This document shows positions 1-64,000 of a stretch of DNA of 64,000 nt, in pieces (the first letter of the stretch is position 1; every line of letters begins with the position of its first letter). The notes under the pieces were generated by a model. It was not told the origin of the DNA. It did no database searches and saw only the letters and a program-made list of their open reading frames with translations. The stretch spans positions 124,001 to 188,000 of the forward strand of contig NZ_AGAV01000014.1 of assembly GCF_000224785.1 (NCBI RefSeq), in the 5' to 3' direction. A program made the position numbers and the translations under genes. The DNA is from Lentibacillus jeotgali. GTDB lineage: Bacteria; Bacillota; Bacilli; Bacillales; Amphibacillaceae.

Positions 1-1
1 C

Positions 2-328
2 ATGTTCCGGTATTTCAGACAAAGAAACTTTTTGAAAACATTAACAGAAGAGCAGTTCCGTCAGGGATATCGAAAAGCACAATTGATTGATGTACGTGAA
101 CCGAATGAATTTGATAAAGGACATATTCTTGGTGCACGGAATATTCCGCTGACACAAATGAAACAGCGGCTTGTGGAACTGAGAAAAGATAAACCAGTCT
201 ACCTGTACTGCCAGGGTAGTTCAAGGTCAGCAAGGGCTGCTCAGCTGCTCCATAAAAAAGGTTATGAAGATATCAGCCAGCTCAAAGGCGGCTTTAAAAA
301 ATGGACCGGAAAGGTAAAAACTAAATAA
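2..328 (+). CDS. yqhL: Rhodanese-like protein YqhL (5' end cut by window)
   Basis: Single-domain rhodanese, a possible sulfurtransferase. The visible 108 residues contain the active-site loop CQGSSRS, with the catalytic Cys near residue 70, and the typical VREPNEF and HILGARNIP stretches. B. subtilis YqhL has an N-terminal membrane segment ahead of this domain. The ATG at position 2 therefore probably lies inside the gene, with the true start off the window. It converges on gcvPB and shares a terminator with it, the same arrangement as yqhL-gcvPB in B. subtilis. The substrate is unknown. Confidence 0.85.
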   Translation: MFRYFRQRNFLKTLTEEQFRQGYRKAQLIDVREPNEFDKGHILGARNIPLTQMKQRLVELRKDKPVYLYCQGSSRSARAAQLLHKKGYEDISQLKGGFKKWTGKVKTK

Positions 329-341
329 ATCTGCTTATTGT

Positions 342-378
342 AAATAAAATGGACGGGTAGCCCCGTCCATTTTATTTA
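342..378. terminator. Bidirectional terminator between yqhL and gcvPB
   Basis: A near-perfect inverted repeat has arms of about 16 bp (AAATAAAATGGACGGG and its complement) around a three-base loop. A/T tracts lie on both sides, so it can stop transcription from both converging genes. It overlaps the gcvPB stop codon. Confidence 0.85.
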
Positions 379-1833
379 TTTCTGATAACGCAATATTGGT
401 TTCCGTGCAGCTGTTGTTTCATCCATACGTTTTACCACCGTATTATGCGGCGCTTCCTGAACCAATTCAGGCTCACTTTTCGCCTCTTCGGAAATTTGCA
501 GCATCGCATCAATGAAACCATCCAGTGTTTCTTTTGATTCGGTTTCAGTTGGTTCGGTCATCATGGCCTCTTCTACATTCAATGGAAAATAAATCGTCGG
601 CGGATGATAACCATAATCAAGAAGTCGTTTCGCTATATCCAATGTGCGGACACCCAGCTGTTTCTGTTTTTTACCGGATAAAACAAATTCATGCTTGCAA
701 TGCTGCTGATATGGCAAAGAATATTCTTGTTCCAGCCTGCGCATCAGATAATTTGCATTCAAAACAGCATATTCACTTACCTTTTTAAGCCCCTCTGCAC
801 CCATCGTCCGGATGTACGTATAGGCACGTAAATAAATACCGAAGTTTCCGTAGTATGGTTTAATCCGGCCGATGGAAGCAGGTCGATCATAGTCAAATAT
901 GAATTGGTCATCCTGTTTAGTCAGCACTGGTTTTGGCAGATAGGACGCGAACTCCTCAGTTACACCAACCGGCCCTGATCCTGGCCCACCACCGCCATGC
1001 GGTCCGGTGAATGTCTTGTGTAAATTTAAATGAACAACGTCAAATCCCATGTCCCCAGGCCGGGCATAGCCCATGATTGCATTCAGATTTGCCCCGTCAT
1101 AGTAAAGCTTTCCACCTTCACCGTGAACAATTTCTGCCATTTCCATGATTTCAGTTTCAAATAACCCCAGTGTATTTGGGTTTGTCAGCATTAATGCGGC
1201 TGTCTCCTGGTTAACGACACGCTTTAAATCCTCGAGATCCACTAAGCCGTTATCATTTGTTTTAACCGTAACCGCATCAAAGCCGGCGACCGAGACTGAT
1301 GCCGGGTTTGTACCATGGGCAGAATCAGGAACAATAACTCTCGTCCGGTCATAGTCCCCGTTTGCCTCATGAAAGGCACGGATCATCATCAGTCCGCTCC
1401 ACTCACCCTGTGCACCGGCTGCTGACTGCAGTGAAAAGTCATGCATACCGGTTATTTCACTTAGAGAGGTTTGCAAATCATACATTATTTCCATGGCGCC
1501 CTGTACCGTTTTCGGATCCTGATGCGGATGAATATGACTGAAACCGGCAAGTTTTGCTACATCTTCATTTATTTTCGGATTATACTTCATCGTGCATGAC
1601 CCAAGCGGATAGAATCCTGAATCCACACCGTAATTACGTCTTGATAAAGCTGTGTAATGACGCATAATATCAAGTTCACTCACTTCCGGCAGATCAGGTG
1701 CCTCGGAACGAACATAAGAATCCTCAAATTCACTGGCCAGGTCTATTTCCGGAACATCCAACTCCGGCAGACTGTAACTTGTTCGCCCCTTTTTCCCACG
1801 TTCGAAAATTAACGGAAAATCTGTATTAACCAT
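376..1833 (-). CDS. gcvPB: Glycine dehydrogenase (decarboxylating) subunit 2
   Basis: PLP-dependent half of the split P-protein of the glycine cleavage system. With subunit 1 it decarboxylates glycine and passes the aminomethyl group to the lipoyl H-protein. The product is 485 residues. The PLP lysine is in [18 protein letters not shown] near residue 273. I chose the ATG at 1833 because GGGGGAT sits just upstream; it overlaps the end of gcvPA by 8 bp, so the two are probably translationally coupled. It is the last gene of the gcvT-gcvPA-gcvPB operon and should respond to glycine through the leader riboswitch. No gcvH is visible here. Confidence 0.96.
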
Positions 1834-3175
1834 GGATATCCCCCAATTCTTTAACAAACGTATCAATTTCTTCCTTAGTACGGTTTTCAGTAACAGCGAC
1901 CAGCATATGATATGCCCATTCCGGATAGCTCTGTCCGAGATCATATCCGCCTATAATTCCGCTCTCTAAAAGCTTATCATTGATACTTGCAACATTTTCA
2001 GGCAATTTGATGACCAGTTCATTGAAAAAAGGGCCGGAAAAAACTGCAGGGAAGCCGGAAGCTTCAAGCTGCTGTTTGGCATAACGTGCCTTTTGCATAT
2101 TTAGTACCGCCATCTTGCGCAGACCATGTTTTCCGATTGAGCTCATTGCTACAGAACTGGCAAGCGCGTTTAATGCCTGATTGGAACAGATATTGGAAGT
2201 TGCCTTATCACGTCTGATATGCTGCTCTCTTGCCTGCAGTGTCAGCACAAAACCGCGTTCACCATCTTCGTCTGTTGTTTGACCGACCAGCCTTCCGGGT
2301 ACTTTCCGTTTTAATTTATCCGTGGTGGCAAAATAGCCACAATGCGGGCCGCCGAATTGAGCCGGAATACCAAACACTTGTGTATCGCCAACAACAATAT
2401 CAGCCCCAAAATCCCCTGGCGGTGTTAAATAGCCAAGTGCCAGCGGGTTGCTGGAGACAATAAACATCGTCTTTTTCTGCTGGCGGACAATATCGTTGAC
2501 TTTATCCAATGGTTCAATCTGGCCAAAAAAGTTAGGGTACTGAATGACGACACTTGCTGTATTTTCATCCATTTCCTTCTCCAGCTGGTTCAGATCTGTT
2601 ATGCCTTTGTCAGCGTCTATTTCAACGATTTCTAGGTTCTGCCCCTTTGCATAGGTATGAATAACTGCCCGTGACTCAGGATGAACTGTCTTGGATACGA
2701 TGACTTTACTTCGTTTCGTCTGACCAGTACTCAGCGTCACACCTTCGGCCAGTGCTGTCCCCCCATCATACATCGAAGAATTGGCCACTTCCATTCCTGT
2801 CAGTTCACAAATCATCGTCTGAAACTCAAATATCGCCTGTAATTCCCCCTGGGAAATTTCCGGCTGGTAAGGGGTATAAGCTGTATAGAATTCGGAGCGC
2901 GATATCACGTGATCCACAACGGATGGGATGAAATGGTCATAGACACCCGCACCAAGAAACGAGCTGTATTCTTTTAAATTGGCGTTTTTTCCGGCCATCC
3001 TTGTCAGTTCTTTCATCAGTGCCGATTCATTGGCCGGTTTCTTCAAGTTTAATTCACCTTTGAACCTGACGTCATCGGGAATATCCGCAAACAGTGCATC
3101 GGTCGATTCAACGCCAATGGTTTCCAGCATCATTTGTTTATCCGATTCAGTCATAGGCAAATAACGAAATTCCAT
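1826..3175 (-). CDS. gcvPA: Glycine dehydrogenase (decarboxylating) subunit 1
   Basis: Structural partner of GcvPB in the heterotetrameric P-protein typical of Firmicutes. It is 449 residues, close to the B. subtilis length. The family stretches [14 protein letters not shown] and [14 protein letters not shown] are intact. The start is the ATG at 3175, five bases after a very strong GGGGGAGG site; a longer in-frame reading would begin before that site. It lies 13 bp downstream of gcvT and overlaps gcvPB by 8 bp, which fits one transcript. Confidence 0.96.
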
Positions 3176-3188
3176 ATAAACCTCCCCC

Positions 3189-4295
3189 TCATTTTTCACG
3201 TTTGTAAAATGGTGTTTTAACGACGATTGCCCTCAATTTCCGTTTTCTTACCTGGATGACTAATTCAGTTCCTTCGGCAGCGAATTCAGTTTTAACAAGC
3301 GCCAGTCCAATATTCTTTTTTAACGTTGGTGACTGTGTGCCGCTGGTGACATGACCTGCTTCTTCGTCACCTGCAAAAACCTTGTAATCCGTGCGCGGAA
3401 TCCCTTTATCAATCATTTCAATTCCAACAAGCTTGCGTGACGGGCCGTTCTCAATTTGCTGTTTTAAGATGTCTCTACCAATAAAATCTTGCTCTTTATT
3501 TACTTTTACCGCAAACTTCATGCCTGCTTCCACCGGTGAAATCGTTTTGGAAAGTTCCTGGCCGTATAAAGGCAAATTTGCTTCAAAACGCAGTGTATCC
3601 CTGGCCCCGAGACCTATTGGTTCCACACCATCTTCTTCCCCTGCCTCGAGAATGCGATTCCACAGCTCACTGCCTTCATTGGCAGCTATATATATTTCAA
3701 AACCGTCTTCTCCCGTATAACCAGTTCGCGAGACAATCGCTCCCGCCTCAGCTCCTTTAAAATAGACAGGATTTCCAAACCGGAAAAATTTAATCTGACT
3801 TAAATCCATATCAGTCATCCGTTGCAGAATTGTTTCCGCTTTTGGCCCCTGCAGTGCGAGCTGAACATAATCTACAGTAACATTTTCAATCGAAACATCG
3901 TTATCATTATGTTCTTTCAGCCATTCAAAATCTTTTTCAGTATTTGCCGCATTAACAACAAGCAAATATTTATTGGTCTCCAGCATATAAACAATAAAGT
4001 CATCCACCGTGCCGCCGTCTTCATAGCACATAAACGTATATTGAGCACGCTTGGGTGTTAATTTGGAGACATCATTGGTGACCACTTTCTGCAAAAACTC
4101 CAGACTTCCAGGACCCTGAACCACTATTTCCCCCATATGGGAGACATCAAATAATCCTGCCTTCGTTCTGGTGATTTCATGTTCATGCTTAATGCCGCTG
4201 AACTGAACAGGCAATTGCCAGCCGCCAAAGTCAACCGTCTTGCCCCCTGATTTTTCATATTCGGGGAATAGCGGTGTTCGCTTCAACTCACTCAT
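3189..4295 (-). CDS. gcvT: Aminomethyltransferase (glycine cleavage T-protein)
   Basis: Transfers the one-carbon unit from the aminomethyl-lipoyl H-protein to tetrahydrofolate, giving 5,10-methylene-THF and ammonia. The protein is 368 residues with the GcvT folate-binding fold. FDVSHMGE occurs near residues 49-56, followed by the C-terminal GcvT barrel. An AAAGGAG site precedes the ATG by about 8 bases. It is first in the operon and sits directly behind a tandem glycine riboswitch, so it should be expressed when glycine is abundant. Confidence 0.97.
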
Positions 4296-4349
4296 CCCAT
4301 CGACTCCTTTTCAAAATGATGTTCGGCATGGGATCTCTTTTTCTGCACA

Positions 4350-4387
4350 CAAAAATAGAGATTCCCCTGCCTTTCAGGGAATCTCTG
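4350..4387 (-). terminator. Riboswitch-controlled terminator before gcvT
   Basis: On the minus strand a GAGATTCCC stem with its complement encloses a short loop and is followed by TATTTTTG. It lies between the second glycine aptamer and gcvT, so it is the expression platform. In the B. subtilis homologue glycine binding prevents this terminator from forming. Confidence 0.85.
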
Positions 4388-4577
4388 TCCTTCAACCAGA
4401 AAGTTGCACACTTTTGTGAAACCGCATCCATACATTAAAAGTGCTTGCTTCGTGGGTGGTTTACCATCGTAAACACTCTCCAGAGCTGCGTCCTACAAGA
4501 GTCTCTTTGCCTGAGAGATTCACTGAATGTTTGCTCCTTCGGCGTTACTGCTCTGCTTAGCAGTAAGCTCTCCCCTT
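4385..4577 (-). promoter_or_regulatory. Tandem glycine riboswitch
   Basis: Two consecutive glycine-aptamer cores read on the minus strand. The first carries GGGGAGAGC, GCCGAAGGAGCAA and CTCTCAGGCAAAGAGAC; the second begins near CTCTGGAGAG and ends with TTGAAGGACAGAG. These are hallmarks of the class found ahead of gcvT in Bacillus, where ligand binding turns the operon on. The second aptamer is more divergent, with CACCCACGAAGCAAG in place of the usual CGAAGGGGCAA. The 4296-4722 gap is otherwise explained by this element and the divergent yqhH promoter region. Confidence 0.93.
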
Positions 4578-4722
4578 GTATTCATTCGCATCATGATATT
4601 TATGATTTTGGTTATACTATGTATGAGTCAGGAAAATACTAATATCTATATTACTTGCATTATATCACATGAACCATGCTAATAGTAGGGATAATCATAA
4701 CTTTGTGAAAAAGGAGTATACG

Positions 4723-6381
4723 ATGAGTCAAATAGATATTCATCAGGATTCTACGTTCATTGAGGGGTTTGAAGAGAGATTGCAAACGGAGGGTCCATTT
4801 TCTTCATGGGATCTTTTCAGGATGAATTACGAAGCTGCACTGACAACGATGGCACCATCATTTGAAGGATTAAAAGCATTGGATTATTTACCGCAAATGG
4901 ATTTTCTTGATCATCAATTGTCCACTGCCAGACAGGTCCTTGAGGAAATGAACGGACGGGCCATATTAGCCGATGAAGTAGGCCTTGGCAAAACCATTGA
5001 AGCAGGTCTGATCCTCAAAGAATATATGCTCCGGGGACTGGTAAAAAAAGCCTTGATTATTGTGCCAGCTTCTTTAGTCAACCAGTGGGCGCAGGAGCTG
5101 AACGAAAAATTCTATATCCCAGCAGTGACGTTTCGTAAAAGTTATCCATGGGATCAATACGATGTGATTATCACTTCAATCGACACTGCAAAACGGCCGC
5201 ATCACCGAGAACAAATTCTCAAACAAAATTATGATTTTCTGCTGGTGGATGAAGCGCATAAATTAAAAAACCATAAAACAAAAAATTTTGAGTTTGTGAA
5301 AGCGCTGAAGAAAAAATACTGTCTGCTGCTGACAGCAACACCGGTGCAAAACAGACTGGTGGAAATCTTTAATCTGGTTTCCATTCTGAAACCCGGACAT
5401 CTGGGTGATTACGACAGCTTCCTGGAACAGTACGGAAAAGACCGACAAAAGCTGAAACAGGATGGCTATCTGAAGCATTTAATCCAAAAAGTGATGATCC
5501 GGAATACAAGGCAAAACATAAAATTTGATGCCATTAAGCGGAACATTGAGACCGTCTGGATTGACTTCACTCAGGAAGAAATGGACGTCTATTCCCAATT
5601 GGAGAATACCGTTGAGGTCTTTCCTGCTTTTGCAAAAATCACATTGCTGAGAGAACTTTGCTCATCCCGGGAAGCTTGTTACCTGTCATTGCAAAAAATG
5701 ATAACGGATGAGCCAAGAGAAAAGCTGATTAAACCGATTACAAATGAAATTGAACAGCTCCCCCAACATGTAAAGGCCGCCAAGGTTGTGGATTTAATCA
5801 AAAATGCCGGTGATGAAAAAGTAATCGTCTTTACAGAATATCGGGCGACTCAGGTTTATTTACAATGGTATTTAAAAGAAAATGGCATTACGTCAGTTCC
5901 ATATAGGGGCGGCTTTAAAAAAGGGAAAAAAGATTGGATGAAGCAGCTATTTGAACAGCATGCTCAAGTTCTGATTGCAACGGAAGCCGGTGGTGAAGGC
6001 ATCAACCTGCAATTCTGCAACCACTTGATTAATTATGACCTGCCCTGGAACCCCATGCGTCTTGAACAGCGCATCGGTCGAATCCACAGGTATGGTCAGG
6101 AGAATGATGTCCATATTTACAATGTCGCGATTCGCGGAACGGTGGAAGAACATATTATGACACTTCTGTATGAGAAAATTAATTTATTCGAACAAGTTAT
6201 TGGTCACTTGGACAGCATTCTCGCTGAATTGAATATAAACGATATCGAATCCGAAATCCAGACTATCTTTTCTGAATCAGCTACCACTGGTGAAGCCAAA
6301 ATTAAATTAGAGAATCTATCCTCAGTTATCCAATTGACACATGAGGAAACGGCACAGGAGGAGCAGCAATATGGCAATTAA
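4723..6381 (+). CDS. yqhH: SNF2-family helicase/ATPase YqhH
   Basis: Superfamily 2 Snf2-type ATPase of 552 residues. Walker A is LADEVGLGKTIEAG (about 82-95) and the Walker B box DEAH is at 176-179. TATPVQN follows at 204-210, and a C-terminal helicase domain contains TEAGGEGINLQF and QRIGRIHRYGQ. The start is the ATG at 4723, after AAAAAGGAG; an upstream in-frame ATG has no ribosome site. It overlaps yqhG by 11 bp, the same pair as in B. subtilis. The family remodels or translocates along nucleic acid, but the role of YqhH is unknown. Confidence 0.93.
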   Translation: MSQIDIHQDSTFIEGFEERLQTEGPFSSWDLFRMNYEAALTTMAPSFEGLKALDYLPQMDFLDHQLSTARQVLEEMNGRAILADEVGLGKTIEAGLILKEYMLRGLVKKALIIVPASLVNQWAQELNEKFYIPAVTFRKSYPWDQYDVIITSIDTAKRPHHREQILKQNYDFLLVDEAHKLKNHKTKNFEFVKALKKKYCLLLTATPVQNRLVEIFNLVSILKPGHLGDYDSFLEQYGKDRQKLKQDGYLKHLIQKVMIRNTRQNIKFDAIKRNIETVWIDFTQEEMDVYSQLENTVEVFPAFAKITLLRELCSSREACYLSLQKMITDEPREKLIKPITNEIEQLPQHVKAAKVVDLIKNAGDEKVIVFTEYRATQVYLQWYLKENGITSVPYRGGFKKGKKDWMKQLFEQHAQVLIATEAGGEGINLQFCNHLINYDLPWNPMRLEQRIGRIHRYGQENDVHIYNVAIRGTVEEHIMTLLYEKINLFEQVIGHLDSILAELNINDIESEIQTIFSESATTGEAKIKLENLSSVIQLTHEETAQEEQQYGN

Positions 6382-7141
6382 CAATTTACACGGTTTTTTA
6401 GAGGCATATTTCACAGCGCATCACTGTGACTTAATGTATAACAACAATGGAGTTCTCACCGTCCAATTAACCGAGAAGATGGATCGTGCATTAATGAACC
6501 GGCCATTTTACTGGCATTATATCAAGAAAATGGGACACCCCGGTGACCCCAAAGCGCTTTCGTTGATAACTGATCCAGAAAAAAGGGATGGCAAGCACGA
6601 GTGGATTCATTATGGCAGTCCGCGCCTGCACCAGATCATTAACCATTTACACGAACATGAGAAATACACGAAACTGTTTGAACAGATTGATACAACCCAA
6701 AAGATCGCATTGTATCCGTGGCTTATCACCAATATAAAAATCAGCTACCGTGGCAAGCAAAAAAAGGATGAAATAATTTCAATCGGACTGCACCTGGTCA
6801 ACGGGATCATGAAACTGGAAATGATGTATGAGCTGCAGCATAAATCTTTGCAAAATACTATTCCCGATTATTGCTACACCATTTCACCGATGATCAAATT
6901 GTATAGCGGTTTTAAACGAATTGAAAATGTACTTGAGAGTTACGTTCAAGATCAGGATCATGACTGGGCAGATGCGTCATGTAAAACAATGGAGGAGGAA
7001 ATTGATCTGGTCCGCCATTTCTACAAGGAAGGTTCGAATGAACATGAAATGGAAAAAGAAATCGACGAAATTAAAAAACGCTATTCGCCTTATATCACAT
7101 TTGAAGTGGTTAATGGGGGCATCTTTTATTTGGAGAATTAA
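6371..7141 (+). CDS. yqhG: Conserved protein YqhG
   Basis: A 256-residue soluble protein matching the YqhG family, found beside yqhH in Bacillaceae. The start at 6371 follows AGGAGG and lies inside the last codons of yqhH, so the pair is probably translationally coupled. There is no signal peptide, membrane segment or catalytic motif I recognise. The constant pairing with a Snf2 ATPase suggests the two proteins work together; that is inference only. Confidence 0.88.
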   Translation: MAINNLHGFLEAYFTAHHCDLMYNNNGVLTVQLTEKMDRALMNRPFYWHYIKKMGHPGDPKALSLITDPEKRDGKHEWIHYGSPRLHQIINHLHEHEKYTKLFEQIDTTQKIALYPWLITNIKISYRGKQKKDEIISIGLHLVNGIMKLEMMYELQHKSLQNTIPDYCYTISPMIKLYSGFKRIENVLESYVQDQDHDWADASCKTMEEEIDLVRHFYKEGSNEHEMEKEIDEIKKRYSPYITFEVVNGGIFYLEN

Positions 7142-7146
7142 TAAAG

Positions 7147-7178
7147 AAAACAGGCTTCACCTTTTGCGAGCCTGTTAA
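7147..7178. terminator. Terminator between yqhG and yqzE
   Basis: AACAGGCT pairs with AGCCTGTT around a 12-base loop, between the converging genes. It overlaps the yqzE stop codon. Confidence 0.7.
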
Positions 7179-7354
7179 TTGGTTTTATTCTTTGCTACTT
7201 TAAAAGCGAATGGCAATACGCCCAGCCATCTGTTTGAATAGACCGGTAATTCACCTTTATTATTTATCTTTTGCTCCCTCTTTTTCTCTGCCGGGGTATC
7301 AATATAGGATGTAATCTGCTGGGTTAAATATTTAACATAATCATTTAAAGGCAT
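7175..7354 (-). CDS. yqzE: Small conserved protein YqzE
   Basis: A 59-residue protein with the YqzE-family pattern: NDYVKYLTQQITSYIDTP at the start, then a basic middle and a short hydrophobic WLGVLPFAF near the end. The ATG at 7354 lies 8 bases after AGGAAGG; a GTG three codons earlier touches that site and is unlikely. In B. subtilis yqzE is next to the comG operon, and here it is also close to comG. Function unknown. Confidence 0.85.
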   Translation of the reverse strand: MPLNDYVKYLTQQITSYIDTPAEKKREQKINNKGELPVYSNRWLGVLPFAFKVAKNKTN

Positions 7355-7419
7355 ATCTAACACCTTCCTATTTTGGTTGTTACTCTAGTGTTAACCAGGA
7401 TAATGAAAATTAATACACG

Positions 7420-7911
7420 TTATTGCAAATGCCCAAGTATTTCCTCCACTACGATATACGGTGATTTTTGATCAGTTGTAACCGTGATATCGGCCAGACC
7501 TGCATAAAGCTTGTTCCGACGCTTGTACAATTGCTGTTTTTCCGAATCATTTTTGCGCCACAATGGTCTGACGGGGTCATTTCCCAACCGGTCTCCAATT
7601 TCATCAAATGATGTATCCAGATAAATTATCAGCCCATTTTTTTTCATGAATTCACCATTTTCCTTCCGTTCTATTATCCCACCGCCAGTTGAAACAACAA
7701 AATTCTCACTAGCTGTTTCCTTAAGCATTTCGGTTTCGTAATCACGAAATTGGTTCTCGCCCTTTTGTTCAAAGATGGCTGCTATTTCACCATACTTTTC
7801 AACAACCATTTGATCCGTATCGTGATAAGAACCTCCTAACTTTTCATGCAGGAGTCTTCCCACTGTACTTTTTCCGCTTCCCATGAACCCGATTAAATAA
7901 AGTGTTTGCAT
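7420..7911 (-). CDS. aroK: Shikimate kinase
   Basis: Phosphorylates shikimate with ATP in the chorismate pathway. The 163-residue protein has the P-loop GFMGSGKST (8-16), the substrate-binding DTD (31-33), the Arg in QFRDYE and the GGG turn at 76-78. The lid segment contains DPVRPLW. It reads away from comGA and shares the intergenic space with the comG promoter. The ribosome site (AAGGCAGG) is moderate. Confidence 0.94.
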   Translation of the reverse strand: MQTLYLIGFMGSGKSTVGRLLHEKLGGSYHDTDQMVVEKYGEIAAIFEQKGENQFRDYETEMLKETASENFVVSTGGGIIERKENGEFMKKNGLIIYLDTSFDEIGDRLGNDPVRPLWRKNDSEKQQLYKRRNKLYAGLADITVTTDQKSPYIVVEEILGHLQ

Positions 7912-7937
7912 ACGCTTTAACCTGCCTTAATAAAATT

Positions 7938-7971
7938 AAAAATAAATTTTTTTAAAAAAAGAAGGAGTTTT
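7938..7971 (+). promoter_or_regulatory. Candidate ComK box ahead of comGA
   Basis: AAAA-ATAAA-TTTT at 7938-7950 matches the ComK half-site pattern AAAA-N5-TTTT exactly. A second, imperfect AAAA-N7-TTTT lies at 7957-7971. ComK activates comG in B. subtilis. The second box is off-spacing and the whole region is A/T-rich, so this is only a candidate. Confidence 0.4.
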
Positions 7972-8014
7972 ATAAAACATGTCGAATATAGTCAATAAAG
8001 GAGGTGACAAATGA

Positions 8015-9031
8015 TTGGACACAGTTTCCAGACTCTCTGAAAGACTCCTGCAATCCGCTATTGAGGTAAATGCTTCGGATATCCACTTCTATCCCTTCTC
8101 CGATCAGGTCAACATTTACTTTCGTGTATTTGGCAACAGAATTCTTCACGAAACAATTTCGGCCGGCCAATACCAATTGTTGCTCACTTATTACAAGTTT
8201 ACATCAGGAATGGATATAGGTGAAGTCCGAAAACCGCAAAACGGCACAATCATCCATGATCAACTAAGCCACCGTTATGCATTACGTTTATCCACGCTTC
8301 CGGTTAATCACCTGGAAAGCCTTGCAATCCGCATCCTCCCGCAGGAAAACAATCTTACCCTTGATAGACTATTCCTTTTTCCGAATCAATTAAAAAAACT
8401 AAAGAAATGGATCACCAGCCGCAATGGCATCATTCTGCTGACAGGACCGACCGGCAGTGGAAAAACGACAACGCTGTATGCATTGCTGCAATCCATCCTG
8501 GCTGAAAAATCATATCAGACAATCACCCTGGAGGATCCGATTGAAAAGGAGATTCGCGATATCTTGCAAGTGCAGGTAAACGAAAAAGCTGGAATAACGT
8601 ATCAGACCGGGCTCAAGGCAGCACTCAGACATGACCCTGACATTATTATGGTCGGCGAAATCAGAGATCGGTTTACGGCAGAATTTGCCTTTGATGCTTC
8701 ACTGACGGGACACTTAGTTTTGAGTACGCTGCATGCCAAAAATGCGGCAGGCACCATACATCGTTTGCTGGAAATGGGGATAAAGGAGTCAGATCTGCAA
8801 CAATCATTAATAGCAGTCGCTGCTCTGCAGCTAGTTCCAATTAAAATAAATCAGTATACAGCAAGACGCGCAGCCATTATGGAGCTGCTGGACGGACCAC
8901 TGCTTGAAACTGTTATTAAGGGGGGAGATATGCCATCAACACAACATTTTCATACTTTCCATCACTTACGAAAGAAGGCTTATGCATATGGGTTTATCGG
9001 GAATGAAACGAATTTGGAAACCGGTAAATAA
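8015..9031 (+). CDS. comGA: Competence pseudopilus assembly ATPase ComGA
   Basis: Type II secretion/type IV pilus ATPase that powers assembly of the competence pseudopilus at the inner membrane face. It is 338 residues. Walker A is GPTGSGKT (144-151) and Walker B is DPDIIMVGEIRD (207-218), between an Asp box and a His box typical of GspE enzymes. The start is a TTG at 8015, 7 bases after AAAGGAGGTGA; an ATG 4 bases earlier is out of frame and closes after 9 codons. First gene of the comG operon; it overlaps comGB. Confidence 0.95.
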   Translation: MDTVSRLSERLLQSAIEVNASDIHFYPFSDQVNIYFRVFGNRILHETISAGQYQLLLTYYKFTSGMDIGEVRKPQNGTIIHDQLSHRYALRLSTLPVNHLESLAIRILPQENNLTLDRLFLFPNQLKKLKKWITSRNGIILLTGPTGSGKTTTLYALLQSILAEKSYQTITLEDPIEKEIRDILQVQVNEKAGITYQTGLKAALRHDPDIIMVGEIRDRFTAEFAFDASLTGHLVLSTLHAKNAAGTIHRLLEMGIKESDLQQSLIAVAALQLVPIKINQYTARRAAIMELLDGPLLETVIKGGDMPSTQHFHTFHHLRKKAYAYGFIGNETNLETGK

Positions 9032-10043
9032 TGCTCCAAAAAAAGAGCTGCAACTACGCTTTTTGCGCCGACTGTCCCGATTATTGAACAATGGATACCC
9101 AATAATTGAAGCCCTCGATATAATACAATGGGACACGCAGCTAAAACCAGTCGCCTCCTCTATTATTGCTTCGATGAAATCCGGCAGCCATTTTGATGAG
9201 GCACTGGAAAAAGTTTGTTTCAATCAGACCATTACAGCCTATTTATATTTTGTCCGCAGTAATGGCGATCTCCGTACAAGTATTGAAAAATGCATGGCAA
9301 TGTTCGAACAGCGTATGATTTACACGAAGAAATTTCAGGAAACAGCACGATATCCCATCATCCTTCTCGTTATATTTGCCGTTCTTTTGTACTTTGTTAA
9401 ACAGTCGGTTCTCCCCTCATTTATCGACTTGTTTCAAAACAGCTCGGAAACCGCCTCAACCGTTATGCTGACAATGGGCGTCATCGACTTCACCGTTCGA
9501 TTTTTTACGATTTTGATTCTCATTCTTGGTTTGGGTTTTATAATCTGGCAGTTCAATCAGAAAAAAGTCAGTATTGATAAACGGATCAGGTTTTATAATC
9601 TGCTTCCTGTCTACCGGCAGTACAAAACAATGGAAATCTCATTTTTATTCGCCGCCCATCTCAGCTCATTATTGTCAACGGGCCTATCCATAAAAGAAAT
9701 TCTCGTCAGTATGTCCAAACAGAAAAAACAGCCAATCCTTGCCCACTACGCCTCACTGCTGACTGCCGAATTATCGAGAGGTATTTATATAACCGGCCTC
9801 TTGGCTAATTTACCACTATTCGACAAGCAAATTTCAGCTATTTTTCAAAAAAACACAGATGCGGAAGAATTGGAAAAAGACTTATCCATTTATGCGGAAT
9901 TTCAGACGGAGGAAATACACCGCAAAATTATGAAAGCCATCACCTATATCCAGCCTGTGTTCTTTTTGATTTTGGCAAGTCTCGTTATTTTTATTTACAT
10001 GGCGCTCATGTGGCCAATGTTCCAACTAATCAATACAATCTGA
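8988..10043 (+). CDS. comGB: Competence pseudopilus membrane platform ComGB
   Basis: GspF/PilC-like polytopic membrane protein that forms the assembly platform with ComGA. It is about 351 residues, with two GspF domains and three hydrophobic segments (YPIILLVIFAVLLYFV, FFTILILILGLGFIIW, PVFFLILASLVIFIYMALMW). I chose the ATG at 8988 because AAAGAAGG lies 9 bases upstream; 8982 is possible. It starts inside comGA. Confidence 0.93.
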   Translation: MGLSGMKRIWKPVNNAPKKELQLRFLRRLSRLLNNGYPIIEALDIIQWDTQLKPVASSIIASMKSGSHFDEALEKVCFNQTITAYLYFVRSNGDLRTSIEKCMAMFEQRMIYTKKFQETARYPIILLVIFAVLLYFVKQSVLPSFIDLFQNSSETASTVMLTMGVIDFTVRFFTILILILGLGFIIWQFNQKKVSIDKRIRFYNLLPVYRQYKTMEISFLFAAHLSSLLSTGLSIKEILVSMSKQKKQPILAHYASLLTAELSRGIYITGLLANLPLFDKQISAIFQKNTDAEELEKDLSIYAEFQTEEIHRKIMKAITYIQPVFFLILASLVIFIYMALMWPMFQLINTI

Positions 10044-10062
10044 AAAAGGAGATGCTATAGCA

Positions 10063-10377
10063 ATGTTTAAAAACCAGCGCGGTTTTACGTTAATTGAAAT
10101 GTTGATTGTTCTGATGATCATTTCTGTGCTGATCATTTTAATTGTTCCAAATCTAGCCGACAAAAGCCAAGAGGTTAACGAAAAGGGATGTGATGCATTA
10201 GTAACTGTCGTTCAAGCACAATCTGATGCCTATTTTATTGAGAAAAACAGTCATCCGACCATTCAAGATTTAGTAAGCAACAATTATATAAATGACGATC
10301 AGCAAACATGTCCTGACGGCACAGCGTTAACGATTGCTACAAATGGGATAGTTTCACGAAATAATGAAACAGAGTAA
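10063..10377 (+). CDS. comGC: Major competence pseudopilin ComGC
   Basis: Pilin-like subunit of the transformation pseudopilus. The prepilin peptidase site is QRG/FTLIEM, with Glu at position 5 of the mature protein, followed by a hydrophobic helix. Cys43 and Cys83 are the pair that forms the intramolecular disulfide in B. subtilis ComGC. The protein is 104 residues. It needs ComC (prepilin peptidase) and BdbDC, which are not in this window. Confidence 0.95.
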   Translation: MFKNQRGFTLIEMLIVLMIISVLIILIVPNLADKSQEVNEKGCDALVTVVQAQSDAYFIEKNSHPTIQDLVSNNYINDDQQTCPDGTALTIATNGIVSRNNETE

Positions 10378-10795
10378 TGGCTTCACCCTTATCGAGGTAC
10401 TTTTCGTTCTGGCAGTTCTGTCTATCCTGATCCTGATCGCTGTACCCATTCAAGTTTCGGTGCTCGATAAAAAGACCGAGGAAAGCTTTCTGGAAACACT
10501 GGAAATGGATCTATTGTATACACAGAGCTTATCATACAATTCCCGAACGGATTACCGGCTTGCCTTCTTCCCTGACCAGGACCGTTATATCATCAAAAGT
10601 ACGGAAAATCGCGATATCCTGGAACGAAAAATTCCAGAAGGATGGACAATAAACAAACGAATAATGCCAACCATTTCTTTCAATAAGAACGGGACAATTC
10701 TGGAACCGGGAACAATGGCCATCCAAACCCCGACTACTCATTATAATCTGATTTGCCCGCTTGGGAAAGGACGGTGCTATTTTGACAAACAGTAA
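10364..10795 (+). CDS. comGD: Minor pseudopilin ComGD
   Basis: A 143-residue minor pilin with the N-methylation signal SNG/FTLIEV and a single hydrophobic helix. It overlaps the end of comGC by 14 bp and has no clear ribosome site of its own, so translational coupling is likely. It belongs to the competence pseudopilus with ComGC, GE, GF and GG. Confidence 0.9.
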   Translation: MKQSNGFTLIEVLFVLAVLSILILIAVPIQVSVLDKKTEESFLETLEMDLLYTQSLSYNSRTDYRLAFFPDQDRYIIKSTENRDILERKIPEGWTINKRIMPTISFNKNGTILEPGTMAIQTPTTHYNLICPLGKGRCYFDKQ

Positions 10796-11123
10796 TGGCT
10801 TCTCGATGATTGAAGCGCTTGTAGCGGCCAGTCTTCTCATGGTAATCATTACCACCCTGATTCCGCTCGCAAGTCTTTTACTGAATGAGCGAGAGAGTTT
10901 GCAGCAAAAACAGAATATCAGCAGCGAATTGCATCACCAGCTCCAACCTTTTCTGCGGGAGGAACAACCAAGTCTTCCCCATCACCTTTTTAAAACGGTC
11001 GATGGTACAAAAGCCGAGTTCCAGTTTACCAATGAAGGCAAATTACTGAAAGGATGTGCCAGATGGAAAAATGCTAATGAGAGAAAGGGTCAATTCTGTT
11101 TATACGGATATCCAGAAAAATGA
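10782..11123 (+). CDS. comGE: Minor pseudopilin ComGE
   Basis: A minor pilin of 113 residues with the cleavage motif SNG/FSMIEA near the start and one hydrophobic helix. The start chosen is the TTG at 10782, about 10 bases after AAAGGA; a TTG at 10761 lies before that site and is unlikely. It overlaps comGD by 14 bp. It carries two Cys residues near the C-terminus. Confidence 0.85.
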   Translation: MTNSNGFSMIEALVAASLLMVIITTLIPLASLLLNERESLQQKQNISSELHHQLQPFLREEQPSLPHHLFKTVDGTKAEFQFTNEGKLLKGCARWKNANERKGQFCLYGYPEK

Positions 11124-11520
11124 ACAAGGATTTACATTTATTTCGATTTTTTTGGCAGTTAGTATTATATTTATGACGCTTCCTTTTACTGCTTATCTGG
11201 CAAAAACAATCGATGCCACCTCCAATTATAACCAGTTGTCGGTGCAGCAATTTTTCTTGTTTTTACGTGATGAAGTGATCAGGGCTTCTGACATCATTGT
11301 GGAGCCAACTGGTATAACACTTCTGCAGCCAGACGAATCACGCGTTGTATTAAAACAATATGATGATCTGATCATAAGACAGCTTGAAGACAAGGGATTT
11401 GAAGTATATTTGCGGAACGTCCGGGATGTTGAGTTTACATCTACGTCTTATGGTTTACAAGCTACCATTACAACTATAAATGGTGATCAATTTGAGAAAA
11501 ATATTATCTTTTACAACTGA
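11077..11520 (+). CDS. comGF: Competence pseudopilus protein ComGF
   Basis: Position in the operon and the NEQGFTFISIFLAVS hydrophobic segment identify ComGF, a divergent minor pilin component. Length is about 147 residues from the ATG at 11077. Starts at 11056 (GTG) and 11071 (ATG) cannot be excluded because the ribosome site is weak. It overlaps comGE. Confidence 0.85.
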   Translation: MRERVNSVYTDIQKNEQGFTFISIFLAVSIIFMTLPFTAYLAKTIDATSNYNQLSVQQFFLFLRDEVIRASDIIVEPTGITLLQPDESRVVLKQYDDLIIRQLEDKGFEVYLRNVRDVEFTSTSYGLQATITTINGDQFEKNIIFYN

Positions 11521-11866
11521 CCAGCAAGGATTTGTGCTCCCCTACGTTCTGTTTTTTATTGCACTGGCATTGATAATCCTGACAGCAAACGTATATATAT
11601 ATCAGGATGAAATCCATATTACGCAAAACCAGACAGAGCAATTAAAAATCGAGACCCTTATACAAATGGCCCGGATGCAATTTAAGGAGGATATCTCCAA
11701 TGAACCTAAAGACGATACGACCATCGTATATGATTTCCCATATGGAGATGTCGCAGTTAAATATACAAAACTGAGCGAGCAAGTGTATCATCTATATTTC
11801 ACAATTCAAACGGACAATGGTACGATTCACAGTATCTTCAATCGTATGACATTTGATTCTGAATAG
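11492..11866 (+). CDS. comGG: Competence pseudopilus protein ComGG
   Basis: Last gene of the comG operon. The protein of about 124 residues has QQGFVLPYVLFFIALALI near the N-terminus, a degenerate pilin-like signal, then a soluble domain. In B. subtilis ComGG binds the other minor pilins. I prefer the TTG at 11492 because GGTGATC lies 5 bases upstream; an in-frame ATG at 11480 has no visible ribosome site. It overlaps comGF. Confidence 0.83.
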   Translation: MRKILSFTTDQQGFVLPYVLFFIALALIILTANVYIYQDEIHITQNQTEQLKIETLIQMARMQFKEDISNEPKDDTTIVYDFPYGDVAVKYTKLSEQVYHLYFTIQTDNGTIHSIFNRMTFDSE

Positions 11867-12115
11867 AAGTGGTTTTTCTGTGTCATCCTAAACCTGACCG
11901 AAAAAGTGAATCGAGTGAAGAGGCATACTGGCGTTGTATCAGACCGGTGAGAAATACAATCCAAAAATAGTTGTGCAATGTCGGTCAACACCATTAACTG
12001 CCGACTTTACCATTCCACTAAATGGAAAAGTCGGCAGTCATTCAAGGAATTTGGCTCCGGCGTCTGTAAAAGCTGTACTTACGCGGTAAAACTTTCAATT
12101 GTTTAAAGCGATTTA
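11867..12115. other. Intergenic region with inverted repeats after comG
   Basis: No open frame is convincing here. At 11997-12041 CTGCCGACTTTACCATT pairs with AATGG-AAAAGTCGGCAG around a small loop; a run of T is missing, so it is only terminator-like. TGACCGA near 11894 is complementary to TCGGTCA near 11980 and encloses a smaller TTGTAT/ATACAA hairpin. Confidence 0.6.
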
Positions 12116-12144
12116 TTTACATTATTCATCGGGTCGTTTATAAT
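12116..12144 (+). promoter_or_regulatory. SigA-type promoter of yqgY
   Basis: TTTACA at 12116-12121 and TATAAT at 12139-12144 are exactly 17 bases apart. The start codon lies 35 bases further on. Confidence 0.75.
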
Positions 12145-12178
12145 TACACTTATAAGGTAACCTAAAGGAGGGGAAAAC

Positions 12179-12421
12179 ATGGATCGAATGTTTCGGGTCC
12201 TTGCCTTTTGGACAAGTATATTTACCGTCATGTTTTACGTTGGAGAAATGGTCAATGTAGCATTGTTATTTCTCGTCCAGACGGCATTTTTCCTGACAGT
12301 AAGCTATCTGAAATTATCTGAACGTATGTATATGTACTTATTCGGAGCTTATTGTACCGTATTTATGGTCGGATTCACCTGGTATTCCGAGTTTATTTTA
12401 GTACCGGGATTCGGACATTAA
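12179..12421 (+). CDS. yqgY: DUF2626 membrane protein YqgY
   Basis: An 80-residue integral membrane protein. MDRMFRVLAFWT and LSERMYMYLFGAYCTVFM match the DUF2626/YqgY family of Bacillaceae. Two to three hydrophobic segments are visible. The ribosome site AAAGGAGGGG is strong and a consensus promoter precedes it. It is followed by its own terminator, so it is transcribed alone. Function unknown. Confidence 0.9.
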   Translation: MDRMFRVLAFWTSIFTVMFYVGEMVNVALLFLVQTAFFLTVSYLKLSERMYMYLFGAYCTVFMVGFTWYSEFILVPGFGH

Positions 12422-12444
12422 TGAGTAAGTCAGTTACTATTACG

Positions 12445-12479
12445 AAAAACCCCGCCTACATATAAAACGCGGGGTTTTT
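12445..12479 (+). terminator. Terminator of yqgY
   Basis: AAAAACCCCGC pairs with GCGGGGTTTTT around a 13-base loop, with a further T-rich tract after it. Confidence 0.9.
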
Positions 12480-12499
12480 CATTTTTTTAGTTTTCACTG

Positions 12500-12528
12500 T
12501 TGACATAGTGCTAATATAAAAATATACT
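12500..12528 (+). promoter_or_regulatory. SigA-type promoter with no downstream gene
   Basis: A perfect TTGACA at 12500 and TATACT at 12523 are separated by 17 bases. No reading frame follows; the next structure is a strong terminator at 12586. See the small RNA entry. Confidence 0.6.
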
Positions 12529-12534
12529 GTACTT

Positions 12535-12620
12535 AGTAGCTTAATTTTTATCCCTAACCAACAAAAGAGCAGAGCACATCCCCCTAAATGCCAGCCGTCA
12601 ATCATGGCTGGCATTTTTAA
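12535..12620 (+). ncRNA. Candidate C-rich small RNA
   Basis: This stretch of about 85 bases lies between a consensus promoter (12500-12528) and an intrinsic terminator whose arms are AAATGCCAGCC and GGCTGGCATTT, followed by a T run. It has no start codon with a ribosome site. Its unpaired part contains the C-rich motifs ATCCCTAACC and CATCCCCC. Such motifs resemble the seed regions by which Firmicute small RNAs block Shine-Dalgarno sites. I do not recognise it as a named RNA. Confidence 0.45.
12586..12618 (+). terminator. Terminator of the candidate small RNA
   Basis: An 11-bp perfect stem (AAATGCCAGCC) with a 9-base loop is followed by five T on the plus strand. It could also stop minus-strand transcripts from yqgX, but the T run on that side is short. 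Confidence 0.8.
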
Positions 12621-12656
12621 TTGGTCTCTTCATTCCACTCAACGGAATATCACATA

Positions 12657-13280
12657 TTATACAGGAAAGAATGGATTATACATCTTTTCATTGCCAATTG
12701 ACGTTGCAGGACCATGCCCTGGATAAACCGTGTATGAATCCGGCAACTGGTAAAGCGAATCACGTATACTTCGCTCTAATACGCTCATATCACCACCAGG
12801 CAAATCAGTACGTCCGATCCCCTGATTAAATAAAACATCTCCGCTGATCACCAATTGCTGATCACTGAATAAAAAGCTGACGCTTCCAGGTGAATGACCC
12901 GGTGTATGAATCACTTTAAGTGTAATTGAACCAATAGCCAACCTGCCCTGTTCCAGGTTATGTTCAGCACGTTTTGTAACAATTTTGCTGCCCATAAATG
13001 AAGTTGATCCGTTGTATTCCGGGTTTTCCAGCCACTCAGCCTCTTTATCATGCAGATAAACTTCAATATTGTAATACGACCTTAATGCGTCAACACCGCC
13101 AATATGATCAAAATGGGCATGTGTTAACAATATTGCTCTCGGGTTGACCTGTTCTTTTGTTAAGTAGTTAGTCATCGCCTCCGGATTCCCCCCGGGATCG
13201 ATAATTAAAGCATCTGTATCGTTGTGTACAATATAACAATTCGTTCCCAGCGGGCCAGCCTCCATGCCTGTTATTTTCAT
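12657..13280 (-). CDS. yqgX: Metallo-beta-lactamase-fold hydrolase YqgX
   Basis: A 207-residue glyoxalase II-like hydrolase. The metal-binding THAHFDH motif (HxHxDH), HTPGHSPGS and a later PGHGP are intact, which matches a dinuclear zinc or iron site. The start at 13280 follows GGGGGAG; an in-frame ATG upstream lacks a site. YqgX-type proteins are thought to hydrolyse thioesters, but the natural substrate is not proven. It diverges from yqgW. Confidence 0.92.
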   Translation of the reverse strand: MKITGMEAGPLGTNCYIVHNDTDALIIDPGGNPEAMTNYLTKEQVNPRAILLTHAHFDHIGGVDALRSYYNIEVYLHDKEAEWLENPEYNGSTSFMGSKIVTKRAEHNLEQGRLAIGSITLKVIHTPGHSPGSVSFLFSDQQLVISGDVLFNQGIGRTDLPGGDMSVLERSIRDSLYQLPDSYTVYPGHGPATSIGNEKMYNPFFPV

Positions 13281-13433
13281 CTGATCTCCCCCATTCGTAA
13301 ATTGTTGTTCCAATTCATCTGGTTATACCTCGACAAAAATCATTTTATACTATAAAATAAGTATAGAAAACAGTTATTACATAATAATACAAATAAGTTT
13401 CCATGCATTAGTTATAGGGAGGATGTGTTACAA

Positions 13434-13601
13434 GTGGTTCTGGGACTTTTATTTTTGTTAGTTACCTTATTGGCCATTATATCTGTTATACGGCAACTTA
13501 AAGTCAAAAACTTATTTGCACTAGGCTTTTCAGCAGTTTCCGTATTAGTCTTTGGATTCTTTTCAGTTGCCACAATTGTTACGGAACTAGGTAATATGTA
13601 A
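13434..13601 (+). CDS. yqgW: DUF2759 small membrane protein YqgW
   Basis: A 55-codon frame reads VVLGLLFLLVTLLAIISV, then a charged RQLKVKN turn and a second hydrophobic span ending FFSVATIVTELGNM. This matches the DUF2759 (YqgW) family, and its place next to yqgX agrees with B. subtilis. The likely start is the GTG at 13434, with AGGGAGG about 11 bases upstream. Function unknown. Confidence 0.8.
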   Translation: MVLGLLFLLVTLLAIISVIRQLKVKNLFALGFSAVSVLVFGFFSVATIVTELGNM

Positions 13602-13603
13602 CA

Positions 13604-13684
13604 TTAGACGCCAAACTTTGGTGAAAGCCTAAATTCTACTCATGCACTAAGAGAGTATGTATACTTACTTAGCTGCTTAAAAAC
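13604..13684 (+). repeat. Family 2 intergenic repeat, copy A
   Basis: It shares GTGAAAGCCT, CATGCACTAAG, the TATACTT-CTTA hairpin and the AGCTGC end with the copies near 32855 and 34690. It ends exactly where the ltaS/yqgW terminator begins. Confidence 0.65.
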
Positions 13685-13733
13685 AAACAAAAAGCTGACG
13701 CGAAACCATTAACCGCGTCAGCTTTTTGTTTGG
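13684..13733. terminator. Bidirectional terminator between yqgW and ltaS
   Basis: CAAACAAAAAGCTGACGCG pairs with its exact complement around a short loop, with A and T tracts on both sides. Confidence 0.92.
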
Positions 13734-15686
13734 TTATTGATCATTTTTAGTATTATCCGTCTTATTAAAATCAACAAACCGGAACAGATCGCCATAGATA
13801 ATATTATCGGACATCTCCAGTCCCTTCTCGACTTTTTGCTTGATCGGATTGCATGGCGTTTCGTCCTGATTATGACCGGATGTGGTTGTATCATCTTCAG
13901 CTTTTTCTTCTGCCTTCTCTTCTGATGCCACAGGTTCACCAGTATCCCGGTTATAACAAATACCGCTGGTCGATATATATTCGTTACTGATAAAGTCCCC
14001 ATTTCTTAAGGCGATATAGCCTTTGCGGTCATCAACGAACATATCATTGCCGAAATAGATGTCATCTTCGGTTGAAATACCCAGCAAATGCAATAATGTG
14101 GGTTTCACGTCAATCTGTCCCGTTACCTTTGAAATAACTTTACCATCCCCATGCCCGGGAATGTGAATAAACATTGGGACACGCTGCAGCTGAACATGAT
14201 CATATGGTGTGATTTCGTCTTTGCCTAAATACTGACTCATGGCTTTATTATGATTTTCACTGATGCCATAGTGGTCACCCATCAACACGATAATGGAATC
14301 CTCATAGAGTCCAGATTCTTTTAATTGGTTAAAGAACTGTTCTACTGCTTCATCCATATAACGGACCGTAGGAAAAAAATTATTCAGCGTGCTTGAATTT
14401 GAGTCATATTTGTCGATCGAACTGTCCTCTTCACTCAGTTCAAACGGAAAATGGTTAGTCAGTGTAATGAACTTGGAATAAAACGGCTGCTCCATTGACT
14501 GCAGATACTTCATCGATTGATCAAAGAAAGGCTTATCCTTCAGCCCCCATCCGACAGAATTTGCTGCATTAACTTCATAGGCCGCTTCCCCATAAAAATC
14601 CTCAACACCAAGACTCTTATACATTTGGTCCCGATTCCAGAAACTTTTGTTGTTGGCATGAAAAACAGTCGAGTAGTAACCTTCTTCACCTAATATTTCT
14701 GATAATCCGTGATACTCATTCTGTCCGTGTGTAAAGAATACGGCTCCCCGGGACAACGGATAGAGTGAATTCTCAACCAGGAATTCAGAGTCTGATGTTT
14801 TCCCCTGTTCTGTCTGGTGGTAAAAGTTCTCAAAATAGTACGTGCTCTCATCACCAACTAGACTGTTTAAAAATGGTGTTATCTCTTCGCCGTTTACTTC
14901 ATTATTAATCACAAAGCTTTGAATGGACTCCAGTGAAATGAAGATGACATTTTTATCCTCTGCAATACCATGTAGGGGTGATTTCTTCTCGCTCTTCACT
15001 TTATCATCAACGTATTCGGTAATTTCCGGAAGTTCGTTGCCATCAGCAAATACCCGCTGTGTCTTCACTTTGGAGTGGACTGCAGCATCATAAACATGGT
15101 AATTGAACAATCCGATATTTTTCACAAGATACTCACGATCAAATGCACGGGTAAATAATTGCGGACGTTCCATTTCAGCAAGGAAAAAATTACCGGCAAG
15201 GAGCAGGAACGACATTGCCAGTGCAAATACTTTTCCGCTCTTTTGATAACTGACTGCCAAAATGTCCGGTTTTTTCCTGCTTAAATACCAGATAACCGCG
15301 ACATCGAAGAAAAGCAGTACATCGTATACCCAAATAAGTGTCAGGATACTTGACCCCAAGTCGCCCATATTGCTTGCCTGAAATAACTGTGGGGCCGTAA
15401 TGAAATCATTGAACGAACGGTAGAAAACAAGGTTAAAATACAGAATCAGGCTACCGGCCAATGCGCTGTAACGGATAAACTTCATTTGCCGTGACTGTTT
15501 TTTAAACCACACAGATATGGCAAAAATCAAAAAAGCGGTTACAAAAGGATTGATGAATAGAATAAACTCCTGCATCTGGTTTTCCAATTCCAGATTAAAC
15601 ATAAAACGATACATAATATACGTTTTAATGCCGAATAATAACGATGCAACTATAAATAACGGCATCTTGAACCGTTTAAAGTTCAT
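13734..15686 (-). CDS. ltaS: Lipoteichoic acid synthase, LtaS family (YqgS-like)
   Basis: Polymerises glycerol phosphate from phosphatidylglycerol onto the lipoteichoic acid glycolipid anchor, outside the membrane. The 650 residues comprise five N-terminal membrane segments (to about residue 170) and an extracellular alkaline-phosphatase-fold domain. Metal ligand Glu253 is in ISLES and the catalytic Thr297 is in QGKTSDSEF; MGDHYGISENH supplies further ligands. The tail has an acidic low-complexity stretch. A GGGAGG site precedes the ATG. In B. subtilis the gene at this position is yqgS, one of several LtaS paralogues, so the exact paralogue is uncertain. Confidence 0.92.
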   Translation of the reverse strand: MNFKRFKMPLFIVASLLFGIKTYIMYRFMFNLELENQMQEFILFINPFVTAFLIFAISVWFKKQSRQMKFIRYSALAGSLILYFNLVFYRSFNDFITAPQLFQASNMGDLGSSILTLIWVYDVLLFFDVAVIWYLSRKKPDILAVSYQKSGKVFALAMSFLLLAGNFFLAEMERPQLFTRAFDREYLVKNIGLFNYHVYDAAVHSKVKTQRVFADGNELPEITEYVDDKVKSEKKSPLHGIAEDKNVIFISLESIQSFVINNEVNGEEITPFLNSLVGDESTYYFENFYHQTEQGKTSDSEFLVENSLYPLSRGAVFFTHGQNEYHGLSEILGEEGYYSTVFHANNKSFWNRDQMYKSLGVEDFYGEAAYEVNAANSVGWGLKDKPFFDQSMKYLQSMEQPFYSKFITLTNHFPFELSEEDSSIDKYDSNSSTLNNFFPTVRYMDEAVEQFFNQLKESGLYEDSIIVLMGDHYGISENHNKAMSQYLGKDEITPYDHVQLQRVPMFIHIPGHGDGKVISKVTGQIDVKPTLLHLLGISTEDDIYFGNDMFVDDRKGYIALRNGDFISNEYISTSGICYNRDTGEPVASEEKAEEKAEDDTTTSGHNQDETPCNPIKQKVEKGLEMSDNIIYGDLFRFVDFNKTDNTKNDQ

Positions 15687-15782
15687 CTTTCTTTCCTCCC
15701 AGTGCGGGTGATGATTAACAATATATACTATTTTGTTAAATTCCCTGCATTAAAATTTAAAAACATTTTTACCCTATTATAA

Positions 15783-15809
15783 AACGTATTTACATCATAG
15801 AAAGTTTCC
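15783..15809 (-). promoter_or_regulatory. Candidate ECF-sigma promoter of ltaS
   Basis: Read on the minus strand, GGAAAC and CGTT are 17 bases apart, about 97 bases before ltaS. This resembles SigM/SigW promoters, which control envelope genes in Bacillus. The -10 is imperfect. Confidence 0.25.
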
Positions 15810-15872
15810 TAGAATTCATTTCGAATTAGCAAAATGTTATGTTAATTAATAAATAAAGCTGAAAAGGTTATT

Positions 15873-16844
15873 CTAGAATTTCAAGTTATGCAATTTATGC
15901 TTAACCAGGAATGCTGCTCCGATTATCCCGGCATCATTACCTAATTGAGCCAGCTTAAGCTCACAAATATCACTTACTCTTGTTAAAGCGTATCGGCGAA
16001 ATGCATTTTCAATAAGCTTGATAAACACATCACCGGCACTTGATACACCACCGCCAATCAGAACCTTGGAAGGGTTGATAAGGGTTGATGCGTTTGATAT
16101 CGCCAAACCGAGAACATCAGCAGTATATGCAATAATCTCCCTACATGGTACATCACCGGCATCTGCCAGTTCAAAAATATCTTTCGCTGTAATGTTGCCG
16201 GAAGACTCAAGTCTTGATGCAAGGCGACTTTCCGGATGCTGTTTCGTTTTCATTTTTGCCTGACGCACCATCCCGGTTGCTGAAGCAATTGTTTCGAGGC
16301 ATCCTCTTCTTCCGCAATTACACAATATCCCATCGGGCTCGACCGTGGTGTGGCCTATTTCCCCTGCCATGCCGCTTTCACCATTCAGGATGTCCCCGTT
16401 TACAATGATGCCGCCCCCAACACCTGTACCAAGTGTAAGCGCAACAAGGTTTTTCACATTGCCACCGGCACCTTTCCAATTCTCACCCATTACGGCAGCA
16501 TTGGCATCATTAGCCACAAATACCGGCAATCCGGAAATTGATCTGAGTTCATCAGATAACGGCATATTCCTCCAGCCAATATTAACAGCTTCAAAAACGT
16601 AGCCGGTATCATTGTCGATAAAACCGGGCGCACCGATTCCAATTCCCTCGATTGTTTTTTTCGGTATAGCGTTTTTTGCAAGTCTTTCATCCAGCGATTT
16701 CCAAATATCCGACACAATGAATTCCCCGGAATTTGTTCTGTTAGTGTGGATCGCCCATTTATCCAGTATATTTCCATCGTTATCGATTATGCCAATTTTA
16801 ACCGTTGTACCGCCAATGTCAACACCAACAATTGACTTTTCCAT
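15873..16844 (-). CDS. glcK: Glucokinase (ROK family)
   Basis: Phosphorylates cytoplasmic glucose with ATP. The 323-residue protein has the ATP-binding DIGGTTVKIG (9-18), the catalytic Asp113 in VANDAN, the ROK signature and the zinc site His165 plus CNCGRRGC (175-182). It starts one base after the yqgQ stop overlap (TGATG), so it is co-translated with yqgQ, as in B. subtilis. Confidence 0.95.
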   Translation of the reverse strand: MEKSIVGVDIGGTTVKIGIIDNDGNILDKWAIHTNRTNSGEFIVSDIWKSLDERLAKNAIPKKTIEGIGIGAPGFIDNDTGYVFEAVNIGWRNMPLSDELRSISGLPVFVANDANAAVMGENWKGAGGNVKNLVALTLGTGVGGGIIVNGDILNGESGMAGEIGHTTVEPDGILCNCGRRGCLETIASATGMVRQAKMKTKQHPESRLASRLESSGNITAKDIFELADAGDVPCREIIAYTADVLGLAISNASTLINPSKVLIGGGVSSAGDVFIKLIENAFRRYALTRVSDICELKLAQLGNDAGIIGAAFLVKHKLHNLKF

Positions 16845-17056
16845 CAGGAATTCGCTCCTTTTTCTCTACACAGGCGCGCTGCCTCTCCCCTCAGTATCAG
16901 CAGTGCTTTTTGATATTCGTCTGCTTCAATAATCTGAAACTGGTATAATTCTTTTACTTCTGCTTCCATCAATTCAAGATCAGCCATTCGGTTGCCTACA
17001 TATATAATCGTTCCAAAACGTTTCAATAATTGCTGCACATCATATACTGTTTTCAT
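16844..17056 (-). CDS. yqgQ: DUF910 protein YqgQ
   Basis: A 70-residue helical protein matching the YqgQ family (VYDVQQLLKRFGTIIYVGNR). The ATG at 17056 follows TTGGTGA; the GTG inside that site is discarded. It overlaps glcK by one base. The family fold is a small three-helix bundle; its role is unknown. Confidence 0.88.
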   Translation of the reverse strand: MKTVYDVQQLLKRFGTIIYVGNRMADLELMEAEVKELYQFQIIEADEYQKALLILRGEAARLCREKGANS

Positions 17057-17144
17057 TTGAATCACCAAACTTAATTATATCAAAGTGGAGCATAATAGTG
17101 AATAACCAAAAGATCATGACCGGTTTCACTTTATATTTTTCTTA

Positions 17145-17181
17145 AAAATTAATCCAGACCACTGATTTCAGCGGTCTGGAT
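17145..17181 (-). terminator. Terminator of the germination gene
   Basis: ATCCAGACC pairs with GGTCTGGAT and is followed on the minus strand by TAATTTTT. The stop codon of the gene lies in the loop. Confidence 0.75.
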
Positions 17182-18625
17182 CTCTTGGGTTTAAAAATGT
17201 CGGCCTGCGATTTTTCAATGGAATCGGTGACCGCAGGAATACATCTCTGAATGCCCTGAATGAAAAAGGAAGAAATGGCCAGAGATACGCGATGCGGAAA
17301 GATGACATCCGGGTTAAATAAAGAAGCCAGAGCGTAATGCCGACAATATATCCTATCGCTCCAAACATGCCGGTCACTATCAGCAAGAACATCCTGATAA
17401 GCCGATTTGCCAGGCTTAGCTCATAACTCGGCGTGGCGTATGTTCCAATCGCTGCAACCGACAGATAAAGAACCACTTCATATGAGAACAGGCCAACTTC
17501 CACTGCAACCTGACCAATTAATATGGCGGCTACAAGGCCGAGGGCTGTTGCAAGAGAAGATGGAATATGCACAGCAGCCAGCCTGAGTACGTCAATACCC
17601 AATTCAGCTAGGATAAATTGGAGAATAAGCGGAACCGTCCCCTCCTCATTCGGACCAATAAACGAAAGATTCGCGGGTAAATAATCCGGATTCATAGCCA
17701 GCAAATAATACAACGGTAATAAAAATATAGACGCCAATACAGCGAAATAACGCACAAACCGTAAATATGCACCGACAATCGGTTTTTGCCGGTATTCCTC
17801 CGAATGCTGAAGATGATGCCAAAATGTTACCGGTGTTATCATGACACTTGGTGACCCATCAATAATAATCAATACATGTCCTTCATATAAATGCGCAGCC
17901 GCCGTGTCAGGTCTTTCTGTATAACGGACAGTCGGATAAGGATTCCAATGCCGGCCGCTGATGTATTCTTCAACTGTCTTTTCGGCCATTGCCAGGCCAT
18001 CTGTATCGATTTTCTCCAAAATAGCTTTGGTGTCATCCACGCGTTCCTGATCCGCTATATCCTCCAAATAACAAAGCGTAATATCAGTCATTGACCGTCT
18101 GCCAATCTGCATATACTCCATGCGCAATGAACGATCCCGAACTCTCCTTCGTATGAGAGCCGTATTAAATACAATCGTTTCCACAAAGCCGTCCCTGGGT
18201 CCGCGGGTTACCCGTTCCAGATCCGGTTCGTCAGGGGATCGTACCGGATATGTTCGTGCATCAATTATAATTACCTCATCCATGCCCTCTACAACCAAGG
18301 CAGCCGGTCCGCCAAGTACAAGGTCTGATGCTTGGTTTAAATCTTTGACATGGTCAATTTCGATATACGGGATGTACGTCTTAAACAGCTTTTCCAATGG
18401 ATCTGGTTCTAGCTGTTCCGGCTCAAGTTGTGCCAGCAGTTTCATAATATAATGCATAATTTCATCTTTGGCAAAACCGTCGATCATAAACATCGCCATG
18501 TTCCGGCCGGCGTATTTCAAATCCAAATTTATGACATCAAAGCTTTTGTCTACTGCCAGCCGGTCTTTTATATAGGATACATTTTTTGAATACGCGGAAA
18601 ATAACGGTTGTTTTTCTTTTTCCAT
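17168..18625 (-). CDS. Spore germination protein, SpoVAF/GerA type
   Basis: A 485-residue inner-membrane spore protein. The N-terminal half contains DARTYPVRSPDEPD and RDGFVETIVFNTALIRRR, which are family blocks. The C-terminal half has about five membrane segments. The overall match is closer to SpoVAF than to the GerA nutrient-receptor A subunits. SpoVAF associates with the SpoVA/FigP ion-release machinery during germination. No spoVA genes are adjacent. The ATG at 18625 follows AAAGGTGAG. It separates yqgQ from gluP, which are neighbours in B. subtilis. Confidence 0.85.
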   Translation of the reverse strand: MEKEKQPLFSAYSKNVSYIKDRLAVDKSFDVINLDLKYAGRNMAMFMIDGFAKDEIMHYIMKLLAQLEPEQLEPDPLEKLFKTYIPYIEIDHVKDLNQASDLVLGGPAALVVEGMDEVIIIDARTYPVRSPDEPDLERVTRGPRDGFVETIVFNTALIRRRVRDRSLRMEYMQIGRRSMTDITLCYLEDIADQERVDDTKAILEKIDTDGLAMAEKTVEEYISGRHWNPYPTVRYTERPDTAAAHLYEGHVLIIIDGSPSVMITPVTFWHHLQHSEEYRQKPIVGAYLRFVRYFAVLASIFLLPLYYLLAMNPDYLPANLSFIGPNEEGTVPLILQFILAELGIDVLRLAAVHIPSSLATALGLVAAILIGQVAVEVGLFSYEVVLYLSVAAIGTYATPSYELSLANRLIRMFLLIVTGMFGAIGYIVGITLWLLYLTRMSSFRIAYLWPFLPFSFRAFRDVFLRSPIPLKNRRPTFLNPRDPDR

Positions 18626-18655
18626 ATGCTCACCTTTATTTCATAAGATCAGTCT

Positions 18656-18685
18656 TAGTTTGCGTGAAACAATGACACCTATACA
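18656..18685 (-). promoter_or_regulatory. Candidate forespore (SigG/SigF) promoter
   Basis: On the minus strand TGTATA and CAAACTA are 17 bases apart, about 30 bases before the germination gene. This resembles the SigG pattern (TGnATA and CATnnTA). The -10 is imperfect. Confidence 0.35.
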
Positions 18686-18784
18686 CAAATAGACATAAAC
18701 GGTTGTACTGTTTCATACATTTCTTATGAAAATGGTGTTTATTTTTTAAATATCAAACCTAGAATCCGCTAAAGGATGGTCGGG

Positions 18785-19645
18785 ATGAATAAACGATTAA
18801 TGCTTCTGATCGTTATACCTTTAATCAGTACAAGCCTGTTGTTAATACTCCTATGGCGAATGGACACTGCCCCTGCAATTACTTATTTTCCGGAAGATGA
18901 ACAAACTAGGTTTGAAGAGACCGGCACAATACTTGAAATGATTTCGGAAAATACGAGGGATTCCTATAACATGGCTTGGACGAGCACTTCAGTAAGTGAA
19001 CAGGAATTATACTTGCGACAGGATGCCTCGCTTCTGTTTAATAACGGCCAGTTACTCGGGGTTCGGAGCAAATGGAAAGAAAACACCGACACCATCCGGA
19101 TCGAAGAGAAGTTTAGTGCAGAAGACAGCAATTACTTTCAGGCGATATCATTTCACCACGGGGAAGTGCATTATCCGGATGATGAAATCAAAAGTATCCA
19201 CCATATGACATATGATCAGCTATATGTCATTGATTCACCAAGCACTGTCCTTGAGTCATTCAAAACGCCAGAAACAGACTTTGAACAAGAATGGGCCCGA
19301 CTGCTGGATCATACAACAGAGCAGCAGCTTGTCTATAATTGGAAACGGCTGATGGCGCATTTTGACATTAACGAAGATGCCTACTATAAAATACCACTCA
19401 CAGATTTATACAAATATAACACCAAACCTCTGCCTTCACTCACGCAAAAGCAAACAAATCAGATCATGGGCCAGCTGTGGGAAGGAATTTATAAAAACTA
19501 CGTCCTGAATGTTAAAAACCTGCGGGGCAAAACAGTGAAAAGTTATATACCCTTAATATTGTTTGATAAGCGAAGTGAGCATTTAATGGTCCTGTTTGAA
19601 TGGAATGGAGAAAAAGAAAGACTTATACAGCAATATCCGGATTAA
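18785..19645 (+). CDS. Hypothetical membrane-anchored extracytoplasmic protein
   Basis: I do not recognise this 286-residue protein. It begins with MNKRLMLLIVIPLISTSLLLILLW, a single hydrophobic anchor or uncleaved signal. The rest is hydrophilic and rich in aromatic and acidic residues, so most of it should lie outside the membrane. The ATG at 18785 follows AAAGGATGG by 8 bases. It diverges from the germination gene and ends at a terminator shared with gluP. A link with sporulation is suggested only by the neighbour. Confidence 0.75.
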   Translation: MNKRLMLLIVIPLISTSLLLILLWRMDTAPAITYFPEDEQTRFEETGTILEMISENTRDSYNMAWTSTSVSEQELYLRQDASLLFNNGQLLGVRSKWKENTDTIRIEEKFSAEDSNYFQAISFHHGEVHYPDDEIKSIHHMTYDQLYVIDSPSTVLESFKTPETDFEQEWARLLDHTTEQQLVYNWKRLMAHFDINEDAYYKIPLTDLYKYNTKPLPSLTQKQTNQIMGQLWEGIYKNYVLNVKNLRGKTVKSYIPLILFDKRSEHLMVLFEWNGEKERLIQQYPD

Positions 19646-19662
19646 TTCTGATAGTCCAATTA

Positions 19663-19704
19663 AAAACGCCCCATTCTGTCCACTAAAGCAGAACGGGGCT
19701 ATTT
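19663..19704. terminator. Terminator between 18785 gene and gluP
   Basis: GCCCC-ATTCTG pairs with CAGAACGGGGC with one mismatch. A tracts lie before it and TATTT after it, so it can act in both directions. Confidence 0.75.
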
Positions 19705-19706
19705 CA

Positions 19707-21269
19707 TCAGTCAATCACCCGGTTGCCAGTTATCTGCTCATATAAATTCGCGATATCCTCATTGCCAGGCTCCAGTTCATAGGCTTTTTTGATGTGCGTT
19801 GATGCCTTTTCTTCCGCACCGTTATTGCCATATAAAATAGCCAAATTATAATGTGCCCTGGAAAAGCTACTATTAAGTTCAACCGATTTTTCCAAATCTG
19901 TTATCGCTTTGTCTATACTGTTCAGTTGAATATAAGCATACGACCGCTGAAACAGCAAATGACTTTCCAATTCATCCTCAATTTGTCCCGAACTCTGCAA
20001 TCCTTTAGCTGCGGTACTAACTGCGTCTTCATATTGTTCATCCATTATTAACTGCTCTGTCTTCATTAACAAATAGGAAGGGCTGCTTTTGTTATGGTCC
20101 ATACCGTAAATCACCAGCCCAAGAACGATCAGCATATATAAAATGACAGCAGCTAATTGAATAGGCCTATTCTTTTTCTTAGGCAAAAACAAAATGGCTG
20201 ATGCAATAAATCCTGTAATTAAACCACCCATATGCGCACCATTATCAACCTGGGGGACACTTAGCCCAAACACAATATTAATTCCGATTATAAACAATAG
20301 ATTCATGCCCATTGTCTGGAAAAAGATTCTTCTATGTATGCACCCGAAAAACAACAGGGCTCCAAATAAGCCAAACAGCGCTCCGGAAGCCCCTGCTGAA
20401 ACATTTGTTGTAAAGGCGAAGCTTGCCAGACCGCCCCCAATCCCAGCCAGAAAGTAAATAATCAGAAACCTGAGTGATCCATAGATCCGCTCCACGACCG
20501 TTCCCAGGTAGTAAACAGCCAGCATGTTCATTAATAAGTGCAGGATTCCGATATGCAGAAACATGGAGGCCACAATGCGCCACCATTCACCATCCTCAAT
20601 AATCGCCGGGTTATATTTTGCCCCGAATTCGATTAATGTTTCAGTTGACGTGCTATTGCCGTTCAACTCCAGCAGCAAAAACATAAAAATATTAACAGTC
20701 AGCAGAAAATAGGTCAGAAAAGGCTTCCCGTATGAGAAAATCTCCTCGAATTCCTTTTCCTTCTGTTTCAGCTGCTTGGCTAATCTTCTTCTGCAAGTGT
20801 GAATAGCCTTTTCTTTATCATCTACAGAAATATTTTCAGCAGGCAGCCGGAATGTTGTCCCGACAGCATCGCGAAATCTTGCCAGTTCTTGCTCTTTTTC
20901 ATCAGCTGATAAATAATACACGTTCATTTTGATCGGGTTTTTTTCTTTTAACTGCATCGGTTTTCTCAGAATATCCCAGTCGTCAACCGGGGCGTATTCA
21001 GCAATATAAACGTTATGTATTTCGGCATGCTTCCCCCGTAAATGACGCTTCAGAGCTTTTGTTTTCTGAAAAACCTGGCCTATATCTTTCTTTAAATGGT
21101 TCTTCCAGTCAAAACCGCCATGGAACAAACGGATAACATGTGATGTTTTGCTTTCGCGCTTCTCCAGCCACAATTCATCATCTTGATTCATATGTATGAG
21201 CTCAAAGCCATCTGTGTCCATCAGATGCCAGGCCAATCGATATAGTGTGTAGCCCTCATCCAGATACAT
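19707..21269 (-). CDS. gluP: Rhomboid intramembrane serine protease GluP
   Basis: A 520-residue rhomboid with a cytoplasmic N-domain (1-180), a membrane core with about seven segments and C-terminal TPR repeats (about 400-515). The catalytic Ser295 is in GASG and His346 is in NGAHMGG; the WWR loop at 229-231 is conserved. B. subtilis GluP (YqgP) cleaves the MgtE magnesium transporter and helps FtsH. The start is the ATG at 21269. Confidence 0.94.
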   Translation of the reverse strand: MYLDEGYTLYRLAWHLMDTDGFELIHMNQDDELWLEKRESKTSHVIRLFHGGFDWKNHLKKDIGQVFQKTKALKRHLRGKHAEIHNVYIAEYAPVDDWDILRKPMQLKEKNPIKMNVYYLSADEKEQELARFRDAVGTTFRLPAENISVDDKEKAIHTCRRRLAKQLKQKEKEFEEIFSYGKPFLTYFLLTVNIFMFLLLELNGNSTSTETLIEFGAKYNPAIIEDGEWWRIVASMFLHIGILHLLMNMLAVYYLGTVVERIYGSLRFLIIYFLAGIGGGLASFAFTTNVSAGASGALFGLFGALLFFGCIHRRIFFQTMGMNLLFIIGINIVFGLSVPQVDNGAHMGGLITGFIASAILFLPKKKNRPIQLAAVILYMLIVLGLVIYGMDHNKSSPSYLLMKTEQLIMDEQYEDAVSTAAKGLQSSGQIEDELESHLLFQRSYAYIQLNSIDKAITDLEKSVELNSSFSRAHYNLAILYGNNGAEEKASTHIKKAYELEPGNEDIANLYEQITGNRVID

Positions 21270-21325
21270 GCAGTTTCCCCCTCAAAGCCATGATACCAAA
21301 ATTAATCATATTTTTCTTCTGACAT

Positions 21326-21360
21326 AAAAAGAAGCTGTTGGATTAACAGCTTCTTAAAAC
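21326..21360 (-). terminator. Terminator of yqgO
   Basis: AAGAAGCTGTT pairs perfectly with AACAGCTTCTT. On the minus strand the stem is followed by a T run. Confidence 0.85.
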
Positions 21361-21363
21361 GAG

Positions 21364-21555
21364 TTATTTAACTGGCTGCTTCTGAAACAAAGCTGGCATT
21401 ATTTTCTCCCGGATGACTGGCATATTCATTGAAATCATGACTGCCGCACGGCGCAAAAAACTGATAGCGAGTAAGGTATTCATAATCCTGAACCGCCACC
21501 TGAAAATGACTGCAAAGATCGTCATAATTACCGTAAGTACTGTGAAGACTCTCAT
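21364..21555 (-). CDS. yqgO: Small membrane protein, YqgO-like
   Basis: A 63-residue protein beginning MRVFTVLTVIMTIFAVIFRWRF, one membrane segment followed by a basic stretch and a second amphipathic part. The ATG at 21555 has an AAGGGTG site upstream. Position between gluP and yqgN matches yqgO, and the RRRFR-like and MPVIREK features agree with it as I recall that family. Function unknown. Confidence 0.6.
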   Translation of the reverse strand: MRVFTVLTVIMTIFAVIFRWRFRIMNTLLAISFLRRAAVMISMNMPVIREKIMPALFQKQPVK

Positions 21556-21619
21556 TCCTGACACCCTTTTCTTATGTTGTGACAGTAATAGTTATCTGCC
21601 ATTCATGTGAAATTATGCA

Positions 21620-22633
21620 TCAGGACCCGATATATCGGTCATAAAAAGTACGTGCCAGAACAGGGTCTTCTGTTCCCTGGACAAGGACACGCCCGTCTTT
21701 GAACAAGACAAAATGAATGCCATCCTCTAAAGCAGCCTTTAATAAAAATGGTGTCCGTTTGATATTGGCAACCTGCCCTAACTTACTTTCCCATTGTTCC
21801 AGATTCATGCCGGCCTTACGGTGTATCTGAACTGTACCCCTTCCGCATAATACTGTTTCTTCATTTTGCGCTATTTTTTGCAATGCAGGAAATTCATGGT
21901 TCAGGCATACCGGGCATTCCGGGTCGGGAGTAGTAAGTTTCATATCATAATGATGATTATGCCAGACATCAAGTGTTTTTAGTGTTTGTCGCAATGCTTG
22001 CTGATTGCCGGTTAAATATTTTAATGTCTCCGTTACCTGCAAAGAGGATATCATATCAACTGCAGGCGATATAACGCCGACAGTGTCACAGGTCTGTCCG
22101 CCTCCTTCCCCTTCCTTTGTTATACATCTTAAACAGGGCGTTTGTCCCGGGATAAAAAACGCCGTCATCCCACGTGAACTGACAACACCCCCGTACGAAA
22201 ACGGAATACCGTATTTGAAACAGGCATCATTTAAAAGGTACCGGGTTGAAAAATTATCAGTGCCGTCAAGCACAACGTCTGCATCTTTAATTAGATCATC
22301 TATATTATCAACAGAAGCATTGCCTGTAATCGCTTCAATGATAATTTGGCTGTTCACCTTTTCCAATTTGTTTTTAGCTGCAGCGGCTTTAGGCAGCATA
22401 TGCTTCACATCTTCTTCATCAAATAGCATCTGCCGCTGTAGATTGCTCATCTCCACATAATCACGGTCAATCAGTATTAATTTTCCGATTCCTGCCCGTA
22501 CCAATTGGCTGCAGATAACCGTCCCAAGCGCTCCCGCACCTACAACAAGCACAGTGCTTCCCGACAAACACCGTTGTCCCTTTTCCCGGATCGGTTCGAA
22601 TAACATCTGTCTTGAATAACGTGTCAGATCCAC
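21620..22633 (-). CDS. ThiF/MoeB-type adenylyltransferase
   Basis: E1-like enzyme that adenylates the C-terminus of ThiS or MoaD before sulfur transfer. The 337 residues contain the nucleotide-binding GAGALG (32-37), IDRDYVEMSNLQRQ and VLDGTDNF. There are paired zinc cysteines CLRC and CPVC, and a Cys in QTCDTVG. The C-terminus carries a ThiS-like or rhodanese-like extension of about 80 residues without the usual rhodanese Cys loop. ThiF and MoeB cannot be told apart from this context. GTG start at 22633 after GGGAGG; one base after yqgN. Confidence 0.88.
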   Translation of the reverse strand: MDLTRYSRQMLFEPIREKGQRCLSGSTVLVVGAGALGTVICSQLVRAGIGKLILIDRDYVEMSNLQRQMLFDEEDVKHMLPKAAAAKNKLEKVNSQIIIEAITGNASVDNIDDLIKDADVVLDGTDNFSTRYLLNDACFKYGIPFSYGGVVSSRGMTAFFIPGQTPCLRCITKEGEGGGQTCDTVGVISPAVDMISSLQVTETLKYLTGNQQALRQTLKTLDVWHNHHYDMKLTTPDPECPVCLNHEFPALQKIAQNEETVLCGRGTVQIHRKAGMNLEQWESKLGQVANIKRTPFLLKAALEDGIHFVLFKDGRVLVQGTEDPVLARTFYDRYIGS

Positions 22634-22634
22634 T

Positions 22635-23204
22635 TTATAATCCTCCCTGCCTTAGAAAACCAGATTCTGTTATGACGTCATCCACTGGAATATCAAATGA
22701 TGCAGCCGGGATCTTATCAACGACTTGCATATTTGCAGCAAGTGACAGTTTTTTATTTGTAAAATCAGTCAAAAAACGATCATAATAGCCACCGCCAAAG
22801 CCGATCCGGTAACCCTGTTTGTCAAAAAGCAGCCCAGGAACAACGAGCAAATCAATATGATGTTTCGTTATTTTTTCGGTTTCCCGGGGTTTTGGTTCCT
22901 GTAGATTGTAATAAACGACTTCCAATTGATCATAACTGTTTATACGATAAAAATCCATCTTGCGTTCTTTGGGCAGGCATTTCGGAGCACAAATTTGTTT
23001 CCCATTCTCCCAGGCCTTTTCAATAATTAATTTCGTATTCCATTCAAACCCATGTGAAATGGTTATTCCGATGACAGAAGACTGTTTCCAGATTTCAGAT
23101 GTCAGCAGATTTTCTGCCAGTAATTGTTCGATATCGTTTCTTTCCGCAGCCGATAATGACTGAAGCTTCTCAATGATATCGCTTCGCAGTTCCGATTTAT
23201 CCAA
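22635..23204 (-). CDS. yqgN: 5-formyltetrahydrofolate cyclo-ligase
   Basis: Converts 5-formyl-THF to 5,10-methenyl-THF with ATP. The product is 189 residues, as in B. subtilis YqgN. The family signature LLVVPGLLFDKQGYRIGFGGG followed by YYDRFL is present; the start KSELRSDIIEKL is typical. I chose the TTG at 23204, six bases after GGGGGTGA. A longer reading to 23309 would cross the rpmG terminator. It is coupled to the ThiF/MoeB gene. Confidence 0.93.
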   Translation of the reverse strand: MDKSELRSDIIEKLQSLSAAERNDIEQLLAENLLTSEIWKQSSVIGITISHGFEWNTKLIIEKAWENGKQICAPKCLPKERKMDFYRINSYDQLEVVYYNLQEPKPRETEKITKHHIDLLVVPGLLFDKQGYRIGFGGGYYDRFLTDFTNKKLSLAANMQVVDKIPAASFDIPVDDVITESGFLRQGGL

Positions 23205-23250
23205 ATCTTCACCCCCGACTGCCATTATAAAGCATTGTTCAGTATAATAG

Positions 23251-23283
23251 AAAGCTCCTGCCAAAATTAATGGCAGGAGCTTT
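23251..23283 (-). terminator. Terminator after rpmG
   Basis: AAAGCTCCTGCCA pairs exactly with TGGCAGGAGCTTT around seven bases. It separates rpmG from yqgN. Confidence 0.85.
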
Positions 23284-23295
23284 CCCAAATCTTCG

Positions 23296-23445
23296 TTACT
23301 TCGTTTCACGATGCAATGTGTGTTTCTTTAATCGCGGGCTGTATTTCATAAGCTCCAAACGTTCAGGGTTTGTCCGCTTATTTTTTGTAGAAATATAGTT
23401 ACGGTCACCTGTTTCAGTACAGGCCAATGTAATATTTACGCGCAT
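23296..23445 (-). CDS. rpmG: 50S ribosomal protein L33 (zinc-independent type)
   Basis: A 49-residue L33 protein ([20 protein letters not shown]). It has only one Cys and lacks the paired CxxC motifs, so it is the C-minus form that does not need zinc. Bacillus species carry both forms and switch between them through Zur. The ATG at 23445 follows GGAGGGAAAG. Confidence 0.95.
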
Positions 23446-23627
23446 ATCTTTCCCTCCAAACAATAAATTGCTGTTGTTTATTAACATTTAATATCATTTT
23501 TCAGACCTTAACTATAATAGCAGATGTTCAGAGAATATTCAAGCTCGTAATCTGTAAAAATTTGACCATTTCGCTTTTCGACAATGTATGTTATAACTAT
23601 ATTGATACGTGAATGGAGGGGTGAAAC

Positions 23628-23861
23628 ATGCTGTATGCGATTGTTACCGTTATCGTCCTTGGAGTGGTACTGTTAATTCTGTCATTTTTCATGAACGATA
23701 AATTTGATGACCTTGAAAGTGAATTGGAACAACTATCAATATCAACGATGCAGGAAAATTATCAAATGAAGAAAAAAATAAAAACCCTTGAAGATGAAGT
23801 GCTGACAAATGATTTTTCTAAGGACACCATACATAAAAGCGATCATTACAATGAAAGATAG
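23628..23861 (+). CDS. Small membrane protein with coiled coil
   Basis: A 77-residue protein. Residues 1-22 form one membrane segment ([20 protein letters not shown]). The rest is a heptad-like coiled coil ([12 protein letters not shown] and [12 protein letters not shown]). A GGAGGGGTG site precedes the ATG. It lies 9 bp before the YqzC-like gene, so both probably share a transcript; it occupies the place of yqzD in B. subtilis. Function not known. Confidence 0.75.
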
Positions 23862-23870
23862 GAGAGCGTT

Positions 23871-24419
23871 ATGAAACAAATCATTCGTTCATTTGCATTT
23901 GGTCTGCTGACAGCCGGTATCGTACTGATTGGGGTATATTATGTCTCTGATGAACCTCTTCCGGAAGCTGAAAATATTCCTGCGGAGAAAATGATTGAAA
24001 TTGTTGAGTCAAAAGGTTATCATGTGCTGACAAATTCCGAATATATTTCTGTTTCTGTTGAGTCGGATAACAATGACAACAGTGAAGGAGATAATGAAAA
24101 CACTGACAATGAAGACCAGCAGCAGACATCTTCAGATGAATCAAATTCTGATGAGGGCAATGACAATAATAATGGGCAGGACAATAGCTCAGAAAACACT
24201 AATGAAAACTCACCAACAACCTATACACTAACTATAGAATCAGGTGTAGCACCCTCCGAAATCAGCCAGACATTGGAAGATAATGGTATTATCGATGATG
24301 CTGATGCGTTTACAGAGTATTTAGAGGATGAAGACTACAGCGAGCTGGTCCAGCTCGGTGAGTTTGAACTATCAAGTGATATGGACCGCTATGAAATTGC
24401 CGAAACCATTACTAATTAA
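23871..24419 (+). CDS. yqzC: YqzC-like membrane protein with YceG/MltG-like tail
   Basis: A 182-residue protein in three parts. Residues 1-26 form an N-terminal membrane anchor. Residues about 65-118 are a very acidic, Asn/Asp/Glu/Ser-rich linker. The C-terminal domain TLTIESGVAPSEISQTLEDNGI matches the LysM-like subdomain of YceG/MltG endolytic transglycosylases, without their catalytic domain. It may bind peptidoglycan. Next to pst, as yqzC is in B. subtilis. Confidence 0.7.
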   Translation: MKQIIRSFAFGLLTAGIVLIGVYYVSDEPLPEAENIPAEKMIEIVESKGYHVLTNSEYISVSVESDNNDNSEGDNENTDNEDQQQTSSDESNSDEGNDNNNGQDNSSENTNENSPTTYTLTIESGVAPSEISQTLEDNGIIDDADAFTEYLEDEDYSELVQLGEFELSSDMDRYEIAETITN

Positions 24420-24450
24420 GCTGTATTGCCAAGTGCAATACAGCTTTTTT
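24418..24450 (+). terminator. Terminator of yqzC-like gene
   Basis: AAGCTGTATTG pairs with CAATACAGCTT around a 7-base loop and is followed by T residues. Confidence 0.9.
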
Positions 24451-24462
24451 CATCTTTATTTC

Positions 24463-25119
24463 TCAATTTAATTTATACGATTTTCCTTTAACGAGATATA
24501 AAATACTTTCACCGATGTTCGTGATATGATCAGCAAACCGTTCGATGTAGCGTGCACTAAATGCCATTTGCATGACATATTGGATTTTCTCAGGATTTGT
24601 TGCGGTCTCCGATAATAAATCACGGACAATAAGTTCATATAGTTGATCGACCTCGTCATCCATATCTGATAATTTTCCGGCAATAGAAATGTCCTCATAT
24701 TGGAACGCCCTCATCGCGGTTTTATTCATATTAATTGCCATATCTCTCATTTCCTTAATGCACGGGTGGATGGTCAGCCGGTGGCCCTCACCCAGATGAA
24801 TTGTGGATTTTGCAATATTTTTGGCATTATCAGCCATACGTTCGATATCCGCTGTGACTTGCAACGATATGACAAGCCTGCGCAAATCCGTTGCTACAGG
24901 CTGTTGTTTGGCGATCAGCAATATAGTCTGGTCATTAATTGTATGCTCCTGTTCATCGACAAGATCGTCCTTATCTATAACGTTATTTGCCAAGTCCAGA
25001 TCTTGATTAAACAATGCGTCAATTGCTTCACACAAGGCATCAACCGCCGAATTCGACAGTGCGATGATATCTTCTTTAATGTGATTCAAATCGGCCTCAA
25101 ATTGCTCTCTCCCCGCCAT
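24463..25119 (-). CDS. phoU: Phosphate signalling protein PhoU
   Basis: A 218-residue protein with two PhoU helical bundles. Each has the metal-binding E/DxxxD-type pattern (ADIERMADNAKNIAKS and ARYIERFADHITNIGES). PhoU links the Pst transporter to PhoR-type signalling and dampens phosphate uptake. It is last in the pst operon. B. subtilis lacks a classical phoU, so the arrangement here is more like other Bacillaceae. Confidence 0.95.
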   Translation of the reverse strand: MAGREQFEADLNHIKEDIIALSNSAVDALCEAIDALFNQDLDLANNVIDKDDLVDEQEHTINDQTILLIAKQQPVATDLRRLVISLQVTADIERMADNAKNIAKSTIHLGEGHRLTIHPCIKEMRDMAINMNKTAMRAFQYEDISIAGKLSDMDDEVDQLYELIVRDLLSETATNPEKIQYVMQMAFSARYIERFADHITNIGESILYLVKGKSYKLN

Positions 25120-25139
25120 CAGTATCCTCCTTTGTAAGG

Positions 25140-25961
25140 TCAGCCGAACCGGCCGGTAATATAGTCTTCTGTACGCTTATCATCAGGATTGGAAAAAAGT
25201 TTATCAGTGTTATTATATTCAATCACTTCACCGTTCAGGAAAAAGGCTGTTTTATCCGAAATTCTTGCAGCCTGCTGCATGTTGTGTGTCACAATCGCAA
25301 TACTATAATCTTTCTTCAGGGTCTGGACCAGTTCCTCAATCTTTGTGGTGGAAATAGGATCCAGAGCGGATGTCGGTTCATCCATCAGAATCACATCAGG
25401 TTCAATAGCTAGACACCTAGCAATGCAAAGTCTCTGTTGTTGTCCGCCTGATAAACCAAACGCATTCTCATTCAACCGATCTTTCACTTCATCCCATAAT
25501 GCTGCACCGCGAAGGCTTTTTTCAACAATTTCATTAAGGATGGATTTCTTTTTGATCCCATGCGTTTTTGGACCATACACAACATTTTCGTATATTGATT
25601 TCGGGAAAGGGTTTGGATTTTGAAAAACCATCCCGACATCAGTTCTTAAATCCTCCACTTTGTATTTGGGGCTGAAGATGTCTTTCTCCTTATATTCAAT
25701 GCTTCCGCTCATTTTCACAGAAGGTACCAGTTCAACCATACGATTCAGTGATTTGATAAATGTTGATTTCCCGCAGCCTGATGGGCCAATAATCGCTGTT
25801 ACCTTATTTTCGGGAATCTCCATTTGTACCTCATAAAGAGCTTGATCGGTTCCATACCAGAGATTGAAATTCTCAATGGAGTAAATCGTCTTTGTCTTGC
25901 CTTTATCTGGTTCATTTGTATTGAAGATTGATATTTGTTGAGTCTTTGTTGCAGTTGCCAT
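25140..25961 (-). CDS. pstB: Phosphate ABC transporter ATP-binding protein
   Basis: ATPase of the high-affinity phosphate importer. The 273 residues include Walker [10 protein letters not shown] (59-67), the signature [13 protein letters not shown] and Walker [14 protein letters not shown] chose the ATG at 25961 after GGGAGG; the ATG at 25976 is part of that ribosome site. Only one pstB is present, whereas B. subtilis has pstBA and pstBB. Confidence 0.96.
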
Positions 25962-25975
25962 GCTATAACCTCCCA

Positions 25976-26854
25976 TTAATAACGTTTCGAAAATTTATTC
26001 CGTATGAGTACAGCAATCGAATTCATTAGCAATAACGCCAACAGCAGTATGATAATACCTGCAGAAGCAACGAGGTGGAATTCTTCCTGAGGTCTCCCTG
26101 TCCAGTTGAATATTTGAATCGGTAATACTGTGAAACTGGACCAGATATTTTCCGGCAGATAAGCAACAAATGATAATGCGCCAATCATCAACAACGGCGC
26201 TGTTTCCCCGATTGCTCTGGACAGTGCCAATATACCGCCGGTCAATATGCCTGGAATCGCTGCCGGCAGGACAACACGGCGGACGGTCTGCCATTTCGTA
26301 GCACCCATTGCATAAGATGCTTCATATTGGTCTTTAGGAATAGATCTTATCGCTTCTTGTGCAGCCACAACAATAATCGGCAGTATCAGCAGACTCATGG
26401 TCAATCCGCCCGCCATGACACTCCGGCCCATTTCCATCAGACGTACAAAAACCGTCAGACCCAGGAGTCCGAAGACAACAGATGGTACCCCCGCCAGATT
26501 CGATATATTCATGCGAATAAAACGTGTAAACTTATTTTCTCTTGCATATTCTTCAAGATAAATAGCAGTCCCTACTCCTAATATTAACGATATCGGGGCA
26601 GTGACAACCATCAGCCAAAGCGAACCGGCAATCGCCGCCTTTATACCGGATTCTTCAGGAAAACGGGACGCAAAACTTGTAAGAAATTCCCAATCTAAAT
26701 AAGCGATACCTTCCGAAAATATCCGGTAGAGCAAGACTGCCAGCACAACGATTCCAAATGCTGTCGCCAGGAAGAACAGCTGCCGCATTATCCGACTTTT
26801 GAGGATCCGTCTATTCATTCTGCGTTGAACTAATTGTTTATCAACCAGATTCAT
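25976..26854 (-). CDS. pstA: Phosphate ABC transporter permease PstA
   Basis: Inner-membrane permease of 292 residues with six membrane segments. The EAA loop ([22 protein letters not shown] is its region) contacts PstB. An AAGGAGG site precedes the ATG. It is 1 bp from pstC. Confidence 0.95.
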
Positions 26855-26855
26855 A

Positions 26856-27782
26856 TCAGTAATCCTCCTTGAATCTACGGGAGATATATTGTGACAGGAG
26901 ATTCATCAGCAGTGTGAATATAAATAATGTCATCCCAACTGCATAGATGCTGTAATAAGTGGTCGAACCATAAGAAGCATCACCAAGTGTCACCTGGACT
27001 ATATACCCGGTCATTGTCTGTATCGATTCTGTTACATCAGCGGTGAGCTTAGGCGTAGAACCCGCTGCAACCGAAACAATCATGGTTTCACCGATGGCAC
27101 GTGATATACCCAGCACAAATGACGCAATAATGCCTGATAATGCTGCAGGTACAACGACTTTCAAGGCTACTTCAAGTCTGGTTGATCCTGTTGCCAAAGC
27201 GCCTTCCTTGATGGAATTAGGAACAGAACTCATGGCGTCTTCAGATAGCGAAGCAATCATTGGAATAATCATGACACCTACTATGATCCCCGGACTCAGT
27301 GCATTAAAAATAGGTAAATCAGAAATGAATGTCTGTAAGAGCGGCGTCACAAACGTCAGTGCAAAGAAACCATATACAATCGTCGGAATGCCTGCCAACA
27401 CTTCGAGGATTGGTTTGACAACTTTACGCACTTTTTCTGAGGCGAATTCACTCAGATAGATAGCTGATGCAAGTCCAATCGGGATCGCCACAATCATGGC
27501 AACTACAGTGATCAGCAGCGTTCCTGAGATTAACGGCAGAATACCATAACTTGCATTTTCCCCAAACGGCCACCATGTTGTTCCTGTTACAAAATCTATA
27601 AATGAGACACGACTAAAGAATGTTATCGTTTCTATCAGCAGTGTGAGGACAATGCCTATCGTTGTGAGTATCGATACAATGGCACACACCATAAAAAATA
27701 CGGGTGCTGCTTTTTCAGTAACAGCGAGCACAGATCGATTCGTTTTTTTTTCGTTCATCAATTCCTTAACGTTAACAGCCAT
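26856..27782 (-). CDS. pstC: Phosphate ABC transporter permease PstC
   Basis: Permease partner of PstA, 308 residues, six membrane segments and the EAA-type loop EGALATGSTRLEVALKVVVP. The ATG follows GAGGG. A 199-bp gap separates it from pstS, and a partial repeat element lies in the gap. Confidence 0.95.
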   Translation of the reverse strand: MAVNVKELMNEKKTNRSVLAVTEKAAPVFFMVCAIVSILTTIGIVLTLLIETITFFSRVSFIDFVTGTTWWPFGENASYGILPLISGTLLITVVAMIVAIPIGLASAIYLSEFASEKVRKVVKPILEVLAGIPTIVYGFFALTFVTPLLQTFISDLPIFNALSPGIIVGVMIIPMIASLSEDAMSSVPNSIKEGALATGSTRLEVALKVVVPAALSGIIASFVLGISRAIGETMIVSVAAGSTPKLTADVTESIQTMTGYIVQVTLGDASYGSTTYYSIYAVGMTLFIFTLLMNLLSQYISRRFKEDY

Positions 27783-27803
27783 ATTGGTATCCCTCTTTTA
27801 CAT

Positions 27804-27878
27804 AAAGTGAAACTTATCGGACATTTACGGACAATTATCCCCTGTTTTTCCGAAGATTAATGTCCATTACATGCGGAG
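27804..27878 (+). repeat. Family 1 repeat, truncated copy in the pst operon
   Basis: It begins with AAAGTGAAACTT, lacks the first hairpin, then continues ATCGGACATTTA, a hairpin with GGACA-TTATC arms, and CCATTACATGCGGAG. These blocks match the full copies at 47075 and 59486. Confidence 0.7.
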
Positions 27879-27981
27879 TTCACCTAATTGGTATGAATAT
27901 TAAGAAAAATACAGGAAAGTGAGGAAAGGTATAGTGATACACTTTCCTCACAATTCGTTTATGTCACGTTGATCATGCAGA

Positions 27982-28980
27982 TCACTTGCCTGCAACTTCA
28001 TCAAGCTTTTGCAGTGCATCGTCATATGCACTGTCAGGTTTAGCGACGTAACCAACTGCTTCTGCCATTTCTCCACCGTTCTCAAGTGCATATGTTGCAA
28101 AATTGTAAACCGATTCATTTTGCAAGGCTTCATTTTTTACATAAATGAACAGTGGTCTTGAGAAAGGATTGTATTCACCTGATTGGATTGTTTCCTGACT
28201 TGGTGTTACTGCTTCTCCACTGTCATTGACTATCGGAACAGCTTTCAGGTTGTCTTTATTTTCAGCATAATATGCATACCCGAAATAACTGATACCGTTA
28301 GGTGAACCTGTAACCCCTTGTACAAGGACATTGTCATCTTCAGACAAAGAAGCGTCTTTACGGATTTGTCCTTCCTCGCCTAAAACAACCTCACTGAAAT
28401 AGTCAAATGTTCCGGAGTCTGCACCCGGGCTGTAGAATTCAATTTCTTCTTCAGGCCAGCCTTCTCTGACATCAGCCCATGTTTCTACATTGCTGTCAGC
28501 AGACCACATTTTTTTCAATTCATCTACTGTAAGCTGATCGACCCAGTCATTCTCTTTATTGACGACAACTGACAGGCCATCAAGGGCTATTTCAAATTCT
28601 GTGTATTCAATTCCTGCGTCTTCAAGTGCTTGAACTTCTTCTTCTTTAATCGGACGTGAAGCATTTGAAATGTGGGTTTCACCAGAAGCAAATTTTTCAA
28701 AACCGCCGCCGCTTCCGGAAACACCGATATTTACACGAGCATCAGGGTTTTCTTTTTGATACTCCTCGGCGATAGCTTCCATAATTGGAAAAACGGTAGA
28801 TGATCCATCAACCAGAACTTCTGTTGTTTCACTCCCGGAGTCAGCGTTTTCTTCACTGCTTCCTCCCTCAGCATTTCCACTCTCTTCTCCACTTTCATTA
28901 CCTTCCGCATTGCCGCATGCTGCCAGCAATATTAAGAAAAATGACATGGCAAGCACTGGAAGTAATGATCTTGTCCTCAT
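27982..28980 (-). CDS. pstS: Phosphate-binding lipoprotein PstS
   Basis: Extracellular phosphate receptor of the Pst importer. The 332-residue precursor has a lipoprotein signal ending LLAAC, lipidated at Cys22, then a 30-residue Glu/Ser/Gly spacer. The binding fold includes [28 protein letters not shown] and [12 protein letters not shown]. The very acidic spacer fits a salt-tolerant bacterium. Four PhoP hexamers precede it. Confidence 0.96.
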
Positions 28981-29062
28981 GTGAAAAGCCCCCTCTTATG
29001 ATTATTTGTCAGGAATGGAAAGCGCGCGTCCCCCTCCTGCACTTCTTATCATAACGAAGGAG

Positions 29063-29101
29063 TGTTAACCCCCTATTAATTGACTGTAAAAATAATGTAA
29101 A
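29063..29101 (-). promoter_or_regulatory. PhoP box array of the pst operon
   Basis: Four hexamers begin at 29063, 29074, 29085 and 29096, exactly 11 bp apart. Read on the minus strand they are TTTACA, TTTACA, TTAATA and TTAACA. This is the direct-repeat pattern that phosphorylated PhoP binds in Bacillus. A TATGAT-like -10 follows about 10 bases downstream. The operon should be induced by phosphate starvation. Confidence 0.85.
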
Positions 29102-29161
29102 TTCAACAAGTTTTTTGAAAGCTTTCCGTGGTTCTACTCCTATAATCGTATAACAGATAAA

Positions 29162-29211
29162 TAAAGAGGCATCATTTTAGAAATTTCTTCTGACATGACA
29201 TGCCTCTTTTA
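29162..29211. repeat. Inverted repeat between pbpA and pstS
   Basis: AAAGAGGCAT and ATGCCTCTTT form a 10-bp stem around about 29 bases that include AGAAATTTCT. On the minus strand TTTATTTATC follows, so it may be a second terminator. It is not explained by a gene. Confidence 0.5.
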
Positions 29212-29282
29212 CGGAACTGGATTCGATTATAGTTATAAGGAAAAAGAAATGTTGAAACGATGTACGCTTATAAACAAAAAGC

Positions 29283-29311
29283 CTAAACCCTGTATAAGAG
29301 TTTAGGCTAAT
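29283..29311 (-). terminator. Terminator of pbpA
   Basis: AGCCTAAAC pairs with GTTTAGGCT around 11 bases and is followed by TTTTTG on the minus strand. Confidence 0.85.
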
Positions 29312-29324
29312 GAAACAGTTACAT

Positions 29325-31385
29325 TTATTCGTCTTCGTCCTCATTTTCTACTTCAAAGTAAGCATCCAATATCCCTTGACCGATTTTGTGGTTGATCGGA
29401 TGTTCATTTCCTTTTCCTACACGCGGTACAATTAAAGCAAAAGCAACTTCCGGATTGTCATAAGGTGCATATCCGATAAGCGTCAGGTTCTCGGTGGGTG
29501 TTTGTTCTCCATTGTCGAAAACTATATATTCTGCTGTTCCGGTCTTACCGGCAGCATCATATGGTTTATCGGCAAAATAACTTGATGCCGTACCATTCGG
29601 TGATTGAAATACTTGATGAAAACCTTCCTGAACACGATCGATTTCACTGTCGCTCATTTGTACCCGGTTCATAACCTCTGTATTACTGCTTTTATAGACC
29701 GGCCCCAGCCCTTCTTCATGTGGTACCGGATTGCGGATTTCCTTCATGAAATGCGGGCGAACGCGATAACCGTCATTGGCGATGGTTGACACATATTGTG
29801 CCAGTTGCATCGTCGTGTAAGTATCGTACTGACCAATTGCCAGGTCAAGCAGATTACCTGCGATAGGATTTGATCCCTCATAACCGGTTGATTCATATGG
29901 AAAGTCCACACCGGTCGGAGCCCCTAGTCCGAACTGGGCAAAATAGTTCCGCATTTCATCGAATGCAGCAAAATCCATGTTCACTGGCTCATTATACTGA
30001 TAGTCATATTCACCAGCCATTCGCATAGCGATGTAAAACATATAAACGTTGGACGATTGTTCCAATGCCTCGTAATCGTTAACCATACCTAAATTTTGCC
30101 AGGAACTTTTTTCTTCCGTCCCCTTGATCTTAATCGGTCTGTCATAGAATGACTGGCCGGGCTCAATCGCGCCTGATTGATAACCTGCCAGCACGGTGGC
30201 ACCTTTTACAGATGAACCGGGTGCATTGGCATTATAGATGGTTGCTGTTCCCGTATTTGAAAACTCCCCAGTCTCGTGATCATACCGTTGTCCGCTGGCA
30301 GCCAAAATTCCACCCGTTTCGGGATCCATGACGACAGCCATAGCCCGGTCTAAATACTCGCTTTCACTTGGGTACTTTTGGATTGCAGTCTTCATCTCGT
30401 CACGGATAACCTTATCAACTTTTTTCTGCAATTCCATATCGATGGTCAATACAAGATCTTTCCCGCGCTTGCCATCGACAACGACATCCGAGCCAACGAC
30501 AGTCCCATTGTTATCCGTTGTGTATTTGATCTTTTCCTTGCGTCCACGCAGGACACCTTCATATTGCTCTTCGAGTCCGCTGTTGCCGACCCGGTCGTTC
30601 GGTCTGTAGCCTCTTGTCAGATAATAATCTTCTTGCTCGGCCGGAATTCCCTGTGATTCTGATGTGATGGATCCGGCAAAGTCACGGAACGTTTCATCAT
30701 ATGGATATTTCCTGTTCCAGTCAGTAGTTGCATTAACACCGGGCAGCTCTTCCAGATGGGCAGACACACGCGCAAATTCTTCAGGTGTAACATCCTCGTT
30801 TTTAATCACTTGCGGTGTCAATGTCATTGCTTTATCCATTTCTTTTTTAATCGCAATGACTTCAAGCTTCTGTTTGGAATAATCATCTACCTGATCTTTA
30901 CTGATACGGTCAATAATTTCGTTATACTGCTCACCATTATCCATCTCTTCCACTTCTTTTTGAGACAGAAGGTCCTTGGCTTTTTCGGTATTATTTAAGT
31001 ACCAGTACTCTTTTTTATTCCGAAGTGTGATACCATCCAGACGTTCCTCAGAATCCATGGAAATATATTCAGCCAATTTCTCGGCGACCCCAAGCCTGTC
31101 TTCAGCCCGTATCCCCTTTTCTGGTGTATACGTTATCGAATATTCAGCATCATTTCCGACAATCAGGTTTCCGTTGCGATCATACATTTTTCCGCGTGGA
31201 ACGCTAATTTCGGTATAATCATTCGTGGTCCGGTCAATTTCAGCCTGAAATGTTTCCCCATTCAAAATCTGAACAACACCTAATTGCAGGACCAATGCCG
31301 AAAACAATAAAAAAACGATAAAAAACAGGATATTTAAACGAAAAGGAAGCTGGGATTTTTTCTGTTTCTTTTTTTTCGAAACCAT
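29325..31385 (-). CDS. pbpA: Class B penicillin-binding protein (PbpA type)
   Basis: Monofunctional peptidoglycan transpeptidase needed for elongation and rod shape. The 686-residue protein has a basic cytoplasmic start, one membrane anchor and a dimerisation domain ([16 protein letters not shown]). The catalytic domain has active-site Ser391 in PGSSVK, SSN and KTGTAE. The C-terminus is acidic. The ATG at 31385 follows GGTGAGGAG. It lies upstream of pstS, as in B. subtilis, but has its own terminator. Confidence 0.94.
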
Positions 31386-31455
31386 ACTCCTCACCCTAAA
31401 CATAAACAATTATGCTTTACATTATATCATTTACAGGGCTGAATTCTAAGAGTTT

Positions 31456-32727
31456 TTACCGATTTTTTTCATCAGTTACCGGTTCTTTTGTAATGGCATC
31501 TTTTTTACCCGTACTCCCCAGGTAAATATCCTTTACAAAGAAATAGATAAACAAATGCCCAAGACCGAAAATGGCCAGCAAATATGGAATGATGGTTTCA
31601 GCCGGGAATAATGTGATGGCAGTCAAAAATATAACAATCGACGTTACCCGCCCGATGTTAACGAACAGTTCCCTGACGACAATATACTCAACACGGAGCT
31701 CTTTTGCTTTACGGGCTTTTCCTATCACATCATACGTCAGTGAAGCATATGGCACATTCACAATCGGATAGGCAATACCGATTAGTGCAGCATAAATCAT
31801 CAGCTGCGTGTAACTGATATTAAACAGGATAATGTAAATTGAAAAATATAAGATTAACGCCCCGGTCAGGATTGCCTTTTTCCGTAATGATGGCTTCACG
31901 AATTTTGTTACAATGAAATAAAGCACGAATGACAAACCTGACAGGAATAAATTAAACATCCCTAAAGCAAACTCACTCTGGGTCGTTATAAAAACCCAAA
32001 TGGAAATCACAAACAAAAATATACCTTCGCGCAATCCTTGTGAAACATGAGCGTTTAATATCCTCTTCCAATTCTTATTATGAGACCTTTCCTTTAAAAT
32101 ACGTTTGAAATAAAATAGGCCCTCTGCCTGCCGTCGCTTGAGAAAAAAACTGCAAATAACGGCACCGATAAACAAGATGAAAGAAATCGTGAAAATCACG
32201 CTATAGCCGACATTCTCCTGCATGCTTGCAATAATTGTTCCGGCCAAAAGCGGCCCCACCATACCTGCAAATGACTGCAAAACACCAAGGAATCCGTTGA
32301 AAAAATCCCTTGATTCCGGTTCTGTAATTTCAAATGTCAGCACATTAAATGCGAGCCAGTAAAAACCAAACCCGATACCCAATACACTGCCAAGCATAAA
32401 ATTATATTTGGCTGCCTGCTCGGCTATCAGCAATACACTCAAAAAAAATAGAGATAAGAAGATTACCCCTAAACGCAATACGATAACGCGGTCAACTTTT
32501 TTGGCTATTTTTCCTGCCAAAATAAATGTCGTCGGCTGAAATAAATAAACCCCCAAATTATAAAAGGCGATGGTTGTGTAATCGCCTGCCTGTTTCCACA
32601 AATAGATGTTCACAAATGTATTGGATAAGAAAATACTGAGGGAGTACAATCCACCAATAACCAACAGTAAAATGAGATCGCGGCTAATATCAATTTTTCC
32701 GGCTATGTATTTTAAGCTTTTATGCAT
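31456..32727 (-). CDS. yqgE: Major facilitator superfamily transporter YqgE
   Basis: A 423-residue polytopic protein with about twelve membrane segments and short polar ends. It sits between sodA and pbpA, where B. subtilis has the MFS protein YqgE. The start chosen is 32727, eight bases after AAGGGG; 32733 is an alternative. The substrate is unknown. Confidence 0.85.
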   Translation of the reverse strand: MHKSLKYIAGKIDISRDLILLLVIGGLYSLSIFLSNTFVNIYLWKQAGDYTTIAFYNLGVYLFQPTTFILAGKIAKKVDRVIVLRLGVIFLSLFFLSVLLIAEQAAKYNFMLGSVLGIGFGFYWLAFNVLTFEITEPESRDFFNGFLGVLQSFAGMVGPLLAGTIIASMQENVGYSVIFTISFILFIGAVICSFFLKRRQAEGLFYFKRILKERSHNKNWKRILNAHVSQGLREGIFLFVISIWVFITTQSEFALGMFNLFLSGLSFVLYFIVTKFVKPSLRKKAILTGALILYFSIYIILFNISYTQLMIYAALIGIAYPIVNVPYASLTYDVIGKARKAKELRVEYIVVRELFVNIGRVTSIVIFLTAITLFPAETIIPYLLAIFGLGHLFIYFFVKDIYLGSTGKKDAITKEPVTDEKNR

Positions 32728-32854
32728 ATCCATTGCCCCTTTTTGTTCATTTATAGTTTGAACAAAATGAAGGCAGATATGCATTGCATTAGAAAACTCG
32801 ACTTATCTGGCCAATAAGATTATATCATTAAATTTAATACTTTCTCATCCATCT

Positions 32855-32943
32855 TAGAAAACTTGGCTTAGCGCCAAGCATTAATGGCGAAAGCCTTAGT
32901 TGCACTTATGCAGTAAGAAAGAATTTATACTTTCTTAACTGCC
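32855..32943 (+). repeat. Family 2 intergenic repeat, copy B
   Basis: The most complete copy: AACTTGGCTTAGCGCCAAGC, GGCGAAAGCCTTAGTTGCAC, TTATGCA, then TAAGAAAG and CTTTCTTA as hairpin arms, ending AACTGCC. It touches the sodA terminator directly. Confidence 0.7.
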
Positions 32944-32974
32944 AAAAAACACGGGGTTTTCCCCCGTGTTTTTT
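32944..32974. terminator. Terminator of sodA
   Basis: AAAAAACACGGGG pairs with CCCCGTGTTTTTT around five bases. It is symmetric and can act on both strands. Confidence 0.9.
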
Positions 32975-32991
32975 GTGCCAGTATTTATTAT

Positions 32992-33600
32992 TTAAGCTTC
33001 ATTATAATTTTTCTCAACCTGATCCCAATTGACGACATTCCAGAATGCAGCCACGTACTCAGGACGCTTGTTTTGATATTTCAAATAGTAGGCATGTTCC
33101 CAGACGTCAAGGCCTAGAATAGGTGTCTTGCCTTCCATTAATGGTGTGTCCTGATTAGGTGTATCTGTGATTTCGAGTTCACCATTGTTGACGACCAGCC
33201 ATGCCCAGCCGGAGCCAAAACGTCCTTTCGCAGCAGCTTCAAATTCTTCTTTGAACTTATCGAAGCTTCCAAATTTACTATTAATTTTATCAGCTAATTC
33301 GCCTGATGGTTCGCCGCCGCCATTTGGTGACATAACTTTCCAGAACAGGCTATGGTTAGCATGTCCACCGCCATTGTTCCGGACAGCAGTGCGAATATCT
33401 TCAGGCACAGCATCAAGATTGCCTACTAAGTCTTCGAGTGACTTATTCTGAAGATCTGCCTTTCCTTCAAGCGCAGTATTCAATTTCGTTACGTAAGTAT
33501 TATGATGCTTTGTGTGGTGAATGTTCATGGTTTCCTTGTCAATAGTAGGTTCTAAAGCATCGTAAGCGTATGGTAGTTCTGGTAGTTCAAATGTTGCCAT
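32992..33600 (-). CDS. sodA: Superoxide dismutase (Mn/Fe type)
   Basis: Converts superoxide to peroxide and oxygen. The 202-residue protein has the metal-ligand His in MNIHHTKHH, the NHSLFW stretch, a Gln-free GSGWAWL core and the C-terminal signature [15 protein letters not shown]. Metal choice between Mn and Fe cannot be fixed from sequence; homologues in Bacillus use Mn. An AAAGGAGG site precedes the ATG. Confidence 0.96.
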
Positions 33601-33841
33601 TTCTAATGTCCTCCTTTAATATTTTATTAAAAGGATTGAATATTCACCCTTTATATTCAAGATTATCAGAGCCATAACAGACATGCAAATTAAATGCACC
33701 TTTACTTAATATAAACGGTGAAATCCCTGTCACAAGATATGTTCCCATGTTAAATCAAAGTTAAACCATCAAATTAATAAGAGTATGACGTTCCTTTTGA
33801 CGCCCAAACAAAAAAACAAGCACCCGGCTTGTTTGAAAGGA

Positions 33842-33914
<73 letters not shown>

Positions 33915-33974
33915 GTAGTATAATGTTGTTATTTCCCCTGTATGTTGCATCATGTCTTATTAGAATATTATGTA

Positions 33975-34067
33975 TGGAGGAGGTAGAGGGATTCGAACCC
34001 CCGCGCGGTTTGACCCGCCTGTCGGTTTTCAAGACCGATCCCTTCAGCCGGACTTGGGTATACCTCC
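33975..34067 (-). tRNA. tRNA-Ser (TGA)
   Basis: A 93-base tRNA with a long variable arm, the class II shape typical of Ser. The acceptor GGAGGTA pairs with TACCTCC. The anticodon loop is CTTGAAAA and CCA is encoded. Confidence 0.93.
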
Positions 34068-34076
34068 AAATATGAG

Positions 34077-34153
34077 TGGTGGACCCTGCAGGATTCGAAC
34101 CTGCGACCGATCGGTTATGAGCCGATAGCTCTGACCAGCTGAGCTAAGGGTCC
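34077..34153 (-). tRNA. tRNA-Ile2 (CAT, lysidine type)
   Basis: The acceptor GGACCCT pairs with AGGGTCC. The anticodon loop CTCATAA reads CAT. The body matches the tRNA-Ile2 family, whose C34 is changed to lysidine by TilS so that it reads ATA, and not the elongator Met tRNA found 200 bases away. CCA is encoded. Confidence 0.82.
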
Positions 34154-34181
34154 AATTTGATTAATAATGATGGTAAGGCTA

Positions 34182-34258
34182 TGGGGCGACCGGTGGGGTT
34201 CGAACCCACGCATGCCGGAGCCACAATCCGGTGCGTTAACCGCTTCGCCACGGCCGCC
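34182..34258 (-). tRNA. tRNA-His (GTG)
   Basis: Anticodon loop ATTGTGGC. A G at position -1 (34258) pairs with C73, the hallmark of tRNA-His. CCA is encoded. Confidence 0.93.
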
Positions 34259-34272
34259 ATTAATAGAAGTTA

Positions 34273-34349
34273 TGGTAGCGGCGGAGGGGATCGAACCCAC
34301 GACCTCACGGGTATGAACCGTACGCTCTCGCCAGCTGAGCTACGCCGCC
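34273..34349 (-). tRNA. tRNA-Met elongator (CAT)
   Basis: Acceptor GGCGGCG pairs with CGCCGCT-type 3' arm; the anticodon loop is TTCATAC. It resembles the B. subtilis elongator Met tRNA. CCA is encoded. Confidence 0.88.
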
Positions 34350-34352
34350 ATA

Positions 34353-34427
34353 TGGCTCCACAGGCAGGACTCGAACCTGCGACCGATCGGTTAACAGCCG
34401 ATTGCTCTACCACTGAGCTACTGTGGA
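34353..34427 (-). tRNA. tRNA-Asn (GTT)
   Basis: Acceptor TCCACAG pairs with CTGTGGA. The anticodon loop is CTGTTAA. CCA is encoded. It is first in the transcript. Confidence 0.93.
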
Positions 34428-34537
34428 ATAATCTGAAATGGGCATCAAGGTTATATAACCGAATGTTTTGTTCTAATCGTGCCGCACAACAAGTTGAATT
34501 CCCCTAAGAGCACCTTCATTAACCGGCAACGAAATAT

Positions 34538-34566
34538 AATTTACCACGTCCGACAGAATCTGTCAA
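34538..34566 (-). promoter_or_regulatory. Promoter of the tRNA cluster
   Basis: On the minus strand TTGACA and TAAATT are 17 bases apart, about 110 bases before tRNA-Asn. The rest of the 34428-34690 gap holds no gene that I can support. Confidence 0.6.
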
Positions 34567-34689
34567 TAATGTCCTGAAGAATTTATGTAAGATAAATATC
34601 ATAAGAAATATGAGCGACACTAAATACTATAGCATGTTCAGAAATAATTTTCAATATAAACATTCCATAAAACTACATAATAATTCACG

Positions 34690-34733
34690 TTGTTAAAGCC
34701 AACTTTAATGTATACTTTCTTAACTGCTAAAAA
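34690..34733 (+). repeat. Family 2 intergenic repeat, short copy C
   Basis: It keeps TTAAAGCCAACTTTAATG and TATACTTTCTTAACTGC but lacks the left hairpin arm. Like copies A and B it runs straight into a minus-strand terminator. Confidence 0.55.
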
Positions 34734-34754
34734 AAGAGACGCTTCCTGCGCCCC
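34729..34754 (-). terminator. Terminator of the Na/Pi transporter gene
   Basis: On the minus strand GGGGCGC and GCGTCTC form a stem with two G-T pairs, followed by seven T. Confidence 0.75.
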
Positions 34755-34762
34755 TTTCGTTG

Positions 34763-36388
34763 TTATTCACCTAAAACAGCTTCAGCAATATTAGCTGCAT
34801 GGTCACCTATCCGCTCAAGGTTACTGATGATATCAACAAATACGATTCCGGCTGACCCGGAACACAACCCTTCATTCATGCGAATGATGTGCTTTTTGCG
34901 GTAGTTTCGTTCGAGCCTGTCAATTTGATCTTCTTTTTGCACCACAGCCAGTGCTTCTTCACGGTCCATGTTGTCAAGTGCCTTTATTGCCTGTCTTACA
35001 GTAAGTGTTGTCAGATCAAACATATTATTCAAATCTTCCTGGGCTTGTTCGGTCATATCCACCTTGTTGGAAATTTTATAATCGATTAGTTCAATTATAT
35101 TTTCAAAATGGTCGCCGATCCGTTCAATGTCCCGGACAGAATCCATTAACACCGTATGTTTGGAACTGTCCATTTCGGTCATTGATTCACCGGAAAGCTC
35201 AATTAAATAATCCGTGATTTTTCGATCCAAATTATTCAAAGCCCCTTCTACTTGCATAGACATTTCCGAATGTTTTTGATTTTGAGTGGTTAAATATAAA
35301 TTTGTTTCCTCAAGCCCCTTGGAAGCATATTCACCCATGCGAATAATTTCTGCTTTCGCCTGATCCAAAGCCAAAGCTGATGATTGCTGGATAAAAATCG
35401 GGTCCAAATGTTTTGGTTTATATTCAATGACCGTATCATCACCTGGAATGATTTTAGTTACAAGCCATGCCAAGGCCCCAATAAACGGAAATTGAATGAT
35501 TAAGTTGGTCAGGTTAAAACTTCCATGAGCAAATGCGATTGTCATTTCCGGATTCAGGTTAAGTGCTGACTGCAGAAAAATGACATATTGTGTAAAGACA
35601 GAAAGCAGTATCAGCCCAACCGTAGTCCCGAGCAAGTTAAACGTTACATGGACAAGAGCAGCCCGTCTAGCCGCTATAGTTGTGCCAATCGATGCAAGCA
35701 GTGCCGTGATGGTGGTCCCGATATTGTCACCGAATAACACCGGCAGTGCCGCATTTAGTTCAATGGCCCCTTCAGAAAACAAGCCCTGCAAAATACCAAT
35801 GGTGGCACTGGAACTTTGTACAATAATGGTGAACAATGTTCCGATTACAACACCGAGAATTGGGTTTTCACTCATGCTAAGCGTCAAGTCCTGAAAAGCT
35901 TGTACACCTTCAAGCGGTGCCATTGCCTCACCCATGAATCTGAGTCCCAGAAACAGAGCACCAAAGCCGAATATTGCCTGCCCCACATTTTGCACTTTTT
36001 GATTCTTAAAGAAAAAAAGCAGCAGACAACCGACAGCTATAATCGGAAGTGCATAAGTTTCCAGATCAATACCTATGATGAATGCCGTGACGGTTGTACC
36101 AACGTTGGCACCCATAATGACACCAATAGCTTGTCTGAGTGTCATAAATCCTGCATTAACCAAACCGACCGTTAATACGGTTGTCCCGGAACTGCTTTGA
36201 ATCAGGATTGTCACCACGATACCGGCCAGCACCCCGAGAAACGGATTGCTGGTAGTCTTATCTAGTATGTCGCGAAGCCTGTCACCTGCAGACCGCTGCA
36301 ATCCTTCCCCCATATACTTAATACCAATAAGGAAGATCCCCAGACCGCCGACAAACTCAAAAATCAGTGTCTGCACATCGATATCCAA
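34763..36388 (-). CDS. Na+/phosphate cotransporter with PhoU domain
   Basis: NptA/YjbB-type transporter of 541 residues. Two inverted NaPi repeats carry QSSSGTTV and QSSSATIG, with eight to nine membrane segments. A cytoplasmic PhoU-like domain follows from about residue 340 (SVRDIERIGDHFENI and SNLERIGDHAANIAEA). The likely start is the TTG at 36388, eight bases after AAGGGTGG; an ATG at 36412 lies ahead of that site. Members export or import phosphate with sodium. It gives this genome a second phosphate route beside Pst. Confidence 0.88.
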   Translation of the reverse strand: MDIDVQTLIFEFVGGLGIFLIGIKYMGEGLQRSAGDRLRDILDKTTSNPFLGVLAGIVVTILIQSSSGTTVLTVGLVNAGFMTLRQAIGVIMGANVGTTVTAFIIGIDLETYALPIIAVGCLLLFFFKNQKVQNVGQAIFGFGALFLGLRFMGEAMAPLEGVQAFQDLTLSMSENPILGVVIGTLFTIIVQSSSATIGILQGLFSEGAIELNAALPVLFGDNIGTTITALLASIGTTIAARRAALVHVTFNLLGTTVGLILLSVFTQYVIFLQSALNLNPEMTIAFAHGSFNLTNLIIQFPFIGALAWLVTKIIPGDDTVIEYKPKHLDPIFIQQSSALALDQAKAEIIRMGEYASKGLEETNLYLTTQNQKHSEMSMQVEGALNNLDRKITDYLIELSGESMTEMDSSKHTVLMDSVRDIERIGDHFENIIELIDYKISNKVDMTEQAQEDLNNMFDLTTLTVRQAIKALDNMDREEALAVVQKEDQIDRLERNYRKKHIIRMNEGLCSGSAGIVFVDIISNLERIGDHAANIAEAVLGE

Positions 36389-36571
36389 AAAATATTCCAC
36401 CCTTCGAATCATGCTGAAATTTGTCGCATACCTTTTCCATTATTAATGCACAATTAATCTTTTGTAAAGGATATCCCTAAAAACTTAACATTAATTTTAC
36501 ATTTCTGTGCTGCTTATTATATTGGATGCCCTGATAGTTAAAGTTTCATTCCACAAATTGCCCATGAATCA

Positions 36572-37228
36572 TTAAGATTCATGGGCCTCACCGTGTTCAT
36601 CATTGAATTTTTCCACCAATATTTTTGTTCCATCAACGTGAATGACTTTTACAACACTGTCCTTGGGGATCCACTCTCCATTTGAAACTGCACTATAATT
36701 TTTATTATTTATTCGAATGGTTCCGACGGGGCGCATATCGCTTAATGTCATCCCCTGTTGCTCAAGCAGTTTTTCATAATCCTGATTCAAAGAGTTATAT
36801 CCTTTTTCTTTTGTCAACTGATCCTTCAGTGTTATTTTGGACCACATTTCCCTTCGCTTAAACACTTTTAAAAAGAGCAGGGAGGAAAATCCGCCAATAA
36901 GTACTCCAATGACTGCGTACATGCCGGCAAACAGATTCGGCGCCGCCAATGCAACTGCCAGCAACATACAGGCGAGACCGATTGTTGCAAGTGTTCCGTC
37001 ATTGATGATCTTACCGTCAATCATAATAAGTAATATTCCAGCCAGATAAATAATAAGCATAATGATAAAAGAGCCTGTTTCAAGGTAAACTGCAAAATAG
37101 AGCGTAATAAACCCCATTCCAAGCAAGCCAAAAATGCCGCGCATATTTACAAGCAGTTCACCAACCAGAAATAATGTTGCAAAACCAGTCAAAATAAAGC
37201 CAATCCAGTCCAATGAAAAAATAGCCAT
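36572..37228 (-). CDS. Short NfeD-family membrane protein
   Basis: A 218-residue protein with five to six N-terminal membrane segments, then a soluble C-terminal OB-fold (MRPVGTIRINNKNYSAVSNG and VVKVIHVDGTKILVEK) typical of NfeD. It lacks the ClpP-type protease domain seen in the NfeD at 59668. NfeD proteins usually pair with SPFH/flotillin proteins, yet no flotillin is adjacent. The ATG at 37228 follows GGAGGGGG by 6 bases. It diverges from the YqfZ-like gene. Confidence 0.8.
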   Translation of the reverse strand: MAIFSLDWIGFILTGFATLFLVGELLVNMRGIFGLLGMGFITLYFAVYLETGSFIIMLIIYLAGILLIMIDGKIINDGTLATIGLACMLLAVALAAPNLFAGMYAVIGVLIGGFSSLLFLKVFKRREMWSKITLKDQLTKEKGYNSLNQDYEKLLEQQGMTLSDMRPVGTIRINNKNYSAVSNGEWIPKDSVVKVIHVDGTKILVEKFNDEHGEAHES

Positions 37229-37305
37229 TGCCATCCCCCTCCATTCCCTTACCATTATTATACGGTTGCACACGGCTATGGTTTCATTTTAAGGGGCAAA
37301 AAAGT

Positions 37306-37632
37306 ATGAATTCAATGAAAAGGTTGCTTATATATTTTTTTACAATCCTGCTTTTAGTCAGTATTTATAAAGATCTGACGGTTGGGACGCCTATAGATTC
37401 CAGGCCAGAGATACAGCATGACACAGAGACGGTCGAACAGGAATCGTTAACTGCCGTCGAAGTACAAGTGAATAAGGGTGATACTGTTTTAACCATTGTG
37501 GAAGAACTGAACCATCAGAATGACAAAGAATTGGATATTTCACAAATCCAAGCCGATTTCAAAGCTCTGAATCCCAACGCGGAACCACTGCACATCGAAC
37601 CTGGCAAATATTATTATTTCCCCTTGTACTAA
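37306..37632 (+). CDS. yqfZ: YqfZ-like secreted LysM-type protein
   Basis: A 108-residue protein with an N-terminal signal or anchor (MKRLLIYFFTILLLVSIY). Its C-terminal LysM-like domain begins VNKGDTVLTIVEELN and ends IEPGKYYYFPLY. It probably binds peptidoglycan outside the membrane. B. subtilis yqfZ is in the same neighbourhood. The start is the ATG at 37306 after AAGGGGC; 37315 is also possible. Confidence 0.7.
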   Translation: MNSMKRLLIYFFTILLLVSIYKDLTVGTPIDSRPEIQHDTETVEQESLTAVEVQVNKGDTVLTIVEELNHQNDKELDISQIQADFKALNPNAEPLHIEPGKYYYFPLY

Positions 37633-37656
37633 TAACCAAAGTATGCTGTATATAAG

Positions 37657-37683
37657 AAAAGGGCTGAATGATTCAGCCCTTTT
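37657..37683. terminator. Bidirectional terminator after yqfZ-like gene
   Basis: AAAAGGGCTGAAT is followed at once by ATTCAGCCCTTTT, a near-perfect palindrome serving both converging genes. Confidence 0.88.
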
Positions 37684-37686
37684 CCG

Positions 37687-38094
37687 TCATACAAATGGGA
37701 GCACAAACAATGTGATGAGGATGGAAATTGCACCCGCAATAATTGCTGTGTTACCCAGTGTATCCGCACCCCGGTTTCTTGATATAAATCCCAATATAAT
37801 CCCTGCACCACCAAGAATAATTGGCATCATGAAATACGAGATAATTGACAACGCCAGGGCAATCCATCCAAACGCACTGTTTACCTCCGTGCCATCTTCA
37901 TCTGAATCAGCTGGCTCGTCAATGTCATCAGCAGTCATCTCAGAGGCGTATTCCTCATCCCGACGACTTTGGATGTCATCTACACGTGGCTGGTCACCAT
38001 CAAAGTTAGTGGCAACCATATCATCAGTATCCGGCTGTTCTTCCAGCTTCGGACCGTTTTCTGAACTGTTCACTCGGCGATTGTGTTCATCCAT
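37687..38094 (-). CDS. DUF4190-like membrane protein (possibly YqfX)
   Basis: A 135-residue protein. Residues 1-72 are hydrophilic and highly acidic; the rest holds two Gly/Ala-rich membrane segments (FGWIALALSIISYFMMPII and NTAIIAGAISILITLFVLP) like DUF4190 proteins. YqfX of B. subtilis lies in this region and has a similar layout, but I am not certain of identity. The ATG at 38094 follows GAGAGG. Function unknown. Confidence 0.65.
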   Translation of the reverse strand: MDEHNRRVNSSENGPKLEEQPDTDDMVATNFDGDQPRVDDIQSRRDEEYASEMTADDIDEPADSDEDGTEVNSAFGWIALALSIISYFMMPIILGGAGIILGFISRNRGADTLGNTAIIAGAISILITLFVLPFV

Positions 38095-38223
38095 CAGCAA
38101 GACCTCTCTTTCCTGAAACGAGGTGCGTTTATAGTATATGGATGGATGACAATTATACTGCTGGTATTTGATGGAATAGCCTTTTCAGGTACAAGATATT
38201 TTTTCCGTTTAAAGACATATAAT

Positions 38224-38341
38224 AAAGTGAAACTTCATTCAGTGGGATGCTTTTCACCATTGAATGTTAGTTGGCCAGAATCGGGCATTTAGGGCTAGTT
38301 AGCCGCCGTTCCTTGGCGGGTTACTGGCCATTAGATGCGGG
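38224..38341 (+). repeat. Family 1 repeat, single copy
   Basis: AAAGTGAAACTTC, a first hairpin (CATTCAGTGG region), TTAGTTGGCCAGAATCGGGC, a second hairpin (GCTAGTTAGCCGCC and GGCGGGTTACTGGCC arms) and CCATTAGATGCGGG follow in the same order as the full copies. It fills most of the gap between the DUF4190-like gene and yqfT. Confidence 0.8.
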
Positions 38342-38376
38342 ATAATACACAATTATCATTTTTAAGGAGCAGATTT

Positions 38377-38661
38377 ATGTCAACGTTCATTAAACACTTG
38401 ATTACTAAAAAACTGAAGCAGCTTTCACCTGATGAACTGCTGCATTACGCACACCAGTATAACTTTTCCATTACCAGAAAGCAGGCACAGGAAATTACAG
38501 CTTATTTAAAACAACATCCGATTGAACCATTTGAGCCCGAATACCGTGCCAAAATGTTTAAGGAGCTTGCACGCATAACCGACAAAGACACCGCAAATAA
38601 GGCTCAAACATTATTTCAAAAGATAACAAAATCTTATGGGTTGGAAGGATTTTTTAAGTAA
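38377..38661 (+). CDS. yqfT: DUF2624 protein YqfT
   Basis: A 94-residue helical protein with the DUF2624 pattern (LSPDELLHYAHQYNFSITRKQA and AKMFKELARIT). The ATG at 38377 follows AAGGAG. In B. subtilis yqfT is next to nfo (yqfS), as here. Function unknown. Confidence 0.85.
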   Translation: MSTFIKHLITKKLKQLSPDELLHYAHQYNFSITRKQAQEITAYLKQHPIEPFEPEYRAKMFKELARITDKDTANKAQTLFQKITKSYGLEGFFK

Positions 38662-38727
38662 ATTTGTAAAACTGCAAATACCTAGGTAAAGAAACACTCG
38701 AAATCAACAACAAAATCCAGCTTACTT

Positions 38728-38760
38728 AAAAGGAATAACGTCCAATAACGTTATTCCTTC
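38728..38760. terminator. Terminator between yqfT and nfo
   Basis: AAGGAATAACGT and ACGTTATTCCTT are exact complements around six bases, between converging genes. Confidence 0.88.
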
Positions 38761-38765
38761 ATTCT

Positions 38766-39659
38766 TTACTGATTCATAATTTTCTCTTTTAAATCTTCTT
38801 CAAACTTTCCGTTTTTAATCATGTCGATCTCAAATTTATACGGCGGCTTTTTATTTTTCTTATCTTCCCCAACAAAAGGTGTTTCCAAAATTTTTGGCAA
38901 ATCTTCCAGCTGGGGATGGTCAATAACATAATGAAGTGCATCGAAACCAATGTGGCCAAAGCCAATATTTTCATGTCGGTCTTTGTGAGCGCCTTGTTCA
39001 TTTTTACTATCATTGACATGGACAACTTTCAAACGGTCAAGTCCAATAATTTTGTCAAATTCATTCAGAACGCCATCAAAATCATTTACAACATCATAAC
39101 CGCCGTCATGAATATGACAGGTATCAAGACAGATAGACAATTTTTCATTATACGTGACACCATCAATAACTTTGGCCAGTTCATCAAACGTACGCCCAAT
39201 CTCAGATCCTTTTCCCGCCATCGTTTCCAGGGCAATCTGTACATCTGTATTTTTATCAAGCACCTCGTTCAGACCTTCAATAATTTTATCAATGCCTTTA
39301 TCGGCTCCAGCCCCGACGTGCGAACCAGGATGCAGAACAATTTGTTTTGCTCCAATGGCGGCCGTCCGGTCAATTTCATTCCGCAGAAAATCAACACCCA
39401 ATCCGAATGTTTCAGGTTTTGAAGTATTGCCGATATTAATAATGTATGGCGCATGAACGACTACATCAATAATACCGTTCTCCTTCATATGATCCCTGCC
39501 GGCTTCAATATTTAACTCTTCCACGGGCTTACGTCTTGTGTTCTGCGGTGCTCCTGTATAAATCATAAATACGTTGCTTCCGTATGAAACAGCTTGTTCA
39601 CTGGACCCTTTCAACATTTTCTTCCCGCTCATCGATACATGTGATCCTATTTTTAACAT
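38766..39659 (-). CDS. nfo: Endonuclease IV (AP endonuclease)
   Basis: Cuts DNA at abasic sites in base excision repair, using three zinc ions. The 297-residue TIM barrel starts [11 protein letters not shown]. It has the family blocks [43 protein letters not shown] and [20 protein letters not shown]. It is 15 bp downstream of cshB in the same direction. Confidence 0.96.
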
Positions 39660-39674
39660 ATCCTCACCCCAACA

Positions 39675-40988
39675 TTATTTTCGCTTCTTAATTGACTTTT
39701 GTTTCATTTGTTTCTTGATCTTTTCCTGTTGTTTCTTCATTTTTTTCTTATAACCTGGTTTGACTGTTTTGGCTTTTTTAACTTTTTTCCATGCTTCGGA
39801 ATCAGCATTATCCGTGGTCTTTTTGCGTCGATTACGCTCATTCCATGATTTGGATTCTTTCCATTCACCGTTTTTCACATCCCAAAATGTGAACGTTAGT
39901 CCTTTTTGCTGCAATTTTTGAATCAGTTTTAAATCATTATCATCATATAAACTGATCACTGTTCCTTCCATCCCAGCACGTGCCGTGCGGCCGGAACGGT
40001 GGATATAAAAATCTTCTTCCTTCGGCAGCTGAGCATTAATAACATGGCTGACACCTTTAATATCAATTCCCCTCGACGCAAGATCAGTTGCAACAATGTA
40101 CTGATAACGGAGATTTTGAATCTCCTTGAGTGTCCTTTTTCGTTCTCTTGGAGATAGACCGCCGTGAATAATTCCCGCATCAAGACCTTTTTGCTGAAGA
40201 GCAGCAGCTAATGTATCGGCAGCCTCTTTTCCGTTTGCAAAAATAATGGCTAAATAAGGTTGTATTGCTTTGGAAATATCCATAATAATATCGGGCGCTT
40301 CCCGGTGCTTATATGGAATCAGGCAATGTTCCAATGTCTCCGGGGATAATCTGTCATCAATTTTTACGTGTAGCGGATTTTCAAGATACTTTCGGTAAAA
40401 ATGCTCCAGCTGCTGAGGAATTGTTGCCGAAAATGCCAGGATTTGTATATCTTCCTGTGATCGGACAAGTAACTGATCGACATCACGGATAAAACCCAGA
40501 TCAAGCATAAGGTCGGCCTCATCAATAACAAATGCGGCTGCAGAGAAAATTGAAATGGCCTCTTCCTTTATCAAATCAAGTATTCTTCCCGGCGTTCCAA
40601 CAATGATATGCGGTGGTGTTTTTAACTTCTCCATCGCCTTTTGTTTATCAGTCCCGCCGACGAGCAATTTAGCGTTCCAGGTACCGCGCATGCCGGCATA
40701 ATCAATAATCTTTCTGACCTCTTCGTAAATTTGCATGGCTAGTTCCCGTGTCGGGGCTGTCATCACAAATTGGATTTCCTGCTTGTCTGTTTCAATCCGG
40801 TTCAATAATGGCAAAAGATAGGCGTGGGTTTTACCGGATCCTGTCTGCGATTGCCCGATTACGCTTGTCCCGTCCAATACAGCAGGTATAACCTTTTCCT
40901 GGATGGCTGTTGGTTCATAAAAATTTAATTGTTCGATAACATCGTTCATAGTTGGATGAAACGAAAACTTGCTGAATTGATTATCCAT
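39675..40988 (-). CDS. cshB: DEAD-box RNA helicase CshB
   Basis: ATP-dependent RNA helicase of 437 residues. Motif I is SQTGSGKT (47-54), the DEAD box is VIDEADLM at 156-159, and SAT, TDLASRGIDI and HRSGRTARAG follow. A Lys-rich C-terminal tail likely binds RNA. B. subtilis CshB (YqfR) takes part in ribosome assembly, RNA decay and cold growth. Likely co-transcribed with nfo. Confidence 0.94.
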   Translation of the reverse strand: MDNQFSKFSFHPTMNDVIEQLNFYEPTAIQEKVIPAVLDGTSVIGQSQTGSGKTHAYLLPLLNRIETDKQEIQFVMTAPTRELAMQIYEEVRKIIDYAGMRGTWNAKLLVGGTDKQKAMEKLKTPPHIIVGTPGRILDLIKEEAISIFSAAAFVIDEADLMLDLGFIRDVDQLLVRSQEDIQILAFSATIPQQLEHFYRKYLENPLHVKIDDRLSPETLEHCLIPYKHREAPDIIMDISKAIQPYLAIIFANGKEAADTLAAALQQKGLDAGIIHGGLSPRERKRTLKEIQNLRYQYIVATDLASRGIDIKGVSHVINAQLPKEEDFYIHRSGRTARAGMEGTVISLYDDNDLKLIQKLQQKGLTFTFWDVKNGEWKESKSWNERNRRKKTTDNADSEAWKKVKKAKTVKPGYKKKMKKQQEKIKKQMKQKSIKKRK

Positions 40989-41002
40989 ATTGCCGGACTC
41001 CT

Positions 41003-42118
41003 TTATATAAACTGAAATGGTTCAGTGTTCGTCTTGGATAGACTAATTTCCAACTCTTCACTTGTAAAATAATCCTCAAGATATAATTTGGTGTAACCTT
41101 TCATTACTTCTTCGACATGATGACCGGGGTCGATCACTGACAATCCCATAGCTTGCGCATCCTGAGCAGTGTGGAACGTCATATCACCGGTTATATAGAC
41201 GTCAGCCCCCATTTGTTTTGCTGTCGTGATATATTTCTCACCACTACCGCCCAATACAGCAACTTTACTGACTTCTTTGGACAAATCACCGGTGACTCGG
41301 ACACTCGGGACATTAAGTGCTGTTTTTACCCGCTCGCACAATGCTTCAAGCGTTAGTTTTTGATTCAGCATGCCAACACGTCCAATACCATAAGCAGTAC
41401 CGCTGTTTTCGACAGGATAGATATCGTAGGCTGCCTCTTCGTACGGGTGGACTGCAATCATAGCTTTGAGTACAGGTGACAGTTTTGAGGCCGGCAATAT
41501 TGTTTCGATCTTGACCTCATCAACAAACGCCACGTCCCCTTGAGTGCCAATATATGGGTCTGTCCCTTCCAACGGCTTAAATGTTCCCTGGCCTGGTGAT
41601 TGAAATGTGCAATGGCTGTAGTCACCGATATGACCTGCTCCTTTATCACTCATAGCATCCCGAATCTGTTCAGCATGTGTTTCCGGTACAAATACTGCAA
41701 GTTTAACCAGTTTTTCTGTATAATTTTGATCAAGTATTTTTCTATTTTGGATGGACAGTAAGTCACACAGCATATCGTTCACCCCGCCGTTTGCAGCATC
41801 AAGATTGGTATGGGCGGCATAGACAGAAATTCCATGCTGCAGCAGTTTTTGGATAATGCGGCCTTTTGCTGTATCTACATTAACTTGTTTCATGGATTTA
41901 AATAATAATGGGTGATGGGCAATAATCAAATCCACATTATTTTCAATTGCCTCATCAGCTGTCGCTTCTAATACATCAAGCGTCACCATCACCTTTTTGA
42001 CGGGCTTATCAAAGGAGCCTACCTGAAGACCGACATTATCCCAGTCATAAGCCAGATGTTTAGGTGCCCACGATTCCATTGCCTTAAAAATATCCACATT
42101 ACGCAGAATCGTTGTCAT
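41003..42118 (-). CDS. yqfO: Nif3-like dinuclear metal protein YqfO
   Basis: A 371-residue Nif3/DUF34 protein. The metal site residues are in IIAHHPLLFKSM and YAAHTNLDAANGG, and the C-terminal GDMTFHTAQDA completes it. The middle insertion (about 130-240) is the CutA1-like domain seen in Firmicute members. It forms hexamers; the true substrate is unsettled. It overlaps trmK by 20 bp, as in B. subtilis. Confidence 0.93.
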   Translation of the reverse strand: MTTILRNVDIFKAMESWAPKHLAYDWDNVGLQVGSFDKPVKKVMVTLDVLEATADEAIENNVDLIIAHHPLLFKSMKQVNVDTAKGRIIQKLLQHGISVYAAHTNLDAANGGVNDMLCDLLSIQNRKILDQNYTEKLVKLAVFVPETHAEQIRDAMSDKGAGHIGDYSHCTFQSPGQGTFKPLEGTDPYIGTQGDVAFVDEVKIETILPASKLSPVLKAMIAVHPYEEAAYDIYPVENSGTAYGIGRVGMLNQKLTLEALCERVKTALNVPSVRVTGDLSKEVSKVAVLGGSGEKYITTAKQMGADVYITGDMTFHTAQDAQAMGLSVIDPGHHVEEVMKGYTKLYLEDYFTSEELEISLSKTNTEPFQFI

Positions 42119-42812
42119 GACTTAATTCCTCCTCTATCCATGTTAATTCCTTTGCGAACGCTGCTATTTTTTCCTTATCAGGAACACTGGCCTTCTTCAT
42201 CTGTTCGAGTGTCCGTATCCGTTTATCATGCTCATGTTTCCATTTATGATAAAACAAATCCGGTTTTTGTTTCAGCAAATATGGTCCAAACAGCAATTGC
42301 TTTTCGGTTAAATCCTGGATGCTACCTTCATTGACACCTATTATTATCTCATAAATATGACCTTTTTCCTCAACCATTGTTTCATCAGCAATCGTATAGC
42401 CATGACTGACAAACCAATGACGCACACGTCGCTCATCGATATTCGGCTGGGCGATAATTTGTTCAACTCCGTCAAGACGGTTTGCCCCCTTATCCAGAAT
42501 GGTTTTAATCAAGGGACCACCCATTCCTGCTATCACAACTGAAGTCACTTCCCTCTCATTCAGAATCTGTAAGCCGTCGCCGAACCGCACATCCACCCGA
42601 TCTGATAACCCAAAACGGCTGACAGTTTCCTGAGCGCGCTCAAATGGGCCTTTGCGCACTTCGCCTGCTATCGCCCGGGCATGTTCATCATGCAAGCACA
42701 CGTAACAGGGAAGATAGGCATGGTCTGAGCCTATATCTGCAAACATTGTTCCTTGTTTTAAAAATGAAGCTATCTTTTCAAGGCGTCTTGAAAGTCTTAG
42801 ATTGTTGTTCAT
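42099..42812 (-). CDS. trmK: tRNA (adenine-22-N1)-methyltransferase TrmK
   Basis: Methylates A22 of tRNA-Ser and tRNA-Tyr using S-adenosylmethionine. The 237 residues have a Rossmann methyltransferase core with FADIGSDHAYLPCY (about 23-36) and VVIAGMGGPLI, then a C-terminal coiled coil. It is coupled to yqfO. Confidence 0.93.
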   Translation of the reverse strand: MNNNLRLSRRLEKIASFLKQGTMFADIGSDHAYLPCYVCLHDEHARAIAGEVRKGPFERAQETVSRFGLSDRVDVRFGDGLQILNEREVTSVVIAGMGGPLIKTILDKGANRLDGVEQIIAQPNIDERRVRHWFVSHGYTIADETMVEEKGHIYEIIIGVNEGSIQDLTEKQLLFGPYLLKQKPDLFYHKWKHEHDKRIRTLEQMKKASVPDKEKIAAFAKELTWIEEELSHDNDSA

Positions 42813-42860
42813 TCTGATCCCCTTATGTACTCATACTTTTTGAACAATCTTGAAAAGTAT

Positions 42861-42902
42861 AAAAGAGCAAGCCTGCTGACTATCCAGTAAGCTTACTCTT
42901 TT
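42861..42902 (-). terminator. Terminator of cccA
   Basis: AAAAGAGCAAGC and GCTTACTCTTTT pair with a few mismatches around a CTG/CAG inner stem. The minus strand continues with T residues. Confidence 0.75.
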
Positions 42903-42929
42903 CGAGTTAACGTTGTTCATAATCCCATA

Positions 42930-43355
42930 TTACTTTTGCTCAGAAAGCCATTGTGCTACAGCATCAGCATCTTCGCCCTGTACTATTCCCGGAGGCATTC
43001 CAGCACTAGGGAAACCGTCTGCAATAATTTGCTTAATTTCCTCTTTAGAGTACTTACTTCCTACAGAATTCAAGGCAGGTCCCATACCGCCGGATAAGTC
43101 TTGCCCATGACAGCTGGCACAGTTACTCTGGAAAACCTCTTCACCGTTAGCTGCTGTTTCGCCACCACCGGAAGAATCTCCACCACCGCCGGAACCGCCG
43201 GACTGACCTTCCTGCTGTTCACTTTGTTCTCCTCCGCCACTTTCTTCTTCCTGTATAGCTTCCTGTTGATTTAAACCAACAAATGATACGACGATAACTA
43301 ATAGTATCCCTATACCGGCAATTAAAGCGTAAGGTATGACTGCATTTTTACCCAT
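42930..43355 (-). CDS. cccA: Cytochrome c-550
   Basis: Membrane-anchored small cytochrome c that carries electrons outside the membrane. The 141 residues have one N-terminal membrane anchor (8-28), a Glu/Gln then Gly/Ser-rich linker (36-68) and a haem domain. The haem-binding CASCH is at 79-83 and the axial Met is near residue 120 in AGMPPG. It lies between trmK and sigA, the B. subtilis arrangement. Confidence 0.94.
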
Positions 43356-43575
43356 CGTATTTCCTCCTTATGTAACTTCCTTAGCTAAATACATTTTACT
43401 TTAAAACCTTTAAAGATGAAAGAAAAAACTGTGACAATTTATGAAATGATAACCACAAGATCCAGTTGGTGACATATACCAATCGTTCGACGCTTATGTT
43501 CCAATGCTGTGATTTACAAACATATGTATGGCAGCCATTGCACACAAATAGTGTGTGTTCAATGACTGAAATACG

Positions 43576-44697
43576 CTACTCCAAGAAATCCTTTAAACGC
43601 TTGCTACGGCTAGGGTGCCGCAATTTCCGAAGTGCTTTCGCTTCGATCTGGCGAATTCTTTCTCTTGTTACGCCAAACACCTTGCCCACCTCTTCCAGCG
43701 TTCTTGTCCTACCGTCATCAAGTCCAAAACGAAGTCTCAGTACATTTTCTTCCCGATCTGTGAGTGTATCCAGAACATCTTCCAACTGTTCTTTCAGCAG
43801 TTCATACGATGCATGATCCGATGGCGATACAGCTTCCTGGTCCTCAATAAAATCTCCCAGATGTGAATCGTCTTCTTCACCGATCGGCGTTTCAAGTGAA
43901 ACAGGTTCCTGTGCTATTTTTAATATCTCGCGTACTTTATCAGGTGATAGCTCCATTTCTTTTCCGATTTCTTCAGGGGTCGGTTCACGGCCAAGATCTT
44001 GCAGCAATTGCCGCTGGACACGAATAAGCTTATTGATTGTTTCAACCATATGAACCGGAATTCTAATCGTACGTGCCTGGTCCGCTATCGCCCGTGTAAT
44101 GGCCTGGCGGATCCACCATGTTGCATACGTACTGAACTTAAAGCCTTTACGGTAGTCAAATTTCTCGACGGCTTTGATTAAGCCCATGTTTCCTTCCTGA
44201 ATTAAGTCAAGAAACAGCATTCCACGCCCGACATACCGTTTTGCGATACTGACAACCAGCCGCAAATTGGCTTCTGAGAGTCGTTTTTTCGCCTCTTCAT
44301 CACCATTCTCGATCCGGGTGGCCAAATCAATTTCTTCGGCAGCTGATAATAAATCCACTCTGCCTATTTCCTTCAAATACATACGGACAGGGTCATTTAT
44401 CTTGATACCAAGCGGGACACTGAGATCATTCAGATCAAATTCTTCCTCTTTGGCGATCTCCTGCATTTTGGGGTCTTCCTCGGAGTCCCCGATCACTTCT
44501 ACACCTTGCTCTGACAGGTACTCATAAAATTCGTCCATCTGTTCTGATTCAATCGTAAAACCCGACAGACGGTCGGCAACTTCTTCATAAGCCAGTGCGC
44601 CGCGCTTTTTACCTATTTCGAGAAGCTGGTCTTTCGCTTGTTCCAGTGTCAGCTCACTGTTATTTTCTTTTGTTTGTGAAGGCTTATTTTCGGCCAT
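43576..44697 (-). CDS. sigA: Primary sigma factor SigA (RpoD)
   Basis: Housekeeping sigma factor of 373 residues. Region 2 holds [19 protein letters not shown] and [20 protein letters not shown], which bind and melt the -10. Region 4.2 ends with [20 protein letters not shown], which contacts the -35. The ATG at 44697 follows GGAGGGGG. It is 24 bp behind dnaG in a shared transcript. Confidence 0.97.
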
Positions 44698-44721
44698 GAG
44701 TCCCCCTCCTTCCAACTACAG

Positions 44722-46536
44722 TCAATTTATACTTTTCCATTGCTTTTGGAGTTCAATGATTTGCATAGCAATTCCCGCCGCTTTGATTGGATCATTTTGC
44801 TGTTCAGCCCGCCTTTGTTCCTCTTTCAATGACTGAATATCGCCCTTATTGTTGTTTTCAGCACGGATATTTCGAATATAATCATTAATTTCATCATTTG
44901 ATATATTTTCATGCAATGGCATCATTGCAATATCTGTAACCAATTGCTTAAGTCTGTCATCCGTCAGCATTTCAACAAACATACTGACATCAGCTTGCTG
45001 GTGTTCTTCATAAAAGGCATATAAATGCGTAGCAATAACTTTATGCTCCTCAATATTAAAGGACGCTCCTATTTCCTCCTGCACTTTATCAGTAATAGAC
45101 ACATCTTGCAACATATATGCAAGAAGCTGCCGTTCTGCATTGTGAAAAGCAGGCAGCAATTTTTTTACATGTTCATGATCAGATACCTTATTAGTATATC
45201 TGTTCTTATTTATCTTATCCTTACCAAGCCCCATCTTTTCACGGTTAGACTGAATTTCCTGTTTTAATGAATCCATTGATACATTATATGAGTCACTGAC
45301 CTCTTTTAAATAATATTCCCGTTCGACAGAGCTCTCAATCGTTGCGAGGTATTCTAATAATTTTTCGATATATTGTATGCGATCTCCTTCAAGACTAAGA
45401 TTATAGTCCTTTTTTAGATACCTCATATAAAAGTTTGTAAAGGTCAGACTCGATTTAATAACCTGATTTTGAAATGCTTCTGTACCATATTCAGTTATAA
45501 AATCATCCGGATCCATATTATCCGGCATATTTGCTATTTTTACGTGGCATCCTGCTTTTTGCAGCAGTCCAGCAGCCTTATAGGCGGCTTCGGTCCCTGC
45601 TTTATCAGCGTCATAGCAAATAATGACTGTATCAACGTACCTCCTGAGAAGTCTTGCCTGTGAGCTTGTCAAAGATGTTCCAAGTGTTGCTACAGCATTC
45701 TTTACCCCGGCCTGGTAAGCAGATATGACATCCATATAACCTTCAAATAAAACAGCTTCACTTTGATTACGGATGTGTTTTTTTGCTAGATCAAAATTGT
45801 AAAGAATTTTGCCTTTTTGGAACAATTCACTTTCAGGGCTGTTTAGATATTTAGGTTCCTGATCCGAAATTGTCCGCCCCCCAAAGGCAATTGTTTTCCC
45901 AAGGTGGTTGCGGATCGGGAACATCACTCTGCCCCTGAACCTGTCTGTTATCGAATTATCCTCATTTAATGACAGCAGACCGGATTTAACAAGTATTTGC
46001 TGATGAAACCCTTTTTTCTGCAGAAATTCTGCTGTGAAGTCTTTTACATTCGGGGCAAAACCGAGCTGGAAGACATCAATTGTTTCATCTGTTATACCGC
46101 GTTCATTAAAATACTGATAACCTGCTTTCCCATCTTTCGTGTAGCGCAGAAGATGATGATAAAGCTTGGTGATCCACTCAGAAGCAGAAAGTATACTCTG
46201 GTTTTCCTGTGAAATGGATGATTTATGCTGATGAGAGAAGTCCGGCAAATCCACGCTGCTTCTATCAGCAAGAAATTTTAACGCTTCATAAAACGTATAC
46301 TGTTCCATTTCCATGACGAATGTTAATACGTTTCCGCCTTTACCGCATCCGAAACAGTGGAAAATCTGTTTTTCCTGTGTTACGGAAAATGAGGGTGTCT
46401 TTTCACCGTGGAATGGGCAAAGGCCAAAATAATTTCGCCCTTGCTTTTTAAGTTGTATATATTCACCGATGACATCAACTATGTCATTGGTCTTTCGTAT
46501 TTCCTCAATAACATCTTCTGATACCTGGTCAGGCAT
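44722..46536 (-). CDS. dnaG: DNA primase
   Basis: Makes RNA primers at the replication fork. The product is about 604 residues. The zinc-binding domain has Cys40, His43, Cys61 and Cys64 (LCPFHGEKTPSF and FHCFGCGKGGNV). The TOPRIM domain has LFEGYMDV and CYDADKAG; the C-terminal part binds the DnaB helicase. I prefer the ATG at 46536 (GGTGG upstream), but 46548 and a GTG at 46545 are possible. First gene of the dnaG-sigA unit. Confidence 0.95.
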   Translation of the reverse strand: MPDQVSEDVIEEIRKTNDIVDVIGEYIQLKKQGRNYFGLCPFHGEKTPSFSVTQEKQIFHCFGCGKGGNVLTFVMEMEQYTFYEALKFLADRSSVDLPDFSHQHKSSISQENQSILSASEWITKLYHHLLRYTKDGKAGYQYFNERGITDETIDVFQLGFAPNVKDFTAEFLQKKGFHQQILVKSGLLSLNEDNSITDRFRGRVMFPIRNHLGKTIAFGGRTISDQEPKYLNSPESELFQKGKILYNFDLAKKHIRNQSEAVLFEGYMDVISAYQAGVKNAVATLGTSLTSSQARLLRRYVDTVIICYDADKAGTEAAYKAAGLLQKAGCHVKIANMPDNMDPDDFITEYGTEAFQNQVIKSSLTFTNFYMRYLKKDYNLSLEGDRIQYIEKLLEYLATIESSVEREYYLKEVSDSYNVSMDSLKQEIQSNREKMGLGKDKINKNRYTNKVSDHEHVKKLLPAFHNAERQLLAYMLQDVSITDKVQEEIGASFNIEEHKVIATHLYAFYEEHQQADVSMFVEMLTDDRLKQLVTDIAMMPLHENISNDEINDYIRNIRAENNNKGDIQSLKEEQRRAEQQNDPIKAAGIAMQIIELQKQWKSIN

Positions 46537-46614
46537 ATTTACCACCATGCCTTCATAATTCGATATTCATAGAGAAAATCCTTCATTATTCGACAAACTT
46601 TTTACGTAAACCGT

Positions 46615-46735
46615 AAAAAATTCCTTCCAATATTGCAAAAATCTGCGCTGCAAGTCCAAAATCATATTGTTTTCCGGACTGCCCGACCAAACCCTGGAAG
46701 GACTTTCAGGTCACTATATTATTGTACCTCCTGAA
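46615..46735 (-). promoter_or_regulatory. Candidate structured leader of dnaG-sigA
   Basis: Read on the minus strand, TCCTTCCA (46702-46695) is an exact complement of TGGAAGGA (46629-46622), which is followed by ATTTTTT. The first arm overlaps AAGTCC, which can pair instead with GGACTT near 46650. A third option pairs GCAGTCC with GGACTTGC. Such mutually exclusive stems before a T run are typical of attenuators. I recognise no known riboswitch here. The rest of the 46549-47012 gap is very A/T-rich and holds no convincing gene. Confidence 0.4.
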
Positions 46736-47012
46736 GCACTTGTATAAACGTATTTTGCTCACAGATATTTACTAGTTGTATTCTACATAATGATTCATAT
46801 TTCCTTCTTAAATCGCAATATTTTATTTTTCTGAATATACCCTGTTCACAAATAAGTCATATTTGTTTTTATTAATATATTTTTACACAAGAAATAATTA
46901 TAATACAAAACCATTAAAAACGCTACAGATAATTTAATTTTTTGTTTGATGGTAAATTGACTACGCGTCATTCGTCACATCTGCTGCAATCTATCCAAGC
47001 CTCAATAAACCA

Positions 47013-47042
47013 GAAAAACATTCCGCTTTTGCTGCAGAATGT
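47013..47042 (-). terminator. Terminator after yqfL and repeat
   Basis: On the minus strand ACATTC and GAATGT arms enclose a GC-GCAAAAGC inner stem and are followed by TTTTTC. Confidence 0.65.
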
Positions 47043-47074
47043 ATTTCTCTCATTTTAATTATGATTTCAACTTG

Positions 47075-47264
47075 TAAATGCCCGAATTCGGTTCAACTAA
47101 CAATCAGCGGAGAAAAACACTCCGCTGATTGAAGTTTCTACTTTTCCCCGCATCTAATGGTCAGTATGCAGCCAAAAGACGGCTGCTGACTGACCTTAAA
47201 TGCCCGATTCGGTTCAACTAACAATCAGCGGAGAAAAACACTCCGCTGATTGAAGTTTCACTTT
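47075..47264 (-). repeat. Family 1 repeat, full two-hairpin-unit copy
   Basis: Read on the minus strand: AAAGTGAAACTTC; hairpin 1 with CAATCAGCGGAG and its complement; TTAGTTGAACCGAATCGGGC; hairpin 2 with GGTCAG and GCAGCC arms; CCATTAGATGCGGGG; then GAAACTTC, hairpin 1 and the TTAGTTGAACCG block again. The same layout and length occur at 59486. Its first bases contain the yqfL stop codon. Confidence 0.9.
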
Positions 47265-48058
47265 ATCATGCGCATGATGGTGTTTGCTGTTTCTTCGACT
47301 GCTTTGTGTGATACATCGACAACGCGGCATCCGATTTTTTCTACAGCTTGATCAAAGTATTGCAGCTCTTGTTGAATACGTTCCATATTTGCATAGGTCG
47401 CCTGATCACCCAGTCCCAGAGCTTTGAGACGTTCTTTACGGATATCATAAAGCTTGGCGGGACTTATCCGTAATCCAATACATTTATCCGGGTTAACATT
47501 AAACAGCTCTTCAGGAGGATCAACTTCCGGTACTATAGGAACGTTGGCCACCTTCAGCCGTTTATGTGCAAGATATTGTGACAATGGTGTTTTAGACGTA
47601 CGGGAAACGCCAATCAGGATTATATCTGCGCGTGCGATTCCGCGCGGGTCTCTGCCATCATCATATTTTACAGCAAATTCGATCGCTTCGACCCGCTTAA
47701 AATAGTCTTCATCAAGTTGGTGGACCAATCCGGGCTCCAAACGCGGGTCACTGCTAAAAGACCGCTTCATTGCAGAAATCATCGGACCCATTATATCAAT
47801 TGCTTCAATGTTCATTTCACCGGCTTGTTTATTCAAATACGACCGTAAATCAGGGTCTACCAATGTGAAACCGACAATACCCTCTTTTTCCGTTGCCAGC
47901 TGGAGTGTCTCATCAATCGTTTTTTTATCCTCCACATACGGGACCCGCTGTATTTGGTACTCGCCATTATTGAACTGGCTTAACCCCGCTTTGATTACCA
48001 ACTCTGCTGTTTCACCTACTGAATCGGAGAGAACGTAAACAAGTGGTTTATCCTGCAT
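47258..48058 (-). CDS. yqfL: Pyruvate phosphate dikinase regulatory protein
   Basis: DUF299 bifunctional kinase/phosphorylase, 266 residues, with the P-loop GVSRTSKT (150-157). In other bacteria it switches pyruvate phosphate dikinase on and off. In B. subtilis, which lacks that enzyme, YqfL supports CcpN control. It lies 16 bp behind ccpN. The last codon and the stop (AAG TGA) are part of the repeat that follows. Confidence 0.93.
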
Positions 48059-48074
48059 GGATTATCCTCCTCCC

Positions 48075-48704
48075 TTATAAATGATCATCCATAATCAGTT
48101 CAACAAATACTTTTGTAATAGTTGTTTTTGTAATCCGTCCGACAATCTCAAGCCCTTTTTCGGATTCCTTCAGGACTGGCAGACCATCAATTTGTTTATC
48201 AATCAATTTCCTGGCGGCATCAATCAGCAGATCATTCCGGTAGCAGACCGTAATATTGGGCATTCGCGTCATGATGATATGCACCGGTATCGCGTCCAGA
48301 TTCTGATTTCCTATACTTGCCCGCAATAAATCTTTCCGTGATAAAACACCGGTTAACAGCGAATTATGATCGACAACAAACAAAGTTCCCACATCTTCCA
48401 GAAACATTGTTGAAATGGCATCGTATACTGAGGCATTCTCTTTCACGACAATCGGGACTGACTGATACTCATACACTTTAAACTGCTTTATTTTTTCAGT
48501 CAAAAGTTCTGTACCTGTTTTTCCAGTATAAAAATAACCAACTCGGGGCCTGGCATCCAAAAAACCTGCCATGGTCAATATGGCTAAATCCGGACGCAAT
48601 GTTGCCCGTGTTAAATTAAGTTTCTCTGCTATATTTTCACCTGTGATCGGGCCATTTTCTTTGACAATCTCGATAATTTGTTCCTGTCTATTCGATAATT
48701 CCAC
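48075..48704 (-). CDS. ccpN: Gluconeogenesis repressor CcpN
   Basis: Transcription factor that represses gapB and pckA during glycolysis in B. subtilis. The 209 residues comprise an N-terminal winged helix (GENIAEKLNLTRATLRPDLA) and two CBS domains (from about 80) that sense nucleotides. The start is a GTG at 48704 after AGGTGGTGA. It forms an operon with yqfL. Confidence 0.95.
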   Translation of the reverse strand: MELSNRQEQIIEIVKENGPITGENIAEKLNLTRATLRPDLAILTMAGFLDARPRVGYFYTGKTGTELLTEKIKQFKVYEYQSVPIVVKENASVYDAISTMFLEDVGTLFVVDHNSLLTGVLSRKDLLRASIGNQNLDAIPVHIIMTRMPNITVCYRNDLLIDAARKLIDKQIDGLPVLKESEKGLEIVGRITKTTITKVFVELIMDDHL

Positions 48705-48795
48705 TTTTTCACCACCTGCTAGCTTAGCTCAAATGTGACATACTGCTTCTGAATATTATACACGCTTCATAGTGAAAAAGGAAATAGTGACATTC

Positions 48796-50880
48796 TTAAA
48801 AGTGCTGTTTCCATTCGATTGCTGACAAATCCGCATAATCATAAATTAAAACAGCTATATTATTAAGAAGCGCCAGCCGATTATCACGGACCTTCTCCAC
48901 ATCGGTCATAACCATATTATGATCAAAGAAGTCATGGATCGGCAGAGACAGTTTTCCCAGTTGACCCAATGCAGTATCTGCCTCCTGATTATTATTTGCA
49001 CGTTTATAATCATCCTTCACTGTCAAATACGTTTCATAAAGCTTTTGTTCCGATTCCGTCTCAAAAGCTTCGCGGCTGACAGTCAAGAGGTCCGTTTTAG
49101 CAGCCAGATTCAACACCCGGACAAGTGCTTCCTGTACCGGCTTAAATTCGGGATTATTCCGTTCGTGTGATAAGTTTTCAGCTTTTGCAGCCAGATATGG
49201 AACAACCCCGATCCCGTTATATAAAACAGCTTGAATGACATCCGGCTGAATAGCGGATTCTTTTAACAGATACGTGATGCGATGGCTAAAGAATTGTTCT
49301 ATTTCGTTTCTTGACTTCTCCTTTTCTGATAAATCAGCATTTAAATCTTTATATTGCAGTTCAGCCAATTCCAGTAACGACTCAACGGTTACATTCCAAT
49401 TGTATGTCTTAAGTATTTTTAAAACACCTGTTGCCTGCCTTCTCAAAGCGTATGGGTCCTGGGAACCGCTTGGTACCAATCCTGCTGAAATACATCCGAC
49501 AATTGTATCAAGTTTATCAGCAATGCTGACAACCGCCCCTTCAACAGTTTCAGGAAGTTTTCCATCCGACTGAACAGGCATCCAGTGCTCAGCTACAGCC
49601 CGCGCAGTAGCTTGCTTCTCACCGGCATTTAATGCATATATTTCACCGATGATACCCTGCAGGTTTGTAAACTCATCAACCATATTTGTCGGCAGATCAA
49701 ACTTGCATATCTTAGCTGCTCTGAGTGTGTTCGAACGGGCTTCTTCATTTAGATTGAGCCATTGTGTCAATTGATCTGTGATCACTGTTACCCGTTTAAC
49801 TTTATCACCGATTGTTCCGAGTTTCTCCTGGAATACAATTCGTTCCAGCTTTTCCAAATAATAATCGATTGGCTGTTTCTGATCTTCTTCATAAAAGAAC
49901 CGAGCATCCGATAATCTTGCCCGCAATACTTTTTCATTTCCTCTGACAACCGTATTAAGTGCATAGTCATCACCATTTCTTACACCAACAAAGAAAGGAA
50001 GCAATTCACCTTCATTTGACTCGACTGGGAAATAACGCTGGTGTTCCTTCATTGACGTAATCAGCACATCAGACGGAAGTGTCAGATAAGATTCATCGAA
50101 CGAGCCGACAAATACGGTAGGATACTCCACCAGATTGCACACTTCATTCAGAAGTTCATCATCTTCCGGAATCCGAAAACCGTGTTCTGCTTCGGCTTTT
50201 TTTAAGCCATCAGCAATCATTTGCCTGCGCTTTTCCGGGTTGGCGATAACATACTGATCTTCTAATGCCTGCTCATATTCATCGGGTGCGAACAATGTCG
50301 TCATTCCGCCTAAAAACCGGTGACCATACGTATGGTTATCTGTCCTGACACCGGCAACTTCAAACGGGATGATATCCTGACCGAATAATGCTGCAATCCA
50401 GCGGATGGGACGCGCATAACGCAGCGATTGTTCAGCCCAGCGCATATTTTTCTTGAATTGGATAGATGTAATGATCTGACTGAACTGAGGCAATAATTCA
50501 TGCGTTGGCTTGCCGATAATTTGTTTTTTGACAATGATGTATGTCGTCCCTTTTACATCCTTTGTATAAATATCATCTACGGTTTTTCCCTGGCCTCTTG
50601 TAAATCCGGCTGCCGCCTTTGTCCAATTCCCTTCTTCATCCTGAGCGATTTTTAATGCCGGCCCTTTCACTTCTTCCTCCAGTGACGTTTGTTCCTCTGC
50701 TACGTCTTTAATCAGCACGGCCAGTCTGCGCGGGGTTGAAAAAGAAACGATCGATGTATAAGGAATCCGCGAGTCGTTAAGCCATTTTCCCGTTTTAGTC
50801 AGCAGCTGATTTTCAGCATCATCCACAAATCGTGCCGGAAGTTCTTCAAGTCCTATTTCGATCAGTACATCTTTAGTCAT
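48796..50880 (-). CDS. glyS: Glycyl-tRNA synthetase beta subunit
   Basis: Large subunit (694 residues) of the heterotetrameric bacterial glycyl-tRNA synthetase; it binds the tRNA. It begins TKDVLIEIGLEELPARFVDDA. It contains an HD-like region and the C-terminal anticodon-binding domain (PIHDFFDHNMVMTD). It overlaps glyQ by one base (TAATG), with AAGGAGG inside the end of glyQ. Confidence 0.97.
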   Translation of the reverse strand: MTKDVLIEIGLEELPARFVDDAENQLLTKTGKWLNDSRIPYTSIVSFSTPRRLAVLIKDVAEEQTSLEEEVKGPALKIAQDEEGNWTKAAAGFTRGQGKTVDDIYTKDVKGTTYIIVKKQIIGKPTHELLPQFSQIITSIQFKKNMRWAEQSLRYARPIRWIAALFGQDIIPFEVAGVRTDNHTYGHRFLGGMTTLFAPDEYEQALEDQYVIANPEKRRQMIADGLKKAEAEHGFRIPEDDELLNEVCNLVEYPTVFVGSFDESYLTLPSDVLITSMKEHQRYFPVESNEGELLPFFVGVRNGDDYALNTVVRGNEKVLRARLSDARFFYEEDQKQPIDYYLEKLERIVFQEKLGTIGDKVKRVTVITDQLTQWLNLNEEARSNTLRAAKICKFDLPTNMVDEFTNLQGIIGEIYALNAGEKQATARAVAEHWMPVQSDGKLPETVEGAVVSIADKLDTIVGCISAGLVPSGSQDPYALRRQATGVLKILKTYNWNVTVESLLELAELQYKDLNADLSEKEKSRNEIEQFFSHRITYLLKESAIQPDVIQAVLYNGIGVVPYLAAKAENLSHERNNPEFKPVQEALVRVLNLAAKTDLLTVSREAFETESEQKLYETYLTVKDDYKRANNNQEADTALGQLGKLSLPIHDFFDHNMVMTDVEKVRDNRLALLNNIAVLIYDYADLSAIEWKQHF

Positions 50881-51758
50881 TATTGTGCCTCCTTGTTCAG
50901 CATTGGGAAGCCCAGACGTTCCCTTTCTGCCACATATGCTTTGGAAATACTTCTGGCGAGATTGCGGATTCGGGAAATGTACCCTGTCCGTTCAGTCACT
51001 GAAATGACGCCTTTTGCATCAAGTAAATTAAACGTGTGAGAACATTTTAATACGTAATCATACGCAGGGAAGACCAGTCCTTTTTCCATCGTTAACCGTG
51101 CTTCGTTCTCATACATTGTGAACAGCTGAAAAAGCATGTCGGTGTCAGATTCCTCAAACGTGTATTTGGAATGTTCATATTCCGGCTGAAAGAAGATATC
51201 ATTGATACTGACGCCGTCTGTCCATTCCAGATCAAAGACGTTTTCTTTATCCTGAATATATGAGGCCAGACGCTCAATCCCGTATGTCAGCTCGACCGAA
51301 ACGGGGCTGGCTTCAAGTCCACCGATTTGCTGAAAATAAGTGAACTGGGTAATTTCCATCCCATCCAGCCATACTTCCCAGCCCAGACCAGCGGCACCTA
51401 GGGTCGGATTTTCCCAGTTATCCTCCACAAACCGGATATCATGTTCCAATGGATTAATCCCGAGGGCCTTAAGTGATTCCAGATATAATTCCTGAATATT
51501 GTCCGGTGATGGTTTCATAATAACTTGAAACTGATGATGCTGGTACAGGCGGTTTGGATTCTGACCATACCTGCCATCTGCAGGACGCCGTGACGGTTCA
51601 ACATATGCCACATTCCATGGCTCCGGACCCAGACTTCTAAGAAGCGTCATCGGTGACATTGTTCCAGCCCCTTTTTCCACGTCGTATGCCTGCATGAGAA
51701 TACAATTTTGATCTGACCAGTGTTTTTGCAGTGTCAAAATCATCTCCTGAATTGTCAT
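50880..51758 (-). CDS. glyQ: Glycyl-tRNA synthetase alpha subunit
   Basis: Catalytic class II subunit (292 residues) that makes glycyl-adenylate. Class II motifs are visible, with [18 protein letters not shown] and [20 protein letters not shown]. The ATG at 51758 follows GGAGG by 8 bases; the ATG at 51773 overlaps that site. It is controlled by the T-box upstream. Confidence 0.97.
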
Positions 51759-51778
51759 AAATACATCCTCCATATCAT

Positions 51779-51886
51779 TGTTAGTTGAACAGAATCGGAC
51801 ATTTACAACAGCCGATCCCCCACCTATACTTCTTTGTATTCCCGTACTTTTGACCGGTGAGGTCTTACCCTGCGTTACATGCGGAA
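51779..51886 (+). repeat. Family 1 repeat, divergent copy beside the T-box
   Basis: TTAGTTGAACAGAATCGGAC, ATTTAC and the right-hand block GCGTTACATGCGGAATAAA match the family. The middle is diverged and hairpin 1 is missing. It fills the space between glyQ and the T-box terminator. Confidence 0.6.
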
Positions 51887-51936
51887 TAAAAAACCCCCGT
51901 CCCTATGCAAGTTCGATACCTGCATAGGGACGGGGT
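51887..51936 (-). terminator. T-box terminator
   Basis: CCCCGTCCCTATGCA and TGCATAGGGACGGGG pair around a short loop and are followed by TTTTTT on the minus strand. Confidence 0.92.
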
Positions 51937-52095
51937 TATCCGCGGTTCCACCCTATTTGCTCTTATGTAAGAGCCGCTTTATTCCAATTGCTCCGGAGCG
52001 CCATTCCTTATGTTCTGTTATCCGGCTTTCACCATCCCGGACTCGCTCGAAACAGCAGTCAATAAGTACTCCTCTCCATCAGCACAATATTTGCA
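51887..52095 (-). promoter_or_regulatory. Glycine T-box leader of glyQS
   Basis: The T-box core AGGGTGGAACCGCGG lies at 51940-51954. Upstream, Stem I shows GAGAGGAGTA and the GGGATGGTGAAAGCC apical loop. A GGC triplet in GAATGGCGCTCC (52002-52000) fits a glycine specifier. Uncharged tRNA-Gly should stabilise the antiterminator and allow glyQS transcription. Confidence 0.93.
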
Positions 52096-52158
52096 TCTAT
52101 TAACATTATGTACAAAAATACTACGATAAGACACGTCTGTTGTCAAGAAAAACGGACC

Positions 52159-52902
52159 CTATTTCAGCTTATCAAGCTGTTGCAAAAATCGTTTTGACTT
52201 TAGATAATAGCCGCCATATTGGTCATAATAGGCATCCATAATACTGCGAAGCAGCTTTTTGTTTTCCGGTTTCACTGAAATGTTTCCGATCCGTTCCAAT
52301 GCAACTTCAGAAAATATATGCAATAAACGTGCCAGATTGTTCGGAAGTGGAACTGCGTTATGGTCTAAATGCTGGCATGCTGTACAGAGCAAGCCTCCTT
52401 CCCCTATTGAAAAAGCGAAGGGGCCGCTGCCATTGCCGCAGTTGACACATTTATCAACGATTGGTGCAAAACCGCCTGTATTAAAAAGTTTCAATTCATA
52501 CATCATGATGGGAATGTCAGCATCTTCATATTCTGCAATCCAATTAAGCGTCTGATAAAGCTGATCAAAAAGGTAATGGTTCGGCAAATGAGAATCAGTT
52601 AATTTATCGGTCAATTCAACAATATAGGAACCGTAAGCTGTCTTGATGATATCTTCCCGTATGCGGCGTAATGAATTAATAACATCGCCTTGCTGTATGG
52701 TGCTCAAACCTGAATTAAGATAAATATGAAAATCACCATGGATGAATGGCTGCGTAACCGCAGCCATTCTGCTTTTTGGTTTTTTTGCACCCCTGGCAAT
52801 TGCTGAAATCTTTCCATTTCTATCACTGAATATCGTCACAATTTTGTGTGTTTCCCCATAATCCTGCGTTTTCATGACAATACCCTGCATTTTTTCGAGC
52901 AA
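52159..52902 (-). CDS. recO: DNA repair protein RecO
   Basis: Recombination mediator that loads RecA with RecR and anneals strands. The 247 residues have an N-terminal OB fold (GIVMKTQDYGETHKIVTIFS) and a four-Cys zinc site (CVNC and CTAC). The start is a TTG at 52902, six bases after GAAGGTGA. It follows yqzL by 34 bp. Confidence 0.94.
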   Translation of the reverse strand: MLEKMQGIVMKTQDYGETHKIVTIFSDRNGKISAIARGAKKPKSRMAAVTQPFIHGDFHIYLNSGLSTIQQGDVINSLRRIREDIIKTAYGSYIVELTDKLTDSHLPNHYLFDQLYQTLNWIAEYEDADIPIMMYELKLFNTGGFAPIVDKCVNCGNGSGPFAFSIGEGGLLCTACQHLDHNAVPLPNNLARLLHIFSEVALERIGNISVKPENKKLLRSIMDAYYDQYGGYYLKSKRFLQQLDKLK

Positions 52903-52936
52903 ACTGTATCACCTTCTTAACAGTGCAGATGACTTA

Positions 52937-53083
52937 TCACGATTCTGTATTCAGGGAATTCTTCTTTTCCTTCTGCAGATTCCTGGTTTGTTCAATTGAT
53001 TCATTTTTTTCAAGCTCTTTTAACAACAAATAGGTTTCAATGTTTCCTGTCTGACTAAATAATTTCCAGGTAAAGTCGATCAC
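52937..53083 (-). CDS. yqzL: YqzL family small protein
   Basis: A 48-codon frame, GTG start at 53083, encodes IDFTWKLFSQTGNIETYLLL followed by a charged helical tail. This matches YqzL, which lies between era and recO in Bacillaceae. AGGCGGGG lies upstream. Function unknown. Confidence 0.88.
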   Translation of the reverse strand: MIDFTWKLFSQTGNIETYLLLKELEKNESIEQTRNLQKEKKNSLNTES

Positions 53084-53168
53084 AAGAAACCCCGCCTTTC
53101 CATAATGTGTTCACTATTAGATTTTCCACAAGCACTGAATCAATGAGTTTTAAAATTTACCAAGTGGA

Positions 53169-54071
53169 TCAATACTCGTCACTCCGAAAACCGAATTCAT
53201 GAAGCTGGGATTGCTTATTGCGCCAATCTTTCCGGACTTTCACCCAAAGCTCGAGATATACTTTTGATCCGAGAAGTGACTCAATATCTCTTCGGGCGTT
53301 TTTGCCGATATTCTTCAGCATCGCACCCTGCTTACCGATCACAATCCCCTTTTGTGTTTGGCGCTCAGTTATAACTGTTGCCTGGATGAAAACTGCATTG
53401 GACGCCCTTTTTTCCATATTTTCGAGCACCACTGCTATTGAGTGTGGCACTTCTTCTCTGGTTAACTCAAGCACCTTCTCACGTATTAATTCAGTGACGA
53501 TAAATCGCTCGGGATGATCGGTCACATGATCTTCAGGATAATATTGCGGGCCTTCGGGTATATGTTTTTTCAATTCAGCAAGTAAGTGCGTCAGATTATT
53601 GCCCTGCAGTGCAGAAATTGGAATAATTTCTTCAAAATTATATTTATCCTTATAGCTGTCTATTAGAGGCAATAAATTATCAGGATGTACGAGGTCAATT
53701 TTATTGATAACCAAAAACACCGGGCGTTTCACTTTTTGCAGCCTGTCCAGTATGTATTGATCCCCTTTTCCATAGCCTTCCTTTGCGTTAATCATAAACA
53801 GTACGGCATCCACTTCATTTAAGGTATCTTCAGCTACCTTCACCATGAAATCACCCAGACGATGCTTCGGTTTATGGATTCCTGGCGTATCAATAAACAC
53901 CAGCTGAGCATCATCAGATGTGAGCACACCCTGGATCCGATTTCGCGTTGTCTGTGCTTTATCACTCATAATTGCAATTTTTTGTCCGATTATCTGATTC
54001 ATGAATGTTGATTTGCCGACATTTGGCCTGCCGATTATAGCAATAAATCCTGATTTAAAATTATCTGCCAT
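53169..54071 (-). CDS. era: GTPase Era
   Basis: Essential GTPase that binds the 3' end of 16S rRNA and helps assemble the 30S subunit. The 300 residues have the G1 motif GRPNVGKS (14-21), DTPG, NKID and a C-terminal KH domain with [21 protein letters not shown] site precedes the ATG. In B. subtilis cdd separates it from dgkA; here no cdd is present. Confidence 0.96.
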
Positions 54072-54201
54072 GATGTTTCCTCCGAGACGTTGGTTTGATT
54101 ATTCTATTGATATTTTTATCATACTATAAAATCCAGCACGTTTCATGCAATTGGACAAAACATTTGAAAAGAACTGTTATTACAACAAAAAACGACAAGC
54201 T

Positions 54202-54226
54202 AAAAAACCTTCAGCTATGGAAGGTT
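54202..54226 (-). terminator. Terminator of dgkA
   Basis: AACCTTC and GAAGGTT form the stem; TTTTTTAG follows on the minus strand. Confidence 0.82.
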
Positions 54227-54236
54227 CAGGTGGGTA

Positions 54237-54608
54237 CTATTTAAATAATTTAAAGAGTTCCGGGAGAAAAACAAATAAACCCGCCGCAACAGCAGTCAGT
54301 GCGGAAACCAGCACTGCACCTGCTGCAAGATCCTTGATTGCTTTTGCCTCCGGATGGATATCCGGCTTTAAATAATCAATCATTTTTTCGATAGCCGTAT
54401 TCAACATTTCAGCAACCAGAACCAAACCAATTGCGAAGAAAACCACTATCCATTTCAATACTGTCAAACGAAAGACAAATCCTGCTGAAATGACGCCCAA
54501 AGCAGCAATAAGGTGTACCCTGAAGTTCGCTTCAGTTCTGAAGACGGCTTTGAGACCATCCCATGCATGTGAAAACCCAAATAAAGATCCCTTCCGATTA
54601 TCGCTCAA
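54237..54608 (-). CDS. dgkA: Undecaprenol kinase (DgkA family)
   Basis: Small integral membrane kinase of 123 residues with three membrane segments. The signature EMLNTAIEKMIDYL and HPEAKAIKDLAAGAVLV carry the active-site Glu and Asp. In Gram-positives the substrate is undecaprenol rather than diacylglycerol. I chose the TTG at 54608, eight bases after GGGTGA; it overlaps ybeY by 11 bp. Confidence 0.9.
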   Translation of the reverse strand: MSDNRKGSLFGFSHAWDGLKAVFRTEANFRVHLIAALGVISAGFVFRLTVLKWIVVFFAIGLVLVAEMLNTAIEKMIDYLKPDIHPEAKAIKDLAAGAVLVSALTAVAAGLFVFLPELFKLFK

Positions 54609-55062
54609 TGCCAAATTCACCCAAAATATCATCTTGCTTTCGGAACATTTCAGTTTCATCTTCCTTGTTCATATGGTCATAGCCAAGCAGATGGAGAAAA
54701 CCATGAACCGTAAGGAAGCTCAGTTCCCTTTCCAGCGGATGCCCGTATTCCTCAGCCTGTTCTTTGGCTTTATCCACAGAGATAACAATATCACCAAGCA
54801 CAAGCGGCAGATCTTCACCGATAATCTCCACCTCATCAGTCACTTTCTCCTGCATCGCAAACGAAATGACATCTGTCGGTCTATCCTGCTGGCGATAGTT
54901 CCGATTAATTTCTTTAATTTCCTGATTGCTGACAAACGTAACCGAAACTTCAGCTTCACTGGCAATTTCTTCTTTTTTCGCTGCAAATACTAGCAGACGC
55001 TGAAGTAAATCAGCGTAATCGGAAGGAACGGATTTTGTCTGATCGTGAAAATCAATATGCAT
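54598..55062 (-). CDS. ybeY: rRNA maturation RNase YbeY
   Basis: Single-strand endoribonuclease in 16S rRNA maturation and ribosome quality control. The 154 residues carry the zinc-binding HGFLHLLGYDH with His120, His124 and His130. A GGAGG site precedes the ATG. Normally pgpH lies between phoH and ybeY; here a 171-bp non-coding gap replaces it. Confidence 0.95.
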   Translation of the reverse strand: MHIDFHDQTKSVPSDYADLLQRLLVFAAKKEEIASEAEVSVTFVSNQEIKEINRNYRQQDRPTDVISFAMQEKVTDEVEIIGEDLPLVLGDIVISVDKAKEQAEEYGHPLERELSFLTVHGFLHLLGYDHMNKEDETEMFRKQDDILGEFGIER

Positions 55063-55187
55063 GATTTAACCTCCTTGACAGGATATCGGATTCTTAAATG
55101 AAAGTTCCCTTTCATTATACACTAATGGTCTCATATATAATATCCATTTAAGCGGATATTCGTGCAGACGCCCCATTACAGATACAG

Positions 55188-55216
55188 AATAAGACCCATA
55201 GGCATATAGGTCTCAC
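55188..55216 (-). terminator. Terminator-like hairpin after phoH
   Basis: On the minus strand AGACC and GGTCT pair around about 12 bases and are followed by TATTCT. The stem is short. Confidence 0.45.
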
Positions 55217-55233
55217 AAGGTCTTTAAAGTCCT

Positions 55234-56193
55234 TCATTTCGCTTTTTCATAGGCATCAATTATTTTTTGTACTAAAGGATGACGAACAACGTCTGTTCCG
55301 TTTAAATGGATAAATGAGATTCCATCAACCGATGCCAGAAGCCGATTAGCTACCTGCAGTCCTGATTGAACCCCATTGGGCAGATCGATTTGGGTTATGT
55401 CGCCATTAATGACCATTTTTGATCCGAATCCAAGCCGGGTCAAAAACATTTTTATTTGCTCTGGTGTGGTATTCTGCGCTTCATCCAATATGACAAAAGC
55501 ATCATCAAGTGTCCGGCCGCGCATGTAAGCTAATGGTGCGATTTCAATCGTGTCGCGTTCTATCAGCCTTAACGTATGTTCACTGCCAAACACATCGTGT
55601 AAAGCATCATATAATGGCCGTAAATACGGGTCCACTTTTTCTTTTAAATCACCCGGCAGGAAACCTAAGCTTTCCCCGGCTTCGACTGCAGGACGTGTCA
55701 AAATAATGCGTTTAACTTCTCCGTTTTTTAAGGCGTGCACGGCCATAACAACTGCAAGGTACGTTTTGCCGGTGCCAGCCGGACCAATACCGAATACCAT
55801 ATCATTGTTCTTAATGGCGTCTGTATAACGTTTCTGCCCCAATGTCTGGACACGGATTGATTTTCCTTTTGCATTTTTGGTTATTTCATCTTCAAAGAGG
55901 GTTTCGAATTGATTAATCTTGCCCTTTTTGGCTAAATCAACTGCATATACAACATCCCTTTCGGTGATGTCAAGCCCTTTCCTGACAATTGACAACAATG
56001 TCATTAGTATTTCTTCTGCTAATGCACTATTGTCATTGCTGCCTGAAACACTTACCTGTTCACCTCTTGTAACGAGTGAGACATTAAGGAGTTCTTCAAT
56101 TTGTTTTAAATATTTATCATTGGTCCCAAACAGTGCTAATGCTTCATTTGGGCCAGCTAGCTGTAACTCGATTGTTTTCAAGTTATTCGGCAT
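55234..56193 (-). CDS. phoH: PhoH-family ATPase
   Basis: A 319-residue P-loop ATPase with an N-terminal KH-like part. Walker A is GIGPAGTGKT (135-144) and Walker B is VILDEAQN. It is linked to RNA metabolism with YbeY, though its reaction is not settled. The ATG at 56193 follows AAGGAGA. It overlaps the yqfD stop region, so the two are coupled. Confidence 0.94.
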   Translation of the reverse strand: MPNNLKTIELQLAGPNEALALFGTNDKYLKQIEELLNVSLVTRGEQVSVSGSNDNSALAEEILMTLLSIVRKGLDITERDVVYAVDLAKKGKINQFETLFEDEITKNAKGKSIRVQTLGQKRYTDAIKNNDMVFGIGPAGTGKTYLAVVMAVHALKNGEVKRIILTRPAVEAGESLGFLPGDLKEKVDPYLRPLYDALHDVFGSEHTLRLIERDTIEIAPLAYMRGRTLDDAFVILDEAQNTTPEQIKMFLTRLGFGSKMVINGDITQIDLPNGVQSGLQVANRLLASVDGISFIHLNGTDVVRHPLVQKIIDAYEKAK

Positions 56194-56195
56194 AA

Positions 56196-57410
56196 TCAAT
56201 CTCCTTGGTCGATTGGTTCTTGTTTAACAATATCTTCTTTAACAGCCATATATAAGATTAATTTAACTTTACCATTCTCGGTGGTTTCTTGCAAAATATT
56301 TTCGGAAACTATTTCCGCCTCAGGTCCAAGCCTTAACTGCAATTCATTTTTTGCCTGTTTTATACCGATATCCACAGCCTCCGCTTTGTTTCTTGTCGTC
56401 TCATGATATTTTTTTTCACTTATCGTGGTTTCCATCAATGATACAGGCAGCTTCCATTTGAACAGGTAGAGTTCGTTTTCACTCCGGTCGCGATGAATGT
56501 CTTGATACTCCGGGTCTCCAAAACCCCAGACAGGAAACTCCACCCCGCCGACTTTCAAATGATATTTCGTTTCGGTATTGCCGGTTAGACGTTCATGACT
56601 GGCTTTAAGCGGTACCGTTACTTCTGTTTCATACCATGTTTTTGCAATAACTTCCCCTTCCGCAGCAACCAGATCTTGCGACTCGTCTTTTTCTTCGTCA
56701 CTTTCATCGCTTTCAAATTGTATTTTTCCTGAAACAAGTACATCCCCCGGTTCGACGAAATCATTCACTTGTACTTTCGGCTGTCCCTTGGCGACATACA
56801 TGTCTTCGATTACCCCTTTTTTGGACGCAACAAGGTTTCTTGGACCTTCAACTTCCTCCTCCTCAACAATCGTTTTTTCCACGCCTTCCAGCCTAAAGCT
56901 CGTCCCATTTTGATGAATGCCTACCCATAGCAGTTCAGGTATATCATTTATTAATTGCTGCTGAATTTCACTTGGCGGATCCAACGTAAACGCCCATGTG
57001 CCCTGATGTATACCGTACTCCTCCAGCTGATCGCTTATTTTCTCCTCAATTTCTTTTGGAACACCTGTTATCTTGACTTCCCAAATAATATTAGATAAGA
57101 AAAAAATGAGCAGTATACTCAGCAAAAGACCAAGAACCAGCTCTTTTTTCCGGGCGTAACGTTTAATTAAAAATGGAAGACCCCGTTTGTTTATAAAAGA
57201 TAACTTATAATTAGTTCCGCGTTTTACTTGCTTTAACGCAGAGAGATCTCCTAATTTAATATTTCCGGTACAAGCCGTTTCAGAACGTTTCTCCACGTTC
57301 CAAACAGCAATATCCCGTTCGCTACACTTCTGAAAGAACAGCTCCGGTTGCCTGCCCTCTACCAGCACTGTTAAAAACCCCGTCATTGAAGAACCTTGTA
57401 TATGTTTCAT
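56196..57410 (-). CDS. yqfD: Sporulation protein YqfD
   Basis: A 404-residue membrane protein, homologue of stage IV sporulation protein YqfD. A cytoplasmic N-part is followed by one membrane segment (ELVLGLLLSILLIFFLSNII) and a large outer domain. A Glu/Asp-rich stretch (ESDESDEEKDES) is inserted near residue 235. In B. subtilis yqfC and yqfD are SigE-dependent mother-cell genes; this is probable here too. AGGAGGAGG precedes the ATG. Confidence 0.92.
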   Translation of the reverse strand: MKHIQGSSMTGFLTVLVEGRQPELFFQKCSERDIAVWNVEKRSETACTGNIKLGDLSALKQVKRGTNYKLSFINKRGLPFLIKRYARKKELVLGLLLSILLIFFLSNIIWEVKITGVPKEIEEKISDQLEEYGIHQGTWAFTLDPPSEIQQQLINDIPELLWVGIHQNGTSFRLEGVEKTIVEEEEVEGPRNLVASKKGVIEDMYVAKGQPKVQVNDFVEPGDVLVSGKIQFESDESDEEKDESQDLVAAEGEVIAKTWYETEVTVPLKASHERLTGNTETKYHLKVGGVEFPVWGFGDPEYQDIHRDRSENELYLFKWKLPVSLMETTISEKKYHETTRNKAEAVDIGIKQAKNELQLRLGPEAEIVSENILQETTENGKVKLILYMAVKEDIVKQEPIDQGD

Positions 57411-57453
57411 TTCCTCCTCCTATAATTCGTTTAGTTAGGTATAAGGTGGTTTT

Positions 57454-57577
57454 TTCAATCAGTGGGGGTAACCTGTCCCCTGCTGATTGTTAGATGAATC
57501 GGATAGTACTGACAGTTAACCCAGTAAAAATGCCATCGTCTACTGACTGTCGGTTACATGCGGGATAAATTTCACTT
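57454..57577 (+). repeat. Family 1 repeat overlapping the end of yqfC
   Basis: Hairpin 1 (CAATCAGTGGGG and CCCCTGCTGATTG), TTAGATGAATCGGA, a diverged second hairpin and GGTTACATGCGGGATAAA appear in family order. The right end lies inside yqfC and encodes its last residues. Confidence 0.72.
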
Positions 57578-57836
57578 CTTCAATGGTGCCTTCGAGTAAA
57601 ATTTCTTCAGGAAGCATCATTTTCAATACAAATGCATTTCCGGTTATTTGGATATAACCTTTGTTCGACTTTAATCTCAGTTCCGTATCAGAATAAACAA
57701 TTAACCCCTGATGATTTTCAATATAGATATGAAGCTGACCAATCATCGTAATTCTGGGCAGCTCCATCATGACATCGGAAGGAAGTGAAAAATATTTTGT
57801 TAGCCATGGCCTGATCTTCTGTTGCCACTTCTTCAC
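57540..57836 (-). CDS. yqfC: Sporulation protein YqfC
   Basis: A 98-residue YabP/YqfC-family protein (LPRITMIGQLHIYIENHQGL and NAFVLKMMLPEEILLEGTI). It works with YqfD in spore formation. The start is a GTG at 57836 after GAGGGGG. The C-terminal KFIPHVTDSQ is read through a repeat element, so the tail may differ from that of relatives. Confidence 0.88.
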   Translation of the reverse strand: MKKWQQKIRPWLTKYFSLPSDVMMELPRITMIGQLHIYIENHQGLIVYSDTELRLKSNKGYIQITGNAFVLKMMLPEEILLEGTIEEVKFIPHVTDSQ

Positions 57837-57889
57837 TGATGAGGCCCCCTCTCACCATATGTTTATGAATTGTACGGCTGAATAAGAAC

Positions 57890-57942
57890 AAAAAAAGAAC
57901 CAATATCCGGCAGTTTTCAGGCCTGCCTGATATTGGTTCTCT
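57890..57942 (-). terminator. Terminator of yqfB-like gene
   Basis: AGAACCAATATC-GGCAG pairs with CTGCC-ATATTGGTTCT. On the minus strand TTTTTTTG follows. Confidence 0.88.
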
Positions 57943-57954
57943 CGGATCTTTGTC

Positions 57955-58425
57955 TTATTTTTTTCTTTGCGCAACAATACTGCGATACGGTTTTACAGCT
58001 CTTGGCTGCCCCAAAACTTCTGACATAATGACGCCGTTAATTAACCCGGTACGTGTTAGATTGTTGTTCATGCTGTTCCTCAGTCTTTGGTGTTCAGCTG
58101 ATAAATCGGTTCCCGGTTTTCGATTACGCGTGACTATCGCATCATGTTCGCGTCGTGTATCTTGGTGTTCCATCGCATTCATCCGCTCAGCCAATTTTTT
58201 ACGCTGTTCATCCTGCTGCTCTTCAATTGAAGGAGCAGAAGCAGTCGTCTGTGTATCGGCTTTATCCTCCGGGCTGCTGTAGCTCTGATCACCGCCGGAG
58301 GGAGTCGGTGTTGGCTTTGGCGGGTTGCTCTTTCGTTTCGGAATCGGCGTGTCTGAGTCCGCCTTATCCTTGAATAAACCCGAAACCGTTCCAATGATGG
58401 CAAGGATGATCAGAATAACTTCCAT
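57955..58425 (-). CDS. yqfB: YqfB-like membrane-anchored protein
   Basis: A 156-residue protein with one N-terminal membrane segment (EVILIILAIIGTVSGLF). A Pro/Ser/Asp-rich linker is followed by a helical charged C-terminus ending in basic residues. Homology is weak, and I call it YqfB because it follows floA as yqfB follows yqfA in B. subtilis. It probably works with FloA and NfeD in membrane organisation; that is inference. Confidence 0.6.
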   Translation of the reverse strand: MEVILIILAIIGTVSGLFKDKADSDTPIPKRKSNPPKPTPTPSGGDQSYSSPEDKADTQTTASAPSIEEQQDEQRKKLAERMNAMEHQDTRREHDAIVTRNRKPGTDLSAEHQRLRNSMNNNLTRTGLINGVIMSEVLGQPRAVKPYRSIVAQRKK

Positions 58426-58449
58426 CTTAACCCTCCTTGAACTGACAGA

Positions 58450-59457
58450 TTATTTAGTGTGATTATGATTGTCATCATTTTCCTCATTATCCTGAGTTAA
58501 TTTACCAATCGTGTCACGCATATCCGTATCAGCATCAATGTTCTTATAGTTCATATAATCCATAACACCCATATTGCCGGAACGTAATGCTTCCGCAAGT
58601 GCACGTGGCACGTCAGCTTCTGCTTCAACAACTTTTGCACGCATTTCTTCAACCCGGGCAACCATTTCCTGTTCTTGTGCCACGGCCATAGCGCGTCTTT
58701 CTTCCGCCTTGGCCTGAGCAATATTTTTATCAGCTTCAGCCTGATCTGTCTGTAAAATCGCGCCGATGTTTTTCCCGATATCCACATCGGCAATATCAAT
58801 TGACAGAATTTCAAATGCCGTACCCGCATCCAATCCTCTACCCAAAACATTATGCGAGATGGCATCGGGATTTTCCAGTACCTTTGTATGTGCTTCTGAA
58901 CTTCCGATGGTACTTACAACACCTTCGCCGACACGTGCAATGACTGTGTCTTCTCCGGCACCACCGACAAGCCGATCAATGTTCGCCCGTACGGTAATAC
59001 GTGCTTTTGCTTTAACCTCGATACCGTCAATTGCAATACCTGCAATAAAAGGTGTTTCGATAACTTTCGGATTAACGCTCATTTGAACGGCATCCAATAC
59101 ATCACGGCCCGCCAGGTCAATTGCAGCAGCCCGCTCAAATGACAATTCGATATTGGCGCGATGCGCAGCGATCAGAGCATTTACCACCCGATCGACATTC
59201 CCGCCAGCCAGATAGTGGCTTTCCAGCTGATTCGTCGAGACACCAAGTCCCGCTTTATGTGCTTTGATCAGTGGATTAATGACTCTTGACGGCACGACCC
59301 GACGCAAACGCATCCCGACAAGTGTAAAAATGCCTACTTTTACTCCCGCCGCCAGTGCACTGATCCAGAGCATAACCGGAATAAAAGTAAACAACACTGC
59401 CAAGGCAATTATAATAATCGCAATGACAATAATAGGCATCAGTTGTTCAATACTCAT
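58450..59457 (-). CDS. floA: Flotillin-like protein FloA
   Basis: A 335-residue SPFH-type membrane scaffold protein. An N-terminal membrane hairpin ([21 protein letters not shown]) is followed by the SPFH region ([20 protein letters not shown]) and a Glu/Ala-rich coiled coil ([20 protein letters not shown]). FloA marks fluid membrane microdomains. The ATG at 59457 follows AGGAGG. It follows nfeD, but a 184-bp repeat lies between them. Confidence 0.95.
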
Positions 59458-59485
59458 GCAAATTCCTCCTACTATGTTTTTTAGC

Positions 59486-59674
59486 ATATGCCCGATTCTG
59501 TTCAACTAACAATCAGCAGCGAAAAAACGTCCCGCAGATTGAAGTTTCTACTTTTCCCCGCATCTAATGGTCAGTATGCAACCAAATTACGGCTGCTGAC
59601 TGACCCTAAATGCCCGATTCTGTTCAACTAACAATCAGCGGGGAAAAACGTCCCGCAGATTGAAGTTTCACTTT
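59486..59674 (-). repeat. Family 1 repeat, full copy between nfeD and floA
   Basis: It has the same order of blocks and the same 184-bp spacing as the copy at 47075, with about 90 percent identity by eye. Hairpin 2 keeps its pairing through changed bases. The nfeD stop codon is formed by its first bases (AAG TGA). Confidence 0.9.
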
Positions 59675-61005
59675 ACCTCACGTACTACAACTCGAGCACC
59701 TTCGACTTTTACAACTTTGACCAATTGATCCTTTTCAATAAATCCGCCCTCAGTCACGACGTCCAAACGTTCGTCTCCAAGGAGAGCACTGCCTGAAGGG
59801 CGTAGAGGTGTTAAAGTTCTGCCCTCCAAACCGATTAAATCCAGACGGTTTTCGGAAGATACATAACCCAATTCTGTTGATGTCTGATCAGTTAATATCA
59901 TACGACGGAAGAATCCTTTATCCCCTCCCATCGTTTTAAATAAGATAATGGAAGCGATAATCGTAACAATAAAAGCGATACTGATACTCATCGCCATATG
60001 TCCTATATCCTGACCTGACATGATGAGCGAGGCGATAATCGCTCCAATACCAAGCAATCCTGCAATTCCGCCAGGCAAAAATAATTCCGCAATAACTAAA
60101 CCAACGCCTAGAATTAGCAATACTAAAGCTTCCATGCCCGCCAGACCTGCAACCATATGCCCGTAAAAAAACAGAATTAATGCCAGTGCTCCCATGATGC
60201 CAGGGATTCCAAACCCGGGTGAAAATAATTCAACAACCAAACCCAAACTGGCGATTGAAAGCAGAATAGGCACCACAACAGGATTTGTGATAAATCGTGC
60301 TATCTGTTCAGATATGGTCATATCTTCCTCAGCAACGGTCGCATTACTGAGTCCTAACGCTCCCAGAAGTTCTGTGCGGTCTTCAACAGTACCGTTTGAA
60401 TAACCGACTTCTGCAGCTGACTCAGGGCCCAGTGTCAGATACTTGCCTTCTTCGGCCGCATATTCCGGAAGATCAATGCTCGGGTCTGCCATCGCTGCAG
60501 CGTAGAGCGGATCACGGCCCTTCGACTCTGCAGCACTTTTCATAGCTGAAAGCCAAGCTGACTGGGCCTTTTTATCCGCTGCTGTTCCATCCTGGTTGAT
60601 GACGCCGCTTGCTCCCATAGTGGCATGAGGTTTCATATAAATATTATCCGTATTTAATGCAATATAAGACCCTGCCGATAATGCTCTGTTGACAATGAAA
60701 GATGTTGTTTCAGTCTCCAGGTTTTGCATTAACTCACCAATCTGTTCAGCAGCCGCAACAGCACCACCCGGGGTGTCAATTTCAAAGATAATATGATCGG
60801 CACCTTCCTGTTCAGCCTTTTCCGTTGCCCTCGTCAAAAAAGCTTCAAGTCCTTTTTCCACTTCATTCTCAATCGGGATAACATAAACCAGCCCCCCGCC
60901 GTTATTCTCTTTAGCATGGGAAACAGAAAGCAAGGTGAACGTGGAACATATTACAATAAGTATAAATGTGAACACTTTGAGCAGCCTGCGTCTGCCATCA
61001 CACAA
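59668..61005 (-). CDS. yqeZ: NfeD membrane serine protease (YqeZ)
   Basis: A long NfeD protein of 445 residues. A signal anchor is followed by a ClpP-like protease domain (EIDTPGGAVAAA, and Ser110 in RALSAGSYIAL with a Lys near 145), then four to five membrane segments and an OB-fold (LVKVVKVEGARVVVREVK). It partners with FloA. I chose the TTG at 61005, five bases after GGGGGG. A SigW-like promoter lies upstream, as in B. subtilis. Confidence 0.92.
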   Translation of the reverse strand: MCDGRRRLLKVFTFILIVICSTFTLLSVSHAKENNGGGLVYVIPIENEVEKGLEAFLTRATEKAEQEGADHIIFEIDTPGGAVAAAEQIGELMQNLETETTSFIVNRALSAGSYIALNTDNIYMKPHATMGASGVINQDGTAADKKAQSAWLSAMKSAAESKGRDPLYAAAMADPSIDLPEYAAEEGKYLTLGPESAAEVGYSNGTVEDRTELLGALGLSNATVAEEDMTISEQIARFITNPVVVPILLSIASLGLVVELFSPGFGIPGIMGALALILFFYGHMVAGLAGMEALVLLILGVGLVIAELFLPGGIAGLLGIGAIIASLIMSGQDIGHMAMSISIAFIVTIIASIILFKTMGGDKGFFRRMILTDQTSTELGYVSSENRLDLIGLEGRTLTPLRPSGSALLGDERLDVVTEGGFIEKDQLVKVVKVEGARVVVREVK

Positions 61006-61041
61006 ACTAACCCCCCCTTTCAATGACCCGGCAATTATAAC

Positions 61042-61068
61042 TACGTTTTCTATGTGTAAATGGTTTCA
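61042..61068 (-). promoter_or_regulatory. SigW-like promoter of nfeD-floA-yqfB
   Basis: On the minus strand TGAAAC and CGTA are 17 bases apart, 36 bases before nfeD. The SigW consensus is TGAAAC-N16-CGTA, and SigW drives yqeZ-yqfAB in B. subtilis. The one-base longer spacer is the only deviation. Confidence 0.65.
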
Positions 61069-61154
61069 ATTATGTATAATAAATAAATCGTAACATAATC
61101 ACAGGTGAAGATGTTAGTTGACTCTTAAAATTAATATATGGTCTCAATATGGCA

Positions 61155-61186
61155 AAAGGTCTTGCCAATTATGACAAGACCTTTGA
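61155..61186 (-). terminator. Terminator of rpsU-yqeY
   Basis: AAAGGTCTTG and CAAGACCTTT pair around a 10-base loop; TTTTGCC follows on the minus strand. Confidence 0.85.
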
Positions 61187-61190
61187 ACAT

Positions 61191-61637
61191 TTAATTTAAA
61201 TGTTTTTGAACAAGTTTATTTATTTGTGCACCATCTGCCCTACCTTTAACTTTAGGCATGATAGTGCTCATTACGTTGCCCATGTCTTTTTTGGAAGCAG
61301 CATTTACTTCCTTGATAGTGGCCTTCACTATCTCCTCCAGCTCTTCTTCTGTCAGCTGCTGGGGCATGTATGCCTGTATTACATCAATTTCGACTTCAAG
61401 TTTGTCAACAAGATCATCGCGTCCAGCTGATTTAAATTCTTGGAGGGAATCCTTCCTTTGCTTCAGTTCTCTTGAAAGTACTGTCAGTTCCTCGTCTTCC
61501 GAAAGATTTTTATTACCAAGTTTAATTGACTCATTTTGCAATGAGGCTTTTAACATGCGTATGATCGCAAGTTTATCCTTTTCCTTACTTTTCATCGCCT
61601 GTTTCATATCCTGGTTCAGCTGTTCAGTTAATGTCAT
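61191..61637 (-). CDS. yqeY: GatB/YqeY domain protein YqeY
   Basis: A 148-residue helical protein similar to the tail of GatB. It begins [21 protein letters not shown] and contains [13 protein letters not shown]. It may touch tRNA, but its role is unproven. The start at 61637 is preceded by GAAGGTG. It follows rpsU by 19 bp. Confidence 0.92.
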
Positions 61638-61656
61638 GGGCCATGCACCTTCTTTA

Positions 61657-61830
61657 CTATTTGCGCTTTCTGGCAGCTTCAGATTTTTTCTTGCGTCGTA
61701 CGCTTGGTTTTTCATAATGTTCACGCTTACGATATTCCTTCAATGTACCGCTTTTGGATACGTTGCGTTTAAAGCGACGAAGAGCATCTTCAAGAGACTC
61801 GTTTTTACGAACGCGAGTTGTATTTGACAT
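61657..61830 (-). CDS. rpsU: 30S ribosomal protein S21
   Basis: A 57-residue very basic protein ([19 protein letters not shown] and a Lys/Arg tail). The ATG at 61830 follows GGAGGGAGGG. It pairs with yqeY as in most Firmicutes. Confidence 0.96.
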
Positions 61831-61973
61831 GCTAATTTCCCTCCCTCCGAAGCACAAAACAAAAAATAATAGCAAAAACATGTATAATATATCACATGTC
61901 TTTGCTAATTATAATATAATAGGACTGTTTAGGTCAACTTAAAATATTGCTAAGTGATAAAATTCAGGCATAC

Positions 61974-62645
61974 TTAATAGTCAGATGAACCTGTTTCACC
62001 AGCTATGATATCAACTCCGGAACTGGCGCCAATCCTTGTTGCACCGGCATCAATCATGGCTTTTGTGGTCTGAAGGTCACGGACGCCGCCTGAAGCCTTA
62101 ACACCCATGTCGCTGCCAACAGTTTCCCGCATTAACTTGACATCTTCCGCGTTGGCTCCGCCGCCGGAAAAACCGGTCGATGTTTTAACAAAGTCTGCTC
62201 CTGCTGCTTTTGCTAGCTTACACGCACGAAACTTTTCATCATCTGTTAGCAGGGATGTTTCGATGATTACTTTGGTTAGGGCACTCCCCTTCGCTGCTTC
62301 AACAACTGCTTCAATATCCCGCTGTACGGCTTCATCATTTTTTGATTTTAATTCGCCGATATTGATGACCATATCCACCTCTTCAGCGCCTTCCTGAATG
62401 GCTTGTTTTGTCTCGTGCACTTTGGCCGCTGTAGAAGTAGCGCCCAGCGGAAAGCCTATGACAGTACACACCTTCACATCAGTATCCTTCAGATGATCAT
62501 AGCAGAACGGCACCCAGTATGGATTGACACAGACTGAAGCAAATCCATGTTCACGTGCCTCCTGAACAATTTGATCAATCTTTTCTTTCGATGTATCAGA
62601 TTTTAGCTGTGTATGATCAATGTATTTAGCAAGATTCATACTCAT
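61974..62645 (-). CDS. deoC: Deoxyribose-phosphate aldolase
   Basis: Splits deoxyribose 5-phosphate into glyceraldehyde 3-phosphate and acetaldehyde. The 223-residue TIM barrel has the Schiff-base Lys154 in FVKTSTGF, Asp91 in EEVDMVIN and [10 protein letters not shown]. In B. subtilis deoC lies with nupC and pdp elsewhere; here it stands between mtaB and rpsU. GGGAGG precedes the ATG. Confidence 0.96.
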
Positions 62646-62691
62646 TAATTGCTTCCTCCCAGCATTAGTTGTTCGTTCGTACTTCTTTGGG

Positions 62692-62719
62692 AAAAATTCC
62701 CGGCAGTATCCGGGAATTA
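62692..62719 (-). terminator. Terminator of mtaB
   Basis: AATTCCCGG and CCGGGAATT pair perfectly around six bases; TTTTT follows on the minus strand. It overlaps the mtaB stop codon. Confidence 0.85.
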
Positions 62720-64000
62720 AGAGGAAACCTCTGTCTTTCCATTTTGAGCATCCTCCATAACCCTTACAAATGCACCTTTATTGTAAGGATAGCCTGACTC
62801 CGTGACTTTCACACGTACAATTTGCCCGATTAAATCTTTCGTTCCGTTGAACCGGACTTTCAAGTAATTATCAGTATAGCCTTCAAGTACACTTTCTTCA
62901 GTTTCATTCACGTGTTCCTCCGGGATGACTTCGAGCACTTCATCCTCATAACCGGATGCATATTCTTTTGCGAGCTGATTGGATAATTCAATCATCCGGT
63001 TAACCCGTTCATTTTTGACATCAGCGTCAACCTGATCATCCATATGGGCAGCAGGCGTACCAGTTCTTCTTGAGAATGGAAAAACATGCAACTCTGAGTA
63101 ACCAATTTCTTGAACAAAATTATAGGTCTCCATGAATTCTTCTTCTGTCTCACCCGGGAAACCGACTATGACGTCAGATGTAATCGCCAGTCCAGGCAGA
63201 GCCCGACGGATTTTATCCACTTTCTGCCTATAATAGTCGGTTGAATATTTTCTCCGCATACGATGCAGCACCGTATCAGATCCTGCCTGCAGCGGAATAT
63301 GCAAATGCCGGACAATTTTTTCTGATTTATCTAGTACATCAATGACTTCATCTGTAATCTGGCTTGCTTCAATGGATGAAATACGAATCCGCTTCAAGCC
63401 TTCCACTTCTGTTTCAAGCTCCTGAAGCAATTTGGCAAAATTATAATCATTCATATCTTCACCATAGCCAGCCGTATGGATTCCGGTGAGCACAATCTCT
63501 TTATACCCCGCATCAACGAGATTTTGCGCCTGTTTTATGACATTTTCAGGGTCCCGTGACCGCAGCAGCCCCCTTGACCATGGAATAATGCAAAATGTGC
63601 AGAAGTTGTTGCACCCTTCCTGTATCTTTAACGATGCACGTGTGCGATCAGTAAATTCAGGTACATCCATTTCTTCAAAGACACGATTTTTCATGATATT
63701 TGTAACACCATTCACCGGTTCACGCGTCTTCTGGTGCTCTTCAATGTAGTCAATCATTTTTTTCCTGTTCTGTGTCCCGACAATCACATCAACGCCGGGT
63801 ATTTCCATAATTTCACCAGGGGACGTCTGTGCATAACAGCCTGTCACACATATGACAGCATCCGGATTTCTGCGCACTGCTCGTCTGATAACCTGCCTGC
63901 TTTTCTTGTCACCGGTATTTGTTACGGTACATGTGTTAATAACATACACATCCGACTGACGGTCAAAGTCAACGCGTTCGTAGCCGCTGTCTTTAAACAT
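62717..64000 (-). CDS. mtaB: tRNA t6A37 methylthiotransferase MtaB (5' end missing)
   Basis: Radical-SAM enzyme that adds a methylthio group to t6A37 in ANN-decoding tRNAs. The visible 427 residues lack about the first 25. INTCTVTN and VTGCYAQ hold Cys of the auxiliary cluster; the radical-SAM motif CNNFCTFC is at 130-137; a TRAM domain ends the protein. It continues off the right edge. Confidence 0.95.

Follow-up and report, generated by a model that had tools for sequence, protein, structure and literature searches.

A hairpin-rich tandem repeat of Lentibacillus jeotgali is probably a miniature mobile element, without terminal inverted repeats, that is widespread in Bacilli

What kind of element is the 190-bp, hairpin-rich feature at 47075–47264 that sits at the 3′ end of the ppsR-like gene of Lentibacillus jeotgali, and why does it repeat a part of itself? 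The feature lies in a 64,000-nucleotide stretch of DNA, the whole of which was analysed and is here called the window. Its basic unit of about 119 bp reads AAAGTGAAAC – hairpin 1 – linker – hairpin 2 – ATGCGGG and is flanked by ATAAA (TTTAT on the other strand). The complete unit runs along the minus strand from 47264 to 47146 and consists of AAAGTGAAACTTC, hairpin 1, the conserved linker GTTAGTTGAAC-GAATCGG, hairpin 2 with its GCAT/ATGC foot, and ATGCGGG; the bounds of the element are ATAAAGTGAAACTTC-hairpin at one end and GCGGGATAAA at the other. The 190-bp feature is a tandem pair whose second unit is truncated after the linker, in keeping with the minus-strand plan drawn from the sequence alone, namely a full unit followed by left end, hairpin 1 and spacer again. 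The duplicated 53 bp are 100% identical at a spacing of 121, the arms of hairpin 1 are complementary at 12 of 12 positions, and coding capacity is absent, as the same reading had held. The two ends are not inverted repeats of each other, with matches at 6 of 20 positions. Six copies or remnants lie within the 64-kb window, and their parts are as follows.

47146..47264, minus strand: full 119-bp unit, matched by the R1 covariance model at 142.1 bits
47258–48058, minus strand: ppsR-like gene, whose TGA stop (the ORF end) is supplied by the left end of the 47146..47264 unit
47075..47145, minus strand: right-truncated second unit of the tandem pair, with joint GGGGAAAAGTAGAAAC, recognised by the 53-bp direct repeat
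47222..47252, minus strand: hairpin 1 of the full unit (arms 47222–47233 and 47241–47252), from complementarity and family covariation
47101..47131, minus strand: hairpin 1 of the truncated unit, from the 53-bp direct repeat
47150..47203, minus strand: hairpin 2 including the GCAT/ATGC foot, from pairing and family covariation
59488..59674, minus strand: second array (full unit 59556–59674 plus a truncated unit), between presumed nfeD-like and SPFH/flotillin-like genes, from alignment and R1
38224..38342, plus strand: single full unit, R1 126.8 bits
51780..51883, plus strand: copy with a long hairpin 2 and no hairpin 1, followed by ATAAA, not among the R1 matches
27804..27878, plus strand: degenerate copy with hairpin 1 deleted and ATAAA on its left, R1 39.9 bits
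57443..57565, plus strand: degenerate copy with right end GCGGGATAAA, R1 33.2 bits

The names nfeD-like, SPFH/flotillin-like, primase and ComM-like are what we take these genes to be from their sequences, and the name ppsR is backed by a protein search of plasmid records. The window also holds six clustered tRNA genes on the minus strand (33842–34427), a T-box (51923–52091) and a glycine riboswitch (4489–4585).

The second array, which the sequence-only reading had placed near 59486, spans 59488–59674 (187 bp), follows the same plan and is 90% identical to the first over 188 aligned positions. The 1.5-unit plan would have arisen from two full units in tandem, by loss of the right end and most of hairpin 2 from the second; the truncated second units look like units with a collapsed hairpin 2, for example at 59488, where GGGCAT is followed directly by ATGC. 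Because the same unusual joint GGGGAAAAGTAGAAAC is common to the arrays at 47075–47264 and 59488–59674 and to a third genomic array (locus L005), the dimer may itself have moved as a whole. Other arrays in the loci fetched contain two or three full units, and neighbouring units have a joint in common, such as GCGGGATAAAGTGAAAC.

Genomes are designated here as G000 for the host (Lentibacillus group) and by other G numbers for its relatives, and fetched loci carry L numbers. A BLAST search of the host's own genome gives at least 41 matches (best 40 of 104 candidates scored), and the R1 covariance model, built from 27 of 28 listed units, gives at least 106 at E ≤ 0.001 (150 of 1505 candidates scored); with more matches in related genomes, the element is multi-copy well beyond the window. 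Hairpin 2 had been thought to be kept by paired changes between the two window arrays. A comparison of 37 of its bases in these copies reveals two loop changes and one C-to-T change on a single side, after which a G-T pair remains, and hence no paired change; it is across the family that the idea holds. Covariation among the 27 units is well above that of shuffled controls, with double changes in 14 of 33 pairs and 54 cells against 7.0 and 19.0 in shuffles; none of 500 shuffles reaches the observed 14 pairs or 54 cells, and slid partners give 2–5 pairs. Hairpin 1 continues past a tandem GA/GA mismatch, and pair 5-52, on the far side of it, covaries (TA 125, CG 22). The family occurs in two forms, with a short hairpin 2 (119 bp) or a long one (about 150 bp); in the distant genomes read, the long form is frequent and intermediate lengths are also present, and elements elsewhere measure about 120–155 bp. 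No curated Rfam model reaches its gathering score in a scan of the element, which speaks against identity with an Rfam family, and below gathering there is nothing convincing.

Comparison of orthologous sites indicates how the copies came to be where they are. At 59488–59674 the element is absent from G006, G008 and G004, where the alignment gap spans 15–38 bp as against 202–223 bp in the window, and the upstream protein, which ends REVK in the window, ends REMNT, REV or RAL in relatives (frames read by eye). At 47075, G006, whose ppsR protein is 95% identical to that of the window, reads ATGATAAAGTAA where the window has ATGATAAAGTGA plus the element, and the insertion has thus left the protein end unchanged. 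Inspection of 420 bases after the ppsR stop found the element absent from this place in the other ten genomes of the genus, and the 51780 copy is absent at its G008 ortholog. As both arrays are missing from the orthologous sites of relatives, the element is mobile. The G006 ortholog of the 47075 site contains the target ATAAA; at the 59488 site, ATAAA is present in G008 and not in G006. The left flanks carry T at −1 in 77 of 80 cases in G011 and 55 of 60 in G000, and AT before AAA in 61/80 and 38/60, respectively. A right-end ATAAA is found in 31 of 66 cases in G011 and only 7 of 42 in G000. We thus observe a multi-copy, patchy, mostly intergenic and mobile element that is often bounded by ATAAA on both sides and whose tandem units share a joint. 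In several relatives (L141–L144) the intergenic region 3′ of ppsR holds other, unrelated GC-rich repeats of the CCTCCTCG..GGAGTCT type (by eye), and this region may be a repeat hot spot.

The distribution of the element is broad and uneven. R1 matches occur in 21 of 40 genomes searched, the host's own included; within the host genus, to which G007 also belongs, G001, G009 and G010 have none, G005 has two and G011 at least 149 (150 candidates scored). Exact core matches occur in 19 stretches, and the organisms named there are Lentibacillus sp. CBA3610, L. salicampi, L. persicus, Oceanobacillus arenosus and Virgibacillus ndiopensis. A survey of the order finds matches in at least 86 of 299 genomes and at least 47 of 116 genera, and a survey of the class in at least 42 of 398 genomes, at least 30 of them outside the order; these counts are floors, as 12 and 9 candidates, respectively, were scored per genome under stricter filters. 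The left-end ATAAAG is kept in 18 of 20 copies from 20 genomes of the order, picked among the matches listed, and in 16 of 17 copies from 16 genomes of the class outside the order. A relative also resides on a Pseudalkalibacillus plasmid, and no record of the B. cereus group is among the plasmid matches. In plasmid record CP079755.1, which bears the label Klebsiella grimontii, a copy of Bacilli type with ATAAA at its ends lies in AT-rich surroundings (L219, 1495–1605), and we suspect that this record is mislabelled or contaminated. Two element queries found no match in phage records. An exact 19-base left-end pattern occurs in three stretches of viral contigs. L352 does not resemble a copy, and the other two do: L353 (IMGVR_UViG_2926488731_000002) holds a copy with a nested Bacillaceae-1 (by eye), and in L354 the copy is shortened between intact ends. 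Viral contigs are a possible route of spread for the element. Five 15–16-mers of the family were not found in the papers searched, where one 11-nt oligomer occurs only in four papers, unrelated by title.

The position of the copies relative to genes bears on a role in RNA, which the sequence-only reading had offered beside a MITE-like one. If the hairpins acted in the 3′ ends of mRNAs as stabilisers, attenuators or processing sites, copies would be kept for that purpose, and the strong covariation fits this reading, as does the report that in B. cereus 84/165 and 62/155 copies of all 18 bcr families are found in transcripts (PMC3446304). Both arrays of the window sit at gene 3′ ends. Among 67 distinct G000 arrays in 70 loci, a subset of the 106 matches with genes called heuristically, 64 are intergenic; 31 lie in sense between co-oriented genes, 13 in antisense, 13 in divergent and 8 in convergent contexts, and 2 are incomplete. 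A co-oriented upstream stop falls within −6 to +8 nt of the element start in 22 of the 67 (14 inside the element and 8 just before it), as against 15 of 274 intergenic ATAAA sites in the same loci, again as a reading in terms of RNA would have it. This excess is partly automatic, since the left end itself contains a TAA and, in a different frame, a TGA, and 14 of the 22 cases are explicable by the element's own left end supplying the stop. Without the 22 stop-abutting copies, the sense-to-antisense ratio in G000 falls from 31:13 to 16:13. The corresponding figures for G011 (−7 to +8) are 12 of 80 arrays against 25 of 313 intergenic ATAAA sites, and once copies nested in another repeat are excluded, arrays antisense to both genes (29) outnumber those in sense (15). 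With stops in two frames at its left end, the element does little harm when it inserts at the extreme 3′ end of a gene.

Base-pair statistics argue in the same direction. We tallied 162 distinct near-full units of 232 aligned matches, the rest having been dropped for gaps or identity. Watson-Crick combinations fill 4794 of 5289 pair cells; G·T accounts for 137 cells and A·C for 191, or for 134 and 139 once the outermost pair (62/115) is set aside, and there is thus no excess of G-U. Since G·U should be tolerated far better than A·C in an RNA made from the top strand, the conservation of the element looks DNA-level, and there is no sign of an RNA that acts from one strand. The earlier suggestion of an RNA-acting element thus fares badly, given the strand-symmetric wobble-type mismatches and the shrinking sense excess, and we consider it improbable. 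Its companion, the MITE-like description, stands as far as a small, non-coding, multi-copy and mobile element is concerned and fails for a classical MITE, which would have terminal inverted repeats. We conclude that the element is probably a non-autonomous miniature mobile element that lacks such repeats and is widespread in Bacilli.

How such an element moves is suggested by its orientation along the chromosome. With dnaA located in G007 and G011 (150 of 228 matches used, tandem units collapsed), the top strand runs against the replication fork in 66 G011 arrays and with it in 30 (n = 96, p = 3e-4), and G007 has 26 against and 11 with (n = 37, p = 0.02); GC skew agrees with the replichores of G011. 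Flanks were fetched for 80 of the 96 G011 arrays, 55 against the fork and 25 with it. Removal of 8 copies nested in another repeat leaves 53 against and 19 with (p = 7.6e-5), and removal of nested and stop-abutting copies leaves 45 and 15. With nested copies excluded, the ratio of against to with is 28:9 where genes run with the fork, 6:1 where they run against it and 15:9 in mixed contexts, four arrays being without one neighbour. The strata do not support gene orientation as the sole cause of the bias, although numbers outside gene-codirectional contexts are small (21:10, p = 0.07). The host genome, in seven contigs with replichores set by the GC skew of sampled loci, shows no replication bias, with 18 arrays with the fork and 13 against (9 and 13 without stop-abutting copies). 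Because G011 arrays mostly run against the fork, the bottom strand of the element is preferentially the lagging-strand template. According to PMC5371812, orientation follows replication in IS200/IS605, and such a bias is seen in other IS families too.

Since the G011 orientation follows replication, single-strand insertion of the IS200/IS605 kind is suggested. A trans-acting enzyme would recognise the two subterminal hairpins and insert the element at ATAAA; the moved strand, TTTAT|CCCGCAT – hairpin 2 – hairpin 1 – GTTTCAC|TTTAT, would enter the lagging-strand template as single-stranded DNA in the IS200/IS605 manner. We hold this mechanism to be plausible and put it forward tentatively. PATE-type elements are non-autonomous elements derived from IS200/IS605. 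The element resembles them in having no terminal inverted repeats, two subterminal hairpins, a short 5′ target and a fork-related orientation (in G011 and G007), and differs in that the richest genome has no resident Y1 transposase, no autonomous partner was found and ATAAA occurs on both sides. IS605-type insertion sequences of relatives end in a hairpin followed by AGTTCAC or GGTTCAC, and the bottom strand of the element in a hairpin followed by AAGTTTCAC; as autonomous partners they were rejected, as their ends differ save for the right end of hairpin plus GTTCAC. No autonomous copy with the ends of the element was found among the loci examined, and inspection of the sequence 5′ of the hairpin foot for a guide that would pair with TTTAT gave no convincing pairing rule.

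Matches to Y1_Tnp occur in 24 of 28 genomes searched. The richest genome, G011, has none at E ≤ 0.001, and copy number does not track Y1, which speaks against a resident Y1 transposase as mobiliser. The fetched Y1 loci (L031, L089–L117) contain no match to the element profile at E ≤ 1. The host has a single Y1_Tnp, encoded by a solo gene that lies behind the presumed ComM-like gene, on its downstream side, with no repeat beside it. The mobiliser would thus be a lost, foreign or unrecognised enzyme. The same observations weigh on a REP/BIME-like element mobilised by a RAYT (TnpA_REP), a reading for which high copy number, intergenic hairpins and the solo Y1 protein of the host could be adduced. 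The host's Y1 gene (the one genome inspected for this) lacks the flanking repeats of such a system, Y1 counts are unrelated to copy number as in G011, and inspection did not reveal a GTAG-type guide. Although intergenic high-copy hairpins are common to both, the units of the element stand in direct tandem arrays, exceed the 21–65 nt given for REPs in PMC6006769 and flank no RAYT. We regard this reading as very improbable and largely refuted. A third possibility is a site-specific (tyrosine or serine) recombinase with TTTAT as crossover core, as proposed for bcr1-type repeats; circles would integrate into an occupied site and so produce tandems. Direct ATAAA repeats at the ends, the lack of terminal inverted repeats and tandem units with a single joint (GCGGGATAAAGTGAAAC) are consistent with it; the fork bias is not predicted by it, unless folded single strands recombine. 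We judge a recombinase somewhat unlikely.

The element also takes part in nested arrangements with other repeats. Bacillaceae-1 (Rfam RF01690) lies between hairpin 1 and the linker in L119 (6200–6266), L122 (5868–5934), L123 (1984–2110) and L136 (1535–1661), and behind hairpin 1 with the linker missing in L135 (2738–2864); L121, the sixth locus scanned, has no RF01690 match. Of 30 loci fetched for RF01690, seven show it nested in the element (L191–L194, L196, L200, L218; by eye), and such nesting occurs in several genera. With 95 candidates scored per genome, RF01690 has at least 74 matches in G010 and at least 52 in G009, both of which are without R1 matches, one in G000 and none in G006. Both families are high-copy, patchy and hairpin-rich in Bacilli, and their sequences differ. 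RF01690 appears as a certain RNA in PMC2864571, and PMC4333381 describes its strand as uncertain and proposes CsrA binding; a literature search by name found, among the papers listed, no title or abstract opening that treats Bacillaceae-1 as a mobile repeat. In turn, the element is itself nested in another repeat at G011 loci L255, L257, L266, L267, L273, L278 and L289 and at G000 locus L009. Seven of the eight loci, all but L255, have GTGTTCAAAAAGGAGGAT or a closely similar sequence on the left; on the right the flanking sequence is similar to GGACCGAGAAGTTCGAGG, and several of the stretches extend to CTTTTTGAACAAC or its vicinity. From these flanks, element and outer repeat may together form a MITE-like composite with inverted ends.

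Where does the element belong among described repeats? In our judgement it falls into the known kind of small TTTAT-type non-autonomous repeats, and its range is broad. Of known repeats, bcr1 of the Bacillus cereus group comes closest and, by analogy, is likely a described relative. That repeat is TTTAT-associated, present in 11 to 130 copies per genome and restricted to the B. cereus group as described in PMC6542083, and PMC8725734 likewise calls bcr repeats specific to this group. It is listed among MITEs in PMC3733652 and as a stem-loop family of B. anthracis in PMC2267715; bcr1–bcr3 are termed similar to MITEs in PMC3446304, where only bcr3 is correlated with mRNA decay. Judged by description, bcr1 (group A of bcr1–bcr18) and the element are both small (roughly 150 bp), non-coding, interspersed, structured, mobile and high-copy. 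The TTTAT motif is shared, and in the element it is clear at left ends and weaker at right ends. The element spans many families of Bacilli, whereas bcr1 is reported only from the B. cereus group. An encompassing view would be that of a class-wide family without terminal inverted repeats that moves as single-stranded DNA at forks by a yet-unknown enzyme, carries Bacillaceae-1 as a second mobile module and includes bcr1 as a local branch; as a whole we find it doubtful.

By settling on stop codons, the element illustrates how operons can be entered by a parasite at low cost. Its nested Bacillaceae-1 copies suggest that this Rfam 'RNA', to which no function is assigned, may be a mobile module of DNA. 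Should the family prove to be one across Bacilli, bcr1 included, a supposed speciality of the B. cereus group would be a class-wide mobile element, whose mobiliser could be hunted by comparative genomics.
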